NCBI GenBank assembly: GCA_005777235.1
Contig: SXND01000096.1
Coordinates: 1 to 64,000, forward strand
Direction: 5' to 3'
Length of the DNA: 64,000 bases
Source: Pseudomonadota bacterium
Lineage (GTDB): Bacteria > Tectomicrobia > Entotheonellia > Entotheonellales > Entotheonellaceae
Below are positions 1-64,000 of this stretch, piece after piece (the stretch's first letter is position 1; every line of letters begins with the position of its first letter). Made by a program: the position numbers and the translations under genes. The notes beneath the pieces were generated by a model, which worked only from the letters and a program-made list of their open reading frames with translations, did not search any database and had not been told where the DNA came from.

Positions 1-3000
1 GGCGGCGGTGGCGGCGGTGGCGGTGGCGGCTCGGCCGTGGTGCTTGGCATCACCCTCCCGCCCACGCTGGCGCATCCCGAGGGCCAGACCATCCCAGGGG
101 TGATCATCTTCGATGGCCGTATCAAGACCTTGAAAGAGTTCTTCCAGGCCACCCTGCGCATTTTTAATGCTTCAGACAGTTTTCACCTCACCGACGTGGG
201 CGCCGATATGCGTGTGCCAGCCGGGCTCAGCCCGGTGCGTGCCGGGCAGGGCAGCGATGTGGCCACCATCACCACCGCGGATGCCGTGGATCATCTCACC
301 CTCGGCACCATCCTGCCCGGTGCGACGGGGACCGGGCAATTTATCCTGCGTGGCGACAGCATTGGTACCCATGACGTCACGGTCGATTTCGTTGGTTTTA
401 TTACTGGCGGAGGACTGCCACAGCCGGTGCCCTTTAGTGGCAGTCGCAGCACCAGTGTCCAGGTCTTTGGTCCGCCAGAACTGGCCGTGATGGTGCATCA
501 TCCCAGTAACCCGCAAGGCCCTGATGTGGCCCTTAATGAGATCTACCAACTGACCATCGACATCACCAACCGCTCCGCACGGCCAGCCCTCTATACCAGC
601 CTCGAACTGGTCGGCGGTGGCCGTATCGAGCTCGTCGATGACCAGGGCGCCCTACTGCCCGACAACCGGGCCATCCGCACCCTGGGCCAGATCCAGGCCG
701 GGCAGACGGTCTCTGCGGCCTTCCTGGTGCGCTCGCTGGTGCAGGGCGAGATCATTGCCTGCCAGGCGGTGGCCAGTGAAAACGTCATGTTGACCGTTGA
801 TACCGGCCCTGGCGGCACCGACTGTCTGGTCGCCAACACCATTCCGGCGCAGTTCACCCCGCCAGCGCCCGGCGCACCGCCCGTGGTCCTGGCCATTAAT
901 CCGCTCAATGGACAGCCCAATGTGCCGCTGACGGCCTCGGTCCTCGCCACCTTGACGCCGCACACGGCCTGTCTGGAGCCGGATCGTTTTACCAACGTCG
1001 TCACGGCGCCGATCAACCCGCAGAATCCCGCCCAGGGCCTCCAGGTCATTGCGGCTGATCTCGTGCAAGCGGGCACGTTTTATCTGGAGGAACTTGATGC
1101 CTTCGGACAACCGGTGCGTCATGTCCCCACCGCGTTGACGCTGGTCAACAGCAATGCGCCTGACACCACGACCGCGGTGTTGCGTCTCGGGCTCGAGCAG
1201 CCGCTGAGCCAGGCATTTCTCCGGCCCGAGACCACGTACCGGGCCACGCTGGTCGGGACCAGTAGCGCGGTTGGCGGACGCGCCGTGTGCCGGGCGGCTG
1301 CCGGGGCGCAGTTGGCGACAACCTTTAGCTGGACGTTTTCGACGGCCCAGCTCTGCACGGGTGCCACGCCGCCCATCGCGACCCTGCTCACGCCGACGGA
1401 TGGCGCCATCGAGCAGCCACTGAATACGGCCATTGTGGTGCTGTTTAGCCATGGCATGGACACCGGGAGCGTCCGTGTTGACCCGGCCAATCCCCTGGCC
1501 GGGAGTGTGGTCGTCCTGGCGGGCGCCACCGTGGCCGGCGGTGATCTCACCGGCGGCACCCTCGTACCCGGCACCCTGGCCTTCAGTGACCAGGTGCGGC
1601 GCTTGACCTTCACCCCTGCCGGGCCGCTGCCAGCCAACACCGACATCTTCGTGCGCCTCACCGACGACCTGCGTGACACCTGTGGCAACCCCTTACAAAC
1701 GCCACCGGTGGGCGTGCGGCTCTTGAGCTTCCGTACAATCCCGCCCGACAGCACCGCGCCGACGGCGCCGCAGGTCAATCCCGTGCCGCCACTGACCAAT
1801 CAGGCCAGTGTGCCAGTGAGCGGCACCGCGGAGCCTGCCTCTGTGGTGGCGCTCACCGGCGGTGTGGCCCCCGCCACCGTCCAGGCCGCACCGAGCACCG
1901 GCCTCTTCAGCATCATGGCGCCCCTGACACCGGACAGTAGTAACACGCTGCAGGTGATTGCCACGGATGCCTCCGGCAATGCCTCGCCGGCCACGACGCG
2001 GGACATCCATGGCAGTCCGCTGGTGGTCTTTTACGATGCGACCCGTCCTCAGGCCGTCGGGGTGAGCATTCCCAACGGCGCCACCAATGTGCCGCAGAAC
2101 GCCTCGATCAGCGTGCTGTTCAATGAGGTGATCGATCCGGCCACGGTGAACAGTCTGAATGCCGCGCTCAGCAGTGGCGCCGCCATTCCTGGCAGTTTGA
2201 CCCTGAATGGCTCGACCGGCTTTACCTTCACCCCAACGCAACCCCTCGCCCTCAATCAAACATACACCCTCAGCCTGCGGGCCAATGGCATTCGCGACCT
2301 GGCGGGCCATGGCCTGGCGACCGCGTTTACCAGCACCTTCAGCACCACGGCGGTCCCAGCGCCAACGCTGGCCAGCCTGACGCCAACCAGTGGCCTGCGT
2401 GGTACGACCTTGGAAGTGACTTTTACAGGGACGAACCTGGCCACGACCACCGGCATCATTTCCGGCAATGTGGGGATCAGTGGCGCCATCGTGAGTGCCA
2501 CGGCCACCACGGTGGTGGCGAACATCACGATCACGCCGACCGCGTCACTCGGTGCCACCACCCTCGGCCTGACGACAACCGGTGGCAGTGCCAGTCGGCC
2601 GTTTACCGTCCTGCAAGAGCCCCCGACGCTAGCGGCTATCCTGCCAGCCAGCGGTAGGCAGAATAGTAGCGTCACCGCGCAACTGACGGGGACTGGACTG
2701 TCCCCCCTGACGTCGCTCACCATGGATGGCACCGGCGTGAACCTGGTGCAGCTTGGGGGCGGAAGCAGTACACTACTGAACGTGCGCTTTGACATTGCCC
2801 TTGATGCGCCGGTGGGACCACGCACGGTCACGGTCACCACGCCCGGTGGGGCGGCCAGCGGCACGTTCACCGTGCTGGCACGCGTGCCAATCCTGACGTT
2901 GACCCCAGAAACGCTGGCCACCCTCACCCGTAGCCAGGTCGTGTTCACCGTCACCCTGGATGCTCCGGCCAGTCAAGGTGGTCAACAGGTCGATCTGCTG

Positions 3001-4122
3001 AGCAGTGATAGCGCCATCGCCAGTGTGCCCAGCAGTGTGCTCGTACCCGCTGGCGCCACCAGCACGCCAGTCTCTGTGACCGCAGCAATCCAGGCCGGTA
3101 CGGCAACCATCGCGGCCTCGGCCCCTGGCGCCAGCGGCGATAGCAGTGCGGTGACGGTGGCGCTGCGGGATTTCACCCTCTCCAATCCCTCGGTGCGGCT
3201 GGGCCAGACCGTGGCGGCGACGCTGACCCTGGCGCAACCGGCCCCGCCGGGCGGCGCCACCTTTGCCTTGTCTGTGGCCAACCCCAGTGTGGTCACGGTC
3301 ACGCCGTCTGCCCTCGCCATTACTGAGGGCCAGAGCAGCGCCACGTTCAACATCACGGGCGGCGCCACACCCGGGACGACCAGCGTCACGGTGGATGGCC
3401 GGGCCAGTGGGTATCTCCAGAAAACCCTCAACCTGTCGACCGAGGGGGCGCTCAGCCTGACCCTGCTGGGCAGCCATGCGGTGCCGCTGGGAGGCGTGGC
3501 TACCCTGCAAGTGCGTCTGCCCGCACCAGCCCCTGGTGGTGGGGTGAGCGTGAGTGTCAGTAGCGATAACGCTGGCATTATCCGGGTCAACTCCCCGAGC
3601 ACCATCACCATCCCCAGCGGCAGCGCCCTGGGTCAGGTGACGGTGAGCGGCCTCACGGCTGGCAGTACCACGGTGCGTGCCAGTGCGGCGGGTTTTGTGA
3701 GTGGGGCGCTGCTGCTGTTCAGTTTTAACAGTGCCGACGATCCAGATTTTGACGGCTTACCCAGTGCAGAGGAAGTGGCGCGCGGCACCAATCCTGCCAA
3801 TCACGATAGCGACGGGGATGGCTTCAGTGATGGTATTGAAGTGACGGAGGGCTCTAACCCACTTGATGCCAGCAGCATCCCACCGAGCCTGCGGATGGGA
3901 CGGCTGATCAGTGTGCAGAATCTGGTTGTCCCAGGTGTCGAGAGTGGGCAGGTGACGGGGGAGCTGGTCTCGGTGCAGAATCAAGCGGCACCCGGGCTGG
4001 AGTTGGGGCAGGTCAGCATGCTGCTCTCGGTCTACAACGCCTCCGGCCCAGGGTTAGAGAATGGCCGGGCCACACAGTTTTTCTCGGTGTGCCGGCTTGG
4101 CGGGGGTGTTCCATGTCCCTAG
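1..4122 (+). CDS. Giant Ig-like/IPT-repeat surface protein, 5' end outside window
   Basis: The reading frame is open from base 1. It enters with ten glycine codons (a Gly linker), so the first GTG at 37 is not a convincing start and the gene is 5'-partial. At least 1,373 residues are visible. Several Big_5/SbsA-like Ig modules carry the 'P-N-G-x-T-N-V-P' signature (around residues 290, 455 and 680 counted from 37). Two IPT/TIG modules follow ('LTPTSGLRGT', 'ILPASGRQNS', around 790-960), then further beta-sandwich repeats. A thrombospondin-type-3 calcium-binding segment ('DSDGDGFSDG') lies near 1,255. The C-terminus has three roughly 20-residue repeats of pattern SV-x-N-x3-PG-x-E-x-G. The protein is probably exported and adhesive or structural. 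No anchor is visible. The stop TAG (4120-4122) lies inside a TA-flanked element, so the original protein may have been longer. Confidence 0.85.
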   Translation, partial: GGGGGGGGGGSAVVLGITLPPTLAHPEGQTIPGVIIFDGRIKTLKEFFQATLRIFNASDSFHLTDVGADMRVPAGLSPVRAGQGSDVATITTADAVDHLTLGTILPGATGTGQFILRGDSIGTHDVTVDFVGFITGGGLPQPVPFSGSRSTSVQVFGPPELAVMVHHPSNPQGPDVALNEIYQLTIDITNRSARPALYTSLELVGGGRIELVDDQGALLPDNRAIRTLGQIQAGQTVSAAFLVRSLVQGEIIACQAVASENVMLTVDTGPGGTDCLVANTIPAQFTPPAPGAPPVVLAINPLNGQPNVPLTASVLATLTPHTACLEPDRFTNVVTAPINPQNPAQGLQVIAADLVQAGTFYLEELDAFGQPVRHVPTALTLVNSNAPDTTTAVLRLGLEQPLSQAFLRPETTYRATLVGTSSAVGGRAVCRAAAGAQLATTFSWTFSTAQLCTGATPPIATLLTPTDGAIEQPLNTAIVVLFSHGMDTGSVRVDPANPLAGSVVVLAGATVAGGDLTGGTLVPGTLAFSDQVRRLTFTPAGPLPANTDIFVRLTDDLRDTCGNPLQTPPVGVRLLSFRTIPPDSTAPTAPQVNPVPPLTNQASVPVSGTAEPASVVALTGGVAPATVQAAPSTGLFSIMAPLTPDSSNTLQVIATDASGNASPATTRDIHGSPLVVFYDATRPQAVGVSIPNGATNVPQNASISVLFNEVIDPATVNSLNAALSSGAAIPGSLTLNGSTGFTFTPTQPLALNQTYTLSLRANGIRDLAGHGLATAFTSTFSTTAVPAPTLASLTPTSGLRGTTLEVTFTGTNLATTTGIISGNVGISGAIVSATATTVVANITITPTASLGATTLGLTTTGGSASRPFTVLQEPPTLAAILPASGRQNSSVTAQLTGTGLSPLTSLTMDGTGVNLVQLGGGSSTLLNVRFDIALDAPVGPRTVTVTTPGGAASGTFTVLARVPILTLTPETLATLTRSQVVFTVTLDAPASQGGQQVDLLSSDSAIASVPSSVLVPAGATSTPVSVTAAIQAGTATIAASAPGASGDSSAVTVALRDFTLSNPSVRLGQTVAATLTLAQPAPPGGATFALSVANPSVVTVTPSALAITEGQSSATFNITGGATPGTTSVTVDGRASGYLQKTLNLSTEGALSLTLLGSHAVPLGGVATLQVRLPAPAPGGGVSVSVSSDNAGIIRVNSPSTITIPSGSALGQVTVSGLTAGSTTVRASAAGFVSGALLLFSFNSADDPDFDGLPSAEEVARGTNPANHDSDGDGFSDGIEVTEGSNPLDASSIPPSLRMGRLISVQNLVVPGVESGQVTGELVSVQNQAAPGLELGQVSMLLSVYNASGPGLENGRATQFFSVCRLGGGVPCP

Positions 4123-4261
4123 ATGTCCGTTTCATAAATACGCTACCAGTTCTCCAGGGTTTTTCCTGGGAGCGCCACGCTCCAGCGTGGCTTCGGGAGC
4201 CGGGCTGGAGCCCGGCGTTCCCAGGGGGGCACTGGCGCAGGACTTACGAAATGGACATCTA
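4120..4261. mobile_element. 142-bp TA-flanked MITE-like element, copy 1
   Basis: The ends are inverted repeats reading CTAGATGTCCGTTTCATAA on the left and, reverse-complemented, CTAGATGTCCATTTCGTAA on the right. TA dinucleotides lie at both tips (4120-4121 and 4260-4261). The centre (4165-4225) is a perfect-looking hairpin bounded by CCTGGG/CCCAGG. There is no ORF. TA duplication and terminal inverted repeats are the pattern of IS630/Tc1-type MITEs; that assignment is inference. An equally long relative lies at 55609-55750. The left tip supplies the TAG stop of the upstream surface-protein gene. Confidence 0.75.
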
Positions 4262-4390
4262 GTGCACTTCCACAGCTCCTCTTGTGCAATGGCCTGTTCC
4301 TGGGAGCGCGGGCGTCCCGCCCGCTCCGAAGGCGGGCGAGACGCCCGCGCTCCCAGGGATGGCCCCAAGCACTCCGGTGGAGATGCACTA
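4260..4390. mobile_element. 131-bp TA-flanked MITE-like element with different tips
   Basis: It begins at the same TA where the preceding element ends. The tips are TAGTGCACTTCCAC and, reverse-complemented, TAGTGCATCTCCAC. The core hairpin 4299-4357 is the GGGAGCGCGGGCGTC palindrome found elsewhere in the window, not the core of copy 1. The element is non-coding and abuts the leader of the Gly-rich gene starting at 4482, so it may act as a bidirectional terminator (inference). Confidence 0.65.
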
Positions 4391-4481
4391 AGAGAGGCTC
4401 TGTACACTCAAGGCGCGAGCGTACAGCACGTGTTGACCTTTTTACACACGCAGAGGATTCCCTGCAGAGAGGAGATGTCTC

Positions 4482-5789
4482 ATGCCCTATCGCTACAAAG
4501 CCATCATGCAAGGCGTCACACACGCCGGATTGAGTCTGGCCCTGGCCTTATGTCTGCCCTGGAGTGGCGTGGCCACCGCGCAACCGGCCTTCAACAGCGG
4601 CTCAGACGGCTCGGAGGGGGCTCTCACGATCACCACCCCCGGCACATATCAATTCTTTGACCCTGCCAGTATGGGCCGTCAGCTCGATCCTGACGGCGAT
4701 GGAGTGTATCACTTTACCACGATCACCATTGCTTCGGGCGTCACGATCGATATGACCAGGTCGCTGCACGGGCCAGTGGTCTGGCTCGCCACCGGGGCCG
4801 TACAAATTAATGGGCTGATTGATCTGAATGGCAGCAATGGGCATCCCGATGGCAACGGGCAATCCAATGCGGTGGTTGCCATGCCAGGGGCAGGGGGGTT
4901 TGCGGGTGGCCCTGCGGCGCGCTTCAACACCCCAGCCCAAGCCGGCGGCGGGCCAGGTGGGGGTCAGGTCCACTCGGTGGTCACTGGCGGCGGCGGTGGC
5001 GCTGGCCATGTCGGTCCCGGCGGCAACGGTGCCGCAGGTGGTGGTGTCCTGGAAGGGAGTGGGCGCGCCTATGGCAATGCCTTTCTCCTACCGTTGCTTG
5101 GTGGCTCCGGCGGCGCCGGAGGCGGGCACAACGGCGGCAGCTTGTATGGTGCCGGGGGCGGTGCCGGAGGTGGAGCGATCCTGATTGCCAGTAGCGACAG
5201 GATTCTGGTGGATGGGACGATCCGTACGAACGGGGGTGGCGGCCATGTCTTATTCAATGGAGGTGCTTCTGGGGGCGGTGGCGGCAGCGGTGGAAGCATT
5301 CGTTTAATCGCACCCATCGTTAGCGGTGGTGGCACACTCTCGGTCAATGGGGGTAGTTCAAACGGTTCTCTTCCTGGCGGCGCTGGCTCCCCAGGTCGTC
5401 TCCGTGTCGAAGCGTTTCAGATTGGCCTTACAGGCCCAACAGGCTCGGCCACGTTCGCGACGCCAGGCGTGGTCTTCTTGCCGTCCAGCCGCCAGCCCGT
5501 GCGAATCGTCAGAATTGGCGATGTGCTGGTCCCAGAGAATCCAACGGGCAGCCTGAGCAACGCCGATGTAGTGCTGGAGGCGAACACCCCCACCACGCTC
5601 GAAATTGCCGCGCGTGGCGTGCCACCCGGCACCGTGGTGCGCATCACCGTGCTGTTCGACTTCACGGAAGCGCTGACGTTCAACTCCACACCGCTGTCCG
5701 GCACGCTGGCGTCTTCCACGGCCACGGCGGTGGTGACCATTCCACACGGCTTCTCGCAATTCCTGGTGGAAGCCAACTGGACCCCGTGA
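4482..5789 (+). CDS. Secreted glycine-rich protein
   Basis: The product is 435 residues. The start is chosen at ATG 4482 behind the GAGAGGAGA ribosome site at 4467-4475. An N-terminal signal peptide (about residues 9-33) ends near 'GVATAQ'. The middle (about 130-310) is extremely Gly-rich with short repeats such as GGGAGGGA. The C-terminal 120 residues form a non-repetitive beta-rich domain ending 'FLVEANWTP'. The function is unknown; a parallel-beta or cell-surface structural role is inference. From about residue 168 to the stop, and for 270 bp beyond, the DNA is duplicated at 7494-8573, where the copy lacks the signal peptide. An inverted-repeat element starts 15 bp after the stop. Confidence 0.8.
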   Translation: MPYRYKAIMQGVTHAGLSLALALCLPWSGVATAQPAFNSGSDGSEGALTITTPGTYQFFDPASMGRQLDPDGDGVYHFTTITIASGVTIDMTRSLHGPVVWLATGAVQINGLIDLNGSNGHPDGNGQSNAVVAMPGAGGFAGGPAARFNTPAQAGGGPGGGQVHSVVTGGGGGAGHVGPGGNGAAGGGVLEGSGRAYGNAFLLPLLGGSGGAGGGHNGGSLYGAGGGAGGGAILIASSDRILVDGTIRTNGGGGHVLFNGGASGGGGGSGGSIRLIAPIVSGGGTLSVNGGSSNGSLPGGAGSPGRLRVEAFQIGLTGPTGSATFATPGVVFLPSSRQPVRIVRIGDVLVPENPTGSLSNADVVLEANTPTTLEIAARGVPPGTVVRITVLFDFTEALTFNSTPLSGTLASSTATAVVTIPHGFSQFLVEANWTP

Positions 5790-5804
5790 GCCACGGCGCG
5801 CCGG

Positions 5805-5946
5805 CAGGGTCATGCAGTTGTCGATGGTGGCGCGACAGGTGCCTGGGAGCGCGGGCATCTCGCCCGCATCCGGAGTGGGCGAGACGCCCGCGCTCCCAGG
5901 AAAACGGCTCTGTCTCTTGCCCACACTGGACAACTCAATGACCCTA
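5805..5946. mobile_element. 142-bp MITE-like element (CAGGGTCAT/TAGGGTCAT tips), copy 1
   Basis: The outer arms CAGGGTCATGCAGTTGTC and, reverse-complemented from the right, TAGGGTCATTGAGTTGTC are near-identical inverted repeats. The core hairpin 5842-5900 is bounded by CCTGGG/CCCAGG and holds the GCGGGCRTCTCGCCCGC palindrome. It is the same total length as the elements at 4120 and 55609 but has different arms. A second copy, part of a larger duplication, lies at 8315-8456. It is non-coding. Confidence 0.65.
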
Positions 5947-6105
5947 CACGCACGCGGTCTGGTACCGACGCCAGACCGCCGGCGGTTGCCAGATGCGGCG
6001 CCTCCGTGACGGTACGGCGGCACGACCAGTTGTCCACCCTCCGCCGGCGTGCTATGGTGATGGGCATACGGTCATGGATACAAGGGTCATTGGAGACGAC
6101 GCAAC

Positions 6106-6246
6106 ATGGCAACATCGCAGGGCAAGACAATCCTCGCACCGCTTAGCGCTCCAGAAGACCTGCTGGCGGCTGAGACGCAGGTGTTTCGTCAGGAACGTAC
6201 CCAGCTTCTCCGGCGTTATACCGGACAATTTGTCGTCCTTTATTAG
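6106..6246 (+). pseudogene. 46-codon ORF, probably a truncated small-protein (DUF5678-like) gene
   Basis: An ATG at 6106 follows GGAG (6092-6095) at normal spacing and opens a 46-residue reading frame ending TAG 6244-6246. The product runs 'LLAAETQVFRQERTQLL' then 'YTGQFVVLY' and stops. That pattern (charged helix, then Y-x-G-Q-F-V) resembles the N-terminal half of short DUF5678-type proteins, which normally continue with another 40 or so residues. I infer truncation. It lies 26 bp upstream of the Phd antitoxin gene and could also be an intact leader ORF. Confidence 0.4.
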
Positions 6247-6271
6247 AGGCGTGATGTAGAGGTGCAGTGCT

Positions 6272-6499
6272 ATGCATCATATTGATCTTCATGAAGCAAA
6301 ACAGCATTTGGCCGACTTCATCGACATGGCGCTTGGCGGTGAAGAGATTGTCATCACCCAAGACGAAAAACCTGTGCTGACACTCATACGTGTCGCAGCA
6401 CCCAAAGCGCGCCGCAAAGCTGGGAGCGCCAAAGGTTTGATTACCATGGCGAGTGATTTTGATGCCCCACTTGAGGATTTCCGAGCCTATATGCAATGA
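6272..6499 (+). CDS. Phd/YefM-type antitoxin
   Basis: This 75-residue protein begins 'MHHIDLHEAKQHLADF', the Phd/YefM N-terminal DNA-binding pattern, followed by 'EEIVITQDEKPVLTL'. The C-terminal tail ('FDAPLEDFRAYM') is the usual toxin-wrapping extension. Its stop overlaps the start of the PIN toxin gene by four bases (ATGA at 6496-6499), which implies translational coupling. The pair would autoregulate its own promoter, as known for the family. A close relative with the same tail lies at 16189-16416. Confidence 0.9.
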   Translation: MHHIDLHEAKQHLADFIDMALGGEEIVITQDEKPVLTLIRVAAPKARRKAGSAKGLITMASDFDAPLEDFRAYMQ

Positions 6500-6879
6500 A
6501 ACTTCTTCTTGATACCCATACCTTTCTGTGGTTCCTTGATGACAGCCCACAGCTCAGTCACCAGGGGAAAGACCTCCTGGAGGCCGACAATGCATTGTGG
6601 CTCAGCGTCGCGAGTCTGTGGGAAATCGCCATCAAGTTGCAGCTCGGCAAACTGACAGTGGCGGTGCCAATCGAGGGGCTCATGACCCAACAGCTCACAC
6701 GGGATGATATTGAACTCTTACCAATCACCATAGCACCGCTCATTGTCGTGTCGACCTTGCCTTTGCACCATCGTGATCCGTTTGATCGCTTGCTGATTGC
6801 CCAGGCTATCGTTGAACAGATGCCCATTGTGAGTGCCGACCCTGCATTGGATGCGTATCCTATACAGCGCTTCTGGTAA
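6496..6879 (+). CDS. PIN-domain ribonuclease toxin (VapC-like)
   Basis: This 127-residue single PIN domain starts 'MKLLLDTHTFLWF', with the first metal-binding Asp in LLLDTHT. A Glu follows in 'SLWEIAIK', and the late acidic residues are in 'HRDPFDRLLIAQA'. This is the type II PIN layout usually paired with Phd/YefM antitoxins. Known family members cleave RNA with Mg2+ and inhibit growth when unneutralised. All expected acidic residues are present, so the toxin should be active. It is coupled to the antitoxin gene upstream. Confidence 0.9.
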   Translation: MKLLLDTHTFLWFLDDSPQLSHQGKDLLEADNALWLSVASLWEIAIKLQLGKLTVAVPIEGLMTQQLTRDDIELLPITIAPLIVVSTLPLHHRDPFDRLLIAQAIVEQMPIVSADPALDAYPIQRFW

Positions 6880-6968
6880 GCACTCCGATGCCGGCACCAC
6901 GGCCTGCTCGCGCGGTAGATACAGCTCCTCGAGCCCGAGTCCGAAGACAAATACCCGAGGCCAATGCC

Positions 6969-7421
6969 ATGTCTGTGCCAGATCCCAGGCCTAACCATCA
7001 CGTGCAAGCGACTGGAAAGAGCCTGACGCGTGGCGTGCAGCACTGTGTCACACCTGCCCATCGGGGGCATCCGGCAAACCCTACATGCCCGAGAGCCCGG
7101 TGGCCTCTACGCGTCTGCCACGCCTTGATGCTCCTACTGGCCTCACTGTCTCCCGTCTGGGCCGATACCGAATTGGTCGCCTCCGTGCCGTCCGCACACC
7201 TGCAAGCGGTCACCGAGTTGGGCACGGTCGACATCCCCGCAGTGGGGCGGGTCACCGTGACCGCGCAGCGGGACGGTGCTCGCGTGCTGCTCCAGGCCAC
7301 CAATCCCGCTGGCAGCATCATTGGGCGGGCCGAAACCGTTCTTGGCCTCCAGCACACCCCCTTGTACCTGCGGACCCCAGCCGGGCTGACCAGGCTGCTG
7401 ATTCGTTGGCAAGCCTCGTGA
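6969..7421 (+). CDS. Small secreted protein, copy 1 (start uncertain)
   Basis: The frame is open from 6888. I use ATG 6969, but no strong ribosome site decides it. The C-terminal 100 residues follow a hydrophobic signal-like stretch ending 'SPVWA' (cleavage expected before DTELV). They form a compact beta-rich domain ('VDIPAVGRVTVTAQ', 'GLTRLLIRWQAS'). The same protein occurs at 10088-10435 with only scattered differences, so a segment of about 350 bp is duplicated. The function is unknown. The longer N-terminus has biased composition and may not be translated. Confidence 0.6.
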   Translation: MSVPDPRPNHHVQATGKSLTRGVQHCVTPAHRGHPANPTCPRARWPLRVCHALMLLLASLSPVWADTELVASVPSAHLQAVTELGTVDIPAVGRVTVTAQRDGARVLLQATNPAGSIIGRAETVLGLQHTPLYLRTPAGLTRLLIRWQAS

Positions 7422-7468
7422 GGCCTGGTCCTCCACGAGAAGCACCCCGCGCACTGCTGCGTTGCAGC

Positions 7469-8299
7469 ATGACAGCATATATACCATCATCATCTGGCGG
7501 CGGCGGTGGCGCTGGCCATGTTGCTCCCGGTGGGAACGGTTCCGCAAGTGGTCTCCTGGCAGGGAGTGGACGCGCCTATGGCAATGCCTTTGTCCTGCCG
7601 TTGCTTGGTGGCTTAGGCGGCGCCGGCGGCTGGGCATACAGCGGCCTCTATGGCGCCGGGGGCGGTGCCGGAGGTGGAGCGATCCTGATTGCCAGTAGCG
7701 ACAGGATTCAGGTGAATGGCACGATCCGTGCGAACGGGGGTAATGGCGGGCTTATTGCCTCGAGTGGTAATGCGCCCGGTGGCGGTGGCGGCAGCAGTGG
7801 CAGCATGCGCTTGATCGCACCCAGCGTCAGCGTCAGCGGCACACTCTCGGCCAATGGGGGGAATGGCACAAGCAGTAATTTGCCCGGCGGCGCTGGTTCC
7901 GTTGGCCGTGTCCGTGTCGAAGCGTTTCAGGCTGCCCTGACAGGCTCGACAGGCCCCCTCGTGCTCTCGACGCCGGACGTGGTCTTCTTGCCGTCCAGCC
8001 GCCAGCCCGTGCGGATCGTCAGAGTAGGCGATGTGCTGGTCCCAGAAACGCCTACCGGCAGCCTGAGCAACGCCGATGTGGTGCTGGAGGCGGATACCCC
8101 CACCACGCTCGACATTGCCGCGCATGGCGTGCCACCGGGCACCGTAGTGCGTGTCACCGTGCTGTTCAACTCCACGGATACGCTGACGTTCCACTCCACA
8201 CCGCTGTCCGGCACGCTGGCGTCTTCCACGGCCACGGCGGTGGTGACGATTCCATACGGCTTCTCGCAATTCCTGGTGGAAGCCAATTGGACCCCGTGA
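7469..8299 (+). pseudogene. 5'-truncated duplicate of the Gly-rich secreted protein gene
   Basis: From the Gly-rich core onward, this 276-residue frame parallels the product of 4482-5789: 'GSGRAYGNAF', 'GAGGGAGGGAILIASSDRI', 'LPSSRQPVRIVR' and the end 'FLVEANWTP'. It lacks the first 165 or so residues including the signal peptide. The first in-frame ATG (7469) has no good ribosome site, and the frame continues upstream only through sequence that is out of frame with the preceding gene. I infer a partial duplication that cannot export its product unless fused. The frame itself is intact, so the copy is recent or under selection. Confidence 0.7.
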
Positions 8300-8314
8300 G
8301 CCACGGCGCGCCGG

Positions 8315-8456
8315 CAGGGTCATGCAGTTGTCGATGGTGGCGCGACAGGTGCCTGGGAGCGCGGGCGTCTCGCCCGCATCCGGAGCGGGCGAGACGCCCG
8401 CGCTCCCAGGAAAACGGCTCTGTCTCTTGCCCACACTGGACAACTCAATGACCCTA
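8315..8456. mobile_element. 142-bp MITE-like element, copy 2 of the CAGGGTCAT type
   Basis: It is nearly identical to 5805-5946, with the same arms and core hairpin (8352-8410). It lies in the same position relative to the stop codon of the duplicated Gly-rich gene. It was therefore copied as part of the larger segmental duplication rather than by independent insertion. Confidence 0.65.
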
Positions 8457-8589
8457 CACGCGCGCGGTCTGGTCCCGACGCCAGACCGCCAGCGGTTGCC
8501 AGGTGCGGCGCCTCTGTGACGGTACGGCGGCACGGCCAGTTGTCCACTCTCCGCCGGCGTGCTATGGTGATGCGCAGAGGAGATATGGT

Positions 8590-9165
8590 ATGCCATCACC
8601 AGCAAAAGCCCGTCTGACCGTCGAGGAATATCTCGTCATAGAACGGCAAGCCCTCTGTAAGAGCGAATATGTTGACGGCGAAATGTTTGCCATGGCTGGG
8701 GCGAGTCGACGCCACAACCTCATTGCCTTAAATATCGGCGCCGAGCTGCGGGCGCAACTGCGACAGCACCCTTGTGAAGTGTATACCAGTGACATGCGCG
8801 TCAAGATCAGTCGCACCGGACTGTATACCTATCCCGATGTGGTCGTCGTGTGTGACGCACCGCGCTTTGAAGACGCCGATGTCGATACCCTCCTCAATCC
8901 CATCGTGCTCGTCGAAGTGCTGTCACCATCCACGGCAGATTATGACCGGGGAGGGAAATTTGAACAGTATCGCACCCTGGCGTCATTGCAAGCCTATCTC
9001 CTGGTTGCTCAGGAACGATGCCATGTGGTGCATTATACGCGCCAGCAGGACAACACCTGGCTCCTGGCAGAAACCGATGACATCCAGGACGGCATTCCTA
9101 TCCCCTCGATTCACTGTACTCTCCTGTTATTTGAGGTCTATGCCAAAGTGTCGCTGGACCAGTGA
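8590..9165 (+). CDS. Uma2-family (DUF820) putative restriction-endonuclease-fold protein
   Basis: The product is 191 residues. ATG 8590 is chosen because AGAGGAGAT (8577-8585) precedes it and 'MPSPAKARLTVEEYL' is the normal family N-terminus. Recognisable are 'SEYVDGEMFAMAG', 'YPDVVVVCD' (catalytic Asp of the PD-(D/E)XK-like fold) and 'LVEVLSPSTADYDRGGKF' (Glu and following Lys region). The family is abundant in cyanobacteria and other large genomes. Its biological role is not settled; many copies sit in mobile or defence-rich DNA. It lies directly downstream of the duplicated segment. Confidence 0.88.
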   Translation: MPSPAKARLTVEEYLVIERQALCKSEYVDGEMFAMAGASRRHNLIALNIGAELRAQLRQHPCEVYTSDMRVKISRTGLYTYPDVVVVCDAPRFEDADVDTLLNPIVLVEVLSPSTADYDRGGKFEQYRTLASLQAYLLVAQERCHVVHYTRQQDNTWLLAETDDIQDGIPIPSIHCTLLLFEVYAKVSLDQ

Positions 9166-9330
9166 GGGGCGGTGGCTGTCATGCCTCGCCCTACGAGATG
9201 TCGCATGCAGTGCTCCATCCAGAACACGAAGCGTTTGGGTCGGGGTGAAGCACGCCTTGCTGCGCAGCAGCAAAACGTCTCGCAAGGCGCGCACGCCACC
9301 GGAGCCTGCACGCCACGGGGCCGAGGTGTC

Positions 9331-9693
9331 TCAGGCTTCGTCGACAAGCTGGATCACGAGTCGTTTGCCGTAGGCGTGCGCCAGATGACTCAGCGTCGTG
9401 AGGGTCGTCTGTTCGTACACCCCCTGTTCCAGCTGCAGCAGAGCCATAGGATCGAGACCGCAACGTGTGGCAACCTCCACAAGAGTCAAATGTGCCTCTT
9501 GCCGTGCTTGCTTCAACAGCGCGGCGAGAGGCATCGCATCCAGCGTGCTGCCATGTTTGAGGGGTGCGGTATACTCCCCGGAGGCGACCAGCTCCTCCAA
9601 GGACGGGCGTGTGGCTTGCCAGTGGTCTCGGAGAGCCTGCAAGCGGGCCTTGTCTTCAGGCGAAGACTCGCTCTGACGGTACATGCGTTTCAT
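9331..9693 (-). CDS. XRE-type helix-turn-helix protein, probable antitoxin
   Basis: This 120-residue protein has a helical N-terminus and a C-terminal HTH (about residues 57-110: 'LAALLKQARQEAHLTLVEVATRCGLDPMALLQLE'-like pattern; shown only in part). It starts 17 bp after the reading frame of the BrnT-like toxin remnant at 9711-9976 on the same strand. Toxin-then-antitoxin order with a DNA-binding partner is typical of BrnT/BrnA and HigBA-like modules. I infer that it is the antitoxin and autorepressor. It appears intact although the toxin frame is broken. Confidence 0.75.
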   Translation of the reverse strand: MKRMYRQSESSPEDKARLQALRDHWQATRPSLEELVASGEYTAPLKHGSTLDAMPLAALLKQARQEAHLTLVEVATRCGLDPMALLQLEQGVYEQTTLTTLSHLAHAYGKRLVIQLVDEA

Positions 9694-9710
9694 GGTTGTG
9701 CGCAGCTCCC

Positions 9711-9976
9711 TTACCGCTGTGGAGCATCATAGGCCGTAATGGGATATATTGTTAATGGATTGTCATCAACGTGTTCCCATACCACGGCGAGATAACGTCC
9801 CTGGCGGTATATCCGAAGGTAATCGGCCGTCCTGATGACCTGCTGAAAGCGTCTTCGCTGTCACGATCACGGAGGACGTCCTCGACCTCATCAGGAGTGA
9901 TATCGTGTTCGGGAATGTGCCACACATTACCGTCGGGATCATCAGGCAAATCCCAGATAATGATGACATCGAGCAT
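9711..9976 (-). pseudogene. BrnT/DUF4258-like toxin gene with a frameshift
   Basis: The start ATG at 9976 follows AAGGAGG. The first 57 residues read 'MLDVIIIWDLPDDPDGNVWHI' (shortened), then 'HDITPDEVEDVLRD' and 'SGRPITFGYTA'. The expected C-terminal half ('GRYLAVVWEHVDDNP', then 'ITAYDAPQR' and a stop at 9711-9713) is present but one frame over. A single missing base near 9795-9800 would explain it. As given, the uninterrupted frame ends prematurely at 9752 after an unrelated tail. This is either a true inactivating mutation or an assembly error. The reconstructed length of about 88 residues suits the family. Confidence 0.65.
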
Positions 9977-10087
9977 ATGAACCTCCTTGTCGCAAGCTAT
10001 TTACAACAAAAAGGTAGTGAAGACAACGACGGCCTGTCAGCGGCACGCACGGTGAGGGCGCTTGCTCTCTCAGGGAGAGCGCCCCGC

Positions 10088-10435
10088 GTGCGTCCCGAGT
10101 GCCAGAGAGCCCCGTGGCCTCTACGCGTCTGCCACGCGTTGCTGCTCCTGCTGGCCTGGCTGTCTCCCGCCTGGGCCGACGTCGAGTTGGTCGTCTCTGT
10201 GCCGTCCGCGCACCCGCACGCGGCCACCGAGCTGGGCACCGTCGACATCCCCGCAGTGGGCCGGGTCACCGTGACCGCGCAGTGGGACGGCGCTCGCGTG
10301 CTGCTCCAGGCCACCAATCCCGCTGGCAGCATCATTGGGCGGGCGGAAACCGTCATGGGCCTCCAGCACACCCCCTTGTATCTGCAGACCCCAGCGGGCC
10401 TGACCAGGCTGCTGATTCGTTGGCAAGCCTCGTGA
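10088..10435 (+). CDS. Small secreted protein, copy 2
   Basis: The 115-residue product starts at GTG 10088, which follows GGGAG at suitable spacing and gives a compact signal peptide ending 'LSPAWA'. The mature domain matches the product of 6969-7421 almost residue for residue ('LGTVDIPAVGRVTVTAQWDGARV' shared in part, 'LLIRWQAS' at the end). No enzyme motif, cysteine pair or lipobox is seen. The duplication and lack of a conserved partner suggest accessory, surface-related function (inference). Confidence 0.6.
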   Translation: MRPECQRAPWPLRVCHALLLLLAWLSPAWADVELVVSVPSAHPHAATELGTVDIPAVGRVTVTAQWDGARVLLQATNPAGSIIGRAETVMGLQHTPLYLQTPAGLTRLLIRWQAS

Positions 10436-10589
10436 GGCCTGGCCCGCCAAGAAGAGGATGCCGCGCACCGAGGCGCGCGCTTACGCTTTGGACCGCCTGA
10501 AGCAGATCCTGTACACACCTGGTCTGACTCCTGAGTTGTGTCAGTCGTTCCGGCTTTAGTCGGTCCCCAGGGCTGGCTGCCAGAGCCCC

Positions 10590-11813
10590 TCACCATGCGG
10601 CTTGCAGCAGCTCAAGCATCTCCGCCGCGTAGCCCTCCGCGCGCGCCCCCGGATTGGCATTGAAATTCTTTAGCGTATCCTGGGCCAGCAGGACGAGGTC
10701 GGCCTGGGGAATATCGAGATCACGTAACCGCGTCGGCATACCCAACCCCTGATAAAACGCGGCGAGCGCCGTGGCTGTGGCCGTACTCGCTTCGGGAGAC
10801 GACATGCCAGTGCGCCACACCTGGAGGGCGCTGGCAATGCGCTGCGCCACCTGCAGGTCATCCGGTGGGGGCAGGCGGGTCACGGTCGGCATCACGGCCG
10901 AGGTGGCTTCCCCCTGCGGCACGTGGTGGTAGCGGATGTGCAACGCCGTGGCCAGGGCATAGGCGCAGCTGGCGGTGCGATCCCGCTCACGGCGGCGGTC
11001 GGTGCCATCGTCCGCGGCACGATTGTCGAGGAAGGCGGCGGTGCACAGGTCCAGACGCAACGCCGCATCGTCTGGGGCCGCCACGAGACGCGGCAGGGCC
11101 TGATGCAAGAGGCGAAAAGCCTGCAGGCGGTCGCCTTCGACCAGCGGATTCATCTGCGGCTGCCCCAACTGCCGCAGCGTGCCGGAGAACGTCGTCGTGG
11201 CGGTGGAACGCACCAGGGCCAACGGGGCTGTCAGCAGAGCTTCCGCGTCCCAGAACAGGGCCACGGGGCGCGTCTTGGGATCATAGTATTCCATACGATG
11301 ATCGAGCCCGTCGTGCTTGAGCCCGGAACCGGCGCGATTCATCGCCGTCGTTGGCGTGGTGAGCACATTGATAATTGGCGGCTTCGGGGCGAGCAGGCGT
11401 GGACTATACGCCGGTTGGCCCTCGGGGTACTGCGTCATCAGGGCAAACGGATCACCCTGTTCCCCCAGAAGAATGGCCATGACCCGCGTGCCCACTATGA
11501 CGCTGCCACCGCCAATGGCAATGAGTAAGTCCGCCGCCGCTGCCCGTGCCGCCGCTGTGCCGCGTTCGACCGCTGGCCAGGTCGAATCCTTATCCATAGC
11601 GGTGAACGCCCCGGCATACAGCGGACCGAGCTGCGCTTGCACACGGGTCAGGAGATTCGTCTGGTGCGCCACGGTCTGCCCGCACACCACGAAGGCCCGC
11701 TGCGCCTTGTGGCGCCGGACTTCCTCAGGCAGATGCCGCAAGGCCTCCACCCCGGCATAGAGACGCAGGGGGTAGCTCACGGCACGGAAGGTATGCGACG
11801 GCATGAGGTCCAT
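10590..11813 (-). CDS. Divergent iron-containing alcohol dehydrogenase-family protein
   Basis: The product is 407 residues from ATG 11813, behind AAGGAGA; an in-frame extension to 11915 overlaps the upstream gene and looks spurious. The N-terminal nucleotide-binding half has 'LIAIGGGSVIVGTRVMAI', the GGGS signature. The C-terminal half is the helical Fe-ADH domain. The canonical metal-ligand patterns HAxxH and PHG read as 'AYALATALH' and 'PQG', so at least two usual His ligands are missing. It may use another metal, none, or another substrate. It is last in a minus-strand run with miaB and a small membrane protein. Confidence 0.75.
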   Translation of the reverse strand: MDLMPSHTFRAVSYPLRLYAGVEALRHLPEEVRRHKAQRAFVVCGQTVAHQTNLLTRVQAQLGPLYAGAFTAMDKDSTWPAVERGTAAARAAAADLLIAIGGGSVIVGTRVMAILLGEQGDPFALMTQYPEGQPAYSPRLLAPKPPIINVLTTPTTAMNRAGSGLKHDGLDHRMEYYDPKTRPVALFWDAEALLTAPLALVRSTATTTFSGTLRQLGQPQMNPLVEGDRLQAFRLLHQALPRLVAAPDDAALRLDLCTAAFLDNRAADDGTDRRRERDRTASCAYALATALHIRYHHVPQGEATSAVMPTVTRLPPPDDLQVAQRIASALQVWRTGMSSPEASTATATALAAFYQGLGMPTRLRDLDIPQADLVLLAQDTLKNFNANPGARAEGYAAEMLELLQAAW

Positions 11814-11841
11814 GGGCAGGTCTCCTTGCCTGGACACCGCG

Positions 11842-12093
11842 TTACTTGGTCTGCATCTCGGCTTCCTCGTTATCCTCGTCGGGTGGCGGCATGAGGAGCA
11901 GATTGCGCAGGCCAATAATATAGAGAAAGGCCACGATATGCGCCAACAACGTCACCAGCAGTCCGGCGTAGGTCAGGAGTTGGTGCGTCAAGGGCGACGT
12001 GCCTTGCGTCCAGATGGTAATGTCGGTAGCCAGGCCCATAAAGACCAGCACCAGTGAGGCAATCATCAGCAGGAGAATGATCAGCATACTCAT
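11842..12093 (-). CDS. Small two-span inner-membrane protein
   Basis: The product is 83 residues from ATG 12093, preceded by a purine-rich site five bases after the miaB stop. Two hydrophobic segments (about residues 2-24 and 38-62) frame a short loop. The C-terminus is acidic ('DEDNEEAEMQ'). No family motif is recognised. Tight spacing to miaB upstream and the Fe-ADH-like gene downstream indicates one transcript. Confidence 0.7.
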   Translation of the reverse strand: MSMLIILLLMIASLVLVFMGLATDITIWTQGTSPLTHQLLTYAGLLVTLLAHIVAFLYIIGLRNLLLMPPPDEDNEEAEMQTK

Positions 12094-12097
12094 CCTC

Positions 12098-13456
12098 TTA
12101 GCCTCCGAGGAGCGGTAAAGCCAGGGAACCCGCCGTGGCCAGTTCGCCGTCCAGCGCATACAGGCCCGCCCGCGTAACCCGTACCGGCACTAACTCGCCA
12201 ATGAGCGCCGGGTCACCAGCAAAGTTGAGGATCTTGTTGGTACGCGTGCGTCCGGTGAGTTTCGCCGCGTCTTTCTTACTTGGTCCCTCCACCAGCACTT
12301 CGTACGTCTGCCCTTCATACGGCAGGTTCGCCGCCAGGGCAATACGCTTCTGCATGTTCAATAAGCTCTCAAAACGGCGCTGCTTGGTCTCATGCGGTAT
12401 CTGTTCGGGCATGTCGGGGGCCACCGTGCCCGGACGTTCGGAATAATTAAACAGGAAAATGGTGTCAAAACGCACCAGTTCCAGCATTCGCCTGGTGGCG
12501 AGAAATTCTTCCTCCGTCTCCCCAGGAAAACCCACGATGACATCCGTTGAAAGGGCCATATCAGGCACCGCGGCCCGGATGCGCGCGATCAAGTCCAGGT
12601 ACGCCTCGGCCGTATAGCCCCGGCGCATCAATTTTAAGATCCGATCAGCCCCGGCTTGAAACGGCAAATGCAGCGCTTCACAGACGTGCTCGCAGGTGGC
12701 CAACGCTGCAATCAGGTGCGGGGTGAAATCAAGCGGATGTGAGGTGACAAAGCGGATGCGTTCCAGGCCAGGAATGGCATTGACCGCTGCCAGCAGGTCA
12801 GCAAAATCCATCTGGCGTGGGCGCATGTCCACCCCATAGGCGTTGACGTTTTGTCCCACAAGGGTCACTTCTTTATAACCGGCTTGCGCCAGGCCGCGAA
12901 TTTCGTCGAGCACGATCTGCGGCGGGCGACTGACCTGCGGACCGCGTGTACTGGGCACCACACAGAAGGAGCAGTGCTTGTTGCAGCCGTGCATGACGCT
13001 GACAAATGCCGTCACGTGGCTGTCACGCGCCACGGGAAGGGCGCCTAAATCATCGTCGAGGACGCGGTCGGTGATTTCCAGGACCGGCTGCCGTTGTTCT
13101 TCCACTTGGCGCACCAGCTCAAGCACACGGCTGACGTTGAGCGTGCCAAACACCAGATCGACATACGGTGCACGGGCAAGGATTTCGCCACGGGCGCGCT
13201 GGGCAATACAGCCGCAGACGCCAATAAGCATCTCAGGGCGTTGCTGCTTCAAGCGTTTGAGATGCCCGAGCTCGCTATAAAACTTTTGTTCTGCCTTCTC
13301 GCGCACGCTACAGGTATTGAGCAAGACCAGATGGGCCTCGTCAAGCGCGTCGGTGAGCTCATAGGCGTCCTGCTGCAGCAAACCCACAATGCGCTCGGAG
13401 TCGTATTTGTTCATCTGGCAACCGTAGGTCACGATGGCCAGCTTTTTCGTGGTCAT
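12098..13456 (-). CDS. miaB: tRNA-2-methylthio-N6-dimethylallyladenosine synthase MiaB
   Basis: This 452-residue radical-SAM methylthiotransferase is full length. The N-terminal UPF0004 domain has its three cluster cysteines in 'TYGCQMN', 'NTCSVREKA' and 'GVCGCIAQ'. The radical-SAM CxxxCxxC is in 'HGCNKHCSFCVVP'. A C-terminal TRAM domain follows ('GRTRTNKILNF', 'LVPVRVTRAG'). The enzyme adds the methylthio group to i6A37 of tRNAs using two Fe-S clusters and SAM. It lies 85 bp downstream of lysK on the same strand. The assignment to MiaB rather than MtaB or RimO rests on the 'YGCQMNKYDSE' start and the PSTRG motif. Confidence 0.96.
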   Translation of the reverse strand: MTTKKLAIVTYGCQMNKYDSERIVGLLQQDAYELTDALDEAHLVLLNTCSVREKAEQKFYSELGHLKRLKQQRPEMLIGVCGCIAQRARGEILARAPYVDLVFGTLNVSRVLELVRQVEEQRQPVLEITDRVLDDDLGALPVARDSHVTAFVSVMHGCNKHCSFCVVPSTRGPQVSRPPQIVLDEIRGLAQAGYKEVTLVGQNVNAYGVDMRPRQMDFADLLAAVNAIPGLERIRFVTSHPLDFTPHLIAALATCEHVCEALHLPFQAGADRILKLMRRGYTAEAYLDLIARIRAAVPDMALSTDVIVGFPGETEEEFLATRRMLELVRFDTIFLFNYSERPGTVAPDMPEQIPHETKQRRFESLLNMQKRIALAANLPYEGQTYEVLVEGPSKKDAAKLTGRTRTNKILNFAGDPALIGELVPVRVTRAGLYALDGELATAGSLALPLLGG

Positions 13457-13541
13457 AACTTTTACTCTCTTCAGGGAGTATTGGGCAGTACAACGTCGGG
13501 CTCATCCTGGCCACACACGCCCCCGTGGACTTGAGGAGGGC

Positions 13542-14603
13542 CTACGCCGCCGCAGGCGTGGTCTCGACCAGCAGATGGAGCACACGCGTCAAGACCGCAA
13601 TAGACCGACTGTAGTCCTGCAGGTTGATATGTTCATGCGGCGTGTGGTCCAGAGACGAATCCCCAGGACCATAGGCCACCACCGGACAGCGCCAATGTGG
13701 CGCTAAGACATTCATATCCGACGTGCCCGTTTTGACTTTGAACTTGGGATCACCACCCTGCTCGCGGATAGCTTTGAGGAAGGCTTTCACCAGTGGATTG
13801 TTCTTGTCCGATTTATGGGCGATTTCATAGCCTGAGAACGCCAAGGAGGCTTCCCCTGCCTGCTCGTGCATATAAGTCTGGAGCGCCTCAATGTCATACG
13901 CCAGGGGGAGACGCAGGCCAATGCGTTGCGTCACCACCTCTTGCAGACCGTCGCTAGTGGTGTAGATGGAGCGCAACGACGTATCGAGGGCGTCAAACAC
14001 GGCCCGCCCCACATTGTACTCGGCGGCATGGCGCGTCACGGTGTTCCAGAACTCCACCGCCATCTCCGGCCCCGAGGCCAGTTGACCGGCAGAGTGCGCC
14101 ATGTCATGGCGTAGCGTGTAGTCCACCAGCAGCCGCCCCTTATAGCCTAGCGTCACGGCATGCCATTGACTTGGTTCGCCAATGATAAAGCATTCCGGGT
14201 GATAGCGCTCAATCACGTGCCGTGCGCCCTTGGACGAGGCCGCTTCTTCTTCCACGGCGCCAATCACCACCAGGCGATACTGGTTGCTCTTGGGCAGACG
14301 CGCCACCGCCGAGACGAAACAGGCCAGCGGTCCTTTGGCATCGACGCTGCCACGCCCATGTAGTAGATCGCCCTCCTGGCGTACCGGGATATGCCCTGGC
14401 ACCGTATCAATATGCCCCAGCAAGACAATCTCACGCGGGCCTGTGCCCCAGATGCCTACCGGATTGCCCGCCTCGTCAACAAATGCCTCATCATAGCCCC
14501 GCGCGCGCATGGCTTCCGCCAGATACGCACTGGCGGCATGCTCCTGGGTTGAAGGGCTGGCAATGCTGACCAACTCCCGCAGTAATTCCACCTCGTGATT
14601 CAT
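13542..14603 (-). CDS. lysK: [LysW]-lysine/ornithine hydrolase
   Basis: This 353-residue M20-family deacylase releases the finished amino acid from the LysW carrier protein. Metal-binding residues are visible in '[10 protein letters not shown]', 'GSVDAKGPL', '[13 protein letters not shown]' and 'IIGEPSQW'. Its start overlaps the lysJ stop by four bases (14600-14603), so the two are translationally coupled. Together with lysW, X, Y and Z upstream, the step is well supported. Whether the pathway makes lysine, arginine or both cannot be read from this gene alone. Confidence 0.93.
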
Positions 14604-15757
14604 CGCACCACCTCAGCGACCTTGTCCACCACCGTATCCACCTCCTCCTGCGTAATGGTCAGCGGCGGCAGAAAGCGTAACACCGTCACCCCAGCGGCCA
14701 GGGCCATGACACCGCGCTCCATCAGCCCACGCAGGTGCGGGGCGACTTTTTCCTTCATTTCCATGCCGATCATCAGCCCCAGGCCGCGCACTTCGCGCAC
14801 TTTGGAGGAGCCCATGCCGCGCAAGCGCTCCATGAAGTAGGCGCCCATTTCCGCCGCATGTTCAGGGAGGTGCTGTTCCTGCATCACATCAAGCACCGCC
14901 AGCGCCGCGGCACAGGCCAGGGGATTGCCACCAAAGGTGGAGCTGTGCGCGCCTTTATGCACGGTCTGCACGCGCGCGCCAATGGCCATGGCGCCCATGG
15001 GGATACCGCCGGCCATGGCTTTGGCCATGGTCAGGATGTCCGGCTGGATGTCGTAATGTTCGCAGGCAAAGAATTTCCCGGTACGACCATAGCCGGTCTG
15101 CACTTCATCGACGATGAGCAGCACGCCCCGTTGCTGGCATAGGGCCTGCACACCCTGCAAATACGCCGCGCTGCCAGGCCGCACGCCGCCTTCGCCCTGG
15201 ACGATTTCCAAGAGTACGGCGGCCGTATCGTCGGTCAGCGCTGCTTCCATGGCATCCAGTTTATCATAGGGCACATGCCGGAAACCTGGCGGTAGGGGGC
15301 CAATGTGCTCACGGTGGTGCGGATCCCAGGTCGCGGCCAAGGCACCGAGGGTACGGCCATGGTAGCCCCGATTGGCGGCGATGATGTCGACTTTGCCGGT
15401 ACTCATGCGGGCAAATTTGATCGCCGCTTCAATGGCTTCGGTACCAGAGTTGCACAGGAAAAACCGGTTCAAGCCTGGCGGCGTGACTGCGGCCAGTTTT
15501 TCCAGGAGTGTGGCCCGACGGTCGTTGTAAAACATTTCGGGACAGGTAATGAGCGTTTTGGCTTGCTCGGTGACGGCGGCGGCAACCGCCGGATGCGCAT
15601 GCCCGAGGCTCGCCACACCCATGCCGGCAGCGCAGTCAATATATTCTTTGCCCTGGTCATCCCACAAGCGTGTGCCCTCGCCGCGCACGATGGTCACACC
15701 GCGTTTGGCGTACACACCACTGGAGTAGCGTTCTTCAAGGTCTTGGAAGGCTGCCAT
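14600..15757 (-). CDS. lysJ: [LysW]-aminoadipate/glutamate semialdehyde aminotransferase
   Basis: This 385-residue class-III PLP aminotransferase of the ArgD/LysJ group transfers an amino group from glutamate to the carrier-bound semialdehyde. The motifs are 'NSGTEAIEAAIKFAR', 'LIVDEVQTGYGRTG' (cofactor Asp) and 'TMAKAMAGG' (Schiff-base Lys). The ribosome site AAGGAGCACGC precedes ATG 15757. It is separated from lysZ by a toxin-antitoxin insert. Coupling to lysK downstream supports the LysJ role over ArgD or GabT. Confidence 0.93.
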   Translation of the reverse strand: MAAFQDLEERYSSGVYAKRGVTIVRGEGTRLWDDQGKEYIDCAAGMGVASLGHAHPAVAAAVTEQAKTLITCPEMFYNDRRATLLEKLAAVTPPGLNRFFLCNSGTEAIEAAIKFARMSTGKVDIIAANRGYHGRTLGALAATWDPHHREHIGPLPPGFRHVPYDKLDAMEAALTDDTAAVLLEIVQGEGGVRPGSAAYLQGVQALCQQRGVLLIVDEVQTGYGRTGKFFACEHYDIQPDILTMAKAMAGGIPMGAMAIGARVQTVHKGAHSSTFGGNPLACAAALAVLDVMQEQHLPEHAAEMGAYFMERLRGMGSSKVREVRGLGLMIGMEMKEKVAPHLRGLMERGVMALAAGVTVLRFLPPLTITQEEVDTVVDKVAEVVR

Positions 15758-15826
15758 GCGTGCTCCTTATGGTGGAAATTGCTGATGGAGAAAGACGCCT
15801 GTTCAGGTCCACAAACGCTGAATCGC

Positions 15827-16192
15827 CTAATCGTCAAACGCTGGATCGCGACTCAGAATCGGTATGTCCTCGGCTTGTCCTTGGGCAATAATCAGACGGT
15901 CAAAAGGATCCTTATGATACAAAGGTAATGTCGTCAGGACATCCAAATGACGGGGCGCAATCCCGAAGAGCTCCATAGCATTCCCGTAGACATGCTCTGC
16001 CACTAAGTCCGTGAACGGGAGGGGCACTACGAGGCGACCTAGACTGACTTTGATGGCCATTGCCCACAGGCTAGCGATACTGAGTAGCCGGTCGTTGATA
16101 CGATCCTCGATGAGCTGACGTGCATAGGGGCTGAGCGCTGCATCGCCGCCAATAAACCAGAGAAAGGTGTGCGTATCGAGTAAAAGTCTCAC
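15827..16192 (-). CDS. PIN-domain ribonuclease toxin inside the lys cluster
   Basis: This 121-residue PIN protein closely resembles the toxin at 6496-6879: 'MRLLLDTHTFLWFIGG', 'SLWAMAIKVSLG', 'HKDPFDRLIIAQ'. In the second motif the Glu of 'WEIAIK' is replaced (WAMAIK), so one expected metal ligand is missing and activity may be reduced (inference). Its start overlaps the antitoxin stop by four bases. The module sits in the same orientation between lysZ and lysJ. Confidence 0.88.
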   Translation of the reverse strand: MRLLLDTHTFLWFIGGDAALSPYARQLIEDRINDRLLSIASLWAMAIKVSLGRLVVPLPFTDLVAEHVYGNAMELFGIAPRHLDVLTTLPLYHKDPFDRLIIAQGQAEDIPILSRDPAFDD

Positions 16193-16416
16193 GGCGTATA
16201 TGCCTGAAAATCTTCCAAGGGTGCGTCAAAGTCTTCCCTGATGTGCACCCGACCTTTCGCACTGCCGAATTTAGGGGACGGGGCTATGGATGGAACAGGG
16301 ATAATTTTGAAGGTGACCCCATCGTCACGGATGATGACCACTTCCTCACCACGGGCTACTGCGTCAAGCAGTACAGCAAGCTGCCCGCCAGCTTCTTGCA
16401 GTCCTACGGTGTGCAT
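16189..16416 (-). CDS. Phd/YefM-type antitoxin inside the lys cluster
   Basis: This 75-residue protein starts 'MHTVGLQEAGGQLAVLLDAV' and contains 'EEVVIIRDDGVTFKIIP'. Its tail 'FDAPLEDFQAYTP' is almost the same as in the antitoxin at 6272-6499. The start follows TAGGAGAGAG at 16420-16430. It forms an ATGA-overlapping pair with the PIN gene. The shared tails of the two modules suggest common origin, and cross-talk is possible. A gap of 164 bp to lysZ shows no further gene. Confidence 0.88.
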   Translation of the reverse strand: MHTVGLQEAGGQLAVLLDAVARGEEVVIIRDDGVTFKIIPVPSIAPSPKFGSAKGRVHIREDFDAPLEDFQAYTP

Positions 16417-16580
16417 AGCTCTCTCCTACCGTTCCTCAGCTGCCATGATCGAGGGAAGTTATACGGGCTAATAGCCTGCGTATGCTCCCTGTTCCAAGGA
16501 ACGCGACACCGCGGAACGTCTGCCTTCCGCTACTGCTGCAAGCGCGCGCGACGCTGGCACGGCCCATGCGGTACGCCGTC

Positions 16581-17384
16581 CTACCGTATCACCGTGCCTT
16601 GCCCTTGCAAGGCCTGTTGGATGGGATGCTCAATCCGCGCATCGCCCATAATCACCGTCCCGACGCCTTGTGCCAGGGCCTCGGCGGCCCCCATGACCTT
16701 TTTCTTCATGCGCCCGTGTGCCAGGTCCATGTACGAGGCCATGTGTGCCTTGTCAATCTTGTGCACCAGTGATGCCGGGTCGTTGACGTCGCGCAGCAGG
16801 CCGGGGACGTTGGAGAGAATAACCAGTGTCTCGGCCTTGAACGCGGCGGCGAGCACGGCGGCGGCACGGTCGCCATCGACGTTGATGATCTCGCTCTCGT
16901 AACTCAGCCCTGGCGGGCACAGCACCGGCGTGTAGCCATGGTCGAGGAGCAGAGTGAGCAGGTCGGTGTTAATTTTTTCGATACGTCCGGTGAAATCATC
17001 GCGCAGGACTTTGCGTTTACCGTTCTCAATGACTTTAATAGCGGCCTTGCGCTCGCCTTCCATACTGCGGCCATCGGCGCCACACAGGCCCACGGCGTTG
17101 ACCCCAAGCTGCTGCAGGCGTTCGACGAAGCGCTTGTTCATCTTGCCGACATAGGCCATGTTGAAAATGTCGAGGGTGTCGCGGTCGGTGTAGCGACTTT
17201 CAACACCCGAGATGGAGGTCACGAAGCGGGGTGGTTTGCCGAGCGCGGTGGAGAGCACATTGGTCTCGTGGCTGGCACCATGGACGAGGATCAGCCGTTC
17301 ACCGCGTCCGACCAAGGCGCTGACGTCCTGGCACACGGCTTCAAGAGCAATACCTTTGCCGCCACCAACTTTGACAATGATCAT
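16581..17384 (-). CDS. lysZ: [LysW]-aminoadipate/glutamate kinase
   Basis: This 267-residue amino-acid-kinase-family protein phosphorylates the side-chain carboxylate of the substrate bound to LysW. The N-terminal nucleotide segment 'MIIVKVGGGKG', 'LVHGASHETN' and the ATP-site 'NVDGDRAAAVLA' are intact. It lacks an N-terminal extension, as expected for LysZ. It is preceded by lysY with a 13-bp gap and followed by the toxin-antitoxin module. Confidence 0.93.
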   Translation of the reverse strand: MIIVKVGGGKGIALEAVCQDVSALVGRGERLILVHGASHETNVLSTALGKPPRFVTSISGVESRYTDRDTLDIFNMAYVGKMNKRFVERLQQLGVNAVGLCGADGRSMEGERKAAIKVIENGKRKVLRDDFTGRIEKINTDLLTLLLDHGYTPVLCPPGLSYESEIINVDGDRAAAVLAAAFKAETLVILSNVPGLLRDVNDPASLVHKIDKAHMASYMDLAHGRMKKKVMGAAEALAQGVGTVIMGDARIEHPIQQALQGQGTVIR

Positions 17385-17397
17385 GGTCTGTCCTCAT

Positions 17398-18447
17398 CTA
17401 CGCCGGATGCAGACCCGGGAAACTCAAGCCCAGGGTCTCTTCCAACCCTAGCATGCAATTCAAGGCCTGGACCCCATTGCCGGCGCCGCCTTTCACCAGG
17501 TTATCGAGTGCACACATCACCACCACGCGGTTGCTGTGTGGATCAGCCTCAAAGCCCACGTCACAGTAGTTCGAACCACTGAGAATTTTCGGTTCAGGAT
17601 AGCGATACACGCCCTGGCGCTCTTTGACGATGCGCATAAACGGTTCGTTCTTATACGCTTCGCGGTACACCCCCCAGAGATCACGGTCGCTCATGGGGTG
17701 CTCCAGGAACACATGCGCCGTGGTTAAGACCCCACGTACCATCTCAATGGAGGTCGCCGAAAAGTGGACCGTTAAAGGCTCTGAGCCGCTCAACTCTTGG
17801 AGTATTTCAGCGGTATGGCGGTGCCCCGTTGGCTCAAAGGAACGCACCGCGCCCTGGCGCTCGGGATGATGTGAGGCCAGACTCGGGGCATTGCCGGCTG
17901 CCGACGATCCCACCTTGGCCTCAATGACCAGTGGCCGCTCGGGGGACAACAGCCCGGCGCGGGCCAGCGGATAGAGCCCGAGAATCGTGGCCGTGGCCAG
18001 ACAGCCGGCGCCCGTCACCAGCTTCGCGGTCGTAAGCGCCTGACGGTGCAGCTCGGGGATGCCATAGACAAATGCTGGGAGCAACTCGGGGCAGGCATGA
18101 TCGTGGTGATACCACGTTTTATAGAGCTGTGCGTCGCGCAGACGAAAGTCGCTACTGAGATCAATGATGCGCTCGCTCAACTGCTGAAAGTCCGCCACGC
18201 GCTTCTGCGCCATGCCGTGCGGCAGGGCCAGGAAGAGCACGTCACAGGCTTCGACCTGGTTGATGCTGACGAATTTCAGGCGCGTCTGATGGCGTAAGTT
18301 CGGGTGCACGTGATGCACAAATTTACCCTGGTTGCTCTCCGAGGTCACCTGCACCAGTTCGACGGCTGGATGCTGCAGCAGCAACCGCACCAGCTCCCCG
18401 CCGATATAGCCAGAGCCACCCACCACGCCAACCCGTACGCGATTCAT
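17398..18447 (-). CDS. lysY: [LysW]-aminoadipate/glutamyl phosphate reductase
   Basis: This 349-residue NADPH-dependent dehydrogenase has a Rossmann start '[18 protein letters not shown]' and the catalytic Cys in '[17 protein letters not shown]'. A conserved His lies in '[11 protein letters not shown]'. It reduces the carrier-bound acyl phosphate to the semialdehyde. Its start overlaps the lysX stop by four bases. The family includes ArgC; the neighbouring lysW and lysX decide for the LysW-dependent version. Confidence 0.94.
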
Positions 18448-19295
18448 ACTTTGGCTTCCTTGAGGAGGTAATCAATCATGCGGCCAGGGATGTCTACGCC
18501 GGTGGTGTCAATGCTGTTACGGAATTCCATGGTGTAGTTGACTTCATTCACCAGCATGCCGTCCGGAGATTCTAACAGATCAATGGCCAGCAGGCCTCCA
18601 CCCACGGCTTCTGCCGCGGCACGTGACAAGCGATCCACGTCAGCGCTGATGGGACAGTTGGTGGCCTTGCCCCCCTGGGCCGTATTGGTAATCCAGTGCT
18701 CGGAGGTGCGGTAGATGGCGGCAATGGTTTCACCACCGACCACAAACGAGCGGATGTCGCGCCCAGGTTTCTGGATGTACTCTTGGATGTAGTAGATAGA
18801 ATGGTGGTAGGAGCCGAGGATCTGCTTATGCTCCAGAATCGCCTCTGCGGCCTGGCGATCATTGATCTTGGCCACCAGGCGTCCCCAGGAGCCGACGCAC
18901 GGCTTGAGCACCACGGGATACCCGAGTGTCTCAATAGCCTCTAAGGCGGACTCTGGGGTAAACGCCATCATATTGCGCGGCACCGGCACCTTATGGGTGA
19001 TAAGCGCCTGTGTGGTGAGAAACTTATCGCCACAGATGCGCGCCACATGCGCCGTGTTGATGGTGGTGATACCCCAGTCATTAAACATCTGCAGGGCGTA
19101 GAGCGCTCGCGAGTGGTTAATCGAGCGTTCAAAAATGACATCGTATTGCTGATAGACTTCTGGATGGTGCAAATCAAATACCAGGGTGCGGTCATCCAGC
19201 TTGTCGTACGCTAGGCCGCGAGCGGTCATCGCCTCAAAGAGCAATTTTTCTTCGACCCGGATGCGAGAGCACAACACACCCACGCGCATACCCAT
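18444..19295 (-). CDS. lysX: LysW-aminoadipate/glutamate ligase (ATP-grasp)
   Basis: This 283-residue ATP-grasp ligase joins the alpha-amino group of aminoadipate or glutamate to the C-terminal Glu of LysW. ATP-grasp features are '[18 protein letters not shown]', '[16 protein letters not shown]' and the metal-binding '[14 protein letters not shown]'. It begins two bases after the lysW stop. Substrate-specificity residues cannot be judged without alignment, so lysine versus arginine use stays open. Confidence 0.94.
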
Positions 19296-19297
19296 CC

Positions 19298-19462
19298 TTA
19301 TTCCCCCCAGTCCTCTTCTTCATCAGGCGCCAAGGCGAATTCCAGTGGATCGGCGCTAATGACTTCCAGCTCGGCCCCACACTCTTCGCACTCAACAATT
19401 TCACCTTCTTCGAGCGCGACCTCAGCACTAATGTCCGCGCCACATTCTGCGCATTCTGCCAT
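19298..19462 (-). CDS. lysW: LysW amino-group carrier protein
   Basis: A 54-codon gene reading from ATG 19462 to TAA 19300-19298. The protein starts '[10 protein letters not shown]', contains a second Cys pair in '[11 protein letters not shown]', and ends 'DEEEDWGE'. The two CxxC knuckles form the known zinc site. The EDWGE tail is the hallmark of LysW, whose terminal Glu gamma-carboxyl carries the substrate through lysX, Z, Y, J and K. A GGAGGAG ribosome site (19470-19476) precedes it. It is the first gene of the cluster and too short for ordinary ORF cut-offs. Confidence 0.97.
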
Positions 19463-19712
19463 GAGCTATTCTCCTCCTTCGTCCCTTCGCATCGCTCCCC
19501 GAGGGGTAACAGCGATGCTCCTGCTGGCGGCATGCAATCCTACGCCATGCCTAGACAAGATGCAACCCTGCCCCCTGACGTCCAGGACGGTTGTATCCGG
19601 TCCGCCGCTGCCACCCCTGCCTGGCCATGGCGGCCAACGACTTCACCAGGAGCGACGGGCATGCTGGGGTGTGAGCGCTTGCGTGTGCCGTAGGCCGTGC
19701 AGACTGCGGGCC

Positions 19713-20243
19713 TCAGGGGAGCGCAAACCCCTGGGTGTCTTCCGGGAAACCGGCTGTGCCATACAAGTCCGGGCCCAGCTCCGACGTCACTGGCCCCGTG
19801 CACTTGAGGTTGGCGGTCACTCGGCCGCCTTGCTCCACTGCCACACCGGCTTTTTCGCCCCAGCCTTTGCCAATGGCGCTATAGACGACATATCCATACG
19901 GGCCTTTTGTGAAGCGTAGATACGCCCCACCGCCACCGGAAAACATCAGGGTGCCTGCCGTGACGACTGTGTGCGGATGGGCTGGGGTGTCCGGCAAGAC
20001 CAGTTCCGGCGCCCCCGACGGACCAAAGCGATACTGCATCACGCCGCTGGTCGGGGTGAGCGTGGGGGAAGCGCATACGGAGACGATTTTTTTGCCAGCG
20101 GGACAGGTAAAGAGCACCCGCTCTGGTGCGGTACAATGCGTCGTGGCAGCCCAGGCCGTGGAGGCGACTGGCACGAGCGTCGTGAGGAGCAGCCAGGTGG
20201 ACAGCAGCATAAGGCTTCTGAGGCACGGACGGGGCGCAGGCAC
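19713..20243 (-). CDS. Secreted hypothetical protein
   Basis: The product is 176 residues from GTG 20243 (GGAGG six bases upstream); ATG 20210 is an alternative. A signal peptide ends 'STAWAA'. The mature part has Cys residues in 'THCTAPERVLFTCPAGKKIVSVC' (three, shown as a hint only) and one near the end ('LKCTG'), suggesting disulfides. The rest is beta-rich ('YRFGPSGAPELVLPD', 'GGGGAYLRFTKGPYGY'). I recognise no named domain. It stands alone between lysW and the SDR gene. Confidence 0.7.
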   Translation of the reverse strand: MPAPRPCLRSLMLLSTWLLLTTLVPVASTAWAATTHCTAPERVLFTCPAGKKIVSVCASPTLTPTSGVMQYRFGPSGAPELVLPDTPAHPHTVVTAGTLMFSGGGGAYLRFTKGPYGYVVYSAIGKGWGEKAGVAVEQGGRVTANLKCTGPVTSELGPDLYGTAGFPEDTQGFALP

Positions 20244-20365
20244 TCCAAGACCTCCTCCAAAGCTCGAAAGGTTCCACCCCTCTTCGCCACAGGAGTCTGA
20301 GACAAGCGCTGCAGACGCAGCCGAGTCGTCGGCCCAAGGGACGCTCCCCGCCTCGCACCAGCTCC

Positions 20366-21223
20366 CTACCGTCGGCTGTAGCCACTCACTGGGAGCCTTG
20401 GATCCACCCCGCGTCCTTGGGCGCTGGTGATCCAGCCGAACTCATGCAGCAACGCTTGACTGTAGGTCACCCGTCCCGTGACGGTGTCGAGGGGTGCGGT
20501 CGCCAGCAGCAATGACGCCTGGGCCATCAACGCTGGGGGCTCACTGCGTGGGTCGTCCATGCCGCTGACCAGTTTGTGGAAGACGGTTCCCGGCGTGGGG
20601 ACGATCTGGGACGGCGAGACGCAGGTGACGGAGATGCCATACTGGTAGACTTCATGCGCCAAGCCCTGCGTAAAGCGTTCCAGCGCTGCCTTTTCGGCCC
20701 CGTAACAGGTGCCACCACGATTGGCGCTGCCGTCATCGGGATAAGGCCCCTGACCTGGTCCCACCGCCGCACCGGACGAGATGTTGACAATGCTCCCCCG
20801 CCGCAGAGGTATCATGTCCTCCAACACCAGCTTGCTCAGGATGAACGGGGCATGGAAATTCACTGACCAGGAGCGCAGCCAACGATTGAGCGGAAAATTG
20901 CTGATGGGGTAGTAGTACGTCAACGCGGCATTGTTGACGAGCACGTCCGGCGGCCCATAGAGGCGACGCGTTTCCTGCACCAGACGCTCGCACTCTTCGG
21001 GTAATGAGACATCCACCGCCACCGCTGTGGCCTCCCCGCCGGTGGCGTGAATATCCGCCAGTGTGGTCTCCAGGGAGCCTTCCAGCGGGTGCGAGCCTTC
21101 CGTGACGGTGCGTGCCGAGCAGATAATTTTGCCGCCTTCTGCGGCAAAGAGACGGGCAATCTCTGCTCCAATGCCCCGGCTGGCGCCGGTCACAATCACC
21201 ACTTGCCCATCCAGCCTGCCCAT
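20366..21223 (-). CDS. Short-chain dehydrogenase/reductase
   Basis: This 285-residue classical SDR has 'VTGASRGIG' (residues 11-19, cofactor loop), 'NNAA', the Ser in 'NISSGAAVG' and the active-site 'CYGAEKAAL' (YxxxK). The start is preceded by AGAGGAAG. It is an NAD(P)-dependent oxidoreductase with unknown substrate. The acidic/basic pattern after the first strand ('CSARTVTEG') favours NADP (inference). Two VOC-family genes lie upstream on the same strand, suggesting a small catabolic group. Confidence 0.92.
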   Translation of the reverse strand: MGRLDGQVVIVTGASRGIGAEIARLFAAEGGKIICSARTVTEGSHPLEGSLETTLADIHATGGEATAVAVDVSLPEECERLVQETRRLYGPPDVLVNNAALTYYYPISNFPLNRWLRSWSVNFHAPFILSKLVLEDMIPLRRGSIVNISSGAAVGPGQGPYPDDGSANRGGTCYGAEKAALERFTQGLAHEVYQYGISVTCVSPSQIVPTPGTVFHKLVSGMDDPRSEPPALMAQASLLLATAPLDTVTGRVTYSQALLHEFGWITSAQGRGVDPRLPVSGYSRR

Positions 21224-21353
21224 AGGTGACTTCCTCTGCTCTCATCCAGTGCCTGGTCATGGCTCCACTCTGTCGGCTGCGGGAGCCAGGCGGTTGGGGG
21301 TGTGCCAGGGCGCGCCAGTCATGCACCCGCGGCGTCTGGCCTGGGTGTGGACC

Positions 21354-21812
21354 TTAGCCTTCGCTGAGCCCACTGTCAAACTGGATAATGATGCCATCGG
21401 GGTCATAGACATAAAAGCTACGGATACGACCAGCGGCATTGACGAAGGAAGCCCGCGGTCCTCCGAGCTGTGCACCCTTGGCACTGAGCTCTTCGAGCCA
21501 GGCTTCAGGATCGGGTACCGTAAACGAAAAGTGTGTAATCCCCATCTGATCCAGCTTGAGTGGGGCGCCAGTCAAAGCCTCCCCTGGATGACTGGTGAGG
21601 GTGAGCGTCGGCTTCTTCCCAACCCCGAAGCGCAGACTGACCCGCCGACGGCTGCTGCGGGCCTGCTGATAGTTGTGCAGACGCCCGCCTTCTGTCGGGT
21701 CGGTATAGCCATCGCAGATGACTTCCATCCCGAGCACATCGCGGTAAAACGCCAGGGATTGCTCCATATCTCGGGTGCAAATGGCGATGTGGGACACGGC
21801 ACTCGCTTCCAT
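21354..21812 (-). CDS. VOC-superfamily (glyoxalase/dioxygenase-like) protein
   Basis: The product is 152 residues. ATG 21812 is chosen over 21836 because GGAGGAGAG lies just upstream of it. Paired beta-alpha-beta-beta-beta modules are visible: 'ISHIAICTRDMEQSLAFYRDVLGMEV' in part and 'GITHFSFTVPD'. The ending 'FYVYDPDGIIIQFD' holds the Glu/Asp/His-type metal region, with Gln in place of the usual Glu. The substrate is unknown. It is similar in layout to the neighbour at 21869-22339, so probably a tandem duplication. Confidence 0.85.
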   Translation of the reverse strand: MEASAVSHIAICTRDMEQSLAFYRDVLGMEVICDGYTDPTEGGRLHNYQQARSSRRRVSLRFGVGKKPTLTLTSHPGEALTGAPLKLDQMGITHFSFTVPDPEAWLEELSAKGAQLGGPRASFVNAAGRIRSFYVYDPDGIIIQFDSGLSEG

Positions 21813-21868
21813 CGGCAGCTCTCCTCCCTTGCTCACGTACAGGCGTGCGGCAGTTGCGTGCGGCAGGC

Positions 21869-22339
21869 TTACCCTTCTCCGCCTTCGTCAAATTGCACCA
21901 GTATACCATCTGGATCATACACAAAGACCGTGCGAATGTGTCCCTGCGCATCGCGAAAGGCATCCGCAGGACCACAGGTCTGCACGCCCTGGGTCAGCAG
22001 ACGTTGCGTGAGGGCCTCCACGTGCGGGACGGTAAAGGACACATGGCTAATGCCCACCTGATCGAGCATGATGGGCGTGCCACTCACCGTCTCACCAGGA
22101 TGCTGGGTCAGCACGAGAAACGGCACAGACGCAGCCGTGCCGTAACGGAGATGGACCACACGGCGCTGGGCGTGGCGGTCACGATATAAATGCGGCAGGC
22201 CACCACTGCTCGTATCTTGGAGCGCGTCTTTCGTGACCTCGAAACCGAGTATGTCGCGATAGAACTGCAGTGAACGCTCCATGTCGCGGACACAGAGTGC
22301 CACATGCGAGATGGTGGAAGCGTGGATAGATGCTGGCAT
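21869..22339 (-). CDS. VOC-superfamily protein, tandem relative
   Basis: The product is 156 residues. ATG 22339 is used because AAGGAGCACTGAC precedes it; the longer frame to 22468 has no support. It has 'ISHVALCVRDMERSLQFY', 'GISHVSFTVPHV' and 'VFVYDPDGILVQFDEG', matching the neighbouring VOC protein in order and spacing. Metal-binding His residues are present in both halves. It probably acts on a small aromatic or dicarbonyl compound, as many VOC enzymes do; the actual substrate cannot be inferred. Confidence 0.85.
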   Translation of the reverse strand: MPASIHASTISHVALCVRDMERSLQFYRDILGFEVTKDALQDTSSGGLPHLYRDRHAQRRVVHLRYGTAASVPFLVLTQHPGETVSGTPIMLDQVGISHVSFTVPHVEALTQRLLTQGVQTCGPADAFRDAQGHIRTVFVYDPDGILVQFDEGGEG

Positions 22340-22489
22340 GTCAGTGCTCCTTGTTCTCTGTGCCATGTCCTGGGCATGAGGGGCCACCCCTCGCCGACGG
22401 GCGAGGCAGGAGAGTATAGCAGACACGGCGGTCCGCGCGCACGGTGGGCCTGACGCGACGGGTGGCACGCCAGGCCAAAGCGGGCAAGG

Positions 22490-23434
22490 CTAGGAGCTCA
22501 AGAGATCGCAGGGGGTAGCACGCGCCACAGGGAAATACACCGCAAAGGTACTCCCGACGTCTGGGAGGCTAGTCACGTGGATCGCGCCGCCGTGCTGGCA
22601 CACGATACTCTGAACGATCGCGAGCCCCATCCCTGTGCCTTCGCCAGCTGCCCTGGTGGTAAACCCCAGCTCAAAAATATGCGCTAACGTGTCGGGGGCG
22701 ATGCCGGAACCCGTGTCGCGCACACGACACCGCACGTAGGCGCCAGGGTGCAGGGTTCCCACTTGGACAGGCAGGATGTCTGTGAGGGTGATGGTCTCCA
22801 GGCATACTTCGAGTATCCCACCCCGATGGCGCATCGCCTGTAAGGCATTCAGGCAGAGATTGAGCACGACCCGATAGAGCTGGGTAGCATCGCCGAGAAT
22901 GGTACTGTCTTGCGGAGCCACCGCCTGCTTGAAGGTGATGGTAATGGGGCAAGAATCCTTCAGGAGGGCAAGGACTTCGCTGATCACCGCACCGAGCGGC
23001 ACTGGGTGTGCCACGCCCGCGTGGTGACGACTCTCCTTGAGCGCACATTGCACTATATCTCGGGCACGTGTGCCCGCGCTGATCACGTGCTGCAAGTTCT
23101 GCCATGGTATGCTTGACGGATCAAGGTCTTCTATGACCATCGTGGCATACCCAAGAATGATATGGAGTGTGTTGTTGAGATCGTGCGCAATACCATTGGA
23201 CAGCATTTCGGGAACATGCGACTCATGATGCTGATGCTGCTCTCGCACCACGCGTTCGTTTTCACTCCAGAGGGTAGCTCTCCCATGACCGAGGCTTCCG
23301 GACGGATACGCAGAACTCATCGCCGCCTGGTCAAAGAGCTGTACAGGCTCGACTGCTGGCGGTGGCGTGTGCCATGTCTCCAGCCGGCATGGCCCAGGCT
23401 GTGATGCTTGAGATGGAACCGCATTTTCCAACAC
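22490..23434 (-). CDS. Soluble sensor histidine kinase
   Basis: The product is 314 residues from GTG 23434 behind AGAGGAAC. No transmembrane span or PAS domain is seen. The phospho-acceptor region is 'SNGIAHDLNNTLHIILGYA' and the ATPase has N box 'NLCLNALQAM', G1 'DTGSGIAP' and G2 'GTGMGLAIVQS'. The H-box form HDLNN groups it with NtrB/HWE-like hybrid-type kinases. With no input domain, the signal probably comes from a partner protein or its first 85 variable residues. The response regulator upstream at 23705-24391 is the likely partner. Confidence 0.9.
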   Translation of the reverse strand: MLENAVPSQASQPGPCRLETWHTPPPAVEPVQLFDQAAMSSAYPSGSLGHGRATLWSENERVVREQHQHHESHVPEMLSNGIAHDLNNTLHIILGYATMVIEDLDPSSIPWQNLQHVISAGTRARDIVQCALKESRHHAGVAHPVPLGAVISEVLALLKDSCPITITFKQAVAPQDSTILGDATQLYRVVLNLCLNALQAMRHRGGILEVCLETITLTDILPVQVGTLHPGAYVRCRVRDTGSGIAPDTLAHIFELGFTTRAAGEGTGMGLAIVQSIVCQHGGAIHVTSLPDVGSTFAVYFPVARATPCDLLSS

Positions 23435-23479
23435 AACTTGTTCCTCTTCTCTAAAGACATCTTAGAAAAATGTTGTCTC

Positions 23480-23516
23480 ACTATACTAACATATCTCGTA
23501 TATTTCTAGAGAAATA
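23480..23516 (-). promoter_or_regulatory. AT-rich promoter/operator region of the kinase gene
   Basis: The 270-bp gap 23435-23704 is markedly AT-rich (23450-23570) compared with its surroundings. On the minus strand TATAGT (complement of 23480-23485) is a possible -10 box. An inverted repeat TATTTC-N4-GAAATA spans 23501-23516 just upstream, where an operator might lie. No good -35 is seen. Assignment is by position and composition only. Confidence 0.3.
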
Positions 23517-23704
23517 CTCATTAAATTTTCTATTGATATGATTACAAAATGAATTTGTCGTCACCACAGGTGTATGCACTGGAGGACCGCCTATCAGGGG
23601 CAAAGATGCTGGGAAGGGAGACGACAAGAGCAAGGTATGGAGCACGGCACGTGACACGGTCCCTCGATGTCTCGTCGCGGGATGTGGAGCGGTAGGCCGT
23701 GGCG

Positions 23705-24391
23705 TTACTGGGCGCTCACATGTCCGCTCTCGACCCACTGCATGGCATAGCGCAACAGGGCACCCGTATCCTGGAACTGCAGTTTCTCTTTAATGTGGGT
23801 GCGGTGGGATTCCACCGTCTTAATACTCACGTGCAAGGCCGCCGCAATATGGCGTGTCCCATGCCCCGCACCGATGAGGCGCAAGACTTCCAATTCCCGA
23901 TTACTCAGCCGTTCAAGGGGCGTCGCGCTGGCGTTGGGCGCATCCATGATGAAGCGCCCCAAGAGCTTGGTGGTCATCTTGTCGCTGACGTAGATTTCAC
24001 CCTGGAGCACGCGCCGGATGGCATGCATCATGGCGTCGGTCGCCTCGTGTTTCATAATGTAACCGCGAGCGCCAGCACGTAACACGCGCTCCACATACAG
24101 CGACTCCTCGTGCATGGAGACGACGAGCATCGGCAGGGTCGGCTGTTGCACGCGCATGGTCTTGATGAGATCTAACCCGCTACTCCCCTTGAGGGAGAGA
24201 TCCACCAACAGCAGATCCGGACATAGGGTCGTTACGGCGGTCAAGGCCTCCGACGCCTCTTCCGCCTCACCGCACACGATTAAGTCAGGTTCCTGATTAA
24301 TCATTTGGGCAAGACCTTGCCGCACAATGGGGTGATCATCCACGATGAACACCCGCGCCCGCGCGGTCTCGACCACTGCCTCGATGTCCAT
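23705..24391 (-). CDS. NarL/FixJ-type response regulator
   Basis: This 228-residue protein has a REC domain (residues 12-130) with the acidic pocket 'VDDHP', phospho-Asp in 'LLLVDLSLKG', conserved Ser/Thr in 'VVSMHE' and Lys in 'YIMKHEA'. A LuxR-type HTH follows (about 160-220): 'LSNRELEVLRLIGAG', 'KTVESHRTHI'. It binds DNA after phosphorylation, presumably by the kinase at 22490-23434. It starts 12 bp after the M20 peptidase gene. Confidence 0.94.
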   Translation of the reverse strand: MDIEAVVETARARVFIVDDHPIVRQGLAQMINQEPDLIVCGEAEEASEALTAVTTLCPDLLLVDLSLKGSSGLDLIKTMRVQQPTLPMLVVSMHEESLYVERVLRAGARGYIMKHEATDAMMHAIRRVLQGEIYVSDKMTTKLLGRFIMDAPNASATPLERLSNRELEVLRLIGAGHGTRHIAAALHVSIKTVESHRTHIKEKLQFQDTGALLRYAMQWVESGHVSAQ

Positions 24392-24403
24392 AGCTCTGCT
24401 TTC

Positions 24404-25777
24404 CTAGGAAGACGGCAAGGTCGCTAAGATCTCAAAGTACTTCACGAAGGCACGCAGGCCCCCACGCGCCTGACCCCAATCAAAGTTTTCGTTGGGGGCG
24501 TGATAGCCATGTTCCGGTACACTTAAACCCAGGAAAACAATGGGGACACGCAGTAGTTGATCCATCGTGACCACGGCGCCAATGGAGCCGCCTTCCCGAA
24601 TGAAGCTCGGCGTCTTGCCGAAACCAAAGCGTACAGCCTCACGCACCGCCGTGCCATAGGCCCCGCGAAAATCCCCCAGATACGGGCGCAAGTACCCCTC
24701 GTGTGCTATGCGGACATCGGGGTTGCGCTGCTGGATAAACTCCTGGACAAGACCCACGAGGCGCTCTGGATCTTGATCTGGCACCAGGCGCATACTAATT
24801 TTTGCTTCTGCCGCGTGGGGCACAATCGTTTTGACGCCCGGCCCCTGATAGCCCCCACTGATGCCATGGACCTCGAACGTGGGGCGGCTCCAAATGGCCT
24901 GGACGACCTGCCGGACATCGTCCGTGCGCAGGTGGTGCAGGCCATGGACCGCCTTAAAGGTGGTCACATCAAAACCAGAAGCGAGAAAACTCTCTAACTC
25001 GTCGTCGCCTAAGGGGCGGACATGATCATAAAACCCTGGAATGTGCACCGCGCCGGTATGTGCGTCATAGCACTGTGTAAGGAGGGCGCTCAGTTCTCCG
25101 AGTGGATTCCGTGCGGCCCCACCCGTCAAGCCGGAATGGCAGTCATGACGGCCCGTCTCGAGGTGCAGCGACATCGCCAGCATGCCGCGCAAGCCGTAGG
25201 GCACCGCGGGGGTCGTCCGGGAGAGCCAGATCGTGTCGGAGACTAGCACCGAGTTGCAGGTGAGGTCGGCGCGTCGTTGCGTGAGAAAGTGCGCAAAGTT
25301 GGGGCTCCCAATTTCTTCTTCCAGTTCCCAGAGAAATTGGAAGTTCAGCGGAATCCCCTGTTGCACGGCAAAGCGGGCGGCAAGGAGGGCGGTGAGCGCC
25401 GGCCCTTTATCGTCAGTCGTGCCACGGCCCAGATAGCGCTCACCGTCGCGTTGGAACACAAAGGGGTCATGCTGCCACTGGGGCTCGTTGGCCGGCTGGA
25501 CATCCAAATGGTTGTAGATCGCGATGGTGGGATACGCTGGATTGACGATCAATTGGCCAAACACCACCGGGTAGCCAGGCGTCGGCACGATGTCGACTGT
25601 GGCACCACAGGCTTGGAGGATGGCTGCGGCCTGGTGCGCGCCGCGCCATATATCGGCCGCATGGGCGGGATCCATGCTGACGGTCGGAATTTCCACGAGG
25701 TCATGCAAAAGCGTTTCAAACTCATCACGCAGGGCCGGCATGGCGTGCGCCAGCGCTGCATACAGGTCGGTGGCCAT
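24404..25777 (-). CDS. M20-family dipeptidase/deacylase
   Basis: The product is 457 residues. ATG 25777 is preferred because GGAGG sits six bases before it, although an ATG at 25789 is in frame. Zinc ligands are in 'AIYNHLDVQPA', 'GRGTTDDKGP', 'LWELEEEIGS' (catalytic Glu pair), 'VLVSDTIW' and 'PEHGYHAPNE'. The length and the 'PQWQHDPF' motif match the CNDP-like M20 dipeptidases. It probably hydrolyses dipeptides or N-acyl amino acids in the cytoplasm. The response-regulator gene follows closely. Confidence 0.92.
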   Translation of the reverse strand: MATDLYAALAHAMPALRDEFETLLHDLVEIPTVSMDPAHAADIWRGAHQAAAILQACGATVDIVPTPGYPVVFGQLIVNPAYPTIAIYNHLDVQPANEPQWQHDPFVFQRDGERYLGRGTTDDKGPALTALLAARFAVQQGIPLNFQFLWELEEEIGSPNFAHFLTQRRADLTCNSVLVSDTIWLSRTTPAVPYGLRGMLAMSLHLETGRHDCHSGLTGGAARNPLGELSALLTQCYDAHTGAVHIPGFYDHVRPLGDDELESFLASGFDVTTFKAVHGLHHLRTDDVRQVVQAIWSRPTFEVHGISGGYQGPGVKTIVPHAAEAKISMRLVPDQDPERLVGLVQEFIQQRNPDVRIAHEGYLRPYLGDFRGAYGTAVREAVRFGFGKTPSFIREGGSIGAVVTMDQLLRVPIVFLGLSVPEHGYHAPNENFDWGQARGGLRAFVKYFEILATLPSS

Positions 25778-25809
25778 CGTTGCCTCCATGTTTCAGCCTT
25801 CTATACGAC

Positions 25810-25939
25810 TAGTGCCTCAACCGAGCGCATGTGAGACGTATCCTGGGAGCGCCACGCGCCAGCGTGGCTGCCGGAGCCGGGCTGGAGCCCGGCGATCCCA
25901 GGGGGCAGCAACTGGCACAACAGCTCGGTGAAGGCACTA
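25810..25939. mobile_element. 130-bp TA-flanked MITE-like element with CTAGTGCCT tips
   Basis: The tips are CTAGTGCCTCAACCGAG and, reverse-complemented, CTAGTGCCTTCACCGAG, with TA at both ends. The core hairpin 25842-25902 is nearly identical to the cores of the 142-bp elements at 4120 and 55609, although the arms are unrelated. It is non-coding and lies between two minus-strand genes. Confidence 0.65.
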
Positions 25940-25978
25940 GGCCCTCTCTCGATAACCCATCGGGGGCGCCGAGACACC

Positions 25979-28066
25979 TTACCACTGGGGCGCGGCGGCA
26001 AGTAAGGTCGTGGCGTCAGAGGCGTTCAGGGGTTTGGCAAAAAGATACCCTTGGCCATATTCGCCCTTGAGCGCGCGCAGCGCCGCCAGATGCTCAGGCG
26101 TCTCGACCCCTTCCGCGACGACATCAAGGCCAAGATTGTGCGCTAAGACCATAATCGTGCGCACAATCTCCGCCTGTTTCCGTCCCGCGTTCATCTGACT
26201 GACAAAGGAGCGATCAATCTTCAGGATGTGCAATGGCAGATGATACAGATAGCTCAGCGAGGCATACCCGGTACCAAAATCATCCAGGCTGAATTGCACA
26301 CCTAACGCATGGAGCCGATCGATGATCCGTGTCACAGAGCGGCTCTGCTCGATCAGCACACTTTCCGTGATTTCCAGCTTGAGGGTATGTGCTGCAAGTC
26401 CTGTTTCTCCGAGCACCTCTTCCACATGGTCAATCAGCCCGTCCTGCAGTAATTGTTTGGCGGAGAGATTCACGCTGACGGATAATGGGTAGGGCATGTC
26501 AAACTTCTGCTGCCACTGGGCGAGCTGTTGACAAGCGACCCGCAGTACCCAACTCCCCATCGGCACAATGAGACCCGTCTCCTCCGCCAAGGGGATGAAC
26601 TCGGCGGGGGAGAGTACGCCACGCTGGGGATGCTGCCAACGCAGGAGGGCCTCGAAGCCTGCCATGCGACCACTGCGCAGACAGATGATGGGCTGGTAGA
26701 GCACGCGAAATTCCTGGCGCTCAACAGCCCGCCGTAAGTCGTTGCCCATTTGCATGAGGGTGACAGCTCGGCGGTACATCCGCCTATCGAACACCTCATG
26801 TCGATCTTTGCCACGCGTTTTTGCCCGGTACATAGCGGTTTCAGCATCACGCACCATGTCTTCGGAGCACGTGTATCCCGTGCCACTCAAGGCAATCCCT
26901 ATGCTGGCAGTGGTAAAGACCTCATGCTCACCGATGATGACGGGGGACGCGAGCTGTTCCTGCACATACGCCGCAACTGCGGTGGCAGCACTGACGTCCT
27001 GAATCGCCTCAAGCAGGATGATGAATTCATCGCCTCCCAGACGTGCCACAGTGGGCGTCACGTCGAGGTGCATATGTTGTTGCACCCCGACCATGCTCGC
27101 TTCCAAGCGCCGTGAGAGCGCGATGAGCATCGCATCGCCGGCTGCGTGTCCCAGGCTATCGTTGATCACCTGGAAACGATCAAGATCGAGCAAGAGCACG
27201 GCGAACATGGCATTCTTGGGCTGGTGGAGATGTGCCAGGGTGTGCTCCAAACGTGCGGTGAACCAGATGCGGTTGGGCAGGCCAGTCAAACCATCGGCGA
27301 CTTTCCGCTCCGTAATATCGGTTTGCGATCCCGCCATCCGCGTGGGCTGCCCCTGGATGTCGCGAATCGCCAGACCCCGACTGAGCACCCAGCGATAGGT
27401 GCCGTCCTGATGCATCATGCGATGCTCATATTCAAAATGGGCTGTCTCACCGATGAAATGGTCTTGCAAAGTACGATCGAGCTGCTGACGATCCTCGGGA
27501 TGCACACGGGTAAACCACGTCTCGCACGTGTTGGCCAACTCATCGTCGCTGTAACCCAACATGGTTTTCCAGCGCGGGGAAAAATAGATACTCTCGGTGC
27601 GCAGATCCCAATCCCACAGCCCATCCTTCGCGCCGTGCATGGCTAACGCGTAGCGCTCTTCGCTCACGCGCAGGGCTTCTTCGGCTTGTTTGCGGAGTAA
27701 TTGGTTTTGGATACGGGCCAGCGCCACGGGGAAGTCAATCGGCTTGGTCACATAGTCATTGGCACCGAGCGTCAGCGCTTCGACGATAGTCTCGCTATAC
27801 TGCAGCGCACTCACCATAATCACGGGTAATTGTGCTGCAGGGTGGGTGGTACGAATGATTTTCAGCACGGCGATGCCGTCAAGAACGGGCATAGAGATGT
27901 CGAGTAACACGAGGTCAAAGACCTGGTGCCGCAGCTCCTCGATGGCGGCCTGCCCACCGGCTGCGGCCACTGCCGTATAGCCTCTGCGCTCGAGATAACG
28001 GCAGAGCAACACGAGATTAGCCGGGTCATCATCGACAATAAGGAGCGCACCAAGCCCCTGCGCCAT
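25979..28066 (-). CDS. REC-PAS-GGDEF-EAL cyclic-di-GMP signalling protein
   Basis: The product is 695 residues from ATG 28066 (GGAAAGG upstream). Domain order: receiver (about 1-125; 'LIVDDD', 'LVLLDISMPVLDG', 'VTKPIDF'), PAS/PAC (about 135-255; 'HEDRQQ'-like, 'GSQTDITERK'), GGDEF (about 260-430; 'RLGGDEF', intact active site) and EAL (about 440-690; 'EALLRWQHP', 'NLSAKQL', 'EITESVL', 'DDFGTGYASL', 'KIDRSFV'). Both cyclase and phosphodiesterase signatures look intact, so it may be bifunctional. No partner kinase is adjacent; the kinase 3 kb away could serve. Confidence 0.95.
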   Translation of the reverse strand: MAQGLGALLIVDDDPANLVLLCRYLERRGYTAVAAAGGQAAIEELRHQVFDLVLLDISMPVLDGIAVLKIIRTTHPAAQLPVIMVSALQYSETIVEALTLGANDYVTKPIDFPVALARIQNQLLRKQAEEALRVSEERYALAMHGAKDGLWDWDLRTESIYFSPRWKTMLGYSDDELANTCETWFTRVHPEDRQQLDRTLQDHFIGETAHFEYEHRMMHQDGTYRWVLSRGLAIRDIQGQPTRMAGSQTDITERKVADGLTGLPNRIWFTARLEHTLAHLHQPKNAMFAVLLLDLDRFQVINDSLGHAAGDAMLIALSRRLEASMVGVQQHMHLDVTPTVARLGGDEFIILLEAIQDVSAATAVAAYVQEQLASPVIIGEHEVFTTASIGIALSGTGYTCSEDMVRDAETAMYRAKTRGKDRHEVFDRRMYRRAVTLMQMGNDLRRAVERQEFRVLYQPIICLRSGRMAGFEALLRWQHPQRGVLSPAEFIPLAEETGLIVPMGSWVLRVACQQLAQWQQKFDMPYPLSVSVNLSAKQLLQDGLIDHVEEVLGETGLAAHTLKLEITESVLIEQSRSVTRIIDRLHALGVQFSLDDFGTGYASLSYLYHLPLHILKIDRSFVSQMNAGRKQAEIVRTIMVLAHNLGLDVVAEGVETPEHLAALRALKGEYGQGYLFAKPLNASDATTLLAAAPQW

Positions 28067-28329
28067 AAGCGTACCTTTCCTGCTATACAGTGGCCCGATG
28101 TCATGGAACCTCGTGGTCTCACGTTGTATCCTCATCTGTCAATGTATCGGCACATGCGGCTACAAACTTGAGGAAGCCACGCCCACCATTCCCAATGGTC
28201 AGACGCCACAAAACTATGATAGCATACTTCGCGTCACACTCAGGGAATGGGCACAGACGTCGATCTCGTCGGCATGCGCCAGGCAGCTGCTGGAGGAGAT
28301 GTTGTTGGCTTTGGTAGGAGATCTCGTTC

Positions 28330-29034
28330 ATGAAAAATAAAGTGTATACCACCTTTGATGCAGCCGTGGCGGACGTGCCCGATGGCTCCGTCTTCATGTC
28401 CCCCGGTTTTGGGGGCGTCGGCTTACCACGCAACCTGCTGGCGGCGCTGCATCGTCAGGGCGCCAAACAGTTGACCGGCATCTCCAACAATGCCGGCAGC
28501 ATTGATGACAAAATTGATGTGGGGACGCTGGTCGCTGCCGGCCAGGTCAAAAAGATGATCTGTGCCTTTACCGCCCCGACGCATCCCTCGCAGATCACCC
28601 CCTTTGTGAAGATGTATAACGAGGGCATCGTGGACGCCGAATTGCTGCCCCAGGGGACTCTCGCGGAGCGTATTCGCGCCGCGGCCTCAGGTATTGCCGC
28701 CTTTTACACGCCGGCTAGTGTCGGCACTGAGCTGGCCGAAGGCAAAGAACATCGGGTGTTTGATGGACGGACCTACGTCCTGGAATACCCTCTGCATGCC
28801 GACTACGCGTTCATCCGCGCCTGGAAGGCCGACACGTTTGGCAATCTGCAGTTTCGCCTGACACAGCGCAATTTTAATCCCATCATGGCCATGGCGGCGC
28901 GTGTCACGATTGTTGAGGTAGAAAATGACATTGTCGATATGGGAGCAATAGATCCAGATAATGTGCACGTCTCTGGAGTCTATGTGGACCGCTTGGTGCG
29001 GATTCCCCCCCCACCGGTCGGCAACTGGGATTAG
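28330..29034 (+). CDS. 3-oxoacid CoA-transferase, subunit A
   Basis: This 234-residue family-I CoA-transferase alpha subunit has the motif 'SPGFGGVGLPRNLL' (CoA-binding G-x-G pattern), 'ISNNAG' and 'LPQGTLAERIRA'. It is preceded by TAGGAGATC. With subunit B at 29073 it forms the heterodimeric enzyme that moves CoA between succinyl-CoA/acetyl-CoA and a short oxoacid. The exact acid is unknown. It opens a plus-strand catabolic group with an alpha/beta hydrolase and an enoyl-CoA hydratase. Confidence 0.92.
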   Translation: MKNKVYTTFDAAVADVPDGSVFMSPGFGGVGLPRNLLAALHRQGAKQLTGISNNAGSIDDKIDVGTLVAAGQVKKMICAFTAPTHPSQITPFVKMYNEGIVDAELLPQGTLAERIRAAASGIAAFYTPASVGTELAEGKEHRVFDGRTYVLEYPLHADYAFIRAWKADTFGNLQFRLTQRNFNPIMAMAARVTIVEVENDIVDMGAIDPDNVHVSGVYVDRLVRIPPPPVGNWD

Positions 29035-29072
29035 CACACTGTTGAGCAACGAGGGCATGAAAGGAGGGCATG

Positions 29073-29747
29073 ATGGCGGAGAAGGCGCGGCTTACCCGGC
29101 AGGCGATGTGTGACCGGTTAGCCATGGAGTTTCAAGACGGTTGGATCGTGAATCTTGGCGTGGGTATGCCCACGCTGTGTTCCAATTATGTCGATCCCAG
29201 CAAAGATCTCATTCTGCATTCGGAAAACGGCGTCATTGGCTATGGCCCTCTGGCCAAGCCCGAGGAAGTCGACAAGCATCTGGTCAATGCCGGCGGGCAG
29301 AACGTGACGCCCGTGCCTGGGATGGCGATTGTGCACCACGCCGATTCCTTTGCGCTTATCCGCAAGGGCATGCTGGATGTCACGGTCATGGGGGCCTATG
29401 AAGTGTCTGAAAATGGGGATTTTGCCAATTGGCGTATCCCGCCCCGCAAAGGTGGTGGCATTGGCGGCGCCATGGACCTCGCGGCGTGTGCCCAGCGGGT
29501 GTTTATCGCCCTGGAACATACGACACGTGAGGGCCATTCGCGTCTGTTAAAACGCTGTACCCTGCCGATCACGGCGCCGGGCGTGGTCAAGCTGGTAGTG
29601 ACCGATCTCGGGCTGTTTGCCGTGACGCCACAAGGCTTTCAGTTACGGGAATACGCGCCGGGCTGGAGCCCTGCCGACATCCAGGCCCACACCGAAGCCC
29701 AGTTGCACCTGGCCGATGATCTGCGGGAGTTTCGCTTCCGCGCCTAG
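29073..29747 (+). CDS. 3-oxoacid CoA-transferase, subunit B
   Basis: This 224-residue beta subunit has the catalytic Glu in 'LHSENGVIGYGPL', preceded by 'NLGVGMPTL', and 'ALEHTTREGHSRLLKRC'. ATG 29073 is preferred to 29070 because AAAGGAGGG ends only two bases before the latter. The Glu forms the covalent thioester intermediate known for the family. It is 38 bp downstream of subunit A. Confidence 0.92.
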   Translation: MAEKARLTRQAMCDRLAMEFQDGWIVNLGVGMPTLCSNYVDPSKDLILHSENGVIGYGPLAKPEEVDKHLVNAGGQNVTPVPGMAIVHHADSFALIRKGMLDVTVMGAYEVSENGDFANWRIPPRKGGGIGGAMDLAACAQRVFIALEHTTREGHSRLLKRCTLPITAPGVVKLVVTDLGLFAVTPQGFQLREYAPGWSPADIQAHTEAQLHLADDLREFRFRA

Positions 29748-29786
29748 CGCCTATGCCCCCAGGCCATCCCAAGGCTCGTCTGCGTC

Positions 29787-29813
29787 GTCGGGGCGACCGG
29801 CCGTCGCCCCGAC
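29787..29813 (+). terminator. GTCGGGGCGA hairpin, possible terminator
   Basis: GTCGGGGCGA is followed after a short loop by TCGCCCCGAC, a strong GC-rich stem without a U-tract, 40 bp after the CoA-transferase B stop. Related hairpins lie at 43516-43541 and 55559-55587, so it may instead be a dispersed repeat. Confidence 0.4.
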
Positions 29814-29858
29814 CGGGATAGGCTTTGAGTGTGTCAATTGTATACCTGTGAGGTCCAT

Positions 29859-29917
29859 CCTGGGAGCGCGGGCGTCTCGCCCGCTCGGGCATCGTCTAAG
29901 AAGACCGTACTCCCAGG
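29859..29917. repeat. Degenerate GGGAGCGCGGGCGTC palindrome
   Basis: The left half (CCTGGGAGCGCGGGCGTCTC) matches the core hairpins at 4299, 5842 and 8352. The right half has decayed (GTACTCCCAGG). No terminal inverted repeats or flanking TA are evident. It sits between CoA-transferase B and the hydrolase gene. Confidence 0.6.
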
Positions 29918-29946
29918 CGCGAGGGCTTACACTGGAGGTTTCTCTT

Positions 29947-31932
29947 ATGGCAGTCACCACATTGGTCATCACATCCCGACGACCACTGGCGCAAGGCAAA
30001 ACCTTTGGCCAGGTCGGCGCCTACGAGCAACTCGATGGCGTGGTCTATTTTGCTGTTGATCCTACCCATGCCGCCAACCGACTGATCACCGATTTGCAGC
30101 GCGCCCCACGTGACGCCAGTGGGCGGGTGCATGCCATGGCGGACTGTCGGCTGCTGCGACCCGTCGAGCCGCAACGTGGCAATCACCGCCTGCTGTTCGA
30201 CATTTTAAACAGGGGGAAGGCTCTCGCTCTGCGCAATCTCAACAGTGCCCCTGACGTGGCGCCGCATGCGCCGCTCGATCCCGGCAACGGTTTTCTGATG
30301 CAGCACGGCTACACCATCGCCTGGTGCGGCTGGCAACACGATGTGCCCGACACCCCCGGCTTGCTGCGGTTGCACGCCCCAGCTGCAGTGTCGCCCGACG
30401 GGCCGATCTCCGGCAAGATCGTTGTGACCTTTCAGCCCAACGCCCCTGGAACCACGCAGTTTCTGGCCGATAACTTGCACCGTCCCTACCCCACGCAGGC
30501 GTTGGACGACCCGGAGGCAGTGCTGACCGAGCAAGAGCACGAAGACGCCCCGGAGCGGGTGATCCCACGGGCGCAGTGGGCCTTTGCGCGGGCTGAAAAC
30601 GGCCAGGTAGTGCCGGATGCAGCACATGTCCATCTGGCGACGGGGTTCCAGCCCGGCAAAGTGTACCAGGTGATCTACACTGCCACCGGGGCGCCGGTGG
30701 TCGGGTACGGCTTGCTGGCCACGCGGGATCTGGCCACGTTTCTGAAGCATGGCAGCGCGGCGCAGGGTAATCCCTGTGCTGGTGATCTGGAGCACGCCTA
30801 CAGTTTTGGCGTGTCGCAGAGCGGGCGCTTCCTGCGCCACTTCTTGTACCTGGGGCTGAATCAGGATGAGCAGGATCGCCTGGTCTTCGATGGCGTCATC
30901 CCGCACGTCGGCGGTGGCAAGCACGGCGAGTTCAACCACCGCTTTGCGCAGCCCTCCAGCCAGGCCAGCCGCAGTCCCAATAGCATGTTTCCGTTTAGCG
31001 ATGTGGCCCAGACCGACCCCGAAACAGGACGCACGGCTGGTCTATTAACGCGCCTGATGGCTCACGGCAGCGTGCCGAAAGTGCTGCACACCTACACCTC
31101 GTCGGAATACTGGGCCGGCCATGGGGCGCTGGTACACATTGACATTACCGGCCAGCGTGATCTGGATATCCCGGACCCCGTGCGCGTGTATCATTTTGGC
31201 GGCACGCAGCATACCCTGCCGACGTTCCCCTTGCAGGATAGCGACGCACGCCAGGGCTATCGCGGCGAGCAGCCGTTTAACTGGGTCGACTACCGGCCCC
31301 TGCTGCGCGCCGCCCTGGTCAATCTTGACACCTGGGTGACGCAGGGACAGGCCGCGCCGCCGAGCTGCCATCCGCGCCTGGATGCCGGCACTGCCGTGCC
31401 ACCAGAGGATCTGGCGAGAACGTTCCTTGCCCTGCCCGGTGTGCACTTCCCCGAGCCCTTACGCCGCCTCACCCGGCTCGATTTTGGCCCAGAAGACGGC
31501 ATTGCCACCCAGGCCCCGCCGCGCCTCGGCGCCCCCTATCCCGTCCTCGTCCCGGCAGTGGATGAAGATGGCAACGAAGTGTGCGGCATTCGCATGCCCA
31601 CGCAGATCGTGCCGTTGGCCACCTACACCGGCTGGAACCTGCGTCATGCCGACACGGGTGGCGCCGGCCAGATCCTCGCCTCGGGTGGCGGCTCCGGCGG
31701 CACGCTCCTTGGTGCGACCATTCCGTTCCCCACCACCCCGGAAGTGCGCGCGGCAACGCACGACCCGCGGCGCGCCATTGCCGAGCGCTATCCCTCACGC
31801 GCCGCCTACCTGGCGCAGGTCACCCAGGCGGCCGAGGCCCTGGTGCAGACGCGCTACCTGCTGGCTGACGACGTGGGGGAGATTGTCAGTCAGGCCGCGC
31901 AACAGTATGACTTTTTATGTGGCGCGCCTTAA
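29947..31932 (+). CDS. Large alpha/beta-hydrolase-domain protein (PF20091-like)
   Basis: The product is 661 residues. ATG 29947 is chosen because 'MAVTTLVITSRRPLAQGKTFG' begins the conserved part and GGAGG (29934-29938) precedes it; the frame extends to 29716 only through a repeat. It contains the nucleophile elbow 'GVSQSGRFLRHFLY' (Ser about residue 284) and a His-rich stretch 'HTYTSSEYWAGHGAL'. The protein is probably a cytoplasmic esterase or lactonase, as no signal peptide is seen. It lies within the CoA-transferase/enoyl-CoA hydratase group, which suggests degradation of an ester or ring compound (inference). Confidence 0.85.
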   Translation: MAVTTLVITSRRPLAQGKTFGQVGAYEQLDGVVYFAVDPTHAANRLITDLQRAPRDASGRVHAMADCRLLRPVEPQRGNHRLLFDILNRGKALALRNLNSAPDVAPHAPLDPGNGFLMQHGYTIAWCGWQHDVPDTPGLLRLHAPAAVSPDGPISGKIVVTFQPNAPGTTQFLADNLHRPYPTQALDDPEAVLTEQEHEDAPERVIPRAQWAFARAENGQVVPDAAHVHLATGFQPGKVYQVIYTATGAPVVGYGLLATRDLATFLKHGSAAQGNPCAGDLEHAYSFGVSQSGRFLRHFLYLGLNQDEQDRLVFDGVIPHVGGGKHGEFNHRFAQPSSQASRSPNSMFPFSDVAQTDPETGRTAGLLTRLMAHGSVPKVLHTYTSSEYWAGHGALVHIDITGQRDLDIPDPVRVYHFGGTQHTLPTFPLQDSDARQGYRGEQPFNWVDYRPLLRAALVNLDTWVTQGQAAPPSCHPRLDAGTAVPPEDLARTFLALPGVHFPEPLRRLTRLDFGPEDGIATQAPPRLGAPYPVLVPAVDEDGNEVCGIRMPTQIVPLATYTGWNLRHADTGGAGQILASGGGSGGTLLGATIPFPTTPEVRAATHDPRRAIAERYPSRAAYLAQVTQAAEALVQTRYLLADDVGEIVSQAAQQYDFLCGAP

Positions 31933-31953
31933 GCCGCTACAAAGGAGCAACGT

Positions 31954-32745
31954 ATGGCGTACGAACACATTCTGGTCGAACAAGCCGACGGCGTGGGGAT
32001 TGTCACCCTGAATCGTCCCGACAAACTCAACGCCATGAATCGGCAGTTGAGCGCTGAACTGCACGACGCCGTCACCCTGATGAGCGCTGATGACGCGGTC
32101 GGGTGCATCATCATCACTGGGACCGGCCACCGCGCCTTTACGGCTGGGGGCGATATTCACGAACAGCGCGAAAATGACGTCACCTACACGCAAGAAGAAC
32201 TCGATGCGCGGAGCGCCGTGCGCAGCCGGGGGAGCTATGAGATTAGCGCCTGCCCCAAGCCGACCATTGGCATGATGAACGGTCTGGCCTACGGTGGCGG
32301 GGCCGTGCTCGCCTCGTCGCTGGATATGCGCATTGGTTGTGAACACAGTCGCTTTCGTTTCTTGGCCGCGGCATACGGGCGCATCAACAGCACCTGGACG
32401 CTGCCCAATCAGGTGGGCTGGCCCATGGCCAAAGAATTGCTGTTCTCCGCGCGCATTGTCGAGGCGGAGGAAGCCTACCGGATTGGGCTGCTCAACCATC
32501 TCGTGCCATGCGCACAACTACGCGACAAGACCCTGGAGTTAGCCGGCATGATCGCCAAGAATCGCCGTGATGCGGTGATGGGCATCAAAGAGTTGTTGTT
32601 GCAGCACATGGGGCATAACTTGGAGGAGCAGTGGGCCAGCGAGCGCGACTACACCACCACGGTGGTACGCGGGGCCAAAGCCGAGGAAGCCTTCCCCGAC
32701 TTTATCGCCCGCAAAGGCCGTCCGCTGCCGTCTACACACTCGTAA
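31954..32745 (+). CDS. Enoyl-CoA hydratase/isomerase family protein
   Basis: This 263-residue crotonase-fold protein has 'VTLNRPDKLNAMN', the oxyanion-hole region 'AFTAGGDIHEQ' and 'MNGLAYGGGAVLASSLDM'. At the positions that carry two Glu in enoyl-CoA hydratase it reads Ala/Gly-rich, then 'FRFLAAAYGRINS', so it may be an isomerase or hydrolase rather than a hydratase. The ribosome site AAAGGAGCAACGT precedes the start. Its 3' end overlaps the convergent decarboxylase-like gene by 14 bases. Confidence 0.88.
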   Translation: MAYEHILVEQADGVGIVTLNRPDKLNAMNRQLSAELHDAVTLMSADDAVGCIIITGTGHRAFTAGGDIHEQRENDVTYTQEELDARSAVRSRGSYEISACPKPTIGMMNGLAYGGGAVLASSLDMRIGCEHSRFRFLAAAYGRINSTWTLPNQVGWPMAKELLFSARIVEAEEAYRIGLLNHLVPCAQLRDKTLELAGMIAKNRRDAVMGIKELLLQHMGHNLEEQWASERDYTTTVVRGAKAEEAFPDFIARKGRPLPSTHS

Positions 32746-33670
32746 GCAGGCTGGGCGGAAAGAGGTCATCGACCTCGACCGGCTGGAGGATGATCTGCTG
32801 CTCGACGTTGAACCGGATGAACGCCTCAAGGGTCTGACGGTTCGGCGCGATCCCATAGAGCAGCGGATCATCGCCAATAACCGCCTGCATGGCTCGCATG
32901 GCGTGATCGGCTGGCGTCAGCGTGGCGCTCTGGCGTAGGTATGTGAGGTAGGTATCCTTGGCGTCCGCACACAGGCGCCAGAGTTCTTCGGCGAGCCACG
33001 GGTGCGCTTGCAGGACGGCGTCTTTGACGACCAGCAAGTGGCTGATGGGATAGATGCCGGTCTGTTGGAAATACGTCATGGCAGCTTGGCGCGGCTCGGG
33101 AATCAGCGGCTGAATCTCCGGGGCGTCTATACCACGCACGCCAATGGCCGCATCAATCTCTCCTGACAGCAGCGCCGTTGCGATGTCCTGCCCAGCAGGC
33201 GCCGCGATGGCATGCGCTGGCGCGCGGTATTCTGCCACGTGTTCCTCGCCAAAAATCACCCACTGCACCTGCGTGGGATCGACGCCGTAGGCACTCTGTA
33301 AAATCCCGCGCACCCAGACGCCTGGCGTCAACGTATAGCTGCGCACGCCGACCCGGCGTCCGGGCAGGTCTGCCGGTGCGGTGATGCCGGACTTGGCGTT
33401 ATACACTATAGAAGCGTGCTCAAAGCGCCGCAGGACAAAGATCGGCAGGGCCGTGATGGGGATGCCATACGTGCGGGCGCATAGGTAGGTGGAGAACGCC
33501 ATCTCAGAGACGTCGTAGGCCAGGGTCCGCACCATGCGCCGAAAGGCAGTGGTAATCGGCGCCACCTCGATGTGCTCCAGGGTGAGACGTGAAGACGGCA
33601 CCAGCCCTTCCTTCAGGGCTTTGGTGTAGCCATAGGTGGCAATAGCCGTGGTACAGGCAACGGTGGTCAT
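32732..33670 (-). CDS. 4,5-dihydroxyphthalate decarboxylase-like / NMT1-type protein
   Basis: The product is 312 residues. ATG 33670 replaces a TTG at 33676 because GAGAGG is spaced for the ATG. 'AFRRMVRTLAYDVSEMAFSTYL' (shown in part) and 'LPIFVLRRFEHASIVYN' match the family annotated as 4,5-dihydroxyphthalate decarboxylase, which has the type 2 periplasmic-binding-protein fold. No signal peptide is present, so an enzyme is more likely than a transporter component. The substrate is unknown. It is convergent with the enoyl-CoA hydratase gene. Confidence 0.85.
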   Translation of the reverse strand: MTTVACTTAIATYGYTKALKEGLVPSSRLTLEHIEVAPITTAFRRMVRTLAYDVSEMAFSTYLCARTYGIPITALPIFVLRRFEHASIVYNAKSGITAPADLPGRRVGVRSYTLTPGVWVRGILQSAYGVDPTQVQWVIFGEEHVAEYRAPAHAIAAPAGQDIATALLSGEIDAAIGVRGIDAPEIQPLIPEPRQAAMTYFQQTGIYPISHLLVVKDAVLQAHPWLAEELWRLCADAKDTYLTYLRQSATLTPADHAMRAMQAVIGDDPLLYGIAPNRQTLEAFIRFNVEQQIILQPVEVDDLFPPSLLTSV

Positions 33671-33798
33671 CGTCAACCTCTCTCGTTGTCAGGCATGTGT
33701 AGGCATTGACCGAGATCCCGCGCCTTCGGCTCCCACGGTAGCGCAGGGCGGAAGGCGCGATGGGCCAAGCGGGGGACACCGCATGGCCCGCAGTCCCG

Positions 33799-34158
33799 CT
33801 AACTCTTTGTTTCGATAATCTCCAGCTGGACCCCGTCCGGTCCTTCCAGGAAACAAATACGGCGTCCCGTGCCTGAGACCATGTTCTCTAACACCTTGGC
33901 GCCTTTGGCGGTGAGCTGCGCCAGGGTGCTGTCCATGTCATCCGTATCAAGGGCAAAATGTTCCACGCCATAGACCTGCTGCCGGGTTTGATCTTCGACA
34001 AAAGAGGTCAGGTTCAGCGTCAGACCGTGCAGATTGAGACGATAGCCACGGGTGCCAATTTCCGACACCAGGGTAGCGCCGAGCGTATCAATGTAAAAAT
34101 CTGCCGTCTGCTTGGGGTTGGGGCTTTTGAGATGCACGTGATTGAGTTTCATCGCCAT
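33799..34158 (-). CDS. VOC-superfamily protein
   Basis: This 119-residue glyoxalase-fold protein has 'LNHVHLKSPNPKQTADFY', 'VEHFALDTDDMD' and 'FLEGPDGVQLEIIE', with His and Glu at the metal positions. The start ATG 34158 has GGAGAGC in front. It is one of four VOC proteins in the window. A role in the neighbouring aromatic or oxoacid catabolic group is plausible but not shown. Confidence 0.88.
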   Translation of the reverse strand: MAMKLNHVHLKSPNPKQTADFYIDTLGATLVSEIGTRGYRLNLHGLTLNLTSFVEDQTRQQVYGVEHFALDTDDMDSTLAQLTAKGAKVLENMVSGTGRRICFLEGPDGVQLEIIETKS

Positions 34159-34527
34159 GGTGCTCTCCTGTGATGGGTAGGCTTGTCATGCGGTCTCGGC
34201 GAGCATAGGCGAGCCTTGAGAGCCTGTCAAGAGCGTAGGGCCGTGGGGCGTGGGCGCTGTGCACGGGAGAGGCTTCCCATGTCTGGGAGCGTGGTGCTCA
34301 GGGCCGTGTCCCGAGCGGGCGCGATGCCCGCGCTCCCAGGGACGAGGCGAAGGCGTACGCGACAAGAGCCCAGGACTGGGGCAGGCGCCCGCCAGGCTTA
34401 TGGTGTCTCGCAACGGCTCGGAAGCGCTGCGTCACACGCTCCCCACCAGGCAGAGAAGCCGCCGCGCTGAGCGAGGGGCTGCCTCTCTGGGTGAGGGGTA
34501 CTCCGGGGCCACCGCAGGCCGTGGAGG
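34159..34527. other. Non-coding gap with a decayed palindrome
   Basis: No gene is supported here. Bases 34283-34340 hold a degenerate version of the GGGAGCG...CGCTCCC core hairpin seen elsewhere, with only the outer stem well kept. No terminal inverted repeats or TA flanks were found. The rest is GC-rich without recognisable signals. Confidence 0.5.
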
Positions 34528-35201
34528 TTAGGCGCCGTGCCGCCGCCGAGCGCGCAGGCCGACCACGACCGCCAGGCCAGTGCCCAGCAAGAGCCACGTG
34601 GCAGGTTCCGGCACGGGGGCGCTGTCCTGCAGGTGCAGCGTGGGGCCAAAAATAGGGACACGGAAGGAGTCGAGCGGGGCGGTCAACCCGCCATTCAAGC
34701 TCCCCTGACGCCCGGCAATGCCGGTAATGTCGGGGATCGTCACAAACGGTGCAGTGACCTGCGCCAGTAGGAGCGAGTCAAAAAAGACATGGCCAATGAC
34801 ATAGTCCCCTGGCGTCAGCGTGAGCGCGGTGATCGTTTCAAAAAACCAGCGTTCATCACTACTGGCCGAGGCCACCGGGGCACTACCGTCTGAGACCGTA
34901 GCACTGGCCAGCAGCGTCCCCGTGTTCGTCCACACTCCAGCGAGCGAGGACGTGCCGAGCCCATCGGAGCCGGCATCCCAGGCCCCCAGCCCATCCACGG
35001 TGATGGTGTTCAGCACCGTAAAGGCCCACCCGAAGGTGGCACCATTGGCGCCGCAGACATTGCAGGGCCCTGCGCTGCCGCAGGTGATCAGGTCTAACAC
35101 CAGGGTTGCCTCGGCCCCAGTGACCAACATCCCCCGACCAGCAAGCCCAGCGTGAGCGTACTTGCCAGCACTGCCTGACGCATCCTCTTTCGTAATTGCA
35201 T
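34528..35201 (-). pseudogene. PEP-CTERM protein gene with a broken signal-peptide frame
   Basis: The C-terminus is a textbook PEP-CTERM anchor: 'VPEPATWLLLGTGLAVVVGL' then RRR, the sorting signal cut by exosortase. The mature part is a beta-rich extracellular domain with a Cys cluster ('CGSAGPCNVCG'). The best start, ATG 35201 after AAAGGAGAAG, encodes a fine signal peptide (MQLRKRM...LTLGLLVGG) but in another frame. One missing G in the run of five G's near 35128-35132 would join the two. Without that base the secretion signal is lost. This may be a real mutation, phase variation or sequence error. Confidence 0.7.
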
Positions 35202-35253
35202 TACTTCTCCTTTCAGGTTCGTACGCACGAGGCGATGGCGGAACCCGTGTCAC

Positions 35254-35994
35254 ACCAGACTCATCGCCCTCAGTGGTCGAAAATCTAGCAGAGGATCATG
35301 GCTCGCGCAAGGGTAGCATAGTACTTTATAGCAAAGCATAGGTTTCACATGCCCACGTGCTGCGCACCCCTGGCGTGGGGCCTGCCCGCGAGGGCTCCGC
35401 GGACGCACCAGCCAGCGCGCGGGGCCCCAGGAGCGTTGCTGGGCTGCAGTCGGCTGCCGGGCAGGCTTGACACGCCTGGGAGGCTTCCCTATGCTGCGCG
35501 GTACAATCCATGACCGGCAAGTCTTGCAGGGAGAACACCGGTGACATCCTCCGCCCCGTGAACGAGGCGGCTTCGAACATCAAAACCGGAGCAAGAGTCT
35601 CCGGCGGCTACGGTTACCAGCCGCTGGAGAGCCAGCGGGTTTCCCCGTTTCTGAGCGCAGTCACGGCGCTCTCGGCTCTGAAGCATGCCCCAGAGCTTGC
35701 GGAGTATCCTCCGCAGTTCTCTCAATCGTCGGTGCAACTTTTACCCAGGGGCCTTTCCTCTGGAACCCGGCGAAGCTGAAATCTCAACGAGCCGCGTACC
35801 GTGGTGAGTCGTTTCCGGCAGTGGACACCACCTACTCCTGACGACTCGGTACCGTATTGGGGGAGAGTCTAACAGGTTATTTGTCATCTCTACAAGCACT
35901 GTATGCGGCAGAGCCGCAGCAGGAATTGCCCCGGTGCGGGGCAACCGTTCTTTCCTCTGCCAGCTGAAGCAGGCAGTCCCCAGAAAGGGTTTTT
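35254..35994. other. 741-bp non-coding, hairpin-rich region
   Basis: No convincing gene. Strong stems occur near 35610-35640 (CCGCTGG-AGAG-CCAGCGG and an overlapping alternative) and at 35926-35944 (TTGCCCC-N5-GGGGCAA, terminator-like). A short frame at 35510-35779 contains 'VNEAASNIK', faintly like the 'D-x-N-A-A-x-N-I' end of TnpB proteins, too little to assign. The region shares the 19-base word CACGYGCTGCGCACCCCTG with 45646-45664. It may hold a structured RNA or transposon remains (inference). Confidence 0.4.
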
Positions 35995-37080
35995 ATGGTG
36001 AACGCAGTCAAGGGCGTTATCGCTGGGGCCAAGGGCGCACCAGTGCAGCTGACAACGATTCTCGTGCCCGACCCCGGGCCAGGGGAAGTACTGGTGCGCG
36101 TGCAGGCCTGCGGCGTGTGCCACACCGACTTGCACTACCGTGAAGGTGCCATCAACGACGACTTCCCGTTTCTACTCGGCCATGAAGCCTCAGGGATCGT
36201 TGAAAAAATTGGCGCCAACGTCACCAACGTCGCCCCGGGCGATTTCGTCATCCTGGCCTGGCGCGCGCCGTGCGGCACCTGCCGCTCCTGTCTACGTGGG
36301 CGCCCGTGGTACTGCTTCGCCAGTCAGAACGCGCAGCACAAGATGACCTTGCCGGACGGTACGCCCCTGTCGCCAGCCCTCGGCATTGGCGCCTTCGCCG
36401 AGTTATCGCTGGTCGCTGCCGGGCAAGCCGTGAAAATCAATCCAGCGGCGCGGCCCGCAGCGGCAGGGTTAGTCGGCTGTGGCATCATGGCGGGTTTAGG
36501 CGCGGCGATTAACACCGGTGGGGTCAGTCGCGGCGACTCCGTAGCCGTCATTGGCTGCGGTGGGGTGGGCAATGCCGCCATTGCTGGCTCCAAGCTGGCC
36601 GGGGCGCATACGATTATCGGCGTGGACGTGGATGACCGCAAGCTCGAATGGGCCAAGCAGTTTGGCGCCACGCACACGGTCAACTCGCGGCATACGGACC
36701 CAGTGCAGGCCATCCGCGATCTCACCGGCGGCCATGGGGTCAACGTCGCCATCGAAGCGGTGGGGCGTCCTGAGACGTTTACGCAAGCGTTTTATGCCCG
36801 CGACCATGCTGGCACCGTGGTGCTGGTGGGCGTACCCAACCCGACCATGACGCTGGAGCTGCCCCTGTTAGAAATCTTTGGACGCGGCGGGGCGCTGAAA
36901 TCGTCGTGGTATGGCGATTGCCTGCCCACACGCGATTTCCCGATGTTCATTGATCTGTATTTGCAAGGGCGCCTCGACCTCGAACGCTTTGTGTCGGAGA
37001 CCATTGCGCTGGAGCACGTCGAAGACGCCTTCCACAAGATGGAACGCGGGGAAGTCCTGCGCTCCGTGGTCGTTTTTTAA
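35995..37080 (+). CDS. Zinc-dependent class III-type alcohol dehydrogenase
   Basis: This 361-residue MDR enzyme has catalytic-zinc ligands in '[10 protein letters not shown]' and '[10 protein letters not shown]'. A structural-zinc loop '[16 protein letters not shown]' has four Cys, and the nucleotide motif is '[12 protein letters not shown]'. The sequence style ('[13 protein letters not shown]', 'SSWYGDCLP') resembles S-(hydroxymethyl)mycothiol/glutathione dehydrogenases and NDMA-dependent alcohol dehydrogenases; the substrate is undecided. It is followed after 12 bp by the CinA-like gene and then the ThDP enzyme, so the three probably share a transcript. Confidence 0.92.
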
Positions 37081-37092
37081 GGAGCATTAGCG

Positions 37093-37575
37093 ATGGAACG
37101 TGCCGAACGCGTGGGACAGCTTTTACTGGCTCGGGGCTGGCGGGTGAGCGTCGCGGAAGCCACCGCCGGGGGCCTCATTTCAGCGGCGCTGCTCAAAGTC
37201 GCCGGGGCCTCGCGCTTTTACGAGCGCGGCATCGTTGCCTATAGCAAGGCCGCCAAACTCGATACGTTAGGCATGCCGCCTTACTTATACAATGCACAGG
37301 GCTCGGTGCATCGTGAGGCCGTCCAAGCCATGGCCGAAGGCGCACGACGGCTCGGCCAGTCGCAGGTCGGTGTGGCGGAAAGCGGTGTGGCGGGCCCCGG
37401 TGCGGGCAGTTCCGGTCTGCCTCTGGGGACCGTGTGGGCGGCAGTCGTAACCCCAGACGGCGCCATCCAACGCGAGCTGCATCTGCCGGGCAATCGCGGT
37501 GAGGTCATGGAAGGCATTGTGGACGCCGTGTTAGCCATGTTGGAAGAGGCGTTGACACCCGGGCACGCAGCATAA
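37093..37575 (+). CDS. CinA C-terminal-type nicotinamide-nucleotide amidase
   Basis: This 160-residue protein covers only the CinA C-terminal domain: 'VSVAEATAGGLISAALLKV', 'YERGIVAYSKAAK' and 'ESGVAGPGAGSSGLPLGTVW'. Stand-alone versions (PncC) deamidate NMN to nicotinate mononucleotide in pyridine-nucleotide recycling. The normal Ser in 'AES(C/T)TGG' reads 'AEATAGG', so the nucleophile position has changed and activity should be tested. The start ATG follows AAGGAGC. Confidence 0.85.
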   Translation: MERAERVGQLLLARGWRVSVAEATAGGLISAALLKVAGASRFYERGIVAYSKAAKLDTLGMPPYLYNAQGSVHREAVQAMAEGARRLGQSQVGVAESGVAGPGAGSSGLPLGTVWAAVVTPDGAIQRELHLPGNRGEVMEGIVDAVLAMLEEALTPGHAA

Positions 37576-37592
37576 AATGGAGATCCAGACAC

Positions 37593-39275
37593 ATGGCATA
37601 CCTGTCAGGCCGTCAGGCCATCATGGAGATGTTTTGCCGCGAGGGCGTGCAGTTTATTTTCGGCAATCCGGGCACCACAGAGCTGGGCTTTGTCGATATG
37701 CTGCAAGACTATCCACAACTGCGCTACATCATGTGTTTGCACGAAGGCGTGGCCATGGGCGCAGCGCACATGTATGCCAATGCCTCAGGCAAAACCGGGG
37801 TGGTCAATCTGCACGTGGCGCCTGGCCTGGGGAACTCCCTCGGCATGTTATACAACGCCGCGGTGGGCAAAATGCCCCTGGTGGTCACGGCTGGGCAGCA
37901 GGACAGCCGCATGGTGGTGCGCGAGCCGATTTTGTCGTATGACCTGGTGTCCATGGCCAAACCGCTGGTCAAATGGGCTGTGCAGGTACAGCACATCGAG
38001 GATATCCCGCTGATCTTCTCGCGTGCTTTCAAAGTGGCGCAAGACGCGCCGCGTGGGCCGGTATTTATCGCCTTGCCGGGCAATATCATTGACCAGGAAG
38101 CCGATCTGCACCTCCCGCCCCCGAGTGCGGCGTACCGACGTAGTCGCCCGGACCCCGAGGGCGTGAGCGCGGCGGCACACCTGCTGGCGCAGGCGCAGCA
38201 CCCGGTGCTGATCTGCGGCGATGGCGTGGCCGCCTCACAGGCGCAAGCGGAGCTCGTACAGGTGGCCGAGCAGCTCGGGGCGCCGGTGTGGAACACGGTG
38301 CTGTTTGGGGCGCTCAATTTCCCCAACATGCACCCGCAGTATCGCGGCGAGCTACCGGGAGAACACGCCGCCATTCGCCGTGTCCTGGCCGACGCCGATG
38401 TGGTGCTGGCGGTCGGTGCGGAGCTATTCGATGAGATCTTCTACACCCCAGAAGCGCCGCTGCCCGAGGGCTGTGCCCTGATCCAGGTGGACAATGCGGC
38501 CTGGAGTCTCGGGAAAAATATCACGCCGACGCTGAGCCTACTGGCGGATCCCAAGCTGGCCTTGCAAGAACTCTCCGAGGTGGTGGTACCGAGTCTGTCA
38601 GCAGCGGCGCAGCAGCAAGCGGCACAGCGCCGGGGCGCCATGGCGGCGCAGAAGCACCAGGAACGCGAGCGTCAGGAGCGTCGCATCGCACAATACCACG
38701 ACACCGTGCCGATTGCCCCGGCGCGCTTGATGGGCGCGCTGCGCGACGCCTTACCGGCCAACACGGTGTTTTATAATGAGGCTATCACCGCCACGGGTGA
38801 GATGCTGCGCACCATTGCGCTCGACATGCCTGGCAGCCTGTTTGGCAATCACGGTGGTGGCATTGGCCAGGGCCTGCCGGGAGCGCTGGGGGTGAAGCTG
38901 GCCAACCCAGATCGCCCGGTGGTGGCGCTGGTGGGGGACGGCTCGTCGATGTATACGATCCAGAGTTTGTGGACCGCGGCGCATCACCACATCCCGGTCA
39001 TCTACGTGATCCTGAGTAATCGTAGTTACCGTATCCTCAAGCTCAACATGAATCGCTACCGGCGCGGGCTCGACATCCCCGCCGGGCGTCCGTATCCGCA
39101 TATGGACCTGAGCCAGCCGACGTTGGATTTTGTGACGATTGCCCAGGGCATGGGCGTGGCCGGCAAGCGCGTCACGCAACCCACGGCCCTCAAGCTGGCC
39201 ATTGAGGAAGCGCTGGCGCTGGGGGTGCCCTATGTGCTGGAGGTGGTCACGGAAGGCAGCGTGCCGGCGCAGTGA
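37593..39275 (+). CDS. Thiamine-diphosphate decarboxylase, benzoylformate-decarboxylase/acetolactate-synthase-like
   Basis: The product is 560 residues with the three-domain ThDP fold. The activating Glu is at about 51 in 'HEGVAMGAAHMYA'. The central domain has 'HPVLICGDGVAASQAQ' and the cofactor motif is 'ALVGDGSSMYTIQSLWTAA' ending in SN. Sequence and length fit benzoylformate decarboxylase-type 2-oxoacid decarboxylases better than acetolactate synthase, as there is no FAD-binding signature. The aldehyde produced could feed the alcohol dehydrogenase two genes upstream (inference). Confidence 0.88.
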   Translation: MAYLSGRQAIMEMFCREGVQFIFGNPGTTELGFVDMLQDYPQLRYIMCLHEGVAMGAAHMYANASGKTGVVNLHVAPGLGNSLGMLYNAAVGKMPLVVTAGQQDSRMVVREPILSYDLVSMAKPLVKWAVQVQHIEDIPLIFSRAFKVAQDAPRGPVFIALPGNIIDQEADLHLPPPSAAYRRSRPDPEGVSAAAHLLAQAQHPVLICGDGVAASQAQAELVQVAEQLGAPVWNTVLFGALNFPNMHPQYRGELPGEHAAIRRVLADADVVLAVGAELFDEIFYTPEAPLPEGCALIQVDNAAWSLGKNITPTLSLLADPKLALQELSEVVVPSLSAAAQQQAAQRRGAMAAQKHQERERQERRIAQYHDTVPIAPARLMGALRDALPANTVFYNEAITATGEMLRTIALDMPGSLFGNHGGGIGQGLPGALGVKLANPDRPVVALVGDGSSMYTIQSLWTAAHHHIPVIYVILSNRSYRILKLNMNRYRRGLDIPAGRPYPHMDLSQPTLDFVTIAQGMGVAGKRVTQPTALKLAIEEALALGVPYVLEVVTEGSVPAQ

Positions 39276-39384
39276 GGCCAGGCGCCTGGGGACGTGCCAC
39301 ACGATGTAGTTGCACCAGCAGCCGGCCGCACATGGCGGGAATAACGCTGAGCAGGGCCGCCCAGGCCATGCGTCCAGCGCTGCC

Positions 39385-42321
39385 TCATGGCCGCATGGCC
39401 TGGAGTAACCCTCTGGCCTCCCGGAGATCACCGGTGTCAAATCCCTCGGTAAAGCCCTGATAGACTGAGGCCAGTAGGGCATACGCCTCGGCGGGCTGGC
39501 CGCGCTGCTGCCACAGCCGCGCCAGGCTGATGGCGGCGCGCAGTTCCCAGGCCTTCGCCCCCTGGGCCTGGGCCACGGTGAGGGCCTGCTGCAGGCTGGC
39601 TTCGGCGCTCGCAGCGCTGGCACCGGGCAGTGAGGCGGGGGCGGGCAGGAGGAGGAGTTGGCCGCGCAAACGGTACAGTTCGGCCTCACCGGCGCGGAAC
39701 CCATACTGCTGGACCAGCGTCAGGGCCTCCGTTAGGGCCTCGAGGCCGGTGGCCAGCTGGCCGGCGTGCGCCGAGCGCTCGGCGAGCAGCAGTAAGTAGA
39801 GGACGCGGGATTCGACCTGCCCCGTGGTCCGGGCCTCGGCCAGACCATGCTGCATCTGCTCCAACCCCTCCGCTACCTGGCCCTGCGCTGCGAGCGCGCA
39901 GCCGTGAAGGATGGTCGCCTGGGCGCGCCAGAGCGTATAGCCCTGTATGGTCGCTAGCGTCATGGCGGTACAGGCGTGCTCCATGACCTCCGGCCAGGCG
40001 CGGCGCAGGGCGTGGATAAGCGCCGTACAGCATAACGCCACGGTCAGGGTATAGGGATGCGCCCGAGTCTGCGCCTGGGTGAGCGCCCGGAGCATCTGCC
40101 GCAGGGCCCGGTCCGCCAGGCCCTGGAACCACAGGGCTATGGCGTCATACACCAGGGATAGCACGTCCACCTCCACCCCACTCGTGGCCCCCTGGAACCC
40201 GGAGGGCCGCGTGGCCGCAACCTCCCAGCCGTACCGCAGATGCGCTCGCGCCAGGGCCAGCTCGCCGCGATGAAAGGCCAGCGCCCCTAAGGCCGTATGG
40301 GCCTCAGCCAGGAGGCCCACATGGCCCTCCTGCTCAGCCAGGCGCAGGCTGTGCTCGGCGGAGGTCTGCACCGCTTGCAACTCTCCACACACGAGGGCAT
40401 GGCGTTGCAGACCACGCAGGGCATTCCAGAGTTGGGGGAGGTCGCCGAGCTGCAGCGCCAGCGCCTGCGCCCGGGTATACGCGGCACCCACGGCTGGGGC
40501 TGCCGGACTCTGCGTCGCGGCCACGGCGGCGCCGAGCATAAGCTGCATGGTCATCTCCTGCCGCAGGCGTTGCGGGTCTTCGGGCACCTGCTGCAGCCAC
40601 TGTAAGGCGTCGGTGAGATGGGCGCACGCCTCGCCATACGCCAGGCGCTGCATGGCATTGGCGCCCGCCTGGTGCCGATAGTGTATTGCCCGTACCGTAT
40701 CGCCCCCACGCACAAAATGGTCGGCTAACTCGGCGGCATGGGCCGGCCCCTGCGCCCCATACGCCGCTTCCAGCCACAGCCCGATCTGCCGATGCAACCG
40801 CCGGCGGCGCGCCGCGGTGACCTGGGCATACACTACCTGCTGGCAGAGTGCATGCCGGAAGCTGTAGCACTCAGCTACGGTGCCATCGGGCCATGGCTCC
40901 ACCGCTTCGGTACGCAGGAACTGGCCATGGTGCACCAGGCGGGCGCACTGCGCTTCCACCTGTTCGACCCCCACCCCCACGCTAGCGGCCACTGCCGCCG
41001 CCGAGCACGTCATCCCCGCCACGCTGGCGGCGGCGAGCACGGCCTGATCGGCGGCGGCGAGTCCCAGGAGTTGCTGCGCAATCATGCGCCGTAGGCTCTC
41101 GGGCACCTCTTGCGCCGCGCTGACCCCTGTCGCCGTCACCTGCCATTGCCCGGCCACCTGCCGGATGGCGCCCTGGTGCACCAGCGTCTCAAGCACCGTG
41201 ACCATGAACAGTGGATTGCCGCTGGTCTGTTGGGAGAACGTCTGCGCCAGCGTCGCACACCCTGGGGCGTCTCCGAGGCGCTGCTTGAGGTAGTCGGTCA
41301 CCTCCGGCTCGGTGAGCATGCTGAGGGGTAGGACGCTGCCCTGACCCCGTAACGTGAGGGCCTGCACCAGGGTCGGCAACGGCGGCGTGTGGACGCTAGC
41401 CCCAAACGGCCGATACGTGCCCAGGAGCAACAACTGTGCCGGCTCGCGGCGCTGCGCCACCCAGGCCAGTAGATCGAGGGTCGCGGCATCGCTCCAGTGC
41501 AGATCCTCCAGCACCAGCACACAGGGGCGCTCACGCGTCAGCACGTCGAGCGCCTCACCGAACTCCCGCAGCATGCGCGCCGGGGTGGCGCCCACCACCC
41601 GTGGTTGCAGGGCGGCGGCTTCGGCAGCACTGAGCAGCCCCGGCAGCTGCAGCAGCCAGGTGGGCGCGTACTGCCGCACGATTTCCACCACTTGCTGGCC
41701 TTCTGGAGCCCGGCACAGCCGCCCGAGGGCATCCAGGATGGGTAGATACGGCTCGCCCATGCCATAGTGCTCGATACATTGGCCATGCGTCATGCGGAAC
41801 CGGCTGGGCGTGGCCAGATGCGTCACAAAGTGATTGACCAGCGTGGTTTTGCCAATGCCTGGCTCGCCGCTGACGAACACCACCTGGCGCGTACCAGCGC
41901 AGGCCTGGACCAGGCAGGCGTGCAGGTGCGCCAGGGCGGCCTGGCGTCCGACCAGCGCTGCCGTGGCTGCCGGGCGGGGCGTCGTGGTCTCGGGCGTGTC
42001 CTCCGCCGTCACCGAGCCGAGACAGCGATACCCCAGGCGGTGCACGGTTTCGAGGTATTGCGGGGCACGGGCCGTCTCACCAAGGGCCTTACGCAGCTCG
42101 CTGATGCACACGGTTAGCGCGCCTTCACTGACGCTGATGCCGGGCCAGACGGCCTGCAACAGCTCGTCTTTACTGAGGACACGCCCCGGATGTTGCACGA
42201 AGTACCACAGGAGCGCAAAGGCTTTTGGGGTGAGCTGGATGGCGGTTGTGCCGCGCCACACGCAATGATTGCTCGGATCGACCCGCCAGGGCCCTAACCG
42301 ACGAAATGGGACGCTCGACAT
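39385..42321 (-). CDS. STAND-type transcriptional regulator (wHTH-ATPase-TPR)
   Basis: The product is 978 residues. N-terminal OmpR/CadC-type winged helix (about 5-105; 'LTPKAFALLWYFVQHPGRVLS'-like, 'WPGISVSEGALTVCISELRKAL' in part). AAA-like ATPase with Walker A 'GEPGIGKTT' at 152-160 and Walker B 'VLVLEDLHWSD'. The C-terminal 500 residues are helical TPR-like repeats. Such proteins integrate a ligand signal through oligomerisation and activate nearby genes. A divergent PEP-CTERM gene lies 339 bp away and is a candidate target. A partial duplicate of its promoter and first codons lies at 46702-46811. Confidence 0.9.
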   Translation of the reverse strand: MSSVPFRRLGPWRVDPSNHCVWRGTTAIQLTPKAFALLWYFVQHPGRVLSKDELLQAVWPGISVSEGALTVCISELRKALGETARAPQYLETVHRLGYRCLGSVTAEDTPETTTPRPAATAALVGRQAALAHLHACLVQACAGTRQVVFVSGEPGIGKTTLVNHFVTHLATPSRFRMTHGQCIEHYGMGEPYLPILDALGRLCRAPEGQQVVEIVRQYAPTWLLQLPGLLSAAEAAALQPRVVGATPARMLREFGEALDVLTRERPCVLVLEDLHWSDAATLDLLAWVAQRREPAQLLLLGTYRPFGASVHTPPLPTLVQALTLRGQGSVLPLSMLTEPEVTDYLKQRLGDAPGCATLAQTFSQQTSGNPLFMVTVLETLVHQGAIRQVAGQWQVTATGVSAAQEVPESLRRMIAQQLLGLAAADQAVLAAASVAGMTCSAAAVAASVGVGVEQVEAQCARLVHHGQFLRTEAVEPWPDGTVAECYSFRHALCQQVVYAQVTAARRRRLHRQIGLWLEAAYGAQGPAHAAELADHFVRGGDTVRAIHYRHQAGANAMQRLAYGEACAHLTDALQWLQQVPEDPQRLRQEMTMQLMLGAAVAATQSPAAPAVGAAYTRAQALALQLGDLPQLWNALRGLQRHALVCGELQAVQTSAEHSLRLAEQEGHVGLLAEAHTALGALAFHRGELALARAHLRYGWEVAATRPSGFQGATSGVEVDVLSLVYDAIALWFQGLADRALRQMLRALTQAQTRAHPYTLTVALCCTALIHALRRAWPEVMEHACTAMTLATIQGYTLWRAQATILHGCALAAQGQVAEGLEQMQHGLAEARTTGQVESRVLYLLLLAERSAHAGQLATGLEALTEALTLVQQYGFRAGEAELYRLRGQLLLLPAPASLPGASAASAEASLQQALTVAQAQGAKAWELRAAISLARLWQQRGQPAEAYALLASVYQGFTEGFDTGDLREARGLLQAMRP

Positions 42322-42660
42322 AGCGCTTCGTCTTCCTCTCAGACGTGATATGACCCGGCGCTAGGCGGCACGGGCGTATACACTGGCGCCTTGGAATTGC
42401 CTTGGAATGGTCTGGCGCTCTGCTGTCTGGGAGAAGACTATAGCATGGCGGCAGCCTGGACGCTCAGCGGGCACACGCTGGCGATGGCCTGCCGAGACTG
42501 CCCGTGCCAACCCCCACTCGGGGTCTGCGGCGCCCTTGGAGAAAACTTGGAACTGCCTTATGACTTGACGCTGACGCGGCGCGTATCCTCTTGCCAATAC
42601 GCTATGGATGACATCAATCCTGTGCCAGTCCGCTGGGCGGCACGTGAGGAGGAACCTGCG
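42322..42660. promoter_or_regulatory. Divergent intergenic region between regulator and PEP-CTERM gene
   Basis: It contains the ribosome sites GAGGAAGACG (minus strand, regulator) and GAGGAGGAAC (plus strand, PEP-CTERM gene). Bases 42291-42400, running from inside the regulator gene into this region, are repeated at 46702-46811 with roughly 85% identity by eye. No clear sigma-70 boxes were seen. Confidence 0.45.
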
Positions 42661-43503
42661 ATGAGACAACAGAGCAGATGTATGCTGGACCGCGTCAGCG
42701 CCGGTCGGTGGTGGAACATCGGGAAACTCGGATGCGCCCTGGCTGTGCTGGTCAGCGTGGGGACCGCGCAGGCGGGTTCCCTGATCGTTTCCGGCGATAG
42801 CACGCCGGTCTTTTACCTGACGAATGCCCTGCCCAATGCGGCCTCTCCCGGCAACCAGAGGTTTTTTACCAACATCCTGGGCAGTGGCGACCAGGTCGCC
42901 GTGCTACGGACAACCATCAACCCGGGGACAGAAAATGAGGTCGACGCCTTGTACGACAGTCTGCCCGGTGTCACCGCCACCGTGTTGAGTGGCACGCTCT
43001 CGTCTGCCGCCCTGCAGAACGTCGACTTGCTCGTGGTGCCTCTGCCGGATCATACTTTCGCTACGGCTGAGATCGCGGCCATTGAAGCACTGCTCGCTGG
43101 GGGCGGTTCACTGTTCTTGATGGGCGAGACGGGCACGCATCCCACGTTGCTCGCGTCCAACGCGGCACTCAATGACCTGCTGAGTGCCCTAGGCAGCGGC
43201 TTAGCGCTGGTGAATAGCAGCCTCGATCCTGGCAATCAAGTCGCGACTGGGGGTCGCATCGCCGCCCACGCGTTGACGGCTGGGGTCACCTCCTATAGCT
43301 ACGGCTCGACGTCGGTGATCACCGGCGGCGACCCGCTCTTTTTTGCGTCGAATGGGGCGCCCATGGCCGCGTTTGAGGACCTCACGCCCTCTGGCGCCGC
43401 CGTCCCTGAACCCGCTACGCTGGCGCTGTGTGGCGCGGGGCTCGCCATCGTGGGATGCGTGCGCCTGCGTCAGCGTCGGAGGGGCACACCCACCGCGCTG
43501 TAA
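42661..43503 (+). CDS. PEP-CTERM-anchored secreted protein
   Basis: The product is 280 residues. ATG 42661 follows GAGGAGGAAC; an upstream in-frame extension is unlikely. The signal peptide spans about residues 15-38 ('LVSVGTAQAG'). The mature domain has 'LLVVPLPDHTFATAEIAAIEALLAGGG' (partial), recalling the glutamine-amidotransferase-like/DUF4350 fold. It ends 'VPEPATLALCGAGLAIVG' and RQRRR, the exosortase sorting signal. It is likely exported and processed by an exosortase encoded elsewhere, and may be tied to exopolysaccharide. It is divergent from the large regulator. Confidence 0.85.
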   Translation: MRQQSRCMLDRVSAGRWWNIGKLGCALAVLVSVGTAQAGSLIVSGDSTPVFYLTNALPNAASPGNQRFFTNILGSGDQVAVLRTTINPGTENEVDALYDSLPGVTATVLSGTLSSAALQNVDLLVVPLPDHTFATAEIAAIEALLAGGGSLFLMGETGTHPTLLASNAALNDLLSALGSGLALVNSSLDPGNQVATGGRIAAHALTAGVTSYSYGSTSVITGGDPLFFASNGAPMAAFEDLTPSGAAVPEPATLALCGAGLAIVGCVRLRQRRRGTPTAL

Positions 43504-43515
43504 ACGCCTCACCCG

Positions 43516-43541
43516 GTCGGGGCGACACCGGACACCCCGAC
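43516..43541 (+). terminator. GTCGGGGCGA-type hairpin after the PEP-CTERM gene
   Basis: A GTCGGGG/CCCCGAC stem 12 bp after the stop at 43503, without a U-run. It is similar to 29787-29813. Terminator function is inferred from position only. Confidence 0.4.
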
Positions 43542-43604
43542 GCCATGCACGGGCCTTAAAATGGCCTGCTGAGACACCCCGAGACCATCGCCAGGGAGGG
43601 TCAT

Positions 43605-45377
43605 ATGTTACTCAACGGCAAACGCCCCAATATCCTGCTGCTGCTGAACGACGAGGAACGCTTTCCACCGCCGTATGAAAACGCCGAGGCACGCGCGTGG
43701 CGGCTGGCACACAGTACCACGCGGCTGGAGATCGCCAGCCATGGTCTGGAACTACGCCGCCATTACACCGGCAGCACGGCCTGCGCCCCAGCACGCGCCA
43801 CGCTGTTTACCGGGCACTATCCCAGCCTACACGGCGTCACCCAAACCCCAGGCATGGCCAAGTCGAGTTTCGACCCGGCCATGTTCTGGCTCGACCCTGG
43901 CACCGTCCCGACCTTTGGCGATTACCTGCGTGCCGGCGGCTATCAGACCCACTACAAGGGCAAATGGCATATCTCGGATGCTGACATCATGGTGCCGGGG
44001 TCCAATAATGGCCTGCTCACGACGGATGCCAACGGCCAACCCTTTCCAGACAAGGCCGCCCTCTACGAAACCGCCGATCGGCTCGACGGCTACGGCTTTC
44101 ACGGCTGGATTGGCCCGGAACCGCACGGGGCCTTGCAAAACAACGCGGGGGTGATGCGCGACCCCGGCTTTGCCCAGCAAGCGGCGCGCGTGATCGAATG
44201 TTTGGACGAACGCGCCGCCACGGGCGAAGATGACCGCCCGTGGTTTCTGGTGACCTCCTTGGTCAATCCGCACGACATCGTGTTCGCTGGCCCGTTGTTG
44301 CGGGCGGCGGGTTGGTTTCCCGAGTTTTACGACCTCTTGACCAACTACCCAGAGTTGTTACCACACATGGAACCGCCACCGACCTTCCAGGAGGCTTTAC
44401 AAAGTAAACCGCGCGTCCAGCAGGACTATGTGCTGCAATATCCACGCATGTACATGCCGCAGCCGACGAACGAAGTCTATTGGCAGTTTTATTACTGGCT
44501 CATGGCACAGGCTGACGCGCATTTCGGCACGGTGTATCGGGCCTTAAAAGCTAGCCGGTTCTTCGCGGACACGATTGTTGTGCTGACCTCCGACCACGGC
44601 GACGTGCTTGGCGCCCACGGCGGCATGCAGCAAAAATGGCATAACGCCTACGAAGAATGTATCCATGTGTCGCTAATCATCTCCAATCCAACCTTATTGA
44701 AGACCCCCAAGACGACCGACGTGTTGACCAGTCATCTGGATGTGTTACCGACGGTGTTGGGGCTGGCGGACATCAATCAGGAGCAGGCACGGGCGCGTCT
44801 GGCAGTCACGCACACCGAAGCGCAAACGCTGGTGGGCCGCGACCTCTCGGCGCTGGTCCTAGCGGCCGCCGCAGATACCCGCGCCCCGGTGATGCCTGAC
44901 GAGGCCATCTATTTTATGACCGATGATCAAGTCAGTCTGGGGCTGCAACAAGTCAACGCCCTGCAACAGCGGTATCGGGCCGTGATCCAACCGAATAGTG
45001 TGGAAACCGTGCTGGTGCGCCTGCCGGATGCTACGGGAGTGCCCAAGCTCTGGAAATACAGCCGTTACTTTGACAACCCGCGCTTTAGCGCCGGCGTGGG
45101 CGGCGGGCCGGGGGGCGTTGGTGTGGGGAATACGGATGCGCCGTACACTGCGCAGGCGACAGAACGACCAGTGCCTGATGAATGGGAATGCTACAACCTC
45201 GATGACGACCCGTATGAGCAGCGCAACCTGCTGTCCCCGCTCAACCCGGCGCCACTCCCGCCGCGGCTGGCCCAGCAACTGCAGGAGCTGTTACAGCAGC
45301 AACGCCTGGCCAAACGCAAGCTGCCCCAGGTGAATAACCGCCTGCCTGCGCCCCACGAACTTGCGCCACTGCGGTAA
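43605..45377 (+). CDS. Sulfatase-family hydrolase
   Basis: The product is 590 residues. The formylglycine motif C-x-P-x-R is present as 'STACAPARATLFTGHYPS' with Cys 60. The metal-binding motifs 'LLNDEERF' (variant of the usual D-D) and 'VLTSDHGDVLGAHG' are visible. A 'GKWHISD' segment matches the GKWH motif. The protein ends in a basic/Gln-rich tail. No signal peptide is seen, so a cytoplasmic sulfatase or phosphonate hydrolase is likely. It needs a formylglycine-generating enzyme, not found here. GGGAGGG precedes the start. Confidence 0.9.
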   Translation: MLLNGKRPNILLLLNDEERFPPPYENAEARAWRLAHSTTRLEIASHGLELRRHYTGSTACAPARATLFTGHYPSLHGVTQTPGMAKSSFDPAMFWLDPGTVPTFGDYLRAGGYQTHYKGKWHISDADIMVPGSNNGLLTTDANGQPFPDKAALYETADRLDGYGFHGWIGPEPHGALQNNAGVMRDPGFAQQAARVIECLDERAATGEDDRPWFLVTSLVNPHDIVFAGPLLRAAGWFPEFYDLLTNYPELLPHMEPPPTFQEALQSKPRVQQDYVLQYPRMYMPQPTNEVYWQFYYWLMAQADAHFGTVYRALKASRFFADTIVVLTSDHGDVLGAHGGMQQKWHNAYEECIHVSLIISNPTLLKTPKTTDVLTSHLDVLPTVLGLADINQEQARARLAVTHTEAQTLVGRDLSALVLAAAADTRAPVMPDEAIYFMTDDQVSLGLQQVNALQQRYRAVIQPNSVETVLVRLPDATGVPKLWKYSRYFDNPRFSAGVGGGPGGVGVGNTDAPYTAQATERPVPDEWECYNLDDDPYEQRNLLSPLNPAPLPPRLAQQLQELLQQQRLAKRKLPQVNNRLPAPHELAPLR

Positions 45378-46011
45378 CCGGGCACGCCCTGCCCAGGCGC
45401 GGCGCGAGGAGCCGCGGCACAGCCCTGTTTCGGCTCCCTGCCGCGGCCCCACCAGGCGACAGGTGTGTCCCAGGCCACCAGCGGAGCAGGCCGGTCTATA
45501 GTACTTTAATGATTAAGATGCGCCTGGCGTCCCGAGGCTGGCACACTGCATGACCCTGCCGCCTCAAGCGCGGCCCTTGACAACCCTCCCGATGGGCGTA
45601 CACACCTGCCTGAGACCCTGCAGCAATGCTCATGTTGCACACGTCCACGCGCTGCGCACCCCTGCGCGGGCATGGCCCGCTCCGACAGGGAGGCTAGAGA
45701 CTCCCGCTGTCCTGGAGGAGCGGACCATGCCCGCGAGGTCTCTGCTGACGCAACAGCCATCGCGAGGGCCACCATGAGCATGGCTGGAGACCCTGGGAAT
45801 TTCCTACCTACAGCGCCTCAACTTTGCTATGATACTCGTCCTCGTCTCATGCCACAGCCGAGCTGTGATGCCCATCCTGGTCCCAGGGGACCGCTGGGCT
45901 TCAGGCTGGCTCGTGACATCCCACGCGGGCGAGTGGCGCTTTGAGGCCACCCGGAGCACAGCCGCCGATGGTGGCAAGACGGTTTTATCCACAGACAGTA
46001 AGGAGCGTAGG
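45378..46011. other. 634-bp intergenic region with a long palindrome
   Basis: No gene is supported. Bases 45665-45735 form an imperfect palindrome (CGCGGGCATGGCCCGCTCC against CGCGGGCATGGTCCGCTCC) able to fold into a long stem. ATAGTACTTTA at 45498 and the word at 45646-45664 recur at 35318 and 35354 with other spacing. A single TTATCCACA DnaA-box match at 45985-45993 is isolated and not taken as an origin. Confidence 0.45.
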
Positions 46012-46506
46012 ATGTTGGCAAGCAAACGGGTCGTGGTTTTCGGAATCGCGCTGACGCTCGGCATGGTGCTGAGCGCTGGCCTCAGCAACGTGTCCGCCCA
46101 AGCGAGTGATCCACGTCTTGGCATGTGGAAGCTCAACGTGGAAAAGTCCAAATACAATCCCCCCCCGCCCCCCCAACAGCAGACGATGAAAGTTGAGGGG
46201 GCCCCCGACGGGGAGAAGGTCACCACCGAGGGCGTCAGTGGCACCGGCACGGCGACGAAGACGGAGTACACGGCGAAGTTTGACGGCAAGGACTATCCGC
46301 TGATGGGCTCGCAAAATGCCGACAAAGTGGTCCTGAAGAAGGTCGACGCCCGCGTCACGGAACGCCTCTATAAAAAAGGCGACACCTTGATGCTCACCTT
46401 CGTCCAGACCATCTCTGCGGACGGGAAGACGATGAACACCACGATTAAAGGCAAGAACGCCCAGGGGCAGGACGTGGACCACGCCCAAGTGTGGGACAAG
46501 CAGTAG
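46012..46506 (+). CDS. Periplasmic protein of unknown function
   Basis: The product is 164 residues. ATG 46012 is chosen because TAAGGAGCG precedes it and a signal peptide ('VVVFGIALTLGMVLSAGL', cleaved near 'VSAQA') follows at once. The mature part opens 'SDPRLGMWKLNVEKSKYNP', a pattern common in exported beta-barrel-like proteins of soil bacteria. A proline run and alternating beta strands ('TKTEYTAKFDGKDYPL') follow. No catalytic motif is seen. Confidence 0.8.
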   Translation: MLASKRVVVFGIALTLGMVLSAGLSNVSAQASDPRLGMWKLNVEKSKYNPPPPPQQQTMKVEGAPDGEKVTTEGVSGTGTATKTEYTAKFDGKDYPLMGSQNADKVVLKKVDARVTERLYKKGDTLMLTFVQTISADGKTMNTTIKGKNAQGQDVDHAQVWDKQ

Positions 46507-46701
46507 TCCTCACGCACGGCGCAGGAGCGCATGGCCGAGCGCCTACGCGTGTGGCCGTGGCTCCTGCCACAGCACCAGGGTCTACCCTCTTACCCGAGAC
46601 TTTGGCAGGAGGGTGGCTCTTCAGGGCCTTGGTGCACGACCTCCTGCCTCCCCAGCCACCCTGTCAATCCTCCACGACCATTGGCATCAAGTGTTGCCAG
46701 A

Positions 46702-46811
46702 GCCCTAACCGACGAGATGGGACGAGCGACATATCGCTTCGTCTGCCTTCCAGACGCGACGTGGCCCGGCGATGGGCGGTACGGGCGTGTACACTGGAGC
46801 CTTGGCATTGC
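46702..46811 (-). pseudogene. Promoter plus first codons copied from the 978-residue regulator gene
   Basis: Compared with 42291-42400, about 17 of 110 positions differ by eye. The copy keeps the upstream sequence and start codon, encoding 'MSLVPSRRLGLW' against 'MSSVPFRRLGPW'. Resemblance stops after about 12 codons. It is a truncated duplicate that could still act as a promoter firing towards lower coordinates (inference). Confidence 0.65.
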
Positions 46812-46884
46812 CTCGTGCAATCGCACGCAAGGTATGCGGAAATGTGGGAGAGTCTCGGGCATGCGGCAACCTCTTTCTCCAGGC

Positions 46885-47033
46885 ATGGACCGAGACGCAC
46901 CGCAGACCTTGCAGGAGGGCCTGCGGTCGCCCAAGGCCCTGGTGAGGCGCCGCTGTCACCTCCGGCTCTCCAGTGCGCGTGGCCAGACCGCGCGCGTCAT
47001 GGCCGAGGCCCTGGGCGGCGACGATCCGACCGC
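46885..47033 (+). pseudogene. IS630-family transposase N-terminal remnant
   Basis: About 49 codons read like the HTH region of IS630-type transposases: 'LRSPKALVRRRCHLRLSSARG', then 'MAEALGGDDPT'. The usual pattern is L-R-S-x(4-5)-R-R-x-x-x-L-L-x-S-A-x-G followed by an HTH with 'QTVR'. After 'DDPT' the frame decays and no DDE core is found. Its presence fits the TA-flanked small elements in the window, since IS630 transposases target TA (family knowledge). Confidence 0.5.
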
Positions 47034-47358
47034 AGACCTGCCATGCCGCTTCCTCGGTCTCGGGTGCAGGATCACGCCTCCCGTCGCCTTCTGGGAGCCG
47101 CAGTCGCTGCCCCTCTTTGGGAATATGGCGCGTTACGACACATATGATGGCCGCAGTGTCGGCTGGGGCTCAGCGACGAGGCGTTCACGGCCCAGCTGGC
47201 CCGTGTCCCGGGCCAAGTCTCGCAGGCAGTCCGGGCGTTTGACCGCTGGAATAACCGGGAGACGTTGAAGCACCACGGCAATCTGCTGCCGTATAGGGCG
47301 CTCCATGCACTACCAGCGGTGACCATCCCAATCAACCCAACCTCCCGAGGCCGGACAC

Positions 47359-48042
47359 CTAACGCTTAAACACCTGTTGCAGCAGATCCGTCACGCGTGC
47401 TGCCGGATTGGTGCGGATCTTGCGCTCTTCATCCCCGACCACACGAAACAAGCCATCGAGCGCCTTCCCCACCACATAACCCTCCAGATCAAACGTCAGG
47501 CTTTTGGCAAAGGGGATCGACTGGTAGCGCCCCACCAGGTCGTTATACATGCGGGTGACACCCACTTCGTTCATGGACTCCTGGATCGAAGGCCGGAAGG
47601 CATTCGTCAAACTCGTGCGCGTTTTGCGCTGGAAAAACTGTGTCGCCGCAGTGTCCCCGCCTCCCACAATTTTGCGCACATCGTCAAAGGTCATCGACGT
47701 AATGGCGTCGACGAAAATCCCTCCGGCGCGCGGCGCGGCGCGTTCGGCGGCGCGGTTCATACTGAGGACCAGCTCGTCCACCTGGCTGCCGAGGCCAACC
47801 GTCCGCAGACCGCTTTCCAGAAATTGCAGTTGTTTGGGCATGGGAATCTTAATGGCTTGATTGCGAAAGAAGCCGTCCGTTTGTCCGGTGAGTTTGACGG
47901 CATTGTCCGTACCCACGCGTAAAGCCTCTCTGAGGCCGGAACCAAGTTGCGCCGTACTCAACCCGCCCAACCCTTTCTGGGCCGCCACGGGCATGGCGCT
48001 TAGGAGGAGCAGCACCGACACCACAAGCGCATGCATGAGCAT
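47359..48042 (-). CDS. DUF4197 exported protein
   Basis: The product is 227 residues. ATG 48042 (GGAGACCTCCC upstream) gives a clean signal peptide ending 'MPVAAQ'. The mature part 'LSTAQLGSGLREAL', 'IPMPKQLQFLESGLR', 'FVDAITSMTFDDVRKIV' and 'LFRVVGDEERKIRTNPAARVTDLL' follows the DUF4197 pattern along its full length. The function is unknown. The start overlaps nothing, but the gene lies 17 bp after the lyase-family gene on the same strand, so they are probably co-transcribed. Confidence 0.88.
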   Translation of the reverse strand: MLMHALVVSVLLLLSAMPVAAQKGLGGLSTAQLGSGLREALRVGTDNAVKLTGQTDGFFRNQAIKIPMPKQLQFLESGLRTVGLGSQVDELVLSMNRAAERAAPRAGGIFVDAITSMTFDDVRKIVGGGDTAATQFFQRKTRTSLTNAFRPSIQESMNEVGVTRMYNDLVGRYQSIPFAKSLTFDLEGYVVGKALDGLFRVVGDEERKIRTNPAARVTDLLQQVFKR

Positions 48043-48059
48043 GGGAGGTCTCCAGCAGG

Positions 48060-48941
48060 TTAGACGTGCACGGGATGTTGTTCCGTCCATTTGGCCTCCA
48101 GCCCCAGCACCTCGTGCATGCCCATGAGATTGAACAGCTCCACGACACTGCCCATGTCCCCAAGCAGCCTGGCCGTGGTGCCGTGCTGCTGGATTTCCCG
48201 CAGCACGCGCTGCGTCAAGGTATACACCGACAACATCAGGCTGCCGGGAAAAATCACCATCTTAAACCCCAGAGCCTCAAGCTCGGCCACCGGGATGAGC
48301 GGGGATTTACCGTGTTCGACAAAATTATAGAGCAACGGGAGATCGACCTCGCGCCGTACGCGGTCGATGTCTTCCGGCGTGCGCAGGGCTTCGACAAACA
48401 GCACATCAGCCCCGGCCTCGGCATAGGCGGCACAGCGCCGCAGCGTATCATCCAGGCCCGTGACCGCCAGGGCATCGGTGCGAGCGATCAGCACCAGATC
48501 GGCGTCCGTACGGGCATCGCAAGCGGCCCGCAGCTTCACCACCATCTCGGTGATCGGGACGACTTCCTTCCCATCCAGATGCCCACAGCGTTTGGGAAAC
48601 GCCTGGTCTTCAATGTGCAGGGCTGCCACGCCCGCCTTTTCGTATTCCTGTACGGTGCGGTAGACATTCCAGGCACCGCCGTAGCCCGTATCGGCGTCGG
48701 CGATGAGCGGCACGCTGATGGTCGAGGTGATGGCGTTGACATTGCCCAGCATTTCGGTCAGGCTGGCGAGCCCGAGATCGGGTTTGCCAACGCGTGTCAC
48801 TGCGGTGCCGGCGCCGGTCATGTAGACGGCGTGGAACCCTTCGCGCTCAATCAGTTTGGCCGTCAGACAATCATAGGCCCCCGGCGCGACAATAATGCCG
48901 GGTTGGTGTAACAGTTGCCGCAAAGCTGTCGTGCTCTTCAT
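48060..48941 (-). CDS. Isocitrate-lyase/PEP-mutase superfamily lyase
   Basis: This 293-residue TIM-barrel protein has metal-binding 'LIADADTGYGGAWNVYR', 'HIEDQAFPKRCGHLDGK' and 'LIARTDAL'. The active-site loop reads KRCGH, the form of methylisocitrate lyases and related 2,3-dimethylmalate or oxaloacetate enzymes, rather than the PEP mutase EDK-x(4)-NS loop. A carbon-carbon lyase on a 2-hydroxy- or 2-oxo-dicarboxylate is the likely activity; the substrate is unknown. No prp genes are adjacent. Confidence 0.88.
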   Translation of the reverse strand: MKSTTALRQLLHQPGIIVAPGAYDCLTAKLIEREGFHAVYMTGAGTAVTRVGKPDLGLASLTEMLGNVNAITSTISVPLIADADTGYGGAWNVYRTVQEYEKAGVAALHIEDQAFPKRCGHLDGKEVVPITEMVVKLRAACDARTDADLVLIARTDALAVTGLDDTLRRCAAYAEAGADVLFVEALRTPEDIDRVRREVDLPLLYNFVEHGKSPLIPVAELEALGFKMVIFPGSLMLSVYTLTQRVLREIQQHGTTARLLGDMGSVVELFNLMGMHEVLGLEAKWTEQHPVHV

Positions 48942-48968
48942 ACAGACGTTCTCCTTCCCCGGCCTATC

Positions 48969-49382
48969 TCACGACGCTTCAGGCTCATCTTCGGCCTGAA
49001 GGCAGAGCGCTTCCAGCATAAACCCCTCGGGATCCAGCCAGAACGTGGCATAGTAGGCAGGGCGATATTGTGGGAATAAACGTGGGGCGTGCACCACTTC
49101 TGAACCGAGGGACTGAATTGTCTCGTACACGGCCCGCACCGCGGCCCGCGATGGGAGGGTAAAAGCTAGGTGCTGCAGCCCAGGGCGATGCCGCGAATAG
49201 GGTGCGGCCTCGAGGGCCGGATAGAAGAAGATATACGTCCCCGGCTGGTTCTCCTGACGACGATAGGCAAATTGATCAGCATCCACACGGTGGGGTTCAA
49301 AACCCAGGAGCGGCATGATATGATCGTAGTAGGTGCGCGCTTTCACCAGATCCTGGACATTGACACCAATATGACCGAGCAT
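48969..49382 (-). CDS. VOC-superfamily protein
   Basis: The product is 137 residues. ATG 49382 is chosen since TTGGAGGGG upstream is a ribosome site rather than an in-frame start. The fold motifs are 'LGHIGVNVQDLVKARTYYDHI' (partly), 'LQHLAFTLPSRAAV' and 'YATFWLDPEGFMLEALC', with His, His and Glu as probable metal ligands. It matches the widespread single-domain VOC group with unknown substrates. It is divergent from the GldA-type ATPase gene. Confidence 0.87.
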   Translation of the reverse strand: MLGHIGVNVQDLVKARTYYDHIMPLLGFEPHRVDADQFAYRRQENQPGTYIFFYPALEAAPYSRHRPGLQHLAFTLPSRAAVRAVYETIQSLGSEVVHAPRLFPQYRPAYYATFWLDPEGFMLEALCLQAEDEPEAS

Positions 49383-49516
49383 AGGATCGTTCCCCTCCAA
49401 GTAGGGTACTCCACCAAGGGGACGATAGGCACCCTGGTAACCTCTCGCATCTTGTACAATTTTTCGTGATGTTTCACAACCTGAGAAATCAGCCCTAGGC
49501 GGAGGAGTTGCCGGCA

Positions 49517-50473
49517 GTGATTACGGTTACGGATCTTTGTATGCACTATGGCCCAGTGGTGGCCTTGCACAAAGCGGCGTTTACGGTCGAGCGCGGCGAA
49601 GTCGTCGGCTTGCTCGGCCCGAATGGCGCCGGCAAATCGACCACCATGAAGCTGCTGACCACCTATCTCTACCCGACCTTTGGCCACGCCACGGTCGGTG
49701 GTAAAAACATTCGCCACGAGGCCTACGAAGTCCGCCAGCTCATCGGCTATCTCCCGGAAGTCTTACCGCTCTACCCGGAGATGGAAGTGCGTGCCTATCT
49801 GGATTTCGTGGGACGCGCCCGTGGCCTACGCGGCGAGGGCTTACGACAACGCGCCACCTGGGTGGTCGAGCATTGCGGGCTGCGGCCCATGTACCGCAAG
49901 CTCATCCGCGAATTGTCCAAAGGCTATCGGCAGCGTGTTGCCCTGGCGCAGGCGCTGATCCACGATCCCCAGGTGGTGATTATGGACGAGCCGACCTCAG
50001 GGCTCGACCCGCATCAGATTCAGGAGATGCGCCAACTCATCCGTATCCTGGCGCGTGACAAGACCGTGCTGTTGTCGACCCATATTCTGCAAGAGGTCGA
50101 AGCCGTTGCCGACCGTCTGGTGATTATCAACGGTGGGCGCATTGTCGGCGATGGCACCCTGGCGGACTTACAACAACGCACGCAGCGCCAGGGCCGGGCG
50201 CGTTTCGCCGTAGCCGCCCCCCGCACCGAGGTCGAAAGCGCCGTCAAGGCTCTGCCAGGCGTGCGGCGACTCCAGGTGCACGAGACCCCAGAGGGTATGG
50301 TGCACTGCGACATGCACACGGACCATGGGGTCCATCTCGTGCCAGCGTTGGGCGCCCTTGCCCAGGCACGGGGCTGGCAAGTGGGCGAGTTACAGGCACA
50401 ACCGCCGACGCTGGAAGAAGTGTTTCTGGCGTTGACTGAACCGCAAGAAGGTCGGGTGGAGGCTGAAGCGTAA
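49517..50473 (+). CDS. GldA-type ABC transporter ATP-binding protein
   Basis: The product is 318 residues. GTG 49517 is preferred over TTG 49508, which lies too close to the GGAGGAG ribosome site (49501-49507). Walker A is 'GLLGPNGAGKSTTMK', the Q-loop region 'IGYLPE', the signature 'ELSKGYRQRVALAQ' (variant of LSGGQ as in this family), Walker B 'VVIMDEPTSGLD' and the H-loop 'LLSTHIL'. It is the first gene of a three-gene operon with the fused permease and the DUF4340 protein, an arrangement related to the Bacteroidetes GldA-GldF-GldG transporter. Confidence 0.93.
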   Translation: MITVTDLCMHYGPVVALHKAAFTVERGEVVGLLGPNGAGKSTTMKLLTTYLYPTFGHATVGGKNIRHEAYEVRQLIGYLPEVLPLYPEMEVRAYLDFVGRARGLRGEGLRQRATWVVEHCGLRPMYRKLIRELSKGYRQRVALAQALIHDPQVVIMDEPTSGLDPHQIQEMRQLIRILARDKTVLLSTHILQEVEAVADRLVIINGGRIVGDGTLADLQQRTQRQGRARFAVAAPRTEVESAVKALPGVRRLQVHETPEGMVHCDMHTDHGVHLVPALGALAQARGWQVGELQAQPPTLEEVFLALTEPQEGRVEAEA

Positions 50474-52969
50474 ATGCAGAACCTGTGGACGATTTTTCGA
50501 CGCGAGCTGGCCGCGTATTACACGTCGGCCATCGGCTACATCTTCCTCATGGTGTTCCTGAGCCTGAGCGTGGGCTTGTTCATCACGCCGTTTTTTACCT
50601 TTTTATCTGCGGATATGCGGGGGTTCTTTGCCACAGTGCCCATTTTGATGTGCATTTTTCTTCCCGCCGTGACGATGCGGCTGTGGGCCGAAGAGCGCAA
50701 ACAAAATACCTGGGAAATGCTCCTGACCTTTCCGATGCAGCCGCATGAATTGGTCCTTGGCAAATTTGCCGCCAGCCTGACGTTTTTTCTCAGTGCCCTG
50801 GCCGGGACGCTGACCGTCCCGCTCATGCTGGTCGTACTCGGTGCGCCCGATCCAGGCCCCATCATTGGTGCCTATATCGGCTCGCTGTTGCTTGGGGCCT
50901 TTTTTCTCGCCTTTGGCCTGTTTATCTCGGCCCTGTGCCGCGATCAGATTGTGGCCTTTGTGGTGACGCTGCTTGGCTGTTTCGGCGTGTTCCTGCTGGG
51001 CATGGAGTTTATCGCCGCCTATCTGGATAGCGCCTCGCCGGGTCTGGGGACGTTTTTAGCCCGCGTGGTCGGGGTGACCGAGCACTACGCCACCTTTACC
51101 AAAGGCGTGCTGGTCCTGGGGGATGTCCTGTACTTTCTCATCTGGACGGCGGTATTTTTGTTTCTCAACGGCCTCTTTCTCGACATTCGCAGCCGTCCAG
51201 CCGCCCGCACCACCTTTCTGGTCGCCGTGGTCATGGGCTTGGGGATTGGCCTGCTGGCCAACTGGCTCTTGGCCGGCCAGAGTTTAGGACGTTTCGATAT
51301 CACCCAGGATAAAATCTATACACTCTCCGAGGCCTCGGTCAAAATTTTGAAGGGTCTCAAGGCGCCCGTGCGCGTCAATCTCTACATCACGCCCAAGGAC
51401 AAAATGCCCACCGAAATGCAGCGCCTGGAACAGGATATCCTTGACAAGCTAGAAGAGATGCGCCTGGCCAGCAAAGGCCAACTGGTGCCCAAGGCCATCC
51501 ATATGGAAACGGCCTCCGTGCTCGAGCCGTCGGAGCAAGAGGGCAAGGGCAAGGGCGAGCCCGAGGGCCTGGAAAAGCGTTTGCTCGACAAGGGCGTGCG
51601 GCCATTTTCCGTGCAGGCGCTGCGGGAAGATGAAGTGGTCAATAAGCTGGTGTACGCGGCGCTGGGGATTGCCTACAAGGACAAGGATGAGGAAATCGTG
51701 CCGCGTATGCTGCCGGATGATCTGGATACGCTGGAATATCGCCTGATCAATACGCTGTATAAACTCAGCCGTGAGGCCCCGCCGGTGGTGGCGTTAGTGG
51801 CGCCACGCGATCCGCTCAACATTCCGCCCTACATGCGACAGCTTTATCAGCAGATGGGGCGGCCCTTGCCGCAGACGGAAGATCCGTATGAAACCTTAGA
51901 GCGCCTGCTACGCCACGAGAAGTACGACCTGCGGCGGGTGGAATTGACGCAGGGCTCCGCCCTGCCTGACAATACCTCCACGGTGCTGGTAATTAATCCA
52001 CAGACGCTCTCTGACCGGCAGCGCTGGGAACTCAACCGCGCCTTGCATGAGGGCAAGTCGGTGTTCATGGCCTTGCAGCAATATCGCTGGAATTACAGCG
52101 TGGTGCGACAGGCGGTGTCGATCACCAAAGATGACCAGAAGCCCGAGGCCAATCCCTGGTTGAGCCAGTATGGCATTGAACTGGATCCGGCGGTGCTGAT
52201 GGATGTGAATCATCAGTCGCTGACCGTACGCGAGGCCGACAATCTCATGGCCGCACTCACGGGGGGAGGCGTGACGCTCAACCTGCCGCTGCATATCATG
52301 ATTTCGCAGGAGACCATGAACCGCAAGGTGTCGATTACCAGCAACCTGTCGCCGCTGTTTTATCTGTGGGGCAATGCGCTGAAACTGCAAAATGAGGTAT
52401 TCACCAGGCACAACCTGGACGCCAGCGTGCTGTTTTCTACCACGCCGCGCTCCTGGACCATCCCGCCCGAGACGCAGTTCACCTCGCAGGTGCTGCAACC
52501 CCCGGCGCAGGGGCAGCAACGCCCCCTGGCCATCCTGGTGCGTGGCCAGTTCCCCGACGTCTATACCGGGAAAGAGCGTCCCGCCTGGCCGCCTCCGGCT
52601 CAACAGCCGGGCATGCCGCCTACGCCACCGCCGCAGGAGGATGCTCCGGCCAAAGCGCTGACCCCGGCGCCTGGCAAACTGCTCGTGGTGGGCAACGCCC
52701 AGATGCTGCAGCGCAATTTTTTATCCGGGGGCAATCTCGACTTTTTCCTGAACAGCGTCGATGCGTTGACCTTGGGGGACGACATTATTAACGTGCGCGG
52801 CAAGAAGCAGACCAATCGCACCATCAGCAAACCCAGTCCAGAGACGCGGCAGTTCTGGAAGTTTGTCAATCTCGGCCTGATGAATCTCCTCATCGCCGGC
52901 ATTGGTATTGGTGGCGCCTTGCTCCGACGGCGCGCCCGTGCAGTCTACACCGCGGCGCCTAGCGCCTGA
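50474..52969 (+). CDS. GldF-GldG fusion: ABC-2 permease with extracytoplasmic auxiliary domain
   Basis: The product is 831 residues starting directly after the ATPase stop. The first 245 or so residues are a six-helix ABC-2/GldF permease ('ELAAYYTSAIGYIFLMVF', 'NTWEMLLTFPM'). One further helix (about 245-270) leads to a large GldG/ABC_transp_aux domain (about 280-760; 'FDITQDKIYTLSEASVKIL' partial, 'VALVAPRDPLN'). A final helix (about 800-820) precedes basic residues. GldF and GldG are separate genes in gliding Bacteroidetes. The substrate is unknown, and export of surface material is inference. Confidence 0.92.
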   Translation: MQNLWTIFRRELAAYYTSAIGYIFLMVFLSLSVGLFITPFFTFLSADMRGFFATVPILMCIFLPAVTMRLWAEERKQNTWEMLLTFPMQPHELVLGKFAASLTFFLSALAGTLTVPLMLVVLGAPDPGPIIGAYIGSLLLGAFFLAFGLFISALCRDQIVAFVVTLLGCFGVFLLGMEFIAAYLDSASPGLGTFLARVVGVTEHYATFTKGVLVLGDVLYFLIWTAVFLFLNGLFLDIRSRPAARTTFLVAVVMGLGIGLLANWLLAGQSLGRFDITQDKIYTLSEASVKILKGLKAPVRVNLYITPKDKMPTEMQRLEQDILDKLEEMRLASKGQLVPKAIHMETASVLEPSEQEGKGKGEPEGLEKRLLDKGVRPFSVQALREDEVVNKLVYAALGIAYKDKDEEIVPRMLPDDLDTLEYRLINTLYKLSREAPPVVALVAPRDPLNIPPYMRQLYQQMGRPLPQTEDPYETLERLLRHEKYDLRRVELTQGSALPDNTSTVLVINPQTLSDRQRWELNRALHEGKSVFMALQQYRWNYSVVRQAVSITKDDQKPEANPWLSQYGIELDPAVLMDVNHQSLTVREADNLMAALTGGGVTLNLPLHIMISQETMNRKVSITSNLSPLFYLWGNALKLQNEVFTRHNLDASVLFSTTPRSWTIPPETQFTSQVLQPPAQGQQRPLAILVRGQFPDVYTGKERPAWPPPAQQPGMPPTPPPQEDAPAKALTPAPGKLLVVGNAQMLQRNFLSGGNLDFFLNSVDALTLGDDIINVRGKKQTNRTISKPSPETRQFWKFVNLGLMNLLIAGIGIGGALLRRRARAVYTAAPSA

Positions 52970-52992
52970 CACAGGGAGTCATTACACGCACC

Positions 52993-54462
52993 ATGAGCCC
53001 AAAACGCCTTCTCCCTCTGCTCCTCATTTTGTTCGTGTTAGGTGCTCTGGCATTCCTGCTCAAGCGCACCCCAGCACCGATCCAACTGGCGGACGAAGTG
53101 GGTCTCGACAGTCTCGTGCCGAAGACCATGCCAGCCGACAGCATTAGTGGTCTCGACCTGTATCTGGGTGCGAAACCGCAGGAGAGTGTGCAACTGCGCA
53201 AACGCGACCAGACCTGGGTGGTTGCCAGCCGCTTTGACACACCCAGCAACAGTACGAAACTGCAACCGTTGCTGACGCAGCTCAGTACCTTACAAGGCGA
53301 GCTGCGTGCCGATTCCACCGCCTTGCTGGGAGATTTCCAACTGACCGACGAGCAGGCCCTGCATCTCAAGGTGTATACCGACAACCCCGACAAGCCCGCC
53401 GTGCATTTACTGGCGGGGAAGGGCAGTGCGGGCAAGGGCTTTATGCGCCGCAACGGTGAGGGTAAAGTCTATAGCGTCGACCTGCATTTACAAAGCACAG
53501 CCGGCCTCAGTGGCACGGCTACGGACCAGACGCTGACCGCCAAGCCCTGGCTCAACCTACACCTGCAGGACATACCAAAAGAGCAGATCAGGGCCGTCGA
53601 GCTGCTCGCTCCTGCACGCCGTCTACGCTTCAGCACCGATCCTGCCGCCACCGCCCCGTCCTGGACGCTGGTCGCGCCTGAACTGCCCTATAGCGTCAAG
53701 CCTGAGGCGGTGGAAAGCCTGGTGACGAGTCTGCGCACGATCCAGGCCGACGATGTCGCCGACCCGGCGCAACTGGTGGCGTATGGCCTGGACACGCCGC
53801 CATACCAGGCCATACTGACGCTCCAAGCCAGCGGCGAGGAGTCTCGCCAGGTGACGCTGCGCCTCGGCAATGAGGTGCCGGACAAACAGGGCAGTCGCTA
53901 TGCCCGTCTGGGCGAGGCTGGCCCGGTGTACGTGCTGCCGCAATGGCTCAGCCAGCGACTCTTTCCAACGCTTGGGACGCTGTTCACGTTACGCCTGCTC
54001 CAGGTGACGGAGGAGGAAGTGACCGAGGTCGCACTGCACGCCGAGGGCACCTCCTGGGCCCTCATACGCCAGGCGATGGATGCCTCAGCGTCTGGCACGC
54101 CTGCGGCGCCGATCTGGCAGGTGGTGGATGATCCCGAGGTCACGGTGGATACCGCCGCCGTGACCTCCCTCTTCGCCGCTGCCGGCCAGCTTGATGCCGA
54201 TGATCTTCCGGCCAGTCCGCCCACCGCGACGGGCCTGGACCAGTCGACGGCGCACGTGGCGTTTACCTGGCGTGATGGCCGTACCGCGCGTGTGCTCCTG
54301 GGGCACGCCGTCGACCAGGACAACCATGGCTATTATGCCAGCCGAGGGCACGAGGGCGAGGTCTTTGTGCTGACCACTATCACCTACAAAACCCTCACCG
54401 AGGCGATCACCAAACTCAAGCCGGGTAGCACCTCGGCGGATACGGTGTCCACGAAGCCGTGA
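52993..54462 (+). CDS. DUF4340 protein of the Gld-type transporter operon
   Basis: The product is 489 residues. One N-terminal membrane segment (about 5-22) anchors a large extracytoplasmic part. Two or more repeats share 'L-x-x-L-x-x-x-D' with 'W' ('QTWVVASRFDTPSN', 'SWTLVAPELPYSV', 'SWALIRQAMD'), the DUF4340 pattern. It lies 23 bp after the permease fusion. DUF4340 genes follow GldG-like genes in many phyla, so a role in the same complex is likely although its biochemistry is unknown. Confidence 0.88.
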   Translation: MSPKRLLPLLLILFVLGALAFLLKRTPAPIQLADEVGLDSLVPKTMPADSISGLDLYLGAKPQESVQLRKRDQTWVVASRFDTPSNSTKLQPLLTQLSTLQGELRADSTALLGDFQLTDEQALHLKVYTDNPDKPAVHLLAGKGSAGKGFMRRNGEGKVYSVDLHLQSTAGLSGTATDQTLTAKPWLNLHLQDIPKEQIRAVELLAPARRLRFSTDPAATAPSWTLVAPELPYSVKPEAVESLVTSLRTIQADDVADPAQLVAYGLDTPPYQAILTLQASGEESRQVTLRLGNEVPDKQGSRYARLGEAGPVYVLPQWLSQRLFPTLGTLFTLRLLQVTEEEVTEVALHAEGTSWALIRQAMDASASGTPAAPIWQVVDDPEVTVDTAAVTSLFAAAGQLDADDLPASPPTATGLDQSTAHVAFTWRDGRTARVLLGHAVDQDNHGYYASRGHEGEVFVLTTITYKTLTEAITKLKPGSTSADTVSTKP

Positions 54463-54528
54463 GGGCACTATGGAGCGACTGCATGGCGGAGTGGCCCACA
54501 CATTCGGGCGGACATGATGGGAGAGGAC

Positions 54529-55005
54529 ATGCGCATTCCTGGCGAACAACGTAGCCCCTATCCCGACGAGGTGGGACAGCGCGCTGGGCTCTTCACGGCA
54601 GCGATTCATAGCAATGACATGGAGAGCGCCTGGGCCATGCTCTCCAAAGAGACACGTGGGATGCGCTACGGCGTGTGGGCGACGCGTGCGCACATCGACA
54701 TGCAAGTCGCCTACCGCGCCGCCTATGACACAGCGCATCCCATGCGGGAGGCCCTCCTGGCAGATTTCCGCGCTATTGTCCTGCATCACTGGGCCCTCGA
54801 TGATCTGGCCGATGTCGGGATCACCCCGACACGCTATGTCGATGATCTGCACGCCTTTGCGTTTTTGCCGTTCGGCGTCACCAATGATGCCAGCTGGATT
54901 ACCCACCGCCGCGTCATGGCTGGGGTGATCCTGCCGATGCTCCTCGAAGATGGAGTGTGGCAGGTGGATCTCCCCGGTTGGCGTTTTTTCACCACGTCGT
55001 CGTAA
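54529..55005 (+). CDS. Hypothetical protein
   Basis: The product is 158 residues. ATG 54529 is chosen since GGGAGAGG lies just before it, rather than the ATGs at 54514/54517. It is rich in Ala, His and Trp, with 'ETRGMRYGVWATRAHIDMQ', 'VLHHWALDDLADVG' and a beta-strand-like end 'GVWQVDLPGWRFF'. The last part recalls lumazine- or NTF2-like folds but I cannot assign a family. It ends 14 bp before the DinB-like gene, suggesting co-transcription. Confidence 0.65.
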   Translation: MRIPGEQRSPYPDEVGQRAGLFTAAIHSNDMESAWAMLSKETRGMRYGVWATRAHIDMQVAYRAAYDTAHPMREALLADFRAIVLHHWALDDLADVGITPTRYVDDLHAFAFLPFGVTNDASWITHRRVMAGVILPMLLEDGVWQVDLPGWRFFTTSS

Positions 55006-55019
55006 CGAAGGAACCCACC

Positions 55020-55547
55020 ATGGAAGCCAGACATATTGTGCTGGACGGGCTCGAACGGATTCACGCCATCCTGCGGCGTGCCCTCACGGACCTGAGTCTC
55101 GAAGAGGCGATGCGCCAACCACGCCCGGATAGCAATTCCATCGCCTGGTTGGTGTGGCACTTAACCCGTGTACAAGATAACGGCATTTCCGGCCTTTTCG
55201 GTCAACCCCAAGCCTGGATCAGTGCGGGCTGGCACGCGCAGTTTGGCATGGAGGCCGACCCAGACAACGAAGGCCAGGGGCACACGCCAGAACAGGTCGC
55301 CGCCTTTCGCACGCCCTCACTGCAGACGCTGTTGGCGTACCACGAGAGCGTGTCGGCGCGCTCGAAAGCCTTTGTCGAGGCCCTCACACCAGCGGAGTTT
55401 GACCGCGAGCTCGACGAGCCGCAGTACCAGCCACTCCCGACAGTGGGCGTACGGCTCGTGAGTATTTTGTCGGATAATCTGCAACACGCAGGGCAGGTGG
55501 CCTATTTACGAGGCTTCTGGCAAGGCAAGGGCTGGATGCGCGCCTAA
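55020..55547 (+). CDS. DinB-like four-helix metalloprotein
   Basis: The product is 175 residues from ATG 55020 (GAAGGAACC upstream). The family pattern is clear: 'LRRALTDLSLEEAMRQPRPDSNSIAWLVWHLTRVQD' (only partly quoted), with the first His in 'VWHLTR' and others in the closing helix 'LQHAGQVAYLRGF'. Such DinB_2/mycothiol-dependent-isomerase relatives bind a metal with three His and act as thiol-dependent transferases. The partner thiol and substrate are unknown. It is downstream of a hypothetical gene. Confidence 0.88.
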   Translation: MEARHIVLDGLERIHAILRRALTDLSLEEAMRQPRPDSNSIAWLVWHLTRVQDNGISGLFGQPQAWISAGWHAQFGMEADPDNEGQGHTPEQVAAFRTPSLQTLLAYHESVSARSKAFVEALTPAEFDRELDEPQYQPLPTVGVRLVSILSDNLQHAGQVAYLRGFWQGKGWMRA

Positions 55548-55558
55548 GAGTCTCTGCC

Positions 55559-55587
55559 GATTGGGACGGCCAGCCGGTCGTCCCGAC
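55559..55587 (+). terminator. GGGACG-stem hairpin after the DinB-like gene
   Basis: GGGACG at 55563-55568 pairs with CGTCCC at 55579-55584 around a 10-base loop, 12 bp downstream of the stop codon. It resembles the GTCGGGGCGA hairpins at 29787 and 43516. Terminator or repeat. Confidence 0.4.
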
Positions 55588-55608
55588 GCTGTGACGACTC
55601 ACCTGACC

Positions 55609-55750
55609 TAAATGTCTGTTTCATAAATACACTGCCAGTTCTCCAGGGTTTTTCCTGGGACCGCCACGCTCCAGCGTGGCTTCCGGAGCCGGGCTGGAGC
55701 CCGGCGGTCCCAGGAGGGCACTGGCGTAGGACTGACGACATGGACATCTA
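55609..55750. mobile_element. 142-bp TA-flanked MITE-like element, copy 2
   Basis: It has the same length, arms and core order as 4120-4261: left TAAATGTCTGTTTCATAAA, right arm reverse-complemented CTAGATGTCCATGTCGTCAG, core hairpin bounded by CCTGGG/CCCAGG (about 55656-55715). TA lies at both tips. The right tip provides the TAG stop of the minus-strand amidohydrolase gene, just as copy 1 does for the surface-protein gene. Confidence 0.75.
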
Positions 55751-56575
55751 GTGGGAGCGTTGCCAGCCGAGCCAGTTACAGATTGCCTCGCCCATCACCA
55801 ACTCTTGGTCACGTCCCTGTAGCCACGGCAGCTCTTCGGTGAACATGGTGACACATTGCCGGTACGAACACGGCATGCGGGTGATATCCGTGCCCCAGAA
55901 GCAGCGCTTCGGGCCGAAAGCATCAACAATCTGCTGGAGATAGTGGTGAATGTTGCGATAGGGGTAGGGCTGGCTTGAATAACTGGGCGCGCCCGAGAGC
56001 TTCACCGCGACATTAGGGTATTGAGCCAACGCCAGCATGTCGCCGAGATTGGCAAAGGCGGCGTCATCCGTCCCAAACCCGCCGGCACCACCGCGACCAC
56101 AGTGGTCAATATGCAATTTCAACCCGGGATGACGCGCGGCAATAGCCCCGAGTTCGGCCATATGGCCGCCCGCCAGCAGACCAATGGGCAAGCCAGCCTC
56201 CTCACATGCGGCCCAGAACCAGTTGACCGTGCCGTCGGTCCACCAACTCTCCTGGTGTGGCTGATTGAAGGTGAAACGAAAGCCCACCATGCCAGGCCGT
56301 TGCCGCCAGTTTTTCACAATAGTGGGGCCATCTGGGCTCTGAAGATCGAAATGTCCCAGAATGCAGAACGTATTGGGGTGTTGGCGCACGGCATCGACCG
56401 CCTGCACATTCACCGCCTCCCCCAGCGTGCTGGGCGGATGAATGACGGCCGCATCAACACCCGCCTCCGCCATTTCCTGCAAGGCGTCAGCGAGCGCGTA
56501 GGTGGGGATCTGCCGGTGGTGCTGCGCCATGCGGGCGTTTTCCCAGAGGTGGATTTGGGAATCGACGATCTGCAT
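55748..56575 (-). CDS. Amidohydrolase (ACMSD/TIM-barrel type)
   Basis: The product is 275 residues. ATG 56575 (CAAGGAGACAC upstream) is chosen because 'MQIVDSQIHLWEN' is the normal family start with its metal-binding QIHLW motif; the frame extends upstream without support. Other landmarks are 'GFRFTFNQPH', 'HIDHCGRGGAG' and 'CFWGTDITRMP' (catalytic Asp region). This amidohydrolase_2 group includes lactonases (e.g. 2-pyrone-4,6-dicarbolactonase-like) and decarboxylases. The stop codon lies in the adjacent MITE-like element, and the last residues 'LGWQRSH' may reflect a slightly altered C-terminus. Confidence 0.88.
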   Translation of the reverse strand: MQIVDSQIHLWENARMAQHHRQIPTYALADALQEMAEAGVDAAVIHPPSTLGEAVNVQAVDAVRQHPNTFCILGHFDLQSPDGPTIVKNWRQRPGMVGFRFTFNQPHQESWWTDGTVNWFWAACEEAGLPIGLLAGGHMAELGAIAARHPGLKLHIDHCGRGGAGGFGTDDAAFANLGDMLALAQYPNVAVKLSGAPSYSSQPYPYRNIHHYLQQIVDAFGPKRCFWGTDITRMPCSYRQCVTMFTEELPWLQGRDQELVMGEAICNWLGWQRSH

Positions 56576-56946
56576 TACGTGTCTCCTTGCAGTAAAGCCT
56601 GTCCTCTGCCCCGTCCCCACATGGGACGTGACGAGCCCTGCCCGGGTGGCGGCTGTCCATTGTGGGCAGTCGTGTGCCAGCGACGGCATGCCGCGCGTGA
56701 TTCTAGCCATTCGCTCTGCCCGGCACAAGAGGGCTGGCGGGCACAGGCCTGTGGTGTGTGCGACTACGACGCGGGCCTCCTCCCTCCACGCCGCGACCAG
56801 GGCTCGATGGTCCTGTGGTCTCCTGCAGCCGCTGCTTGTCTGCGAACCAGGTGTACAGCAGCGTGCGCAGTCCATACACGCCAAGCTCGCCACATCGCCG
56901 CCCAGGACGTCGCTGCATGCCCCGTTTCCTCGTGCCGCCGCCGCCT
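56576..56946. other. 371-bp gap without recognised gene
   Basis: Open frames here are compositional shadows. A modest hairpin (CGTCCCC-ACAT-GGGACG) lies near 56612-56630. No promoter boxes, terminal repeats or RNA motif stood out. Confidence 0.4.
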
Positions 56947-58035
56947 TCAGCTGACCCGGTAGCGCTGGACGGCGTCCGCATCCAACGCAATGCCCAGACC
57001 CGGCCCGGACGGCGCCACCAGACAGCCGGCCTCCAGTGCCGGCATGCCCTGCAGAATGGCTTCCGAGCGCGGCACATTCTCCACCAGATAGCTATTGGGA
57101 ATCGCCGCCAGCAAGTGCACATGGATTTCCGGGATCACATGACCACAGACCGGGATGTGATACGCCTGTGCTAACGCCGCCACTCGGCGCCAGGGGGTGA
57201 TACCGCCAATGCGACCCAGGTCAATGATGGCGATGTCCGTGCCCCGCGCCTGGAACAGCCGATGGAAATCGCTGAGCTGATACAGGTGCTCCCCCGTGGC
57301 CACCGGGATGAGCAAGTCCTGGGCAATCGTCGCCAGCCCTGTGACGTCTTCATGCTGCACCGGATCTTCGAGCCAGGCAATCCCCGCCTCTTGCAAGGCC
57401 CGCCCCGTCTGCATGGCCTGGCCAAGCTGCCAGGTTTCCGTGGCGTCTACCAGTACGCGAATCTCCGGCCCCACCGCCTCGCGTACGGCATGCACGCGCC
57501 GCGCCTCGTCCTCCGGGTGCGCCTCATGGCCCAGGCGCATCTTGATCGCCGTGTAGCCATTGGCCACGTGCTTCCCGGCCGATGCCGCCAGGGCCTCCAG
57601 CGATAGGTTGTACCACAGGCCATCGCTGGCATAGGCCGGCACGCGGTCACGGTAGCCGCCCAGCAGGCGATACAGCGGCTGCCCGAGCGTTTTGCCGGCG
57701 GCGTCCCACAGGGCAATGTCGAGCGGGGCAATGGCGTAGTGCAGCAAGCCGCCAGGACCAATCCAATCACCAGCTTTGGCCAGACGCTCCCAGGCCGCTT
57801 CGACTTCCAGGACGTGCATGCCGATCAGCTGGCTGCTGAGTTCCCGCGTCGCCTGCCCGACGGCAGCCACCAGAGCCTGCCGGGGCGAGACAATGTAGCC
57901 ATGGCCCTGCACGCCATCGGCGGTGGTGACACGTGCCAGCACGTGCCAATTGCCGGTCACCTGCCGCCCGGCAGCACTATATGGCTGTGCCACCGGCACG
58001 CACAGGACATCAACTTCGACCTGGGTTATCTTCAT
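56947..58035 (-). CDS. Mandelate racemase/muconate-lactonizing enzyme-family protein
   Basis: The product is 362 residues. ATG 58035 has GAAGGAGCACACT upstream. The enolase-superfamily metal ligands are in 'RVLVDATETW' (Asp), 'IAWLEDPVQ' (Glu) and 'VATGEHLY' (Glu). The His-Asp dyad region is present ('IIDLGRIGG', 'CGHVIPEIHVH'). The K-x-K base reads 'AIKMRLG', so the second Lys is Arg. That matches mandelate-racemase-group sugar-acid dehydratases more than muconate cycloisomerases. The substrate is unknown. It is upstream of the amidohydrolase on the same strand, suggesting one pathway. Confidence 0.9.
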   Translation of the reverse strand: MKITQVEVDVLCVPVAQPYSAAGRQVTGNWHVLARVTTADGVQGHGYIVSPRQALVAAVGQATRELSSQLIGMHVLEVEAAWERLAKAGDWIGPGGLLHYAIAPLDIALWDAAGKTLGQPLYRLLGGYRDRVPAYASDGLWYNLSLEALAASAGKHVANGYTAIKMRLGHEAHPEDEARRVHAVREAVGPEIRVLVDATETWQLGQAMQTGRALQEAGIAWLEDPVQHEDVTGLATIAQDLLIPVATGEHLYQLSDFHRLFQARGTDIAIIDLGRIGGITPWRRVAALAQAYHIPVCGHVIPEIHVHLLAAIPNSYLVENVPRSEAILQGMPALEAGCLVAPSGPGLGIALDADAVQRYRVS

Positions 58036-58307
58036 AGTGTGCTCCTTCACGACAAGAGAACAAGGGATGGGCGACTCTCAGGTGCAGTGTCCAGGCGGCA
58101 CCATACCAGGGAGCAGCCAGGCAGCGCAAGCCAGGCACGTACCAGTCCTCGCAACTTGTGGCACCTGATTTATCTATTCCACTTAATATAGCTCAGCTTA
58201 GCCCTCAGTCATGTACCAGGGTATACTGAGATACCGCATTGCTCTCTGCGGAGAGCATGCGCCAAGCAGCGTGCCCCTTACCACCATTATGACCAGAGGA
58301 GAACCTC

Positions 58308-60569
58308 ATGCCTTTTCTTGCTCATCCCGAGAACACTGCTGGCCAGCCCCACCTGTTGCACGAGCATTTGCGGGGTGTTGGTGCCCTGGCCCGTGGCTTT
58401 GCGGCCGCCGCCAACCCCCAGTTGGCCACCGTGGCGTACCGGGCGGGCCTGTTGCACGACCTGGGGAAATATCGCGAAGAGTTTCAGGAGTACTTGCGTG
58501 CTGAGCGCCCTGGCAGTGTGGATACGCATCACGCGGTGTATGGCGCCGCCCTGGCATTCCAGCGGCGCTGGTTGGGCCTGGCGTTTGCTATCGCAGGCCA
58601 TCACGCCGGCTTGCATGACCTCAGCCAGTTACAAACCCTGGTCCGAGATGAGAAATACCAGGCGACCGCGCGACTCCCGCTCTTGCTCGAACGCTTTACC
58701 GCTGAGGTTGGCCCCCTGGATGCCGGGTTTACGGAGCCGCCGTTTGACCGTTCCCAGGCCCTCTACCTGGAGTTCTACGTGCGCATGCTATTTTCGGCGC
58801 TGGTGGATGCGGACTTCCTGGATACTGAGGCGCACTTTACAGGTTCCCTGCGGCCATCCTGCGTCTTCCAGCCAGACATCCTGTTGCAGCAGCTCCTCGC
58901 CGAGAAAGCGACCAAATCATCCGCCGGTGCCCTCAACGTGGTGCGCCACCGCATTTTTCAGCAATGCCTGGAAGCTGCGGAACAGCCACCCGGCTTTTTT
59001 TCCTTAACCGTGCCAACAGGTGGCGGCAAAACGCTGGCCAGCATGGCCTTCGCGTTGCGACACGCCGAGCGGTACGGCTTGCGACGCATTATCGTCGTCA
59101 TCCCGTACCTGTCCATCATCGAGCAAAATGCCGCGCAGTATCGACGCATATTTGATCTCGACAATACCGGCATTGTGATCGAACACCACTCCGCTGTTGC
59201 TGTGCCCGAAGACCAGGAAGAGCGTACCCGTTCCCCACTCGAATACGCAGCAGACAATTGGGATGCGCCGATTATCGTCACCACCTCGGTGCAGTTTATT
59301 GAATCCCTGTTTGCCAACCGCCCCGCACGCTGCCGGAAGCTGCACAACATCGCGCGAGCCGTCGTCATCTTCGATGAAGTACAAACCCTGCCCACCCACC
59401 TGCTGCATCCTCTCTTGAACATGTTACGCACACTCCAGACGCATTACGGGGTCAGTACGGTCTTTGCGACCGCGACGCAACCAGCCTTTCGCTACCAGGC
59501 CACCACACTGCCTGAAGGATTTCGTGCCCAGAAGGTTATCGAAATCGCCCACGATACCAATCAGACTTTTAGTGCCCTGCGTCGAGTGACCTTCAGACTT
59601 CCGGCACCTGGGGAAACACGGGACTGGCCGACGCTGGCCGCAGAGATGGCGGCGTGTCCGCAAGCGCTCTGTGTGGTGAACGTACGCCAGCACGCCTTCG
59701 CATTGTGGGAAGCATTACGCACGACCCTTACCCTGGAGGAACGTGACACGGTGTTTCATCTGTCATCGGCCATGTGTGCCCAGCATCGCTTTGATCTCCT
59801 GGGGGAGGAGCGCGATCCGGCCGTCGGGACGATCCGCCACCGCCTGCGCACCGGCCAGCCCTGCCGGGTGATCTCCACGCCATTGATTGAAGCCGGGGTA
59901 GACGTGGATTTCCCGCTGGTCTGGCGCGCCGTGGGTCCGCTCGATGCCATCGTGCAGGCGGCTGGACGCTGCAATCGCGAAGGACGTTTACAGGATGCCC
60001 ATGGCGCTCCGGCCCTGGGGGAGGTGCGTATCTTCCGCCCGGTCGAAGCCACGCTACCACCTGGTCTCTACAAGGTAGCGACCGGGATCACGGAGACCTT
60101 GCTGGCCGGCATCGACGTGGAAACGTTGGTGACCGATCCGACGCTCTTGGCGCGCTACTTCAGTCAACTGTACCAGTACGTGCCGACGGATTACGCCAAA
60201 GCCGGCGAAGAGGCCATTCAAACAGACCGTGCCAATCTCCGTTTCCGCGAAGTGGCGCGGAAAGCGCGGGTGATTACCGACGACACACAGCTCGTGATCG
60301 TGCCCTATGGGCAGGGGAAAAAGCATATCGCCGCTCTCCGTGCACGACCGCAGGCATCGGGGCGGGCGCGTTTTACCAAGGCGGATCTCCAACGACTGCA
60401 ACGTTTTATGGTGAATGTGCGCCAACGCGATTTCATGCAACTGCGGGCTCTGGGTCAGCTGCATCCGCTCCTTGCCAATCTCGAACTCTATGTGCTGTCC
60501 AAAGGTTTCTATCATGCTGACCTGGGTCTGCTCATCAATCAACGACCCATGGAGGATTTTCTCCAATGA
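58308..60569 (+). CDS. cas3: CRISPR-associated helicase/nuclease Cas3 (HD fused), type I-C
   Basis: The product is 753 residues. The HD nuclease domain (about 10-200) has 'LLHDLGKY' at 48-55 and 'AGHHAGLHD'. The SF2 helicase has Walker A 'VPTGGGKTLAS' (about 235-245), the DEAH-type box 'VIFDEVQTL', 'FATATQPAF' (motif III) and 'QAAGRCNREG' (motif VI). It unwinds and degrades target DNA recruited by Cascade. GAGGAGAAC precedes ATG 58308. Gene order with cas5c and cas8c identifies subtype I-C. Its stop overlaps the cas5c start by four bases. Confidence 0.96.
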   Translation: MPFLAHPENTAGQPHLLHEHLRGVGALARGFAAAANPQLATVAYRAGLLHDLGKYREEFQEYLRAERPGSVDTHHAVYGAALAFQRRWLGLAFAIAGHHAGLHDLSQLQTLVRDEKYQATARLPLLLERFTAEVGPLDAGFTEPPFDRSQALYLEFYVRMLFSALVDADFLDTEAHFTGSLRPSCVFQPDILLQQLLAEKATKSSAGALNVVRHRIFQQCLEAAEQPPGFFSLTVPTGGGKTLASMAFALRHAERYGLRRIIVVIPYLSIIEQNAAQYRRIFDLDNTGIVIEHHSAVAVPEDQEERTRSPLEYAADNWDAPIIVTTSVQFIESLFANRPARCRKLHNIARAVVIFDEVQTLPTHLLHPLLNMLRTLQTHYGVSTVFATATQPAFRYQATTLPEGFRAQKVIEIAHDTNQTFSALRRVTFRLPAPGETRDWPTLAAEMAACPQALCVVNVRQHAFALWEALRTTLTLEERDTVFHLSSAMCAQHRFDLLGEERDPAVGTIRHRLRTGQPCRVISTPLIEAGVDVDFPLVWRAVGPLDAIVQAAGRCNREGRLQDAHGAPALGEVRIFRPVEATLPPGLYKVATGITETLLAGIDVETLVTDPTLLARYFSQLYQYVPTDYAKAGEEAIQTDRANLRFREVARKARVITDDTQLVIVPYGQGKKHIAALRARPQASGRARFTKADLQRLQRFMVNVRQRDFMQLRALGQLHPLLANLELYVLSKGFYHADLGLLINQRPMEDFLQ

Positions 60570-61408
60570 ATGGTAACCGTGTGACGCTGCGTGTGTGGGG
60601 CGATTTTGCCTGCTTTACGCGCCCTGAGATGAAAGTGGAGCGTGTCAGTTATCCGGTGATGACCCCTTCTGCCGCACGCGGCATTCTCGAAGCGATCTTC
60701 TGGGAACCGCAGATGTATTACCTGATTGACACCATCCACATCATCAAACGCGGGCGCTGGTTGTCGTTCCGCCGTAACGAAGTGACGAACGTCATCAGCC
60801 TGAATAGCGCCAAAACGTGGATGCAAGCACCAGAGAAAGTCACGCCGATCCGCGCCGGGGGCGGTGCCGATGACGGCACGCAACGTAATATGCTGGCGCT
60901 GGAGGATGTCGAATACCTGATTACCGCCGAAGTGCGCCTGACCGACATCGGCACGCGCCACAACCTGCTGCAAAAATATCTCGACGAGATCGCCCGACGC
61001 GCCCAGAGTGGCAAGTGCTATCACCGCCCGGCGCTCGGGGTACGGGAATGTGCCGCCGATTTCGAGTGGGTAGAGAACCCGCAGGCGATGCTCGCACACC
61101 GTGCGGCGGCACTGGGCGACGCCTGGGAGGACTACACAGAAGACCTGGGTCTCATGTTGTATGACGTGTTCGACGTGCACGAACGTGCCGCCGGGTTCCG
61201 CTGGTTCACATCAGCGGAGCTGGATGCCTTGCCACCGCCGCGCCAAGGAGGCCGCTCCAGACGCGCTGCTGCACCGGCCCCGCCGCGCTACGAGGGCCGA
61301 CTGGTTGCGCCAGCAGCGACGTTTTTTCACGCACATGTCCAGGCATCAGCCATGGACTGCCATCCTGAGCGCGTGCGCTTTGTCCAACAGGCCCAATCTC
61401 ATCCGTAA
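60566..61408 (+). CDS. cas5c: Cas5c (Cas5d) crRNA-processing endoribonuclease
   Basis: The product is 280 residues. The N-terminus 'VTLRVWGDFACFTRPEMKVERVSY' (partial) and 'TPSAARGILEAIFW' is diagnostic of the Cas5d/Cas5c group. In type I-C this protein replaces Cas6, cutting pre-crRNA and staying bound to the 5' handle. 'FRRNEV' and a His/Lys-rich centre are present. A proline/arginine-rich C-terminal insert (about 235-255) is unusual for the group. It is translationally coupled to cas3 (ATGA). Confidence 0.95.
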   Translation: MNGNRVTLRVWGDFACFTRPEMKVERVSYPVMTPSAARGILEAIFWEPQMYYLIDTIHIIKRGRWLSFRRNEVTNVISLNSAKTWMQAPEKVTPIRAGGGADDGTQRNMLALEDVEYLITAEVRLTDIGTRHNLLQKYLDEIARRAQSGKCYHRPALGVRECAADFEWVENPQAMLAHRAAALGDAWEDYTEDLGLMLYDVFDVHERAAGFRWFTSAELDALPPPRQGGRSRRAAAPAPPRYEGRLVAPAATFFHAHVQASAMDCHPERVRFVQQAQSHP

Positions 61409-61423
61409 ACAGGAGGTGCATGG

Positions 61424-63334
61424 ATGTTACTACGTCATCTCTACGACCTGGCCACGACCCGTCATCTGCTCGATGACCTGGCATTTGTCCCGAAAACCAT
61501 TCGCTGGGTTATTCCATTAGATGCGATGGGGCATCTCGTGGGCTCAGGCCCCATGGAAACCCTGGGCGACGGCACGAGAGGGAAAACATTTGACGCCCCG
61601 CAGACCAGCCGCAACAAAAACGCCGGAGGGGTAGCGGAATTCCTGGCGGATGGGATCACCGCGCTTTTCGCCCTGGACCCCGACCCTGAAAAAGACACCA
61701 ACAATGCCCGCAAGCGGCAGGAGCGCGACGCCAATAATGTGGCCAAGTACACAGATTTCTGGCAACAAATGCAGGACGCTGACGAGGTCACCGCGCATCC
61801 GGCTTTCCAGGCCATGCTGCAATTCCATGCCGCTGTTGGCCAGGCCCCGTCCTTTCTGCGCTGGGGCACCAGCGCCACAGGCCCCGCTGACCACAAAGCG
61901 GCATGGTGGCTCACCACTGCCGCCGGACAAGAGGTGAAGCTCGGTCCGGACAACTGGACATTTGACGTCGAGGGGACGCTCCTGCTGTCTGACGAACAAC
62001 TCCTGCGTCCGTACTGGCGTAGTGTCTATCAACGCGAGATGCGTGAAAAAAACACGGCTGCCACACGTGGTCTGTGCCTGATCACGGGTGCCGAAAATGT
62101 GCCCATTGCTGCCACGCATGTCCCCAAAATCAAAGGCGTTCCCAGAGCACAGCCCACCGGCGCCGCCCTGGTATCCTTTGATAAGCCGGCCTTCACCTCG
62201 TACGGCTGTGACCAGAGTTATAATGCCCCGGCGTCCATTGAAGCTACGACCGCCTATTGTGTGGCCCTGAACTGGCTCTTGGGCCAGAAACAGCACACGC
62301 TGCGTATTGGTCCGACGGCGGTGTGTTTCTGGGCTCGCGATGCGGAAGAGAGCACAGACTGGATTGCCGATTTGCTGGACCGTCCGCATCCCGAACACGT
62401 TCGGGAGTTTTTAACGGCGCCGTGGGGCGGAACGCCACGCGCGCTGCATCAACATGACCAGTTCTACAGCGTGACCCTGGCGGGGAATGCCGGGCGCCTC
62501 GTCGTGCGACACTGGATGCAGACGACCGTCGCCGCAGCGCGGGCACACCTGAGCCGCTGGTTTGACGATTTACGGATGGCCCCCTACGGCCCGCCGGCTA
62601 CGTCGCCGTCCAGATCACAGCGCAGCGCGACAGCGAAAGAAGCGCTACAGCCTCTGGCGCTGTACAGCCTGGCGATGACCACGGTGCGCGATCAGAAAGA
62701 TTTGCAACCAGAAACGCTCACGCAACTGTACCGTGCGGCGCTTGAAGGTACCGCGCCCTCGCTGGCCTTGCTCAAACCCATCCTCAGCCGCTTGCAAGTG
62801 GAGCTGGCACGCCATGGGCGTAATGCCCTGTACCATATATCTCGTTTCGCGCTGCTGCGCCTGCTGCTGAACCGCCATCGTCAGGAAGGGACACCCATGA
62901 TCGAACCCCAGGTATTTGAGACCAATGACCCGGCCTACAACTGCGGGCGGCTACTGGCCGTGCTGGCCGAAGCGCAGCAGAAGGCCCATGACTACAAGCT
63001 GGAAGGAGCTGGCGTGGCGGAACGCTACTTTGGCACTGCCTGTGCGGCGCCGGCGTCAGTGCTCCCGCTGCTCCTGCGGCTCAATCGCCATCATTTGAAT
63101 AGCATCAGGAAATCGGCGCGCTACCAGGGCCATGAACGGTTTCTCGAAGAGGCCATGCAGCACATCCTGGCGCTGTTTCGGCCTGCCGAGGACCAGCAAG
63201 CGCCCGTCTTTCCCAGAGTGCTGAACCTGCAGGCCCAGGGGCGTTTCGCGCTCGGCTTCTATCAGCAGCAGGCCGCTGATGACGCCGCACGCCGCGCACA
63301 CACGAAGGCGGGTGATACACCTGACGTAGCTTGA
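61424..63334 (+). CDS. cas8c: Cas8c (Csd1), type I-C Cascade large subunit
   Basis: The product is 636 residues from ATG 61424 behind CAGGAGGTG. The family pattern 'LLRHLYDLATT', 'KNAGGVAEFLADG', 'LITGAENVPIAATHVPKIKGV' (partly) and 'SFDKPAFTSYG' is clear along the full length. Cas8c recognises the PAM and helps open target DNA. The C-terminal 145 codons also carry a separate ribosome site and ATG (62897), see the next entry. It lies 15 bp after cas5c. Confidence 0.95.
   Translation: MLLRHLYDLATTRHLLDDLAFVPKTIRWVIPLDAMGHLVGSGPMETLGDGTRGKTFDAPQTSRNKNAGGVAEFLADGITALFALDPDPEKDTNNARKRQERDANNVAKYTDFWQQMQDADEVTAHPAFQAMLQFHAAVGQAPSFLRWGTSATGPADHKAAWWLTTAAGQEVKLGPDNWTFDVEGTLLLSDEQLLRPYWRSVYQREMREKNTAATRGLCLITGAENVPIAATHVPKIKGVPRAQPTGAALVSFDKPAFTSYGCDQSYNAPASIEATTAYCVALNWLLGQKQHTLRIGPTAVCFWARDAEESTDWIADLLDRPHPEHVREFLTAPWGGTPRALHQHDQFYSVTLAGNAGRLVVRHWMQTTVAAARAHLSRWFDDLRMAPYGPPATSPSRSQRSATAKEALQPLALYSLAMTTVRDQKDLQPETLTQLYRAALEGTAPSLALLKPILSRLQVELARHGRNALYHISRFALLRLLLNRHRQEGTPMIEPQVFETNDPAYNCGRLLAVLAEAQQKAHDYKLEGAGVAERYFGTACAAPASVLPLLLRLNRHHLNSIRKSARYQGHERFLEEAMQHILALFRPAEDQQAPVFPRVLNLQAQGRFALGFYQQQAADDAARRAHTKAGDTPDVA
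62897..63334 (+). CDS. cas11c: Cas11c small subunit from an internal start within cas8c
   Basis: Within the cas8c frame, GGAAGGG (62884-62890) is followed after six bases by ATG 62897. It opens a 145-residue product 'MIEPQVFETNDPAYNCG' to the cas8c stop. In studied type I-C systems the Cas11 small subunits come from such internal initiation and line the belly of Cascade (established knowledge). The length, helical character and position near the last quarter of cas8c all fit. The strong ribosome site inside a coding frame is directly visible; translation itself is inferred. Confidence 0.75.
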   Translation: MIEPQVFETNDPAYNCGRLLAVLAEAQQKAHDYKLEGAGVAERYFGTACAAPASVLPLLLRLNRHHLNSIRKSARYQGHERFLEEAMQHILALFRPAEDQQAPVFPRVLNLQAQGRFALGFYQQQAADDAARRAHTKAGDTPDVA

Positions 63335-63392
63335 GCGACGGGCCTTCCACGGTATCGCCCTCTTTAACAGGCAGGGCGGGAATTGCAACACC

Positions 63393-63428
63393 AACGGGAA
63401 CCCCAACGGCGATTCCGATGCGGGATGA
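63393..63428 (+). pseudogene. Short remnant of a duplicated cas7c 5' end
   Basis: In a frame of its own, these bases encode NGNPNGDSDAG and then TGA. The true cas7c starts 35 bp further and encodes NGNPNGDPDAG near its N-terminus. The differences are mostly at third codon positions (GGG/GGC, CCC/CCG, GAT/GAC twice). A chance match is unlikely; it is too short to be functional. Confidence 0.5.
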
Positions 63429-63462
63429 AACACAATCGCTTCTTACACTACGGGAGACTGAC

Positions 63463-64000
63463 ATGGCAACAGTATTGACTAACCGACACGATTTCCTACT
63501 CCTGTTTGATGTGGTGAACGGCAACCCGAACGGCGACCCCGACGCGGGTAACATGCCGCGCATTGACCCGAACACCAACCGCGGCCTGGTGTCCGACGTC
63601 TGCCTCAAACGCAAAGTCAGGAACTTTGTCGCAGAATTCGCGCCGCCGCGCCAGGCAGACGACAACGGCTACGACATCTTTATCAAGAGTGGCCCGGCCC
63701 TGGAACGCACGATCAACCGGGCCGTGGAGGGGAATAACCGCAGCGCCGAAGCCGCCGTGCAATGGCTCTGCCGCGAGTTTTATGACATCCGCGCCTTTGG
63801 TGGAGTGCTCTCCGTCGGCAATGAAGTCATGAAAGGCTCTGCTTACGGACAACTGCGCGGCCCGGTGCAATTCACCTTCGCCCAATCGTTCGATGCTATC
63901 ACACCGCTCGAAATCTCCATCACGCGCTGTGTGGCCACCACCATTGCCGACGAAGCGAAAGAGCGCACCATGGGCAACAAGCATATCGTGCCCTATGCCC
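63463..64000 (+). CDS. cas7c: Cas7c (Csd2), type I-C Cascade backbone, 3' end outside window
   Basis: The frame opens at ATG 63463 (GGGAG at 63452-63456) and stays open to the window edge, 179 codons. The N-terminus 'FLLLFDVVNGNPNGDPDAGN' is the Csd2 hallmark, followed by 'MPRIDPNTNRGLVSDVCLKRKV' (in part), 'YDIRAFGGVLS' and 'GQLRGPVQFTFAQSFD'. The subunit wraps the crRNA guide along the complex. The rest of the gene, and the usual cas4-cas1-cas2 and array, would lie to the right. Confidence 0.95.
   Translation, partial: MATVLTNRHDFLLLFDVVNGNPNGDPDAGNMPRIDPNTNRGLVSDVCLKRKVRNFVAEFAPPRQADDNGYDIFIKSGPALERTINRAVEGNNRSAEAAVQWLCREFYDIRAFGGVLSVGNEVMKGSAYGQLRGPVQFTFAQSFDAITPLEISITRCVATTIADEAKERTMGNKHIVPYA

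Follow-up and report, generated by a model that had tools for sequence, protein, structure and literature searches.

The window (the whole stretch of 64,000 nucleotides analysed) ends within a type I-C CRISPR-Cas operon, in which cas3, cas5c, cas8c, a gap of 128 nt, and cas7c follow one another (Table 1). The in-window part of cas7c, which begins with the ATG at 63463, scored 176.1 bits against TIGR02589, slightly below the curated cut-off of 182.25, and the gene continues past the window to contig position 64374. Farther downstream lie a 100-aa ORF, cas4, cas1, an ORF between cas1 and the array that we take by its position to be cas2 (end at L010:8708, L010 being the operon locus), and the CRISPR array. 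The 100-aa ORF (L010:6384-6686), located between cas7c and cas4, had no Pfam or NCBIfam match at an E limit of 1, and tblastn against the other I-C loci of an interim set gave none either; DUF4258, a name suggested by resemblance, was dropped because neither Pfam nor NCBIfam gave a match. The genome comprises 6.03 Mb (6,026,573 bases) in 284 contigs, with an estimated contamination of 6.7%, and carries a second, divergent I-C operon on another contig (C124), where a lone repeat after cas7c (L011:3708-3744) reaches an apparently truncated cas4. A cas8c query against the genome contigs returned no relatives, whereas the cas7c alignment query did, and a phylum-level search of five genomes found no close relative of the operon.

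Table 1. Features of the type I-C operon at the end of the window and repeat-like sequences in and beyond it
Feature	Position	Strand	Basis or remark
cas3	58308-60569	+	Cas3 HD and helicase models
cas5c	60566-61408	+	TIGR01876, E 1.6e-31
cas8c/csd1	61424-63334	+	TIGR01863, E 2.2e-88
psiR1, degenerate solitary type I-C CRISPR repeat, 38 nt	63352-63389	+	Covariance model, alignment, Rfam
Spacer-like cas7c-derived stretch, 36 nt, in frame TNGNPNGDSDAG	63390-63425	+	Alignment to cas7c genes
Remainder of the cas8c-cas7c gap	63426-63462	+	Sequence; holds the ribosome-binding-like GGGAG of cas7c at 63452-63456
cas7c/csd2, 5' part	63463-64000	+	TIGR02589, E 9.5e-52 for the in-window part
Resident cas7c site aligning to the spacer, 27/36	63514-63549	+	Preceding triplet GTG, not the I-C PAM TTC
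Ectopic I-C repeat, beyond the window	L010:6668-6705 (contig 64667-64704)	sense	Model E 5.7e-5
Ectopic I-C repeat, beyond the window	L010:8762-8798 (contig 66761-66797)	sense	Model E 5.4e-5

The initial annotation had pointed to an NGNPNGDSDAG motif in the gap, out of frame with both neighbors, and this was confirmed: positions 63393-63425 encode the motif in a frame that differs from those of cas8c and cas7c, and a TGA codon at 63426-63428 follows directly. The distance of 35 bp to the cas7c start given there is close to the actual one, as the ATG lies 37 nt from 63425 and 34 nt from 63428, where the feature had been taken to end. Compared with 63517-63549 of the resident cas7c, 27 of the 33 positions are identical and five of the six differences fall at third codon positions, and eight clade members gave 4-6 third-position, one first-position, and no second-position differences; the differences are mostly third-position ones, in line with the synonymous sites noted there. 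The alignment score of 39 between the gap and its own cas7c was reached by none of 5000 dinucleotide shuffles, and the likeness is therefore not due to chance. A degenerate codon pattern for NGNPNGDxDAG, allowing up to two mismatches, matched three times in the 6,026,573 bases of the genome, namely, at this stretch, in the resident cas7c, and in the cas7c of the second I-C operon (one mismatch); the reversed pattern, used as a control, matched nowhere in the same genome. With the gap as query, a BLASTN search of 72,556 plasmid records (E limit 10) returned nine records, none below 1e-5. The four lowest E-values (0.03 once and 0.3 three times) all belonged to cas7c genes, which cover gap positions 55-91 or 59-90, although with a best E of 0.03 these matches are weak evidence alone. 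The gap had only two 19-nt matches to phage sequences (E 5), and no low-complexity explanation for the stretch was seen. A mobile element or repeat family was rejected, the other genome matches of the gap being no better than E 0.36.

The likeness to cas7c covers approximately 36 nt (63390-63425) and ends sharply. Local alignments to the eight closest cas7c genes (L045-L052, 57-72% protein identity) begin at 63389 or 63390 and stop at 63424, and base 63425 completes the last codon. The stretch is identical to these eight clade genes at 29-31 of 36 positions and to the resident cas7c at 27, and the best match, at 32 of 36, is a Halomonas gene (L055); none of the matches is exact. The resident gene ranks 52nd among 118 cas7c motifs, ties included, so that 51 others are at least as close. 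The eight best foreign motifs share 30-32 of 36 positions and all of the first eight bases, compared with five of these eight in the resident. Virus-borne I-C cas7c genes (19 loci) were no better, reaching 30 of 36. The clade genes read T-NGNPNGDPDAG, the stretch reads T-NGNPNGDSDAG, and the resident reads V-NGNP. These comparisons support an origin of the stretch in the cas7c coding sequence of a lineage other than that of the resident gene. Because the resident ranks only 52nd and other genes are closer, the source was probably another cas7c lineage, that is, a related I-C operon rather than the cas7c present today.

The last base of a repeat-like sequence, psiR1, directly precedes the first base of this stretch. 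The repeat of the operon's own array, GTTCGCCCCGCTGAAGAGGCGGGGCGTGGATTGAAAC (37 nt), aligned without gaps to 63355-63389 with 25 of 35 positions identical. psiR1 was first spotted by eye and the statistical tests came after; its alignment score was reached by none of 10,000 shuffles of the gap and by one of 5000 shuffled repeats, and it was the best of 1996 overlapping tiles of the window (score 34; best elsewhere, 28). A covariance model built from 13 I-C repeats of other genomes, none of them from the source genome, was used with cmsearch; its best match in the window was 63352-63389, at full length, with 17.4 bits and an E-value of 0.0059 for the 64 kb, and the next match scored 11.1 bits. 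The Rfam family CRISPR-DR9 (RF01322) aligned over positions 1-37 of 37 at the same coordinates with 18.4 bits (E 1.9), and the array repeats matched this family with 25.7-28.6 bits, all below the gathering score of 45; the scores of psiR1 are thus modest. The repeats of several other I-C genomes start with GTATCGCCC or GCATCGCCC, and psiR1 starts with GTATCGCCC at 63352. Its hairpin arms are CGCCCT (63356-63361) and AGGGCG (63373-63378), followed by an 11-nt handle-like 3' tail, GGAATTGCAAC (63379-63389), which gives a geometry of 4+6+11+6+11 nt, compared with 4+9+4+9+11 in the model. The array repeat forms eight stem pairs; psiR1 retains five of them as they are, has T-A in place of C-G in one, has a T-G wobble in another, and no longer forms one. 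The hairpin is thus mostly preserved. The RNA folds into a hairpin with a z-score of -2.06, and seven of 200 shuffles were as good.

We also surveyed the 330 nt before the cas7c motif in 104 I-C loci, a few of which are duplicates. The psiR1 locus had the top repeat score, 34, the next locus reached 30, as did the maximum of the opposite-strand control, and an equally strong repeat just before cas7c was found in none of the other loci. After the spacer, TGAAAC or the stretch ending ATGGCAAC suggested a second repeat by eye, but neither was significant: no part of 63426-63462 was among the ten best repeat alignments, and the model match at 63411-63431 had only 5.8 bits (E 4.4). The gap accordingly holds a single repeat, not the two or more near-identical repeats of a canonical I-C array, and no promoter-like site was found.

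Model searching of the 8990 bases of the operon locus gave two further ectopic repeats in sense orientation (Table 1). The repeat at 64667-64704, whose end falls at the cas4 ATG, overlaps the stop codon of the ORF before it, and one of the repeat's stem pairs is changed on both sides (C-G to G-C); that at 66761-66797 stands alone between the array and the presumed cas2. Cas5c would be the repeat-processing enzyme here, and the ectopic repeats might be Cas5c cutting sites that divide the cas mRNA into cas3-cas5c-cas8c, cas7c, cas4-cas1 with the following ORF, and the array, the spacer being incidental. In favor of this, all three repeats are in sense orientation and are placed at a gene border or across one, but none of the other loci in the 104-locus set has an equally strong repeat before cas7c, and we regard such a division as unlikely. 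Still less probable, in our estimate, is a combined arrangement in which Cas5c would cut the mRNA that encodes it at the ectopic repeats on the gene borders, giving separate effector, Cas7, and adaptation pieces, with one cut freeing a cas7c-bearing guide. If true, a single element before the gene for the repeated backbone subunit of Cascade would serve both in RNA processing and as a guide directed at self or at rivals.

The gap thus contains a repeat-like sequence with a paired hairpin and, abutting it, a spacer-length stretch derived from cas7c; we call the stretch spacer-length because the array spacers of this operon are 32-37 nt long, as derived from start-to-start spacings, and it is 36 nt long. 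We consider it probable that 63352-63425 is a minimal degenerate CRISPR unit with a foreign-cas7c spacer, now a PAM-less relic whose guide function is weak or lost. One degenerate repeat and one spacer, a 36-bp piece captured from the cas7c of a related I-C operon, would have become lodged between cas8c and cas7c. The unit would be transcribed within the cas mRNA, the 3' foot of its hairpin may be a site that Cas5c can cut, and the resulting RNA could be, or could have been, a crRNA-like guide bearing cas7c sequence; at present, the unit would simply be tolerated as a remnant of spacer capture. A TTC PAM has been reported for type I-C in Xanthomonas oryzae (PMC8406640). None of the 118 cas7c motifs, the resident included, has TTC before the site matching the spacer (the triplets are GTN, TGC/TGT, or ATC), and strong DNA targeting is therefore not expected; a cas7c-derived spacer without a PAM could accordingly survive without self-attack. 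The unit is either a fossil or a guide that has no known target; it may represent a guide RNA that is minor or no longer in use. The same unit occurred in no other locus examined, and it may stem from an assembly error, since the assembly has 284 contigs and the estimated contamination noted above. At well-conserved first and second codon positions, the stretch differs at one of 21, whereas psiR1 differs from the array repeat at 10 of 35 (Fisher P 0.04). A single common age for repeat and spacer does not fit this difference in drift well; the spacer may be the younger of the two, or psiR1 may descend from a different repeat variant.

The initial annotation had explained the stretch by duplication and loss of cas7c or by recombination between I-C operons. 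A foreign cas7c coding origin is retained from that proposal, since the stretch derives from coding sequence other than that of the resident allele, but the N-terminus of a lost tandem cas7c is not. The likeness does not extend beyond one conserved motif of approximately 36 nt, although the neighboring residues are also conserved in cas7c; a start codon is lacking, as is an HDFLLLFEV-like stretch upstream, and the degenerate CRISPR repeat adjoins it instead. In the 55 nt upstream, likeness to cas7c was no greater than in shuffles, and it would be surprising for a decayed N-terminus to retain one motif yet lose its conserved neighbors. A second motif, as tandem cas7c copies in related operons would give, was found in none of the other 110 motif-bearing loci. 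A remnant of a tandem or recombined N-terminus is accordingly improbable in our judgment. Two related candidates were rejected. HGIALFN as a worn HDFLLLFE was suggestive by eye but not significant, and for a tandem duplication of the gap, alignment of the 55 nt with the region before the real motif was equaled or exceeded by 336 of 1000 shuffles for the own gene and by 467-999 of 1000 for the eight clade genes. Some genomes have more than one cas7c match; from their coordinates, these appear to be fragments of a match to a single gene or to sit on separate contigs. A replication or repair error could also have inserted a short cas7c template copy beside a repeat-like sequence of chance or independent origin. 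This would yield a short stretch with sharp edges and would suit a repeat that looks older than the spacer, but two independent events would have had to meet at one base and produce a spacer length by accident, which makes it very unlikely.

Two functional readings of such a unit were weighed against targeting tests. CreA guides studied in type I-B are reported to depend on a TTC PAM together with base pairing at nt 1-5 and 7-11 (PMC8501985), and we scored the seed run after TTC, with position 6 free, for 18 ectopic units. In the three units of the present locus, the run was 4 and the null counts were 102-125 of 200, none above chance; for the psiR1 spacer and targets near the operon, the run was 4 and the null count 125 of 200. 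The resident cas7c target carries GTG where the TTC PAM would lie and is mismatched to the spacer at positions 1-3 and 9. In anatomy, with one degenerate repeat outside the array, the unit resembles CreR and CreA guides, yet it differs from them in targeting because no TTC-plus-seed target was found, whether in a cas or a toxin promoter. One reading, compatible with the solitary repeat-spacer unit, is a CreR-like autorepressor, in which a crRNA-like RNA would lead Cascade to the cas7c start and damp cas7c and the downstream genes. The degenerate solitary repeat inside a cas operon, the spacer resembling a gene of the same operon 124 bp downstream, and the existence of units with TTC and long seed runs in other I-C loci (see below) agree with it; the PAM and seed of the resident target, the chance-level runs, and the 51 motifs that match the spacer at least as well as the resident speak against it, and we regard it as doubtful. 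In the other functional reading of the unit, the spacer might be an anti-cas spacer, a memory that keeps related I-C operons out but leaves the resident gene alone. The closer match of the eight best foreign motifs, the first eight bases included, would fit such a role, and spacers of this kind are known from orphan I-F arrays (Almendros 2016, as cited in PMC8616872). Against it stand the lack of TTC before all 118 cas7c motifs and the finding that viral contigs contained no exact match to the degenerate pattern of the stretch; we give this possibility little weight.

Ectopic degenerate repeats are a recently recognized layer of CRISPR self-control. CreR is described as a crRNA-like cas autorepressor of type I and V-A loci (Liu et al. 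2023, doi 10.1016/j.chom.2023.08.005, as described in the review PMC12737573), and the psiR1 unit shares with it a degenerate repeat and a spacer-like sequence in a type I cas locus to which that sequence is related. As described there, CreR binds a cas promoter, whereas the psiR1 spacer resembles cas7c coding DNA over its whole length, lacks a PAM, and has seed mismatches in the resident copy. The degenerate repeats of CreA in CreTA modules are said to derive from minimal CRISPRs (PMC8501985, PMC9458426). They are likewise ectopic, one or two in number, and among or beside cas genes in these accounts; here, no toxin target with TTC and seed 1-5/7-11 was found and the spacer is gene-derived. 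The anti-cas spacers of orphan I-F arrays reported in PMC8616872 match cas genes of the cognate subtype, and the psiR1 spacer clearly resembles foreign cas7c genes, at best at 32 of 36 positions. Unlike them, psiR1 is a single degenerate repeat inside a cas operon and has no PAM at the matching site. Among the literature matches listed, none described a repeat-spacer unit that lies between cas8c and cas7c and whose spacer derives from cas7c. If true, the unit is unusual in that its spacer comes from the coding sequence of an effector gene and does not pair with a promoter, and an apparent "ghost gene" in a cas gap can be an overlooked repeat-spacer unit.

The TTC-plus-seed test was passed by five of the 18 units (L085, L102, L117, L074, and L088), with runs of 7-11 nt and null counts of 0-3 of 200; the runs were 10-11 nt in the first four, and L088 was weaker at 7 nt. 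The survey thus yields candidate CreR-like units in five type I-C loci, at L085:427, L102:504, L117:418, L074 (2.8 kb before the cas7c motif), and L088 (minus strand, 266). These candidates sit in the 5' part of their loci, with the seed matches 101-323 nt away. They may overlap with the structured-RNA candidates reported for I-C operons in PMC9067536, one of which is placed approximately 300 bases upstream of cas3.

Other I-C loci showed further features around cas7c. In Singulisphaera (L052), the long cas8c-cas7c gap contains an inverted repeat around GTTCCCACGCT, by eye not a CRISPR repeat. Small series of degenerate repeat-like matches (E 0.008-1.2, some weak) come right after cas7c at L083:3980-4148 and L089:4078-4241. 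In two close relatives, toxin-antitoxin-like genes lie between cas7c and cas4: nucleotidyltransferase and HEPN genes at L046:3951-4668, and YgiT/MqsA-like and ParE genes at positions 4018-5046 of L045, where an ectopic repeat (4534-4570, 25.3 bits) directly precedes a small ORF upstream of ParE.
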